From a virus: DNA of 20,824 nt. The number at the start of each line of letters is the position of its first letter. Positions within the stretch are counted from its first letter, which is position 1. The stretch lies in the IMG/VR virus record IMGVR_UViG_3300012005_000064, positions 1 through 20,824 of that record. One strand, written 5' to 3'. Positions 1 to 20,824 of the stretch are shown in pieces. The notes below the pieces were generated by a model. The model was given only the letters and a program-made list of their open reading frames with translations. It ran no database searches and was not told the DNA's origin. The position numbers were made by a program, and so were the translations under genes.

Positions 1-857
1 GTAGTTCCGGTTGTCCCCGCTGAGTCAGCAGATTTAGATTGTACAAAAGCAGGGGAACTTCCTTGGCTATCAAAAGTATTAACCGCATCTACCTGTACGT
101 TATATTCAATAGTATCTGAATCTGCGTCAGTTCCTGTAAAGGCTAAATCTGGAGTAGTGGAAACGCCTGTTGCGGTGTCTGTGGGGGTGTTTAGGGCAAC
201 GGTGGGGGCGGAGTTATACTGTAACTCTATGGCTATTGAGGCAAAAGCAGAGGCTGTAGTACTACCCATCGTAAGGGTGGCCGATGTCTCCCCAGATACT
301 ATGTGGGATGTCTCGAATCCAGTCGCCGGAGTAGCGTAACCTGAGTCTCGGTCTTCGGTATAACCTGTTCTCGGTGTAACGGTTGTTGAACCGTTCGTAC
401 CGTTGGCTACGCCCATGATAATCGGGTTAGAACTTAAGGGTGTAAGAGATAATACAGGGGCAGGAGTTGTGCCTGAAGTTCCGGTACTTTGTCCACCGCT
501 TGAGCGAACGGCACTCGCACCAGTTAAGGTCATCCCGGATACCGAGTAGACAATCAAGCCACCACCAGTAGAGCCAGACTGAGCCGAGGTGAAAATGGTG
601 GATGAAGCGGCTGGGATAAGAGCAGTTCGCACCCACACACAGAGAGTACCCGTCGTAGAAAAACCAGTTCTATCTACGTCTACTTGGGTATATGTACCCG
701 ATTGATTATCGGTAACTGCCGTGGGGCCGCCAGATAAACCCGAACTAGCACAGACAACAACAATTAAATCACCTACCGCAGGAGTAGCGGTAACTGTTTT
801 ATCACCAGCAGTCGTGGTAAAGACTGATGTGCCGAGGACAGCGACTGTAGCAGCCAT
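1..857 (-). CDS. Tail-fibre or adhesin-like structural protein, 3' end cut by window edge
   Basis: About 285 residues are visible; the stop lies beyond base 1. The ATG at 857 follows a GAGG ribosome site 10 bases upstream, and the gene starts 11 bases after the preceding stop. Residues 1-215 are rich in Thr, Ser, Gly and Val and read as an all-beta sandwich, with a pattern (VGDLIVVV near 28-35, NGSTTVTPRTGYTEDRD near 155-171) that I associate with secreted or phage surface proteins. From about residue 216 an Ig/fibronectin-type repeat begins (APTVALNTPTDTATGVSTTP), whose Asp-rich loop (GTDADSDT, 242-249) resembles cadherin-like or bacterial Ig-like repeats. No signal peptide is seen, as expected for a virion protein. 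It is the last visible gene of the leftward late operon. A receptor-binding or fibre role is inferred from composition and position; no specific family is proven. Confidence 0.7.
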   Translation of the reverse strand, partial: MAATVAVLGTSVFTTTAGDKTVTATPAVGDLIVVVCASSGLSGGPTAVTDNQSGTYTQVDVDRTGFSTTGTLCVWVRTALIPAASSTIFTSAQSGSTGGGLIVYSVSGMTLTGASAVRSSGGQSTGTSGTTPAPVLSLTPLSSNPIIMGVANGTNGSTTVTPRTGYTEDRDSGYATPATGFETSHIVSGETSATLTMGSTTASAFASIAIELQYNSAPTVALNTPTDTATGVSTTPDLAFTGTDADSDTIEYNVQVDAVNTFDSQGSSPAFVQSKSADSAGTTGT

Positions 858-868
858 CAGAGGCTACC

Positions 869-1366
869 TCATTCTTCCCAAATCACATAACAGATGGCGT
901 TCACCCCTGTAGGAGCTGTCACCCTTATTCTAAGAAACTTAGAAACTGGTACGACTGGCTCCCTGCCAAGAGGGTATTGTTTTATATATTGATTGGTCGG
1001 GGCTACTAGTTGGGCGTCAAAGACTCTCGTAGCCGTAATTGTACCCTCGGCTATAGCACCGTCGTTAAACATCGTAGCACCTGTACCACCGACACAGAGC
1101 GAAGCAGGTGCGTCGGATGGCCCAAACACTGTAGGTGTTAAAGATGTACCAGCAGTAGCAGCTACATCAGTCTGTAGGAGTTCTACTAAGATTGGCGTGG
1201 CGGCTGCTGAACCGTCAAAACTAATGCCCCACTCTACAACTTTCAGATTCTCGGTTGAAGGGGTTGCTATCTGCAAAAGCGTGTTAATAGCCCCAGTGGT
1301 CGCCATCTTAACCTGACCAGCAGTTGTTGGTGACGCTCCGTTATATGCGATGTATAGATTTGCCAT
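869..1366 (-). CDS. Small beta-rich phage structural protein, unknown family
   Basis: A 165-residue protein whose ATG at 1366 has a good ribosome site (AAGGA, about 7 bases upstream). It is rich in Ala, Thr, Val and Gly, has no membrane segment or signal peptide, and ends in CYVIWEE. The start (MANLYIAYNGASPTT) and the evenly spaced short hydrophobic strands suggest a compact beta fold like those of decoration, head-fibre or minor tail proteins in environmental phages. It lies between the sugar-modifying cassette and the fibre-like gene, so it is probably made late and assembled into the particle. I do not recognise a named family. Virion decoration or a tail accessory role is an inference from composition and neighbours. 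Confidence 0.65.
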   Translation of the reverse strand: MANLYIAYNGASPTTAGQVKMATTGAINTLLQIATPSTENLKVVEWGISFDGSAAATPILVELLQTDVAATAGTSLTPTVFGPSDAPASLCVGGTGATMFNDGAIAEGTITATRVFDAQLVAPTNQYIKQYPLGREPVVPVSKFLRIRVTAPTGVNAICYVIWEE

Positions 1367-1378
1367 TTTGTTTTCCTT

Positions 1379-2038
1379 TTAGTTAAAGATGTTCCTGAGT
1401 GTATTATTATCCCAATCAGGTATTTTATCAATAGTGGACTCCTGAAAGTTGACAGCTGTGCTTCTGTCTCGAAAGTGCTGGATGTGCCACTTATTATATG
1501 TGGTGTTCGTCTCATGGCGTATATCTATCATCGGTACTTTACTTCTGAAAGTTTCGTACTCTATCCCTACGGTGGGTTCAAACTTTCGGTCAAACTTGTC
1601 TGGGTCAAAACTAGCCACCCGTTCTCGGTAGTACTCTAGCGCCAACTCTCGATAACACACTAGACCGCTGACCTGTATAGCTTCCCAAGTCACTGCCAAC
1701 CCATCCTTCCTAACTTTGTACCACGCTAGGTCATAGTAAAACTTGTTTTTGGTGGGCGGCGTGAAGTCAAAATGCTCTGGAGCGTAAAGGCAGTCATGCT
1801 CGGTGAAAAACACAATATCTGCTGTGGAGGCTTCGAGGGCGGCGAGTATCTGCTTAAACATCGTCAGATAGCCACGCTCTAAAGGTAGGACAATCCGCAC
1901 ATCCCCGAAGTCTATCGGTTGGAGGGAACAGGCCACAATATTTCCCGTGAAAGCTTTTCTCAGTTGTTCACGACAGGCTAGGGCTATCTTCTCATCAAGC
2001 CTGTTCTCGGTGTAGTAGATTGCTGACTTAGTGGGCAT
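1379..2038 (-). CDS. Putative glycosyltransferase (GT-A-like), paralog of the 4465-5121 gene
   Basis: The start is placed at 2038 (MPTKSAIYYTENR, 219 residues), not the upstream ATG at 2140. The 2038 ATG has a GAGGAAGAA ribosome site and overlaps the HNH gene's stop by 11 bases, whereas 2140 would lie deep inside the HNH gene. The N-terminus has a Rossmann-like strand (SAIYYTENR). Residues 80-91 read EHDCLYAPEHFD, an acidic motif at the end of a hydrophobic strand (DIVFF) as in GT-A nucleotide-sugar enzymes, followed by PEHF. The same block occurs in the 4465-5121 gene as EDDVLYSPEHFK, so the two are paralogs. The C-terminal part has conserved-looking His residues (DIRHETNTTYNKWH). It probably transfers a sugar in the cytoplasm. 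Acceptor and donor are unknown, and the glycosyltransferase call rests on motif shape and context. Confidence 0.6.
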   Translation of the reverse strand: MPTKSAIYYTENRLDEKIALACREQLRKAFTGNIVACSLQPIDFGDVRIVLPLERGYLTMFKQILAALEASTADIVFFTEHDCLYAPEHFDFTPPTKNKFYYDLAWYKVRKDGLAVTWEAIQVSGLVCYRELALEYYRERVASFDPDKFDRKFEPTVGIEYETFRSKVPMIDIRHETNTTYNKWHIQHFRDRSTAVNFQESTIDKIPDWDNNTLRNIFN

Positions 2039-2606
2039 TTTCTTCCTCTTTGAGTTTAGCGAGGTCAGCATACATCTTAGTAGCTCTATACCCCCAAGTA
2101 TCTGTCTGTTTATGACAATCGTGGCAAAGAGTACGTCCATTACTTAACTCGAACCGTAATTTAGGATGGTATGCGAATGGTTTTATGTGGTCGGCGTTCA
2201 GTTTGCCCCCACGCTGGCCACAACTCTGACAGGTATAATCATCTCTTTCATAAACTGCCGACCGCCATTGTCTATATTGTAGAGAATGTCTAATTATCTT
2301 ACTCTCTGCCGTTTTGCCCCCTTGCCAGTTAGAACCTTTTTCTCCCCTACGAATATCACTCATTATCTTTTTTTGTTCTTCTGACCAATGTTTACCTTGA
2401 AACCATACTGGCTTACCACGGTTAGCCTTACCTATCTTTGCTCTGGTTTCCTCTGATACTGGACGACCTGTTAAGCCTTTGACCAATTTCCTTCTTGTTT
2501 CTTCCGATATGGGCGGTTTTTTCTTACCTTTTAGAGCAAGACTAATCTTAGCCCTAGTTTCTTCAGAAAGAGGATGCCCCTTGTGTGCGTAAACTCCTAC
2601 TGGCAT
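2028..2606 (-). CDS. HNH homing endonuclease with NUMOD3-type DNA-binding repeats
   Basis: A 192-residue protein. The N-terminal half holds repeated short helices of NUMOD3 type: SEETRAKIS (14-22), SEETRRKL (34-41), SEETRAKIG (51-59) and SEEQKKIM (75-82), separated by Gly/Lys-rich linkers. These modules bind the DNA target in homing endonucleases. The C-terminal half is an HNH nuclease: CQSCG (126-130), then ADHIKP with catalytic-type D139-H140, N156 in SNGRTL, and CHDCH (161-165), which completes the zinc site. Such genes are mobile and cut phage DNA lacking them. It sits between two glycosyltransferase genes. A TGATATAAT element lies just upstream, with no strong ribosome site. Its stop overlaps the next gene by 11 bases, so insertion did not break that gene. 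Confidence 0.9.
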   Translation of the reverse strand: MPVGVYAHKGHPLSEETRAKISLALKGKKKPPISEETRRKLVKGLTGRPVSEETRAKIGKANRGKPVWFQGKHWSEEQKKIMSDIRRGEKGSNWQGGKTAESKIIRHSLQYRQWRSAVYERDDYTCQSCGQRGGKLNADHIKPFAYHPKLRFELSNGRTLCHDCHKQTDTWGYRATKMYADLAKLKEEENAH

Positions 2607-2612
2607 AGTTAC

Positions 2613-2621
2613 ATTATATCA
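2613..2621 (-). promoter_or_regulatory. Extended -10 promoter element ahead of the HNH gene
   Basis: Read on the minus strand the site is TGATATAAT, a perfect TG-N-TATAAT extended -10 box. It lies in the 32-base gap after the upstream glycosyltransferase stop. No convincing -35 is seen at 17 bases. Transcription would begin about 7 bases downstream, at or next to the ATG at 2606, so the message could be leaderless or nearly so. A chance AT-rich match is possible. Confidence 0.4.
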
Positions 2622-2638
2622 CTTTCACCTCTGTTAAA

Positions 2639-3619
2639 CTACTTAGATTCACTCTCTTTTAAGTCCTGTAAATCTTTATCCGTCCAGTGTTCTATCGGCC
2701 AGAACTTCTCTACCAACCAACTGAGTCTATGGATTTGGTTTGGGACTTTATTATTAAAGAATATCTGTCTGGCTCTCCTTTTCGCTTCTTCTACCTTGCT
2801 CTGTTGTTGTGGGTAAGGAAAACTGAAGTTTCCCCCTTGCGTCCTAAAACAGTGAGCGTACCAGGTAGTATGAACACACATGACCTGACCTCCCGTCAGC
2901 CAGGTAGAGCAAGCTACCTGCAATCCTTGCGACCCCCACGAGCCGAAGCTCTCATCTCCTAAGTTAAGCGCCCAGTACTTCTCTCGGGTACACATAAAAA
3001 AACTCCCTTGGAGTGACATTGTGGGGGTGATGTTGCCCTGACCTTCGGGACGTTTCTTAAATGAGCCGAAGTATTGGAAGTGGGGTTCGGGGTCGAAACA
3101 GTAGGCCGTACTCTGGGGCGAAGGCTTCGCGTACCAAACAAGTTTCTTCTTAAACTTATTAACGTCGCTATTTCCACAATCAGCGCACTCCGTAAAAGCG
3201 TTACGAGTAGTAGGTGTCGGTCCCTGGTAAGTACGTTTACCACATTTCATACATTTCCAATCAAAAACGTGGAGATTGCGCATAATTGGAACCATCGTCC
3301 AGTCGAGGTTATCTCCAGCAGCCTCTAGCATCTTTGTGTCCCACCCATAGTCAAATGCACAGTGAGCATCGCACTTAACTACCCATTTAGCTTTGGATAA
3401 CTTCACGCCCAAGTTAGTAGCAGCCCTTTGGCCTATAGACTCACTGAGGTAGATAATCTTGACATTTGGGTGGTCTACAATTCCTGGTTCTGCCCAATGG
3501 CCGTCGAGGACAACTATAATTTCTGTCTTTGCAGTACTGTTCTTGAGAAGGTCAGCCACAGTATTACTAATCCATTCTTCGTTTCTAGCTGGTATTATTA
3601 CTGAAACCTCATATTGCAT
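2639..3619 (-). CDS. Family 2 glycosyltransferase with an inserted zinc ribbon
   Basis: A 326-residue enzyme that overlaps the SDR gene upstream by 11 bases. The N-terminus is a clear GT2 GT-A domain: VSVIIPARNEE (5-15), EIIVVLDGHW (33-42), SIGQRAATNLGVKLSKAKWVV (61-81) and the metal/nucleotide motif CDAH (83-86). DxH in place of DxD recalls the polypeptide GalNAc-transferase group. Between the two halves sits a CxxC...CxxC pair (C123, C126, C145, C148), which looks like a small zinc ribbon and is unusual for GT2 enzymes. Later motifs (GSFFMCTREKYW, WGSQGLQ, TWYAHCF) fit an acceptor-binding part. There is no membrane segment, so it acts in the cytoplasm. It is a paralog of the 7587-8564 gene. 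Donor sugar and acceptor are unknown; a virion protein is a plausible acceptor. Confidence 0.8.
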   Translation of the reverse strand: MQYEVSVIIPARNEEWISNTVADLLKNSTAKTEIIVVLDGHWAEPGIVDHPNVKIIYLSESIGQRAATNLGVKLSKAKWVVKCDAHCAFDYGWDTKMLEAAGDNLDWTMVPIMRNLHVFDWKCMKCGKRTYQGPTPTTRNAFTECADCGNSDVNKFKKKLVWYAKPSPQSTAYCFDPEPHFQYFGSFKKRPEGQGNITPTMSLQGSFFMCTREKYWALNLGDESFGSWGSQGLQVACSTWLTGGQVMCVHTTWYAHCFRTQGGNFSFPYPQQQSKVEEAKRRARQIFFNNKVPNQIHRLSWLVEKFWPIEHWTDKDLQDLKESESK

Positions 3620-4472
3620 GGTGAATCCAGTCCTTTACACTTACCTGTGGATACCAACCCATCTTGGCTGCTTTAGTATTATCTGCTAGGGTCTGTCGTG
3701 CCTCACCAAGTCGAGTGCCGACATTCTTCGTAGTGCCACCAACCATATCAGCTATTTCGTTAATTGACCAGTTACGCCCAGAACCGATGTTAAATGTTCC
3801 CTGCCAGTCTACGGCCGCCAGATTAGCCCGAGCAACGTCTCCCACATAGGTAAAGTCACGCCGTTGTTCACCATCATTCGTTATTGGGAGTGGCAGACCT
3901 TGCTTGCGTTGTTGGAGGAAGATGCCCAGAACCGTAGCATAAGCCCCCTCCAGTAGTTGTCGTTCCCCGTAAACATTAAAATAGCGGAGGATTGTGTAGT
4001 CTAGGTTGTACAACTCGTGGTATAACTCAATATATTGCTCACAGACGTATTTCTGGAGGGTGTACGGGTTCTTTGGCTTGATAGTCGCAGTCTCACGTGC
4101 TGGCAGGTCATCACCCTTATAAATAGAACTGGAGCTGGAGAAGACGAGTTTTGTTTTTTGGCGACGACAATATTCCAAAACCTGAAGGGTGCCGTTGATG
4201 TTAGTGTCGTGTGCTGGCATCGGGTCTTTTATAGACGGTTGGATTCTCGGTAATGCCGCTAAGTGAAAGACGCAATCGAACCGTTCCAGAATACTCCAAA
4301 ACACTGGGTCGGTGATGTCACGGTTATAGAACTGTGACTGGGGGTTTATATTCCCTATTTTGCCATTGGAGAGATTATCTACCCCTGTGACCTGATGCCC
4401 CTGCGAAATAAGTAAATCAACTACATGACTGGCTATAAATCCGGCTGAACCTGTGACAAGATATTTACTCAT
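3609..4472 (-). CDS. NAD-dependent nucleotide-sugar epimerase/dehydratase (extended SDR)
   Basis: A 287-residue protein of the UDP-glucose 4-epimerase / dTDP-glucose 4,6-dehydratase superfamily. It shows the NAD-binding motif TGSAGFIASH (7-16), an acidic residue at the end of strand 2 (VDNLSNG, 31-37), HLAALP (70-75), the Ser track SSSSSIY (112-118) and the catalytic YTLQK (Tyr137, Lys141). It also has RYFNVYGERQ and RRDFTYVGDVARA, typical of sugar-nucleotide enzymes. At 287 residues it is shorter than the usual 310-340. The start overlaps the upstream gene by 8 bases and the end overlaps the GT2 gene by 11, so all are probably translated together. It probably makes or epimerises the activated sugar used by the neighbouring glycosyltransferases. 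The exact substrate cannot be read. Confidence 0.88.
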   Translation of the reverse strand: MSKYLVTGSAGFIASHVVDLLISQGHQVTGVDNLSNGKIGNINPQSQFYNRDITDPVFWSILERFDCVFHLAALPRIQPSIKDPMPAHDTNINGTLQVLEYCRRQKTKLVFSSSSSIYKGDDLPARETATIKPKNPYTLQKYVCEQYIELYHELYNLDYTILRYFNVYGERQLLEGAYATVLGIFLQQRKQGLPLPITNDGEQRRDFTYVGDVARANLAAVDWQGTFNIGSGRNWSINEIADMVGGTTKNVGTRLGEARQTLADNTKAAKMGWYPQVSVKDWIHHAI

Positions 4473-5121
4473 ATAGTCCTACTATATCAGATGCCTTCCC
4501 CCAGTATGGCACTTCTGTAGCCCTGATTTGCCCCAAAGCTTTCCTCGTACCTAGCCCAGCAAACTGGAGGTTAGTCTGGTGAGAGAATACTATATTTGGC
4601 GGATTACAATAGAAGTCCTGTGATGGGTAAGGGGTTGTGCCGAGTTGGTTATCGTACTTGCCAGGTTCTCCGTAAATGTTTATATCTATCTTGCTATCGT
4701 CAGGATGCAAGCGGAAGCGTTCTTCGAGGTAGTCAATGAGCATCTGGCGCTCGCAGATAAGCCCATTGAGGTTCCTACGCCCTCCTGGAGCTTTGTAAGT
4801 GAACATCGGCTCACCCCAGGTGAACAGACTCCATGAGTTCATATTATAGCCCCAATGCCCTGGTTTTGGACGGAACTTGAAGTGTTCAGGAGAATACAGC
4901 ACATCGTCCTCACAACAAGCAACGTACTTAGTGGTTGCTTCTTTCGCACCTTGTAGGACTTGGCGGTATATCTGGGCTTGGGAACGTGGCAAGTCAGAAG
5001 GTTTCTTGATGACAACTAAAGGTATTCCATCTAATGCTTCTAGTAGTTTAACTTGGAGTGAAGCCCTGAAATAATCAGGAGCTTCTTCGGCGGTATAAAA
5101 CAGGGCGGTGGTGTCGCTCAT
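4465..5121 (-). CDS. Putative glycosyltransferase (GT-A-like), paralog of the 1379-2038 gene
   Basis: A 218-residue protein. It begins MSDTTALFYTAEE, a strand-turn start like that of its paralog (MPTKSAIYYTENR). After a hydrophobic strand (TKYVACC, 64-70) comes EDDVLYSPEHFKFRP (71-85); the acidic triplet is in the place of a DxD metal site, and PEHF is shared with the paralog. The C-terminal part has NPPNIVFSHQTNLQF, again with a His that aligns roughly with the paralog's HETN. It is probably a cytoplasmic sugar transferase. It overlaps its upstream neighbour by 4 bases (ATGA type) and the epimerase by 8. Family assignment is by motif and context only; no donor or acceptor can be named. Confidence 0.6.
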   Translation of the reverse strand: MSDTTALFYTAEEAPDYFRASLQVKLLEALDGIPLVVIKKPSDLPRSQAQIYRQVLQGAKEATTKYVACCEDDVLYSPEHFKFRPKPGHWGYNMNSWSLFTWGEPMFTYKAPGGRRNLNGLICERQMLIDYLEERFRLHPDDSKIDINIYGEPGKYDNQLGTTPYPSQDFYCNPPNIVFSHQTNLQFAGLGTRKALGQIRATEVPYWGKASDIVGLYE

Positions 5122-5762
5122 TTCCTAGTAGCCTCTATATATTTACACTTTAGATAATCTTCATCAATAGTATTGACTGTTGCTCCGGATGATTCTATTG
5201 CTTTAGATAGAGACAATTGGTCTATAGAATGGAATAGAGAAGTATTTAACCACCAGATAGTCAACATATCCCTGGCAGGGGTGGTGTTCTTATAAATGAA
5301 AGCCGTAGTAGCATAAAGTTTTCCATCAGGTTCAACTACAGCCATTTGGTCGTCGAGGCGTTCCCCCTCGTACCTGGGTAAGATATATTTTCTTTTCTTC
5401 CCAGAACTTTCCAACTCCAGTCGCTCCCTTAGATAGTTGGCTTCTTCTTGTACAGTCTGCCGTTTGTTGTGGCGAAAGAAGGCTGCATCAGCCTCACCCA
5501 ACTGTTCCAGGAACCATATAACTGAATCCTTATCCGATAACCGACAAGATGAATCTATCCATATATAGTAGTCATAATCAGGAAGCATCTGCCAGGAAGT
5601 CATCTTTGGTATGCGAGCTTGTAGCCGGGGCGTCATAGCATTAAAGCGGGGAGGGAAATTGAGGTCTGTAAAAAGGTGAAAGTCGCAGTCAAGTGACTGC
5701 TTAATTTGAGGAACGGGGTTGTCGAACTCTCCGAGATTTGCAGAGACAACGAGTACCTTCAT
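5118..5762 (-). CDS. Glycosyltransferase-like protein (DUF616/GT8-like)
   Basis: The start is placed at the ATG at 5762 (MKVLVVSANLGEFD, 214 residues), which overlaps the upstream methyltransferase stop in an ATGA arrangement; longer readings need a TTG start. The features are those of retaining GT-A-like proteins: an N-terminal strand, FTDLNFPP (31-38), then PDYDYYIWIDSSCRL (61-75), where the WID-x-S segment occupies the usual DxD position. ERLDDQMAV and YATTAFIYKN follow. The layout resembles the DUF616 group, for which a glycosyltransferase role is suspected. There is no signal peptide or membrane helix. It is tightly embedded in the cassette, which supports a sugar-transfer role. The substrate is unknown. 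Confidence 0.6.
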   Translation of the reverse strand: MKVLVVSANLGEFDNPVPQIKQSLDCDFHLFTDLNFPPRFNAMTPRLQARIPKMTSWQMLPDYDYYIWIDSSCRLSDKDSVIWFLEQLGEADAAFFRHNKRQTVQEEANYLRERLELESSGKKRKYILPRYEGERLDDQMAVVEPDGKLYATTAFIYKNTTPARDMLTIWWLNTSLFHSIDQLSLSKAIESSGATVNTIDEDYLKCKYIEATRK

Positions 5763-6394
5763 GGTCGAATCCAAAACCAAGAACGTCCGTGGTCCCGTAC
5801 TTCACCCTCAACAATAGCTTTACTACCGACCACGAACCACGGTTTAATATGCCAAGCATCCGTATAACCATTAACTACCTGATAAACATGAATCCGGGCA
5901 TTACCTGAATGTTTGAAATAGTCGTCGCCTGAAATAATCCCACCAGGTCGTACCTTCTTGCTCCAAAGTTCTATGTCCTGGGTAGCATTGTAGAAGCTGT
6001 GGTCGCCATCGATATACACCGCATCAATCGAATTATCGGCAAAGTCATCCACGGCTGCATCACTGTAATCACGGATAAAGGTGTAATTGGGGTATTTGTC
6101 TAACTTGTCGTGAGCCTCTTGCTCGAACGCCTCAAAAGTAGACTTTCGAACATGGTCGCGGTAGCCCTGGTGGGGTTCATAGGGGTCAACGCCCCAGACC
6201 AGCGCTTCGGGATTTGCTTTGCAAAGAGTCTCAGAATACCCTCCGTTCCTCACTCCTATTTCAACAATCTTACGGAAACCAAGTTCGGCAAATAGTTCAG
6301 CCATGTTATCACGCCCATAGTTCGGTATTTCTATCGGCATCCTGCCACTTGGGTCGAGGTTAAACTTCTGTAATATATGGTCTAACGTATTCAT
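5759..6394 (-). CDS. Class I SAM-dependent methyltransferase (Methyltransf_24-like), copy A
   Basis: A 211-residue protein. SAM-binding motif I is VEIGVRNGGYSETL (44-57), the next acidic strand is WGVDPYEP (67-74), and IDAVYIDGDHS (123-133) followed by GGIISGDDY (151-159) is the signature of the Methyltransf_24 group. Members of that group often sit in glycan clusters, where they methylate sugars or related small groups. The protein is clearly paralogous to the 6857-7450 gene (ELGF near motif I, VYLDGAH, GGIVAMDDF). Its N-terminal codons overlap the small SDR gene by 35 bases, and its stop forms ATGA with the next gene. Sugar O-methylation is the most likely role, by context. Acting on a protein or small molecule is not excluded. 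Confidence 0.8.
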   Translation of the reverse strand: MNTLDHILQKFNLDPSGRMPIEIPNYGRDNMAELFAELGFRKIVEIGVRNGGYSETLCKANPEALVWGVDPYEPHQGYRDHVRKSTFEAFEQEAHDKLDKYPNYTFIRDYSDAAVDDFADNSIDAVYIDGDHSFYNATQDIELWSKKVRPGGIISGDDYFKHSGNARIHVYQVVNGYTDAWHIKPWFVVGSKAIVEGEVRDHGRSWFWIRP

Positions 6395-6857
6395 CTACTA
6401 CCTCCTTTACCTTCATTCTCTTGCCCGGAATATTGATTTCGCTACTCCACCTTGGTATCTGGGATATCCAATGGAGGAACTCGTCTTCTTCGACAATATA
6501 CCGGTACTCGTCTCTAATCTCGGCGTCTGGGTGTGCTTTTAGGTGATTTATCAGGGTGTGGGGATTATCACCCCAAGCTATATTACCTATGCGAATAATG
6601 GTGTAGCGATTGAAGCGAGCGCGTACTACGTCCTCCATGGCGTGTTTATGGCGCATATAGCGACTTGTACCATTCAAGACACCTAGGGAGCTGAAATAGA
6701 CGATATGAGCGTCTGGTGACTGCTCACAGAGTAAGTCTTCCTCCCGACGGTATTCCGTCTCAGGAATATAACCGCTATTACTGACGCCACTAGCAAAGAA
6801 TAGTAGGTCGTCACGTTCGGGGAGGACTGAGGCAATATCGCCACCACCGATTATCAT
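6360..6857 (-). CDS. Compact SDR/epimerase-like protein
   Basis: Only 165 residues, about half the length of an ordinary sugar-nucleotide epimerase. It starts MIIGGGDIASVL, a reduced Gly-rich nucleotide-binding turn, and keeps the SDR catalytic pattern: VYFSSLGV (53-60) for the Ser position and YMRHK (Tyr67, Lys71), then TIIRIGNIAWGDNPH. The usual adenine-binding stretch between the Gly turn and the catalytic strand is much shortened. The ATG at 6857 overlaps the previous stop (TAATG) and the end overlaps the next gene by 35 bases, so the frame looks intact, not decayed. It could be a minimal reductase or epimerase, or a non-catalytic relative. I rank a sugar-nucleotide reductase role as likely but unproven. 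Confidence 0.6.
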   Translation of the reverse strand: MIIGGGDIASVLPERDDLLFFASGVSNSGYIPETEYRREEDLLCEQSPDAHIVYFSSLGVLNGTSRYMRHKHAMEDVVRARFNRYTIIRIGNIAWGDNPHTLINHLKAHPDAEIRDEYRYIVEEDEFLHWISQIPRWSSEINIPGKRMKVKEVVDEYVRPYITEV

Positions 6858-7450
6858 TACAGAGTCTTAAATTCCTTGTAGCTTTTATTCTCATGGGGGT
6901 GCTGGGGACCATCGTTGTGGGTTTTTATAAACCAAGCATTCGGTTGTCTGTTATCTCTGACTGGGTCATCTATGTTCCAGTCAGTTAATTTTAGATTGTA
7001 CTGGTGGTGTGAGGTGAACTCCGTAGCCGCTTGCATGACACCGCCTTTACCGCTGGGGAAGTCGTAAAAATCGTCCATAGCAACTATCCCACCTATCCGT
7101 ACCTTCGGAGTCCAGGCGTTAATGTCAGCTTTAATGTTCTCGTAATCGTGAGCCCCGTCCAGGTACACAAAGTCCAGAGAGCCGTCAGGAACGTCCTTTG
7201 CAGCCTCGACGCTATACTTCTTGATAATAGTTACATTGTACGGTTTAAGGCGCTCTAAACACTCGTCTTCAGCTCGTTTATATTTACCTTCACCCCAAAT
7301 ATCACAGCAAGTTAAATCAAGTCCCAGTATAGCCTTACAGAGTATTTCTGAAAAGTAGCCAGTAAACACACCTACTTCAGCACCTTTTGTAAATCCTAGT
7401 TCGTTAAAGTAGGGAGCTAGTTCTATTCGGTTTGTAAATTCTTGAGTCAT
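6857..7450 (-). CDS. Class I SAM-dependent methyltransferase (Methyltransf_24-like), copy B
   Basis: The start is set at the ATG at 7450 (MTQEFTNRIELA, 197 residues). There it overlaps the stop of the small upstream gene as ATGA and has a GGGTAAAGGT ribosome region. The longer reading from 7474 would begin inside that small gene. Motif I is AEVGVFTGYFSE (24-35). LDFVYLDGAHDY (92-103) and GGIVAMDDFYDF (120-131) are the family hallmarks. It is paralogous to the 5759-6394 methyltransferase but has a different C-terminus (PQHPHENKSYKEF). It probably methylates a sugar or sugar-linked group made by this cassette. The target is not determined. Confidence 0.8.
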   Translation of the reverse strand: MTQEFTNRIELAPYFNELGFTKGAEVGVFTGYFSEILCKAILGLDLTCCDIWGEGKYKRAEDECLERLKPYNVTIIKKYSVEAAKDVPDGSLDFVYLDGAHDYENIKADINAWTPKVRIGGIVAMDDFYDFPSGKGGVMQAATEFTSHHQYNLKLTDWNIDDPVRDNRQPNAWFIKTHNDGPQHPHENKSYKEFKTL

Positions 7451-7590
7451 ACCTTTACCCTTTCTTTTAGACAAAACTTACAAATAAATATTCGCACTTG
7501 CTTCTTGTCAAAACCAATCATTCCATAGAAATTTACTTTAACTTGTCTTCTTTCGTTGCCCATATACATGTACTCATGTTTACACATCAT
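7447..7590 (-). CDS. Small Cys/His protein, 47 residues, possible zinc knuckle
   Basis: This short gene fills what otherwise looks like a gap. It starts at 7590 (MMCKHEYMYMGNERRQ) and ends in CKFCLKERVKV. Both ends are translationally coupled: its ATG overlaps the glycosyltransferase stop as ATGA, and its TGA overlaps the methyltransferase ATG the same way. The C-x-H near the start and C-x2-C near the end (C3, H5, C37, C40) form a plausible single zinc site, as in short phage zinc-ribbon proteins. It is basic and has no membrane segment. The function is unknown. It may bind nucleic acid or help a neighbouring enzyme. The tight double overlap is the main reason to regard it as real. Confidence 0.6.
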   Translation of the reverse strand: MMCKHEYMYMGNERRQVKVNFYGMIGFDKKQVRIFICKFCLKERVKV

Positions 7591-8564
7591 GTTCTTAACC
7601 CTTTCAACCATTCATCGTTGGCATATTTTAGCGTTGAGTAATCAGTTAATTTGTCCCGTTCCACCCGTTCTTTCCAGTCGGCCGACCAGCCAGGCATATC
7701 AGGGAACTTCTCGGTTACAAACCAGTTCCAATCATGCTGGAAGTCTTGAGTGGTGAGCCAGTATTCTATCGTGTAAAGACGGCCTTTTTCCATACCCTCC
7801 TGGTGTTTGCGGTACTGCTCGGTAGTGAAGGCGTAGCCCTTACCCTTCTTGCCTTTATGCCAGTGGGAGTAGTGACAGCCCTTATCTACGACTACGCGGC
7901 CGCCAGTGAACCAAGTCTTGAGTGTAACCTCTTGGGCCTCTGAAGTGAATGTCCCGTAATTGGTGGAATCTAGTTCACCTATAATATTATCCCAGTGGGT
8001 GCGGCGCATAAAGTAGCACGACCCTTGAGAGGTGGGCGTGTCGTCTATTTCGATGTTCTTCCTATCGTAGTAGCGCTGCCGCCACTCTGCTCCGTGTAGT
8101 CCTTGAGTCTTATCGAACGGTTTAACGTAGGGATATTCGATGTACATATAATCTACGGGTGGGCGTTTGTCACCCTCTGAGTCAGTGGTCAGTGTCCAAG
8201 TTTCCGGTTCTAGGCGATAACGGCGAGGGATTACTACCCAGTCGGCCTCACAGATTGTAGACAATCGTACATCATAACCCTGCGACACGCCACATTGCTC
8301 ATCTATAATCAGCAGGAAATCACCCTTAGAAACAGCTACCCCAGCGTTTATAGAGGCTCGCATACCTAAGTTGTCGTGTAGTTCCCCGTGGTGGATTTGG
8401 ACTAATCGAGGGTCATCGGTGGGCATTTCATCGGGTTCCGGCCAGCGACCGTCATACACCACAACGACTTCTACCTCCCCTTCCGCTTTCATAAGTAAGT
8501 CATTGACTGTTTTAGCTAACCACTGGGCAGACCGGCTAGGGATGATAACAGAGACTACACCCAT
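7587..8564 (-). CDS. Family 2 glycosyltransferase
   Basis: The start is placed at the ATG at 8564 (MGVVSVIIPSRS, 325 residues); a GTG three codons earlier is possible. The GT2 GT-A domain is clear: VSVIIPSRSAQW (4-15), EVVVVYDGRW (32-41), DNLGMRASINAGVAVSKGD (64-82), then IIDEQCGVSQGYD (86-98). The metal motif position reads DEQ where DxD or DxH is expected, so metal binding may differ. The later part has TSQGSCYFMRRTHWD, WFTGGRVVVDKGCHYSHWHKG and a C-terminal WNWFVTEKF that parallels WLVEKFW in the paralog at 2639-3619. No membrane helices are present. It is the second gene after the capsid terminator and overlaps both neighbours. It probably glycosylates a virion or host glycan acceptor; the exact acceptor is unknown. 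Confidence 0.82.
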   Translation of the reverse strand: MGVVSVIIPSRSAQWLAKTVNDLLMKAEGEVEVVVVYDGRWPEPDEMPTDDPRLVQIHHGELHDNLGMRASINAGVAVSKGDFLLIIDEQCGVSQGYDVRLSTICEADWVVIPRRYRLEPETWTLTTDSEGDKRPPVDYMYIEYPYVKPFDKTQGLHGAEWRQRYYDRKNIEIDDTPTSQGSCYFMRRTHWDNIIGELDSTNYGTFTSEAQEVTLKTWFTGGRVVVDKGCHYSHWHKGKKGKGYAFTTEQYRKHQEGMEKGRLYTIEYWLTTQDFQHDWNWFVTEKFPDMPGWSADWKERVERDKLTDYSTLKYANDEWLKGLRT

Positions 8565-8839
8565 CGTAACCACCGCATAAATTCTTCTTTATCACAAACT
8601 ACTTCTTCTCGACCTATTTGGAGCAAGAACATGCCGTCGGGTACACTACGACGCGCTTCGTATTCGGCAGGTTCTGAGTTAGTATGCCATACCATACCTA
8701 GTCCATTACTCATTCGCCACCAGCCCCGGTCGCGTACTTTCATCAGGTCGAAACCACCCTTGCGTCGGTCGGTACGTTCCGATGCCTCGATTTCCGCTCG
8801 TTCCTGTTCGGTTTTGGTGGTTCTACGCATTAGTCTCAT
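8555..8839 (-). CDS. Hypothetical protein at the head of the sugar cassette
   Basis: About 94 residues if started at the ATG at 8839 (MRLMRRTTKTEQERAE). The open frame reaches 8854, but that ATG lies in the T-tract of the terminator just upstream, so a later start is more likely; 8830 is also possible. None has a strong ribosome site. The N-terminus is a charged helix (TEQERAEIEASERTDRRK). The second half (GWWRMSNGLGMVWHTNSE, then RSVPDGMFLLQIGREEVVC) reads as a small mixed beta fold ending in EEFMRWLRWV. It overlaps the glycosyltransferase start by 10 bases. I do not recognise a family. It could be a small accessory protein. Confidence 0.5.
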   Translation of the reverse strand: MRLMRRTTKTEQERAEIEASERTDRRKGGFDLMKVRDRGWWRMSNGLGMVWHTNSEPAEYEARRSVPDGMFLLQIGREEVVCDKEEFMRWLRWV

Positions 8840-8850
8840 TGTAGCATTAA

Positions 8851-8874
8851 ACAAAAAAAGCTCCGAATGGAGCT
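8851..8874 (-). terminator. Rho-independent terminator after the capsid genes
   Basis: Read on the minus strand, AGCTCC-ATTC-GGAGCT forms a perfect 6-bp stem with a 4-base loop, followed directly by TTTTTTGTTT. It lies 21 bases after the stop of the 8895-9128 gene. It would end or reduce transcripts from the capsid promoter before the sugar cassette, making read-through a way to keep cassette expression below capsid expression. Confidence 0.85.
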
Positions 8875-8894
8875 AATTCTGCATGAAATGAAAG

Positions 8895-9128
8895 CTATTT
8901 CTTTGCGAAATGACCTTTTTCATCACGAACGGGTGACTTATCCACAGCTTCGTAACTGTCGGGTGGATTCACATCACCGTTCGGATTATCGTTTGGTGGG
9001 AGAGATAGTAACTTCCCAGCCTTAGCCTCGCGACTGAAGCCACCAGATGAACCAAGTGTCTGGGTGCCGTCCTCGTAGTTCAGGATTACATCGTTACCCT
9101 GTTTAACGGGTTCGTTTATGTCAATCAT
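8895..9128 (-). CDS. Hypothetical small phage protein
   Basis: A 77-residue acidic, Gly/Asn/Pro-rich protein (MIDINEPVKQGNDVILNYEDGT) that ends with DEKGHFAKK. Its ATG overlaps the stop of the 9125-9322 gene as ATGA, so the two are translated together. The middle (PPNDNPNGDVNPPD) looks disordered. There are no Cys residues, membrane segment or catalytic motif. The place directly after the major capsid gene suggests a head accessory or decoration role, but no family is recognised. It is the last gene before the terminator at 8851-8874. Confidence 0.6.
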   Translation of the reverse strand: MIDINEPVKQGNDVILNYEDGTQTLGSSGGFSREAKAGKLLSLPPNDNPNGDVNPPDSYEAVDKSPVRDEKGHFAKK

Positions 9129-9322
9129 ACGTTAGCCCCGCCGGATACCCGTCCAACGGTTGTGGCTGGGGGTAATAGAGTGGTTGCCGAACTGCTAGCT
9201 GTAACTGCTTTTTCAGCGTAGATTACAGCTTGTTCTAGTGCTGAATCATTAGCATATTTGGCAGTTGTATAGTCTACATTAGCTGCACAAGCTCGTAATT
9301 CTAAATCGCTTCTACTTGGCAT
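9125..9322 (-). CDS. Hypothetical small protein downstream of the capsid gene
   Basis: A 65-residue protein (MPSRSDLELRACAANVDYTT), rich in Ala, Thr, Ser and Val. The ATG at 9322 has an AAAGGA ribosome site about 6 bases upstream. The first half is predicted mainly helical (LEQAVIYAEKAVTA) and the end is low in complexity (SSSATTLLPPATTVGRVSGGANV). It follows the major capsid gene after a GC-rich hairpin and is coupled to the next gene by ATGA. It may be a head-completion or accessory protein; no family is recognised. Confidence 0.55.
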   Translation of the reverse strand: MPSRSDLELRACAANVDYTTAKYANDSALEQAVIYAEKAVTASSSATTLLPPATTVGRVSGGANV

Positions 9323-9340
9323 AATTATTCCTTTCTTAGT

Positions 9341-9359
9341 GGGGGTCTACCCGACCCCC
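9341..9359 (-). terminator. GC-rich hairpin after the major capsid gene, without a T-run
   Basis: GGGGGTC (9341-9347) and GACCCCC (9353-9359) form a perfect 7-bp stem with a 5-base loop, 13 bases beyond the capsid stop codon. No T-run follows on the minus strand, so full termination is unlikely. It may protect the 3' end of the abundant capsid message or weaken transcription of the next genes. Confidence 0.5.
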
Positions 9360-9372
9360 CAAGGGACAGCTA

Positions 9373-10227
9373 TTACGCAGCTGTAGTGCGGGTAACGTCA
9401 AGGACTGAGCCTGCACGTTCGATACCGACACCGTAAACAGTGTGTAATACCGTGTTCCAACCGATGTCACGAACCACATATTCCATTTCAAACTTTGGAG
9501 CCTGCTGTTGAATCAGCGTAATGGCGTTCTTGTGGAAGAATAGGTTGTGAGTGGTAGGAACGTTTCCACCGTGGTAGATGTCCATACCGTAGAGAGAAGA
9601 TACTAGACCTTCTGAGCCGTCGACAGCCTGACCGGTTTTGCCAGTCTGGTCGTAGGCGACATACTTGTTGACACCTTGTAAATCGTTCTTGGTGTTATGA
9701 CCAACAACGCCACGGCGCAAAGCCTGTGGGGTGTTAGCGGTGTCAAAAGCGTTCACGATAGCGAGAACATCAGCGTCATCTACGGTCGTACCGCAAGAGA
9801 CGGCTGTACCAGCACCAGAGTACAAGGCACCAAGGTCAGTATCGACCTGGCGCGCTAAAGCTTCAGCCATGCGCTGTTGGAATGCAGCCTTTAGGTCGTA
9901 GTTGCTCTGGATTTTGGCGATGTCTTCGATGAGGACAGCGACGTAGTAGTGCTTGTCGATAGCTAGGGCGATTGCCGTGCCATCTGGGGAGTCAAACGTA
10001 ACCTGGGTGCTAGCTGCTTTAGCGCGAGCGTTTACACCGGCTACGAATGGCACGTTAATAGTGTCACCACCACCGGCAGCGAGGCCGGAGCGGTCTTGGA
10101 CGAGTTTCGCCAGTTGAAGTTCTTTATCAAAAGGCTGTTGAATGTCGCGTGTCCAAAGTTCCTGCACATACTGTGCAGTCTGGGCGATGGAGCGCGTGAC
10201 ATTAGAAGCGGTAGTTGGAGCTGCCAT
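9373..10227 (-). CDS. Major capsid protein (HK97-fold type, by context)
   Basis: A 284-residue protein, the right size for a short HK97-fold coat protein. It opens MAAPTTASNVTRSIAQTAQY with a helical N-arm (VQELWTRDIQQPFDKELQLAKLV), then a Gly-rich stretch (DRSGLAAGGGDTINVPFV) and a long helix carrying EDIAKIQSNYDLKAAFQQRM (about 101-120), as in the spine helix of the fold. It ends VRDIGWNTVLHTVYGVGIERAG, a pattern common to coat proteins of environmental tailed phages. It directly follows the scaffold gene in the same leftward unit. The start has only a weak purine-rich ribosome site (AGAAAGAAA). I am confident about the role, less so about the exact subfamily. Confidence 0.85.
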   Translation of the reverse strand: MAAPTTASNVTRSIAQTAQYVQELWTRDIQQPFDKELQLAKLVQDRSGLAAGGGDTINVPFVAGVNARAKAASTQVTFDSPDGTAIALAIDKHYYVAVLIEDIAKIQSNYDLKAAFQQRMAEALARQVDTDLGALYSGAGTAVSCGTTVDDADVLAIVNAFDTANTPQALRRGVVGHNTKNDLQGVNKYVAYDQTGKTGQAVDGSEGLVSSLYGMDIYHGGNVPTTHNLFFHKNAITLIQQQAPKFEMEYVVRDIGWNTVLHTVYGVGIERAGSVLDVTRTTAA

Positions 10228-10257
10228 AATATTCTAATTTCTTTCTGTTGTTAATTT

Positions 10258-11016
10258 TTAGAGTCCGGACATAGCCAGGACTGCTTTGAGTTCTTCGTCG
10301 GACATATCTTTGGGTGCTTTATTGAGGTCAAGCGCCTTAGTGCGGCCACCGCCCGGACGGATAGCGGTTTGGGCGGCCTGTTTTGCAATGTTTTTGGTAG
10401 TACTAGCGGTCTTCTCACCAGCGACTTCATCTGCTAATTCCATGATTCCCTCGACAAAATCTGCGTAACGGACACTAGAGTTCACTACGGAATCTGTCTT
10501 TGGGTCAAAACCGACAGTATTAAGATACCATTGGTTAATAGCATTGGCGACGACTGGTTGGAAGTCTGCTGACTCCTTGTCAAGTTGCGGATACTTTGCT
10601 TCTACGCGGGGGGCATCTATTTCTAGTCTCGTATGAAACTGGATGGACTGAGCCTGTTTTAGCCCTGATTGGTATTGAGCGTTCGCAACGGCCTGACGGT
10701 CATCCTCTAGCTGTTTAATAACAGCCGGGTCGGCGTCGAGCGCAGTTCCGTAGTCCAGACCTCCGACTTTGTCGGGCTGGGCAGGGTTCTGCTGTTGCTT
10801 CATCTTTTCCAGTAGTTGCTGGATTCGGAGTGTCTCGCGCCGTGATGGTGGAGCTGGTTCTTCTTCCTCGTCCGGTTCTTCTTCGACGGTTTCGTCTTCT
10901 TGAACAGGAGTTTCAACTACAGGGGTTTCCTCGGTAGGTTTGGAAGGTGCTGGTTCTTCTGGCGCGGTTAGCACCTCGGCTTCGATTATTTCATCGTCTT
11001 TAAGTGCTTTTGCCAT
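10258..11016 (-). CDS. Scaffolding protein (capsid assembly)
   Basis: A 252-residue protein that begins after an AGAGAGG ribosome site. Residues 14-55 are an acidic Pro/Glu/Val tail (EEPAPSKPTEETPVVETPV, then EEEPDEEEEP). Next is a helical, Gln-rich middle (RIQQLLEKMKQQQNPAQ and ANAQYQSGLKQAQSIQFHTR). The C-terminus ends DMSDEELKAVLAMSGL after a basic GGGRTKALDL segment. An acidic tail, helical core and short basic-to-helical end placed directly before the coat gene are typical of internal scaffolds, which shape the procapsid and then leave or are degraded. No protease domain is visible. The role is inferred from composition and gene order. Confidence 0.72.
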   Translation of the reverse strand: MAKALKDDEIIEAEVLTAPEEPAPSKPTEETPVVETPVQEDETVEEEPDEEEEPAPPSRRETLRIQQLLEKMKQQQNPAQPDKVGGLDYGTALDADPAVIKQLEDDRQAVANAQYQSGLKQAQSIQFHTRLEIDAPRVEAKYPQLDKESADFQPVVANAINQWYLNTVGFDPKTDSVVNSSVRYADFVEGIMELADEVAGEKTASTTKNIAKQAAQTAIRPGGGRTKALDLNKAPKDMSDEELKAVLAMSGL

Positions 11017-11037
11017 AATAACCTCTCTTTTGTTTCA

Positions 11038-11131
11038 CAGACCACGGTTTCTTTTTGGTGCCTCGGTCGACTGCACTCTTTATTTTTATACTGACCACGT
11101 AAGCCGGTCGACGCTCTATTTATAAAAATAC
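11038..11131 (-). repeat. Tandem imperfect repeat with promoter-like boxes before the scaffold-capsid genes
   Basis: Two imperfect copies lie in the 116-base gap upstream of the scaffold gene. On the minus strand each runs TATAAA..., GAG, then GTCGACCG, then CGTGGTC. The GTCGACCG cores are at 11105-11112 and 11064-11071, 41 bases apart. The TATAAATA and TATAAAAATA parts look like -10 elements, while no normal -35 is seen. The position suits a late promoter that boosts scaffold and capsid expression, perhaps with a phage activator bound to the repeated core. Confidence 0.5.
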
Positions 11132-11132
11132 A

Positions 11133-11399
11133 CTACATATCACGCTTAGTCAAAATTGGCAACCCCTTATCATCTATGCCAGTTAGGAATAAATCAGTCG
11201 GTATCATGTTGACCAGCTCGCCGAGTTCAGTCTCGGCTACCAGTTCATTACCACGCTGGAACCACCGTGTCGGGGTAGCCCGTTGCATGTTTGCCCGGAT
11301 GTCTTCCGGTGTTCCGTGAGCATCTGAAGTCGGCGCGGGTACACCTAGCGCCTCGTAGTCGAGGCTACCATCTTCTTTTATAAAGTTAGGTTGTGGCAT
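11133..11399 (-). CDS. Hypothetical head-region protein
   Basis: An 88-residue protein starting MPQPNFIKEDGSLDYEALGV. The central part (EDIRANMQRATPTRWFQRGN) is followed by ELVAETELGELVNMIPTDLF and DKGLPILTKRDM. The gene overlaps its upstream neighbour by 14 bases, which suggests coupled translation. No Cys, signal peptide or membrane helix is seen. It sits between portal and scaffold, where head accessory proteins are common, but I do not recognise a family. It is the last gene before the tandem repeat region. Confidence 0.6.
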   Translation of the reverse strand: MPQPNFIKEDGSLDYEALGVPAPTSDAHGTPEDIRANMQRATPTRWFQRGNELVAETELGELVNMIPTDLFLTGIDDKGLPILTKRDM

Positions 11400-11718
11400 T
11401 CTTCACTGCCTCGGCAGCATCCTCGTAGGCTTGCAACACACTGTTGAACTCGCCAATGACAAGGTTAGCAACCATCCAATCCGTACCGTCGGGCTTGACA
11501 TTCTCAGTCGTTAGGGGGCGACCATCCGGTAGGTATTTCTGGAAGAACTCGATACGATTCTCTAAATAGTCTTTGAGAACTTTGAACTCTTTAGTCTTTG
11601 AGAACTTAGCCATGTTACGTTCGTTGACTAGTGAGAGTTCCTCAACCTGACTAACGGGCATTTCCATACCAAAAGAATCGTCAGTTATTGCGTTTTGTGC
11701 ACCTGTCTTTGCTGCCAT
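11386..11718 (-). CDS. Hypothetical head-associated protein
   Basis: A 110-residue protein with an AGGAG ribosome site ahead of the ATG at 11718, eight bases after the portal stop. The sequence is mainly helical: VEELSLVNERNMAKFSKTKE, then FKVLKDYLENRIEFFQKYLP, DGRPLTTENV, and a C-terminal helix (EFNSVLQAYEDAAEAVKNA). Small helical proteins between portal and scaffold are frequent in such phages, but their job is rarely known. No catalytic motif is seen. Confidence 0.6.
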   Translation of the reverse strand: MAAKTGAQNAITDDSFGMEMPVSQVEELSLVNERNMAKFSKTKEFKVLKDYLENRIEFFQKYLPDGRPLTTENVKPDGTDWMVANLVIGEFNSVLQAYEDAAEAVKNATT

Positions 11719-11726
11719 TGTTACTC

Positions 11727-13934
11727 CTATTTAGTTACTGGTTGTACTGGTGGGGGAGGTGGAGACTGCATAGCGGATTTCATAAACTCGCTAGCAACGT
11801 TGCCGACATGGGCATTTTGGAAGCTGTGACCACCAGGAACGACGGTTGGTTCGGTTGGCTTTGCCTCTGGTGGGGCAGGTGGATGCGTCGTACCTTTAGC
11901 TATTATAGCATTTGCCACATCGGCTAGGTGAGGATTCTGGAAGACATGACCGGACTGGGCGACTGCTGGGGGTTGTGGGGCCCCCTGTGTCGGTTGGGGG
12001 TTCTGAAGGGTAGGGTCTTCAGGCAGCCCAAAGAGCTTGTTAATGTTGTTTTGGGTGAATGGAGTTGCGTCTTTATAGCTAAATACAATCTGGTCGGCTG
12101 GGGGTTTAGGTACGGCTGGAGGCGGCGTAGGAGGCTGGGCGTTAGGATTGATTGAAATAAACTCAGAAGCATTAGGGATTTCTGAGACACCCTCGTAGGC
12201 TGACATTATCTTATCCCAGTTGACTTTAATGGTTGGGTCGTCTTTGAACTGGTTTTGGAACTTAGCCAGGTTCGACATCAGCCCCTCTAGTTCACCACGG
12301 ATAGCATCACGGTTCATCTTAGCAGTTGAACCTGATGCTATCTTAAAACGGTATTCAACACCCTTCAGACTGGCAGGGTCTATTTTGAGTTCCCCACCGT
12401 TGCCGAGCGAGTTCATTTTGAAGTTCTTGCCAAATAGTTGTAGGACGTCGGTTAAACCTGCCTTTTGGATATCGGCGATGTCTTCAGCAAACAGATTAAC
12501 TGGAATCGACTCTGTACCAACATTGACAATTAAGGAATTGAAACCGTCGGTTAGTTCTTGTATGGCACCCTCTAGGTACATCCGCTCCTGACCATCACGA
12601 GTAGCTTCCTTATCGGCATACAAACTGATTGCTTCGGGTGTTTTACCCTGTGAGGGGTTGAGGGCATCAGCACCAGGGATAGAAGCGTTCTGAGTGCCAA
12701 AACCAGCCAAAAGGCTTCCGGTGAGGTCTGACATGGCAGCCTGGTAAGTGGCAAGCCCAGCGTTGGAGGTTTCCATACGGCGAATAGAGTTTGGAATTGT
12801 CTCTAACATAACTGCTCCCTCGCGGTAATCGAGAGTATGCTTTATAACACCGTTGGCATTCGCAATAATTGGCGGAATCAGGTTCATCTTCACACCCTTG
12901 AAGTAGAAGTTGCGTAGCCCATCTCGTCCAGCTTGGATGGAACGGAAGCGTTGGAAGTCACCAAGACCGTAGAAACTATCGAATAGGGGTTGTGAGTATT
13001 TAATAACGAATGGTATGCGACCGTTTTTGTGCGGGTTCTTGAGGCGACGGACTTCACAGAAACCGTGGTCGGGGGCAAAGGTAACCCATTCGCCGTCTTC
13101 ACCAGCTTCGTAGCGTGTCGCTAGGCAGATGCCCTTACGTGTAGCCTGTGGGGTACGGTTACGAGCCGTCATAGTGTCTTTCTCTATGTCGGGGTTGGTT
13201 TTGTCATTGGTGCGTTCGATTAGGTCTTTTAGTGCCTCAATATCCCAGCCACCGAGGTCTTCTTTGTTCTCAACTTCAGTTTCGGTCTGAGTACCCCCGT
13301 CGGATTGCCCCTCTTGGGTGTTGTCGGCAGCCGGTAGTGTACCACCATTATCCTCGATAATGTCTTCGATGTACTTCTTACCGACCCAGGTCAGGGCGGT
13401 GACATAATCCATATCTGACAGTGAAACCCGACCTTGTTGAGGTATAAAGTTACGAGGGTTCCACAGCCAACAGTCAGGGCCGACATAGCCGGATGGTGCT
13501 ACATTCCAGTCATAGAACATTGGCATATACCCATACACACTGGAATAAAGCTGCCAGAGGCGTAGTTTGGTATCGAAGTTATGTTGAGCGTTGGCATTGG
13601 GATATACCCACTTCTGACGGAGGATGTCCATAAAAGCTGCCTTACCAACGTCAGCTTTGGCGGTTGGTTCGGTGTTTCCATCGGGCAACTTGCCCATAAC
13701 GCGAGCAGCGCGGTCGATAGCCAGCGTCGCCAGGTAGGAATCGGTGATTTTACTACCCTCTATAGAACTGCTAACAGCGTCATATACCTGTCCGAGTAAT
13801 ATTGCCTCGTAAGGGTCGAAACTAACTATATATTTGCGATGTACGTCCCAGTCTGAGATGTAATCGGCTTTACCTTCGAACTCGTAGCGACTAGTATTTT
13901 CGGTGTTGGTGGAATTGTTTGTGTTGGAGTCCAT
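11727..13934 (-). CDS. Portal (head-tail connector) protein
   Basis: A 735-residue protein, close in length to the P22-type portal (about 725). The ATG at 13934 has a strong AAAGGA ribosome site. The N-terminal third has the helical clip/stem-like pattern and Trp/Tyr-rich stretches (RLWQLYSSVYGYMPMFYDWN; GPDCWLWNPRNFIPQQG) common to portals. It lies directly after the large terminase, the usual place. Portals form a 12-mer ring through which DNA is packaged and where the tail docks. The last 80 residues are Pro-rich and hold two copies of GH-x-FQN-x-H exactly 40 residues apart (at 662 and 702), probably a flexible tail extension. The call rests on size, order and composition; the exact family is not proven. 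Confidence 0.82.
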   Translation of the reverse strand: MDSNTNNSTNTENTSRYEFEGKADYISDWDVHRKYIVSFDPYEAILLGQVYDAVSSSIEGSKITDSYLATLAIDRAARVMGKLPDGNTEPTAKADVGKAAFMDILRQKWVYPNANAQHNFDTKLRLWQLYSSVYGYMPMFYDWNVAPSGYVGPDCWLWNPRNFIPQQGRVSLSDMDYVTALTWVGKKYIEDIIEDNGGTLPAADNTQEGQSDGGTQTETEVENKEDLGGWDIEALKDLIERTNDKTNPDIEKDTMTARNRTPQATRKGICLATRYEAGEDGEWVTFAPDHGFCEVRRLKNPHKNGRIPFVIKYSQPLFDSFYGLGDFQRFRSIQAGRDGLRNFYFKGVKMNLIPPIIANANGVIKHTLDYREGAVMLETIPNSIRRMETSNAGLATYQAAMSDLTGSLLAGFGTQNASIPGADALNPSQGKTPEAISLYADKEATRDGQERMYLEGAIQELTDGFNSLIVNVGTESIPVNLFAEDIADIQKAGLTDVLQLFGKNFKMNSLGNGGELKIDPASLKGVEYRFKIASGSTAKMNRDAIRGELEGLMSNLAKFQNQFKDDPTIKVNWDKIMSAYEGVSEIPNASEFISINPNAQPPTPPPAVPKPPADQIVFSYKDATPFTQNNINKLFGLPEDPTLQNPQPTQGAPQPPAVAQSGHVFQNPHLADVANAIIAKGTTHPPAPPEAKPTEPTVVPGGHSFQNAHVGNVASEFMKSAMQSPPPPPVQPVTK

Positions 13935-13957
13935 TTGTTTCCTTTGTTTCTAGTCTG

Positions 13958-13966
13958 AGTATATCA
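13958..13966 (-). promoter_or_regulatory. Extended -10 element ahead of the portal gene
   Basis: On the minus strand the site reads TGATATACT, a TG-N-TATACT extended -10 box placed immediately after the terL stop and 24 bases before the portal ATG. There is no clear -35. The same nine bases occur ahead of the candidate small RNA at 17365-17373. It may provide extra portal message. Confidence 0.35.
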
Positions 13967-15352
13967 CTAAAGTAGCCCAAATTCGTCTAGGGACTTGACA
14001 ACGGACGATTGAGGTACCTTCTCCTCTTTCGGGCCGCCGAATTTGAAGAATAACTCTAGGTAGCGAATGGCGTCCATTATGTTGTCGTTGGTCTTCTCGG
14101 GTTTCTCAGATATTGGGCGGTTTAGCTTGATTTCCTTATAGCGGTAGTGAACCCACTCGTTAATCGACTTTTTGCAGTTACTAGTCACGTAGTAATTGGG
14201 CTTCGGTTCGCCCATAATCTGTATCTTGGGGCGTAATCGCTTCCTGAGTAGGGCAATACCAGAGACGATTCGGCTCTCGTCACCCCCTGATTTGGGGCTG
14301 GGAATCACCGGCATAGCCTTGCTTGCCATGTAGTCGATGAGGTCAGGACGGGAGGAGTCGGCTACAATACCGGTAAGCCGTCGGTCGCCCATTTTAGCCT
14401 TTATTTCAGATATAAGGTCATCAATCTGGAGTCTAGTTTCGTAGATTTCATCATACTGGTACCAAATATCGTCATTCGAGATACGAATAAAGGCGGCAGC
14501 CATCGGGTGCCCCTCGACGAAGCCCCAGTCTAGGGCAATATAGTCGGTGCCCTTGTCGGGAACCTTGTCGAGTGGAATAACGTGGATTTTCTTGTTAAAC
14601 ATTGGATAAACAGCTCCTTGCTGGCTAAATGGTATCAGTTCCATCTCCTGGAGGAAAGGACCGAGTTTGTCATCTCGCTCGGCTTCCTCCCGTTCCTCGG
14701 CTACCCACTCCGGCAGAATGAGGGGGTTATCGCGCCAAGTGGTCTTGGAATAAAACCAACGGTCGTTATTTTCGGCTTTGTCGAGCAATTCGTTCCAATG
14801 GTCGATGTCTTTGGCAGTACCCATAAATACAGCCCAACCGGCGGTGGTGGCGAAGAATGGTTTGTAAACGGTATCCCAATTATAAGGGTCTTGGTCCTGG
14901 TACTCATCAAAGACCATACCGTTAGACTGCCCCCCACGGTGCTGTTCGGCTTTGTCGCTTCCAACTAGCCGGATAGTGCTAGGTGGTTGGGAATGGTCTT
15001 GCATGACATCAATCGTGGTGCCATCGGGCATTTTCACGGGAAAACTAAGCCCTTTTGCCTTATCACCGAAGTAATGGAATGTAATTGTTAAAGTAGATTT
15101 ATCAGTTTTCTGAATCATCTGGGGCATGATGGTATGCAGATACTGGTTCCAGGCTACTGTCTCAGCCTGGAGGTACTCTTTGAATACCATGTGGTGCTGA
15201 CCTTGGTTCAGGATTGAACTGAGCATCAACTGCTGGATAGCCCATTGGGTCTTGCCAACACGCCTACCCCAGTACAACACCCCACGGGTGTAGCCGTCGA
15301 GGAGAAAGGCTCGATGCGCTCGAACTTGTACTGGGAAGGGGGCGTATGCCAT
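13967..15352 (-). CDS. terL: Terminase large subunit (packaging ATPase/nuclease)
   Basis: A 461-residue motor protein. The ATPase part shows a Walker A motif GRRVGKT (29-35), Walker B MVFDEY (145-150, D148 and E149) and a coupling motif GTAKD (177-181). The C-terminal nuclease has ALDWGF (D274), VADSSRPD (D331) and NDNIMDAIRY (D422/D426), the acidic residues that hold metal in the RNase-H-like fold. It translocates DNA into the procapsid through the portal and cuts the concatemer. The start lies 2 bases beyond the upstream stop and has little of a ribosome site, so it probably depends on coupled translation. Length and motif order are complete. This is one of the surest calls in the window. 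Confidence 0.95.
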   Translation of the reverse strand: MAYAPFPVQVRAHRAFLLDGYTRGVLYWGRRVGKTQWAIQQLMLSSILNQGQHHMVFKEYLQAETVAWNQYLHTIMPQMIQKTDKSTLTITFHYFGDKAKGLSFPVKMPDGTTIDVMQDHSQPPSTIRLVGSDKAEQHRGGQSNGMVFDEYQDQDPYNWDTVYKPFFATTAGWAVFMGTAKDIDHWNELLDKAENNDRWFYSKTTWRDNPLILPEWVAEEREEAERDDKLGPFLQEMELIPFSQQGAVYPMFNKKIHVIPLDKVPDKGTDYIALDWGFVEGHPMAAAFIRISNDDIWYQYDEIYETRLQIDDLISEIKAKMGDRRLTGIVADSSRPDLIDYMASKAMPVIPSPKSGGDESRIVSGIALLRKRLRPKIQIMGEPKPNYYVTSNCKKSINEWVHYRYKEIKLNRPISEKPEKTNDNIMDAIRYLELFFKFGGPKEEKVPQSSVVKSLDEFGLL

Positions 15353-15353
15353 G

Positions 15354-16127
15354 CTACAACTTCTTGGTCATAGAGGCGAAGCCAGCCGCCATACTCTCTG
15401 TCTTATCAGAGGTGACTTCGTAGACCTCGACCAATTTGTTACCAATGACAACCTCTTTTTTGTTGTTGGAAGCTGGGGGTGGGGTCGGATAGAATGCCTC
15501 TATCAGCCAATCCCGGAAGCGTAAGTAGCGCATCTCGTCGAGGAAGTCCTTTTCATTCTCTGTATCGACAGCGATGTCATTCTGGTTAGCAATATATATA
15601 GCAGCATCCGGGTCTTCATGGAAGATGCCCTGGAGGATGACAAAACGGCGATTAGTTAGTTCTCCCGTCAGGTCATCATAAACCTTCACAATCAGCTTAA
15701 TATTAAACCGTGGTTCCTTGGTACGGATACGGTCAGCTGTCTCGTACTGGGAAAGCTGTACCTCCCACTTCAGTTCGTAATTATCCTTGAAGGCGAAGCG
15801 TTGTAGTCTTGCTTCGTTACTGAGGCGTTCGGTGGGGTCGGGGTAATAACTACTCGATACTCGGTACCGTTCGTAGGTGCCGGTCATGGTACCGTTGACA
15901 TTCTGGACGTTGCCCTGGGGCTGTAATGGGGCTACCTGAGCCTGTTTAAGGCGTTGTATCTCAGCCAGAGCCTCTTGCACCTGCGCCGTCAGGGTGGCGA
16001 GGTCTGGGTCAGTTGTGGGGGGTGGGGCTACTGCTATCTGTTCATTTAACTTCTTTTGTTCTCGAGCTGCTTTTAGGCGTTCCCCGGCAGCCTTACGCTG
16101 TTCAGGGGTCCATTGTTTCTTTGCCAT
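15354..16127 (-). CDS. Conserved-looking unknown protein between terS and terL
   Basis: A 257-residue protein with an AAGGA ribosome site before the ATG at 16127. It begins KKQWTPEQRKAAGERLKAAR, a basic helix, followed by a Pro-rich linker (VAPPPTTDPD) and a likely coiled coil (LATLTAQVQEALAEIQRLKQ, about 44-63). The second half is a mixed fold (ELKWEVQLSQYETADRIRTK; NIKLIVKVYDDLTGELTNRR; DFLDEMRYLRFRDWLIEAFY). No catalytic motif is seen. The spot just before terL is where small terminases or DNA-binding packaging helpers often lie, so it might help recognise DNA, but a small-terminase-like gene is already present upstream. I do not recognise the family. Confidence 0.65.
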   Translation of the reverse strand: MAKKQWTPEQRKAAGERLKAAREQKKLNEQIAVAPPPTTDPDLATLTAQVQEALAEIQRLKQAQVAPLQPQGNVQNVNGTMTGTYERYRVSSSYYPDPTERLSNEARLQRFAFKDNYELKWEVQLSQYETADRIRTKEPRFNIKLIVKVYDDLTGELTNRRFVILQGIFHEDPDAAIYIANQNDIAVDTENEKDFLDEMRYLRFRDWLIEAFYPTPPPASNNKKEVVIGNKLVEVYEVTSDKTESMAAGFASMTKKL

Positions 16128-16240
16128 TTGTTTTCCTTGTTAAAGTTGATTGTTTTGTTTAGATAGGTGTTTGTTATGCTTACTGTAACATATGTTGGTA
16201 GATTGCTGAACTAGAGACATGGATAATAATTCATATATTA

Positions 16241-16269
16241 TATATATAGATAGACAACGTACCTTTCAA
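16241..16269 (-). promoter_or_regulatory. Sigma70-like promoter for the packaging genes
   Basis: Minus strand: TTGAAA (16269-16264), 17-base spacer, TATATA (16246-16241), then more TATAAT-like sequence. It lies 114 bases before the ATG at 16127 and would drive that gene, terL and the portal. The surrounding AT-rich run makes the exact -10 uncertain. Confidence 0.45.
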
Positions 16270-16422
16270 ACGCCCACCCCACTGGGGGTAGGGTCATTAC
16301 ATATATACCCCTATCCCTCCCCGTCTATTTGTTTTGTTTAGAATATTATTATATACATATACACCACATATAGCGTACATGTATGGGTTAGATGATGGTG
16401 CAGTGAGTGACCCCTGTTAGTA

Positions 16423-16450
16423 ACGTCGTACAATGGTTAATGTACGACGT
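16423..16450. repeat. Perfect 10-bp inverted repeat
   Basis: ACGTCGTACA (16423-16432) and TGTACGACGT (16441-16450) are separated by 8 bases. On either strand it can fold as a strong hairpin, or act as a two-fold protein site. There is no T-run, so it is not a normal terminator. Its nearness to the terS-like gene makes a packaging or operator site possible. Confidence 0.6.
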
Positions 16451-16638
16451 AGACTGCTGTGTTGGTACGTACTCATACCCATCTTCTGCATTTAAACGGC
16501 TTAGAAAGGAGCTGTGAGGATGGAACTACACACTGTATAACAACCTATTCCAACCTGTTATTTACCTATCGAAGATGTAACCATACTAACTAGCAATAAC
16601 ATATAACTAAGTTTTGTTAAGTGGTAATATAATATAAC

Positions 16639-17010
16639 TTACTGCTGTGTTACTACACCACTCAAATCCATACCAAAGATTAGACTAACATTATGTGTTT
16701 CAATCTTCTGGGATGCCTTACCAAAAACCTTATCATGGATATACTGAGCGTTCTGCATTGCTATCTCACGCTGCCGGGGTTTCTCGCTATCCTTCCAATC
16801 CTTAACAGTCTGTGTGATGGCTGACTCTGTAAGTTCTACGTAGTCCTGCAAGGCTGATACAATCTCTGGTTTCTTTAATAGCTGCGTACCCATGACTGCC
16901 GCTGTGGTACGTTTCGTTACGTCATAGCCTGCATTTATAATTGCCTGAGCATTACTAATCTTCGGATTGTTAATTATTTCCTGTACAAATGCTTTTTCTT
17001 TACGTTTCAT
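16639..17010 (-). CDS. Terminase small subunit-like protein
   Basis: A 123-residue protein of typical small-terminase size. It opens MKRKEKAFVQEIINNPKISN with AQAIINAGYDVTKRTTAAVM and GTQLLKKPEIVSALQDYVEL. This helix-turn-helix layout (a conserved opening KxKAFxQEI..., then an AGY turn, then LLKKPEI) is that of the Terminase_2/terS type. The C-terminal half carries helices with charged residues (VKDWKDSEKPRQREIAMQNA) that fit the oligomer core. It recognises phage DNA for packaging and hands it to the large subunit. It is the first gene of the leftward late region and is separated from the rest by a 511-base gap. The ribosome site is weak (AGAG). Confidence 0.75.
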   Translation of the reverse strand: MKRKEKAFVQEIINNPKISNAQAIINAGYDVTKRTTAAVMGTQLLKKPEIVSALQDYVELTESAITQTVKDWKDSEKPRQREIAMQNAQYIHDKVFGKASQKIETHNVSLIFGMDLSGVVTQQ

Positions 17011-17244
17011 AACTCTATGCTACCACAAAGAACCCAGTATTTCGCTACCCTGGGGAAAGGCTACCTGACATTAGCACCAATCAACAAATGGATTTTATTT
17101 ACTGGTAAATGATATGTATAAACAAATGCCAACTAGTCAGGTGATTTCGTTACTCTGTTACTTGTTAATGTTCGCGAGCTTGCGGTGCTCATTTGCCGAC
17201 CGGAGCGTATAACTGCCATACGCCTAGCATTGTTCCAACTTGTG

Positions 17245-17271
17245 GTTTATCAAAGGGACAAAGTGATAAAC
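17245..17271. repeat. 8-bp inverted repeat, possible operator or RNA hairpin
   Basis: GTTTATCA (17245-17252) and TGATAAAC (17264-17271) are exact reverse complements, 11 bases apart. The two-fold symmetry suits a dimeric repressor site between the divergent gene blocks; a hairpin in RNA is equally possible. No repressor gene is visible in the window. Confidence 0.45.
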
Positions 17272-17378
17272 GTGCGCCAGGTTGTTTAACGTGCCCTGGT
17301 GGCCGCTGGTAGCCTGCCTGCACGGGCACCAAACAAGATGCCACTACTATAGTAATCTACGTTATGATATACTGTCAA

Positions 17379-17453
17379 TGGATTGGATAATCAGCCTACC
17401 CAATCCACAAGCACCAAACAAGAGTAAGAACCCCCTAAAAAGGGTTCTTTTTC
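17379..17453 (+). ncRNA. Candidate phage small RNA, about 75 bases
   Basis: It looks like a complete small-RNA unit. An extended -10 promoter TGATATACT ends at 17373. The start would be about 17379-17381. TGGATTGG (17379-17386) then pairs perfectly with CCAATCCA (17400-17407), a 20-base unpaired linker follows, and a terminator closes it (AAGAACCC/GGGTTCTT with TTTTT). There is no open frame with a start and ribosome site. It lies upstream of and separate from the early promoter. It could be a regulatory RNA acting on host or late-phage messages. No known family is recognised. Confidence 0.5.
17426..17453 (+). terminator. Rho-independent terminator
   Basis: AAGAACCC (17426-17433) pairs with GGGTTCTT (17442-17449), with an 8-base loop and TTTTT at 17448-17452. 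It is directional for plus-strand transcripts. Since no gene precedes it on this strand, it most likely ends a small RNA, and it also shields the early promoter from upstream transcription. Confidence 0.85.
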
Positions 17454-17468
17454 TATGTATATATATAG

Positions 17469-17477
17469 TTATCCACA
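17469..17477 (+). promoter_or_regulatory. Single DnaA-box match
   Basis: TTATCCACA is a perfect match to the strong DnaA box. It lies 20 bases before the -35 of the early promoter. Only one exact copy is seen in this region (another, at 8938, lies inside a gene), so a replication origin is not shown. It could link early transcription to host DnaA or be chance. Confidence 0.3.
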
Positions 17478-17496
17478 GCTTTCTAAAATAAAGTCC

Positions 17497-17525
17497 TTGA
17501 CACATTACACCATAAGCCTTATACT
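17497..17525 (+). promoter_or_regulatory. Near-consensus sigma70 promoter of the rightward genes
   Basis: TTGACA (17497-17502), a 17-base spacer and TATACT (17520-17525). Transcription would start near 17532, giving a leader of about 135 bases before the ATG at 17666. This strength suits immediate-early expression by the unmodified host RNA polymerase. Confidence 0.85.
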
Positions 17526-17534
17526 CTCTAGTAG

Positions 17535-17660
17535 GTTAAGGATGCAACATTACTAAACCTAGAATATTAAGTTACAAGCGAAGTACCAGGTGCAAGCCCT
17601 GACGTACAACCAAGTTAGCTGCTTCGCCTTTACCTTAAACTATTAACCAACGGGGAGACA
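17535..17660 (+). promoter_or_regulatory. Possible structured 5' leader of the early operon
   Basis: After the promoter at 17497-17525, the roughly 135-base leader has GCGAAG (17578-17583) complementary to CTTCGC (17622-17627), and TTAAGG (17535-17540) complementary to CCTTAA (17633-17638). This could fold into a two-tier hairpin that affects translation of the gene at 17666. No known riboswitch class is recognised, and the pairing is short. Confidence 0.3.
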
Positions 17661-17665
17661 ATCTA

Positions 17666-17869
17666 ATGACATACAACGAAGTAGCAACATACCAGAGAGA
17701 TTACGATGAGTTAGCAAGTGACGGTCAATACTTCGGTATTAACTGGATTGATGGCGAAGAAATACTTGTGTCAGAATGGTTTAAAACCGAAGATGAGCGT
17801 GAGCTAAGGATTGACACAGTTATGGGCTTTCAAGCTGACTACAGGGCTGAACATGGGGCAACAGAATGA
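17666..17869 (+). CDS. Small acidic hypothetical protein, first early gene
   Basis: A 67-residue protein (MTYNEVATYQRDYDELASDG) with a GGGGAG ribosome site 10 bases before the ATG. It is strongly acidic, has no Cys, and seems to be a small helix-strand-helix fold (FGINWIDGEEILVSEWFKTE, then RELRIDTVMGFQADYRAE). As the first gene after a strong early promoter it might be a host-takeover or inhibitor protein, as many such small acidic phage proteins are. I do not recognise it. Its TGA overlaps the next ATG. Confidence 0.65.
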   Translation: MTYNEVATYQRDYDELASDGQYFGINWIDGEEILVSEWFKTEDERELRIDTVMGFQADYRAEHGATE

Positions 17870-18042
17870 ATAAGACTGAATGCACACACGAAGATTGGAT
17901 AACCTACGGTAAGGTGCTTGAGCAAGACGCTACCACTCGTTTGATTGAGGTGGAGTGTGAAGATTGTAAGGTTAAGGGCATACAGAGCGAACACTGGGAT
18001 GATGATGACCAAGATTATAGTCTAGTTAGAGAGGTCTGGTAA
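17866..18042 (+). CDS. Small Cys/His protein, 58 residues
   Basis: It begins MNKTECTHEDWITYGKVLEQ and overlaps the previous stop as ATGA, which argues for a real coupled gene. C6-x-H8 near the start and C31-x2-C34 (VECEDCKVKG) form a possible zinc site like that in the 47-residue protein at 7447-7590. The C-terminus is acidic (SEHWDDDDQDYSLVREVW). The function is unknown. A small zinc-ribbon protein binding nucleic acid or a host factor is a fair guess only. Confidence 0.6.
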   Translation: MNKTECTHEDWITYGKVLEQDATTRLIEVECEDCKVKGIQSEHWDDDDQDYSLVREVW

Positions 18043-18288
18043 TGAAATAATGCCGGGTTGTCAAGAGGGCAGCTTTAGCCCGTCCCCTAAGAACCTTAAA
18101 ACAGTAAAGCGTGTGAAGCTGGGAGTAAGGATGTGACAGTCGTTATAGCAGGTCAGGGACATCGTACGTAACACCTGATGCAAAGATGCACAACGAGCTT
18201 GTTTAAAGCTACTGCAAATGTCATTTCGGCGCTAGCTTACTACCAGCCACACACGCTGTACCTACTAAACGTAAGAAAGAAGGAAGAT

Positions 18289-18957
18289 ATGACACAAGCA
18301 ACAGAATTACGAGCCTACAACAACGACCCAAAGGTAAAAGCAAAGTACGTCAAGCGTGTAAAGATGCACCATGATGCTGATGAAATTATTCAGGGTACTT
18401 ACTGGGAAAATGGCAAAGGTTGTGCGGTCGGTTGTACGATTGAGGGAAATCAGCACTCCAGATATGAGACTGAGTTGGGCATACCGCACATGATTGCCAG
18501 GCTTGAAGATAGGATATTCGAGGGACTGAGTAACAAAGAAGCTAAAGAGTTCCCACTCAAGTTCCTGAAAGCTATTAAGCCTGGAGCTGACCTGTCTATG
18601 GTTGTACCGAAGTTCTTTGTCTGGCTACTAATTGACCCAGAAGATGGTGTGATTAAGTTTGCCCGTACGGATGGTAAGAAAGCTATCCAAAAAGTCGCTG
18701 AACTATACCTACAGAAGATTGCCGGTAAGCGAGTCACTGAGAGGCAGTGGCTAGATGCTTATGCTGATGCTGCTGCTGCTGCTGCTGATGCTGCTGATGC
18801 TGCTTATGCTGCTTATGCTGCTGCTGCTTATGCTGCTTATGCTGCTGCTGCTGCTGCTGCTCGTAAAGGCTTCTATACCAAAATGGCTAACAAGCTAGTA
18901 GAACTACTTAAAGTAGCTGTCACGAATTATAGTAAATGTAAAGGAAAGACAACATGA
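18289..18957 (+). CDS. Conserved hypothetical protein with an Ala/Asp/Tyr repeat tract
   Basis: The start is chosen at 18289 (MTQATELRAYNNDPKVKAKY, 222 residues). It has AGAAGGAAG directly upstream, while an earlier in-frame ATG at 18178 has no such site. The N-terminal domain has GKGCAVGCTIEGNQHSRYET (about 43-62) and LGIPHMIARLEDRIFEGLSN (64-83), a pattern I know from a family of phage and bacterial proteins of unknown job. Residues 157-191 are a low-complexity tract of Ala with Asp or Tyr, encoded by GCT, GAT and TAT triplets and largely three-residue periodic. A short C-terminal helix (KMANKLVELLKVAV) follows. The tract may form a helix or solenoid. The function is unknown; the repeat may vary in length between relatives. 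Confidence 0.75.
   Translation: MTQATELRAYNNDPKVKAKYVKRVKMHHDADEIIQGTYWENGKGCAVGCTIEGNQHSRYETELGIPHMIARLEDRIFEGLSNKEAKEFPLKFLKAIKPGADLSMVVPKFFVWLLIDPEDGVIKFARTDGKKAIQKVAELYLQKIAGKRVTERQWLDAYADAAAAAADAADAAYAAYAAAAYAAYAAAAAAARKGFYTKMANKLVELLKVAVTNYSKCKGKTT
18757..18861 (+). repeat. In-frame GCT-rich triplet tract
   Basis: The tract is made of GCT triplets broken by GAT and TAT, coding Ala, Asp and Tyr, ending with seven GCT in a row. Such DNA is prone to slippage, and length changes would stay in frame. It codes residues 157-191 of the surrounding gene. Confidence 0.85.
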
Positions 18958-19346
18958 CAATATATTGCACAGGATGCGGAAAGGACGTAGAAGCTAGGCT
19001 AACGGACGGCAAAGAACGCTATCCCCACCGCCAAGACCTTGACGACCTGCCATTTTGGAAATGTGACACTTGTGGCAATTATGTCGGTTGTCACCATAAG
19101 ACGAAGCAGCGCACCCGTCCACTTGGTTGTATCGCTACACCAGAGATACTAGAGGCTCGTAAGAAGATACACGCCCTGCTTGACCCACTGTGGAAGTCAG
19201 GTAAGGCAAAGCGAGGTTACCTGTACGGCACTATTAGCAACAAGCTTGGCTATACCTACCATAACGGCGAGATTAGAAGCTTAGAAGAAGCCCGCACGAT
19301 ATGGCAAATAGTTGCTGAGTTACATAACGAATTAAAAGGAGAATAA
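18954..19346 (+). CDS. DUF3268-like zinc-finger protein
   Basis: A 130-residue protein overlapping the previous stop by 4 bases (ATGA). The N-terminal part has CTGCG (C5, C8) and CDTCG (C37, C40), with GCHHKT next, forming a four-Cys zinc site. The long helical C-terminus (EILEARKKIHALLDPLWKSG; SLEEARTIWQIVAELHNEL) is typical of the DUF3268 family found in phages and prophages. Family members are thought to bind nucleic acid or partner proteins, but the exact role is not known. The key Cys are all present and length fits the family. Confidence 0.8.
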   Translation: MTIYCTGCGKDVEARLTDGKERYPHRQDLDDLPFWKCDTCGNYVGCHHKTKQRTRPLGCIATPEILEARKKIHALLDPLWKSGKAKRGYLYGTISNKLGYTYHNGEIRSLEEARTIWQIVAELHNELKGE

Positions 19347-19347
19347 G

Positions 19348-19584
19348 ATGAGCAGAACAAAAGGACAATTATTATTAGACGATTTCCTGAATAAGCTGGA
19401 TAAGTCGTTACGGCTTTCAAGTACTAAGCCAGTGATAACACTCGAAGAACTGCAACCTGCTTGGGAAGCCCGTGAGAAACTGGAAAACTATCTATCCACG
19501 CCACAACGAGACAGCGAAGGCAAGTTCTTACCAGCCCAGCCAATGACCGCCCAGCAGCAGGAAGTGTTAAGGACGGGACTGTAA
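19348..19584 (+). CDS. Small helical hypothetical protein; 3' end may be frameshifted
   Basis: A 78-residue protein with an AAAGGAG ribosome site (MSRTKGQLLLDDFLNKLDKS). It is mostly helical, with no Cys or membrane segment. It ends QQQEVLRTGL. In the -1 frame directly after the TTAAGG near 19567 the reading continues sensibly (KDGTVKTLDGQTIKIKD) to a stop at 19622. This could mean one missing A in the sequence, or a natural shift. Otherwise I do not recognise the protein. It is probably an early gene. Confidence 0.6.
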   Translation: MSRTKGQLLLDDFLNKLDKSLRLSSTKPVITLEELQPAWEAREKLENYLSTPQRDSEGKFLPAQPMTAQQQEVLRTGL

Positions 19585-19623
19585 AGACATTGGACGGTCA
19601 GACAATTAAAATAAAAGATTAAA

Positions 19624-19703
19624 CTGTTGGTGCTTTGTGTTAAATGAGTGGTCGGGTAGTTCCGAGAGATGAGCTTGACGGCTCACACACTAACAGCCAA
19701 CAG
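19624..19703 (+). ncRNA. Candidate structured RNA element, about 80 bases
   Basis: Paired arms enclose the element: CTGTTGG (19624-19630) with CCAACAG (19697-19703), then TGTTA (19638-19642) with TAACA (19691-19695). Inside are two small hairpins, TCGG/CCGA (19652-19655 with 19662-19665) and GAGC/GCTC (19671-19674 with 19681-19684). The gap is free of long open frames. It may be a leader regulating the following genes, or a small RNA. No known class is recognised; the match rests on pairing only. Confidence 0.35.
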
Positions 19704-19774
19704 CCGAAGTAAATTAAATGGGAGGCTCACAGTGACCGAGGTAGATAAAAGAATTATAAAGGCATAATGAAAGT

Positions 19775-19834
19775 ATGACAATTAAATATAACGGGCGAAG
19801 AATAACGCTCAGGGAGCTACAGCAAACAAGATGA
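19775..19834 (+). CDS. Possible 19-residue leader peptide
   Basis: It reads MTIKYNGRRITLRELQQTR, and its TGA overlaps the next ATG as ATGA. The reading looks like a real short peptide, but there is no strong ribosome site ahead of it. It could couple translation into the membrane protein gene. Chance is quite possible. Confidence 0.3.
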   Translation: MTIKYNGRRITLRELQQTR

Positions 19835-20043
19835 ATATATCAACACCGATGCAGTACGAGAAAATGCCCGTTAGGCACCTTACGCTGCGTCACAGCACCG
19901 CTAAGAAGCTTAACAATGACATTACTAAGATGAGTACGTGGGAGGTCTTAAAACGCCTCTACGCAAGGCACAGTGTAGCCGTATGGTCTACGTTATGTGT
20001 TGTGACTTGGGTTTGGATAATATGGAGCAAGCTAGGTAACTAG
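19831..20043 (+). CDS. Small membrane protein
   Basis: A 70-residue protein. The N-terminal 46 residues are basic and polar (MNISTPMQYEKMPVRHLTLR). Residues about 48-65 form one hydrophobic helix (SVAVWSTLCVVTWVWIIW), followed by SKLGN. A basic side before the helix suggests N-terminus in the cytoplasm. Small one-helix phage proteins include pinholins, superinfection-exclusion proteins and lysis regulators, but nothing in the sequence decides among these, and no endolysin is nearby. It is joined to a possible short peptide upstream. Confidence 0.6.
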   Translation: MNISTPMQYEKMPVRHLTLRHSTAKKLNNDITKMSTWEVLKRLYARHSVAVWSTLCVVTWVWIIWSKLGN

Positions 20044-20081
20044 CATGTAGTAAACTAGGATAAGTAACTAAAGGAGACAGT

Positions 20082-20429
20082 ATGAAATTATCAAACAATA
20101 AAGACGGTCAAGCAGTTTCTGTTTTGCATGGAGAGAACTTCATGCGCCGGATTGCTGCGCTGCCGAAAGGCGAAACCACTAAGGCTAAGATGTATACAGT
20201 CGGACACTCAGAAACAGACCACAACCACGTTCTGACTTCACCTACTGAGATGGAAATACTTACCTTTAATGGTCATGAATATGTTCTGATTGACGAAACG
20301 GCTGAACTGACCCACCAGAAAACCTTTGACATCCACGAAACAGTATTGGTCGAGCCTGGCGTGTATGAGATAACGCACAAAACGGAGTACTCACCTTTCG
20401 ATAAAATTGTGAGGGCTGTGTATGACTGA
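20082..20429 (+). CDS. His-rich conserved hypothetical protein, partner of the DUF6745-like gene
   Basis: A 115-residue protein with a clear AAAGGAG ribosome site. It shows GHSETDHNHVL (41-51), LTHQKTFDIHETVLVEPGVY (76-95) and EITHKTEYSPFDKIVRAVYD (96-115). The spaced His residues (GHxxxxHxH ... HxxxxxIHE) and the end (EY-x-P-x(4)-R-x-V-x-D) match a small family that, as far as I recall, is often the neighbour of DUF6745 repeat proteins in phages and bacteria. It is probably a small beta barrel, perhaps metal-binding like cupins. The TGA overlaps the ATG of the next gene. The biochemical role is unknown. Confidence 0.65.
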   Translation: MKLSNNKDGQAVSVLHGENFMRRIAALPKGETTKAKMYTVGHSETDHNHVLTSPTEMEILTFNGHEYVLIDETAELTHQKTFDIHETVLVEPGVYEITHKTEYSPFDKIVRAVYD

Positions 20430-20824
20430 TAAAATAACCAAACTTACCCCCGAACAACAAGCAGACGTAGGTGTAACCTTTCACAAATGGCGCGATGAGT
20501 ATTCAGTTCAAAATGATAACATTGCAGCCGAAAGGGTTATAGAACAGATATATACACGAATTGGTAAGAAAAAACCGTTAGTAATATTTGTCAAGTCCCC
20601 GCTTGCAATGGTCGTACTCTCAGCAATTTGGCCTGATTTTGTAAAAAGACTCAATAGTAAACTAAAAATAAAAACTACGCTTGGCGCTAGTCTCGGCGAT
20701 AGTCTCGACGATAGTCTCCGCGCTAGTCTCCGCGCTAGTCTCGGCGATAGTCTCGGCGATAGTCTCCGCGCTAGTCTCGACGATAGTCTCGGCGATAGTC
20801 TCCGCGATAGTCTCGACGATAGTC
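20422..20824 (+). CDS. DUF6745-like protein with tetrapeptide repeats, 3' end cut by window edge
   Basis: 134 residues are visible, starting at the ATG that overlaps the previous stop (TATGACTGA). The N-terminal domain (MTDKITKLTPEQQADVGVTF; then EYSVQNDNIAAERVIEQIYT; then IGKKKPLVIFVKSPLAMVVL) has the shape of the DUF6745 start: LTPEQ, a helix region, and a GKKxP...SP pair. From residue 88 it becomes a run of four-residue units (SLGD, SLDD, SLRA, SLRD), each coded by 12 bases with AGT CTC fixed. Such repeats (SVGASVRA in actinophage relatives, QLxx in others) are known in this family. They may fold into a long solenoid. Function is unknown, and the window ends inside the repeat. Confidence 0.7.
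   Translation, partial: MTDKITKLTPEQQADVGVTFHKWRDEYSVQNDNIAAERVIEQIYTRIGKKKPLVIFVKSPLAMVVLSAIWPDFVKRLNSKLKIKTTLGASLGDSLDDSLRASLRASLGDSLGDSLRASLDDSLGDSLRDSLDDS
20683..20824 (+). repeat. 12-base tandem repeat coding SLxx units
   Basis: At least eleven full units of AGTCTC plus a variable six bases (GGCGAT, GACGAT, CGCGCT, CGCGAT) run to the window edge without break. The fixed and variable positions are sharply separated: Ser-Leu is constant, while the next pair is one of GD, DD, RA or RD. The end is not visible. Confidence 0.9.

Follow-up and report, generated by a model that had tools for sequence, protein, structure and literature searches.

Glycosylation of phage virions is known from few cases, and in animals mucin-type O-glycosylation is started by the polypeptide GalNAc-transferases (GT27). 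For mycobacteriophages Che8 and Rita, capsid glycosylation was reported by Freeman et al. 2023 (as cited in PMC11256854); there, phage-encoded glycosyltransferases are thought to decorate virion proteins, as we propose for the locus described here, and the acceptor is the capsid protein, unlike the one that we favour. For the related phage Maravista, PMC11256854 places the transferases close to the genome's 3′ end, unlike those of the present cassette. A tblastn search of 50,697 phage records, Rita included, with the cassette enzymes g1 and g8 and two relatives of g8 gave no match. O-antigen conversion (GtrAB) by temperate phages also employs GT2 enzymes that change a surface. The present cassette differs in being embedded in the virion gene order and in holding neither a flippase nor a lipid-carrier enzyme; none of its proteins has a membrane segment (no 19-residue window above 1.56, Kyte-Doolittle). 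We found no paper in the open literature describing such a system, and no isolate phage.

A sugar and methylation cassette after the head genes

The window, that is, the whole 20,824-nucleotide stretch of viral DNA analysed here (IMG/VR record IMGVR_UViG_3300012005_000064), carries on its minus strand a tight run of ten ORFs, g1 to g10 (8573-1379), which follows the head genes:

9373-10227, minus strand: major capsid protein (PHROG major head protein, 7.3e-27), the anchor for our search for relatives
8555-8854, minus strand: u1, a small conserved protein just upstream of g1, which it overlaps by 19 bases
7587-8573, minus strand: g1, GT2 related to polypeptide GalNAc-transferases (Pfam GT2, 3.4e-6)
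6857-7474, minus strand: g2, Methyltransf_24 methyltransferase (Pfam, 4.6e-16)
6360-6857, minus strand: g3, half-size SDR-like protein (NAD_binding_10, 0.0022, weak and below cut-off)
5759-6394, minus strand: g4, Methyltransf_24 methyltransferase (Pfam, 3e-15)
5118-5780, minus strand: g5, TOD1/MUCI70-like glycosyltransferase (Pfam TOD1_MUCI70, 4.7e-9)
4465-5121, minus strand: g6, unclassified glycosyltransferase, paralogue of g10 (blastp, 3e-12)
3609-4472, minus strand: g7, NAD-dependent nucleotide-sugar epimerase (Pfam Epimerase, 1.7e-54)
2639-3619, minus strand: g8, GT2 of 326 aa with a zinc-ribbon-like insert and a GalNAc-transferase fold (Pfam GT2, 7.2e-14)
2028-2606, minus strand: g9, NUMOD3-HNH endonuclease between g8 and g10 (Pfam, 3.5e-19 and 2.1e-6)
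1379-2038, minus strand: g10, GT-A-fold glycosyltransferase, otherwise unclassified
869-1366, minus strand: t1, protein after the cassette, without an SxSP tract
3-857, minus strand: t2, cut off by the contig edge, near the site where relatives encode an SxSP-tract protein

An earlier sequence-only reading had seen a ten-gene sugar cassette between capsid and fibre genes, with two GT2 enzymes, two methyltransferases and two SDR proteins, almost all overlapping by 4 to 35 bases. Pfam bears out the GT2 pair (g1 and g8) and the methyltransferases (g2 and g4); it assigns g7 to Epimerase and gives half-size g3 a weak NAD_binding_10 match. All ten ORFs are present, but the tenth (2606-2028) is the NUMOD3-HNH endonuclease and not a sugar gene. 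Overlaps of 4-35 bases occur at six of the nine internal junctions; the remainder are one overlap of 1 base and two gaps (112 and 32 bases). Head genes do precede the cassette (TerL, 2.8e-22, and the major head protein, by PHROGs), but the fibre-like label given to t1 and t2 (1366-869 and 857-3) is unsupported, neither having a PHROG match. Properly counted, the ten ORFs comprise seven genes for sugar or methyl transfer and tailoring, a single GT2-GT gene in two parts (g8 and g10) and the HNH gene that interrupts it.

Other phages carry every cassette gene except the HNH gene as a block, placed at the corresponding point of the operon; the cassette is therefore not due to chance. Relatives' cassettes additionally hold UGDH-like (PF00984) and RGP (PF03214) genes, and sampled cassettes adjoin head genes belonging to different PHROG families. 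Homologues of u1 (33-38% identical) precede the cassette in L022, L023, L024, L025, L029 and L095. Among the loci compared, t1 has a homologue only in L070 (69%) and t2 has short partial matches only, in L037 and L338; used as a query to find the continuation of this phage, t2 returned one weak relative.

The nearest PDB entry to g7 is labelled UDP-glucose 4-epimerase (2.8e-54). The short length of g3 is conserved, with homologues of 142-181 aa in relatives. The methyltransferases g2 and g4 are paralogues (39% identity), and g2 also weakly matches Pfam TylF (macrocin O-methyltransferase). Neither g6 nor g10 has a Pfam family above cut-off, and their family gave nothing convincing against PDB sequences; the AF2 model of g10 (pLDDT 95.4) adopts a GT-A fold, with GT-A matches in Foldseek.

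g8 and g1 resemble polypeptide GalNAc-transferases

Searching the PDB with a g8 family profile returned polypeptide GalNAc-transferases as best matches (2.1e-12). The AF2 model of g8 (pLDDT 93) agrees: all 50 of the top 50 Foldseek matches are GalNAc-transferases (1e-15 to 5e-13, TMq about 0.6), at only about 17% identity. A D-x-H...H metal triad (D84, H86 and H256), aligning with the DAH and H of GalNAc-T1, is invariant in 46/46 g8 homologues. With its GT-A fold, this triad and a Gal/GalNAc-T-type region, g8 is thus akin to GT27, and its likely acceptor would share the Ser-rich, Pro-containing character. Unlike GT27 enzymes, g8 is prokaryotic and cytosolic, carries the zinc-ribbon-like insert and is fused to, or precedes, a second GT-A domain; this C-terminal partner stands in place of a ricin-type lectin domain, of which Pfam found none in g8. 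For this reason we class g8 as working like GT27, not as a member. The g1 family gave GalNAc-T4 as its best match in a PDB profile search (9.6e-11); g1, which starts at GTG 8573 or ATG 8564, keeps D91 and H237 and has Q in place of the usually conserved H93.

A glycosyltransferase gene split at its domain linker

In six relatives g8 and g10 form one fused gene for a two-domain glycosyltransferase, g8 being the N-terminal and g10 the C-terminal half, with no gene at the linker. In the window, g9 sits exactly at that linker. For g10 the most probable true start is ATG 2038; with it, the overlap with g9 shrinks from 113 bases to 11. We rejected an intron or intein as the nature of g9: there is no Rfam match, and each of the three genes g8, g9 and g10 has a start and a stop of its own. 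The arrangement resembles the homing-endonuclease gene-in-pieces nrdA/mobE of phage Aeh1 (PMC2988022), where a free-standing HNH gene likewise lies inside a region that is continuous in relatives and both gene halves are kept; here, by contrast, a two-domain glycosyltransferase is split at its domain linker, and the endonuclease is of the NUMOD3 type. One relative, L097, has separate halves yet no HNH gene, so fission may predate the insertion.

Linkage of the cassette to SxSP-repeat proteins

Proteins with long (Ser-x-Ser-Pro)n tracts are encoded beside the cassette, amid phage structural genes, in 55 of the 61 viral g8 loci whose sequence continues for 2.5 kb or more beyond g8; none turned up in 73 capsid relatives that lack the cassette (803 kb, 1085 ORFs). 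Of the six loci that fail, L093 and L117 have looser Ser-rich repeats. Within the window's capsid lineage the tract occurs in 5/5 contigs with the cassette and 0/29 without it (the 29 each with at least 4 kb downstream; Fisher 3.6e-6). Contigs in these comparisons are correlated by descent, and an independent-pairs test of cassette against tract on the capsid tree had one usable pair and hence no power.

The converse comparison began from viral contigs found solely by a DNA pattern for SPSxSPSxSPSxSP. It gave 120 stretches, mostly other low-complexity sequence, and 19 with an in-frame tract; we set aside 13 of these as mainly (SP)n, leaving six with SxSP (x not P). Five belong to searchable viral records and all five carry g8, either within the locus (L220 and L252) or elsewhere in the record (L262, L311 and L313; 1e-123 to 1e-144); the sixth contig is just 2.4 kb long and falls outside this count.

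All six serine codons are used across 197 unique SxSP tracts. A signal-peptide-like start is lacking in 95/97 viral SxSP proteins, and a twin-arginine motif is found in 0/97. A repetitive Ser/Thr-Pro-rich acceptor encoded with its transferase is a feature of mucin-type O-glycosylation, and a likely counterpart is found for the g8 family, though not within the window: this ends 1.4 kb beyond the cassette, and neither the sequenced portion of t2 nor any other part holds an SxSP tract, so that for this particular phage the acceptor is deduced from its relatives.

Proposed pathway and competing explanations

Our preferred reading, which we consider fairly probable, is that the cassette acts in the cytosol and attaches mucin-type O-glycans to SxSP stalks of virion surface proteins, tailoring and O-methylating the sugar. 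On this model g8 and g1 would initiate glycans at serine residues in the (Ser-x-Ser-Pro)n stalks of phage surface proteins encoded adjacent to the cassette, and g5, g6 and g10 would lengthen them; g7, perhaps with g3, would modify the nucleotide sugar, and O-methylation of the glycan sugar would fall to g2 and g4. Both the donor sugar and the order of steps are presumed. The glycosylated proteins would then be incorporated into the virion and exit through lysis. The virion would thus acquire a mucin-like coat, perhaps similar to the surface of its host. The sequence-only reading had already proposed that the phage decorates its own virion with a methylated or epimerised sugar, which may protect it from host or immune recognition; that reading is partly supported. 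Virion-protein glycosylation with a tailored, methylated sugar is still the best reading, newly supported by the GalNAc-transferase homology and the SxSP linkage in relatives, and the likely acceptor is a mucin-like stalk, not the capsid protein. The wider proposition, that prokaryotic mucin-type O-glycosylation of (SxSP)n stalks takes place in the cytosol, is common to Patescibacteria and their phages and gives virions a host-like coat, seems to us evenly balanced. If true, an SxSP tract together with g8 would be a sequence signature making phage virion glycosylation predictable and more systems findable; Patescibacteria and their largely uncultured phages would have a glycoprotein system, offering a testable case of surface mimicry and new peptide glycosyltransferases working in the bacterial cytosol.

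The enzymes might instead glycosylate the major capsid or tail-tube protein, the SxSP proteins being a separate accessory. The cassette does adjoin head genes, the window encodes a capsid protein and lacks an SxSP tract, and the reported glycosylation of Che8 and Rita concerns the capsid (published reports as cited in PMC11256854). Yet cassette and SxSP proteins keep company in phages of unrelated capsid families, and no cassette is present in the 29 capsid relatives that have 4 kb or more downstream. We consider this explanation unlikely. It also appears improbable that the cassette acts on the host, altering a surface polymer or an SxSP glycoprotein there and so changing receptors or blocking superinfection. 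Patescibacteria chromosomes do contain the same cassette and SxSP proteins near tatC, so the host's own SxSP proteins might serve as substrates, and g8 weakly matches the GtrB-like phrog_841 (0.013). Against this, the cassette sits within the late structural gene order and the phages in question encode SxSP proteins themselves; modification of a host polymer, which the sequence-only reading had offered as its alternative, is further weakened because membrane segments, flippase and lipid-carrier enzyme are all missing. Host-glycan conversion was rejected as the leading view on the lack of membrane parts.

We give a small chance to the idea that SxSP tracts are unmodified spacers, linked to transferases through joint exchange of a surface-variation island. 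Both parts are mobile: the window's g8 groups with L096 and L097 and not with its capsid relatives, and HNH genes recur inside cassettes. However, different phage groups and bacterial chromosomes retain the link with flanking order kept, the converse search was positive in every searchable record, and the transferases resemble enzymes acting on Ser/Thr peptides. Modification of phage DNA bases is scarcely credible; g2 and g4 match PHROG 2675, which carries the label DNA methyltransferase, but relatives of the GT2 enzymes act on protein, and by Pfam both methyltransferases belong to Methyltransf_24, with the weak TylF match for g2. General annotation of the window brought no hydroxymethyl-pyrimidine gene to notice. 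DNA modification was rejected as the leading view.

Hosts and distribution

The window phage probably infects ultra-small Patescibacteria, in whose genomes the same cassette and SxSP proteins are found, often beside tatC. Its capsid family is absent from nine g8-positive Patescibacteria genomes; across 380 Patescibacteria genomes it has three distant matches, one of which (G129) shares a contig with a g8 cassette. In a dN/dS attempt, dN was 0.31-0.51 and synonymous sites were saturated. The g8 module was found at >380 places in viral contigs.

Enzymes of the cassette

The IMG/VR record is linear (20,824 bases). Its minus strand reads from a head operon through three small genes and the cassette to a pair of genes without assignment, the second of which is truncated at the contig edge. 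The head operon comprises genes in the small terminase, large terminase, portal, scaffold and major capsid protein positions, of which the large terminase and the capsid protein are identified by PHROGs. Pfam places g1 and g8 (cassette genes are numbered g1–g10) in GT2, g2 and g4 in Methyltransf_24, g5 in TOD1_MUCI70, g7 in Epimerase and g9 in NUMOD3 and HNH. There are paralogue pairs within the cassette (g1/g8, g2/g4 and g6/g10).

Profile searches with g8 return polypeptide GalNAc-transferases as the first PDB matches (2.1e-12), as do those with g1 (9.6e-11), and the 50 best structure matches to the predicted g8 model (pLDDT 93) are all GalNAc-transferases. D84, H86 and H256, the metal-binding triad of g8, do not vary across 46 sequences; in the window g1, a Q replaces the usual H. 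In its middle region, g8 (window 2639–3619) carries a conserved-cysteine insert matching ribosomal protein eL37, a zinc ribbon (E ~0.003–0.02). A GT-A fold is confidently predicted for g10, without a close named relative. The closest entries to g7 are named UDP-glucose 4-epimerase, a name that does not fix its donor or product. Relatives hold extra UGDH-like and RGP genes (RGP being the UDP-arabinopyranose mutase family), which hints at possible pentose chemistry.

Candidate acceptors

Proteins with (Ser-x-Ser-Pro)n tracts (SxSP) lie among the cassette neighbours, often in the ORF immediately 5′ of g1 or immediately 3′ of g8–g10. Where a viral locus extends 2.5 kb or more past g8, they are present in 55 of 61 cases; none of the 73 cassette-less capsid relatives has one. 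Within the capsid lineage, contigs with at least 4 kb downstream have an SxSP protein in 5/5 cases with the cassette versus 0/29 without; the window and contig L023 are left out of the five, as they end too soon after the cassette. A reverse search, using a DNA pattern for the repeat and blind to g8, found six contigs whose SxSP tracts have a residue other than proline at x. Of these, the five that exceed 2.4 kb all contain g8; one of them (L252) is a record that the g8 set had included as L169. The linkage is observed in both search directions, and recurs in phages and bacteria. The tracts (median 128 aa) employ all six serine codons, which argues for selection at the protein level. SxSP proteins are the likely acceptors. 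In the window, neither gene after the cassette (t1, and t2, which is truncated) has an SxSP tract, the chief weakness of this assignment. Serine tetrapeptide-repeat proteins, (S-L/V-x-x)n, are encoded outside the late operon at window 20422–20823 (+) and in another cassette phage (L104, 15081–15842, −).

No cassette protein has membrane segments. A signal-like start occurs in two of 97 viral SxSP proteins, and a twin-arginine motif in none. This combination fits cytosolic modification of proteins that would depart with the virion. Head genes on sampled cassette contigs belong to differing PHROG families (1005, 422, 267, 1357 and 283). We found no earlier description of such a system in the open-access literature searched.

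Exchange of cassettes

A capsid-protein scan gave 80 loci. Seven contigs of this lineage carry the cassette (the window, L022, L023, L024, L025, L029 and L095), directly after u1, the small gene upstream of g1 in the window, or at most one gene away. The remaining contigs lack it, and g8 is absent from 20 cassette-less records, each searched whole. Mapping presence or absence of the cassette onto the capsid tree requires three changes, of which two or more are forced. In the g8 tree, the window clusters with L096 and L097 (97% SH-aLRT), apart from the contigs related to it by capsid, and sequences from phages and bacteria are intermingled; from these two features we infer that cassettes are exchanged. 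The closest matches of single window cassette genes are scattered over several genomes. Two cassette-less capsid relatives (L009, 8993–10808; L012, 2244–4053) have GroEL-like (523–537 aa) and GroES-like genes downstream of the capsid gene, named by eye from sequence.

Bacterial loci and host

Scanning 84,980 genomes yielded 47 loci, almost all Patescibacteria, 26 with SxSP proteins; several appear chromosomal, with no phage head genes visible. A strong g8 match occurs in only 5 of 380 sampled Patescibacteria genomes, one of the five having been chosen beforehand. Nine of the 47 loci, all Patescibacteria, have tatC no more than 10 kb from the glycosyltransferase cassette (L171, L174, L175, L188, L191, L201, L202, L209 and L210), often accompanied by tatA, even though SxSP proteins lack a twin-arginine motif. 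Three Saccharibacteria loci have tat genes in line with the cassette, followed in L202 by an SxSP protein. An integration hotspot could account for this proximity, as could export of glycoproteins in folded form. Among the contigs binned to Patescibacteria, one (G129, L342) is itself a phage, with a distant capsid relative, the cassette and an SxSP protein, and window g1, g7 and g10 have their best match, among bacterial loci examined, in Saccharibacteria. Together with the Patescibacteria loci, these matches point to a Patescibacterium as the probable host, perhaps a Saccharibacterium, binning errors being possible.

Splitting of g8 and g10

Homologues of g8 and g10 are fused as a single ORF of 541–566 aa in L022, L024, L025, L029, L094 and L095. 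In the window, the two domains are separated at their linker by the HNH gene g9. There, g8 has its own stop, and the most probable start of g10 is ATG 2038, 11 bases within the g9 end and with GAGGA upstream. L097, one of the two nearest g8 relatives of the window, has g8 and g10 separate and overlapping, with no HNH gene, so fission may have preceded the insertion or followed it. NUMOD3-HNH genes lie within or adjoining other cassettes in ~20 cases (L095, L110, L118, L123, L129 and others). Genes of phage Aeh1 split by homing endonucleases retain function (PMC2988022). At L131 (9968–11555), a NUMOD3-HNH gene lies immediately 3′ of g8 and its C terminus resembles that of g8, as if it had inserted inside the end of g8.
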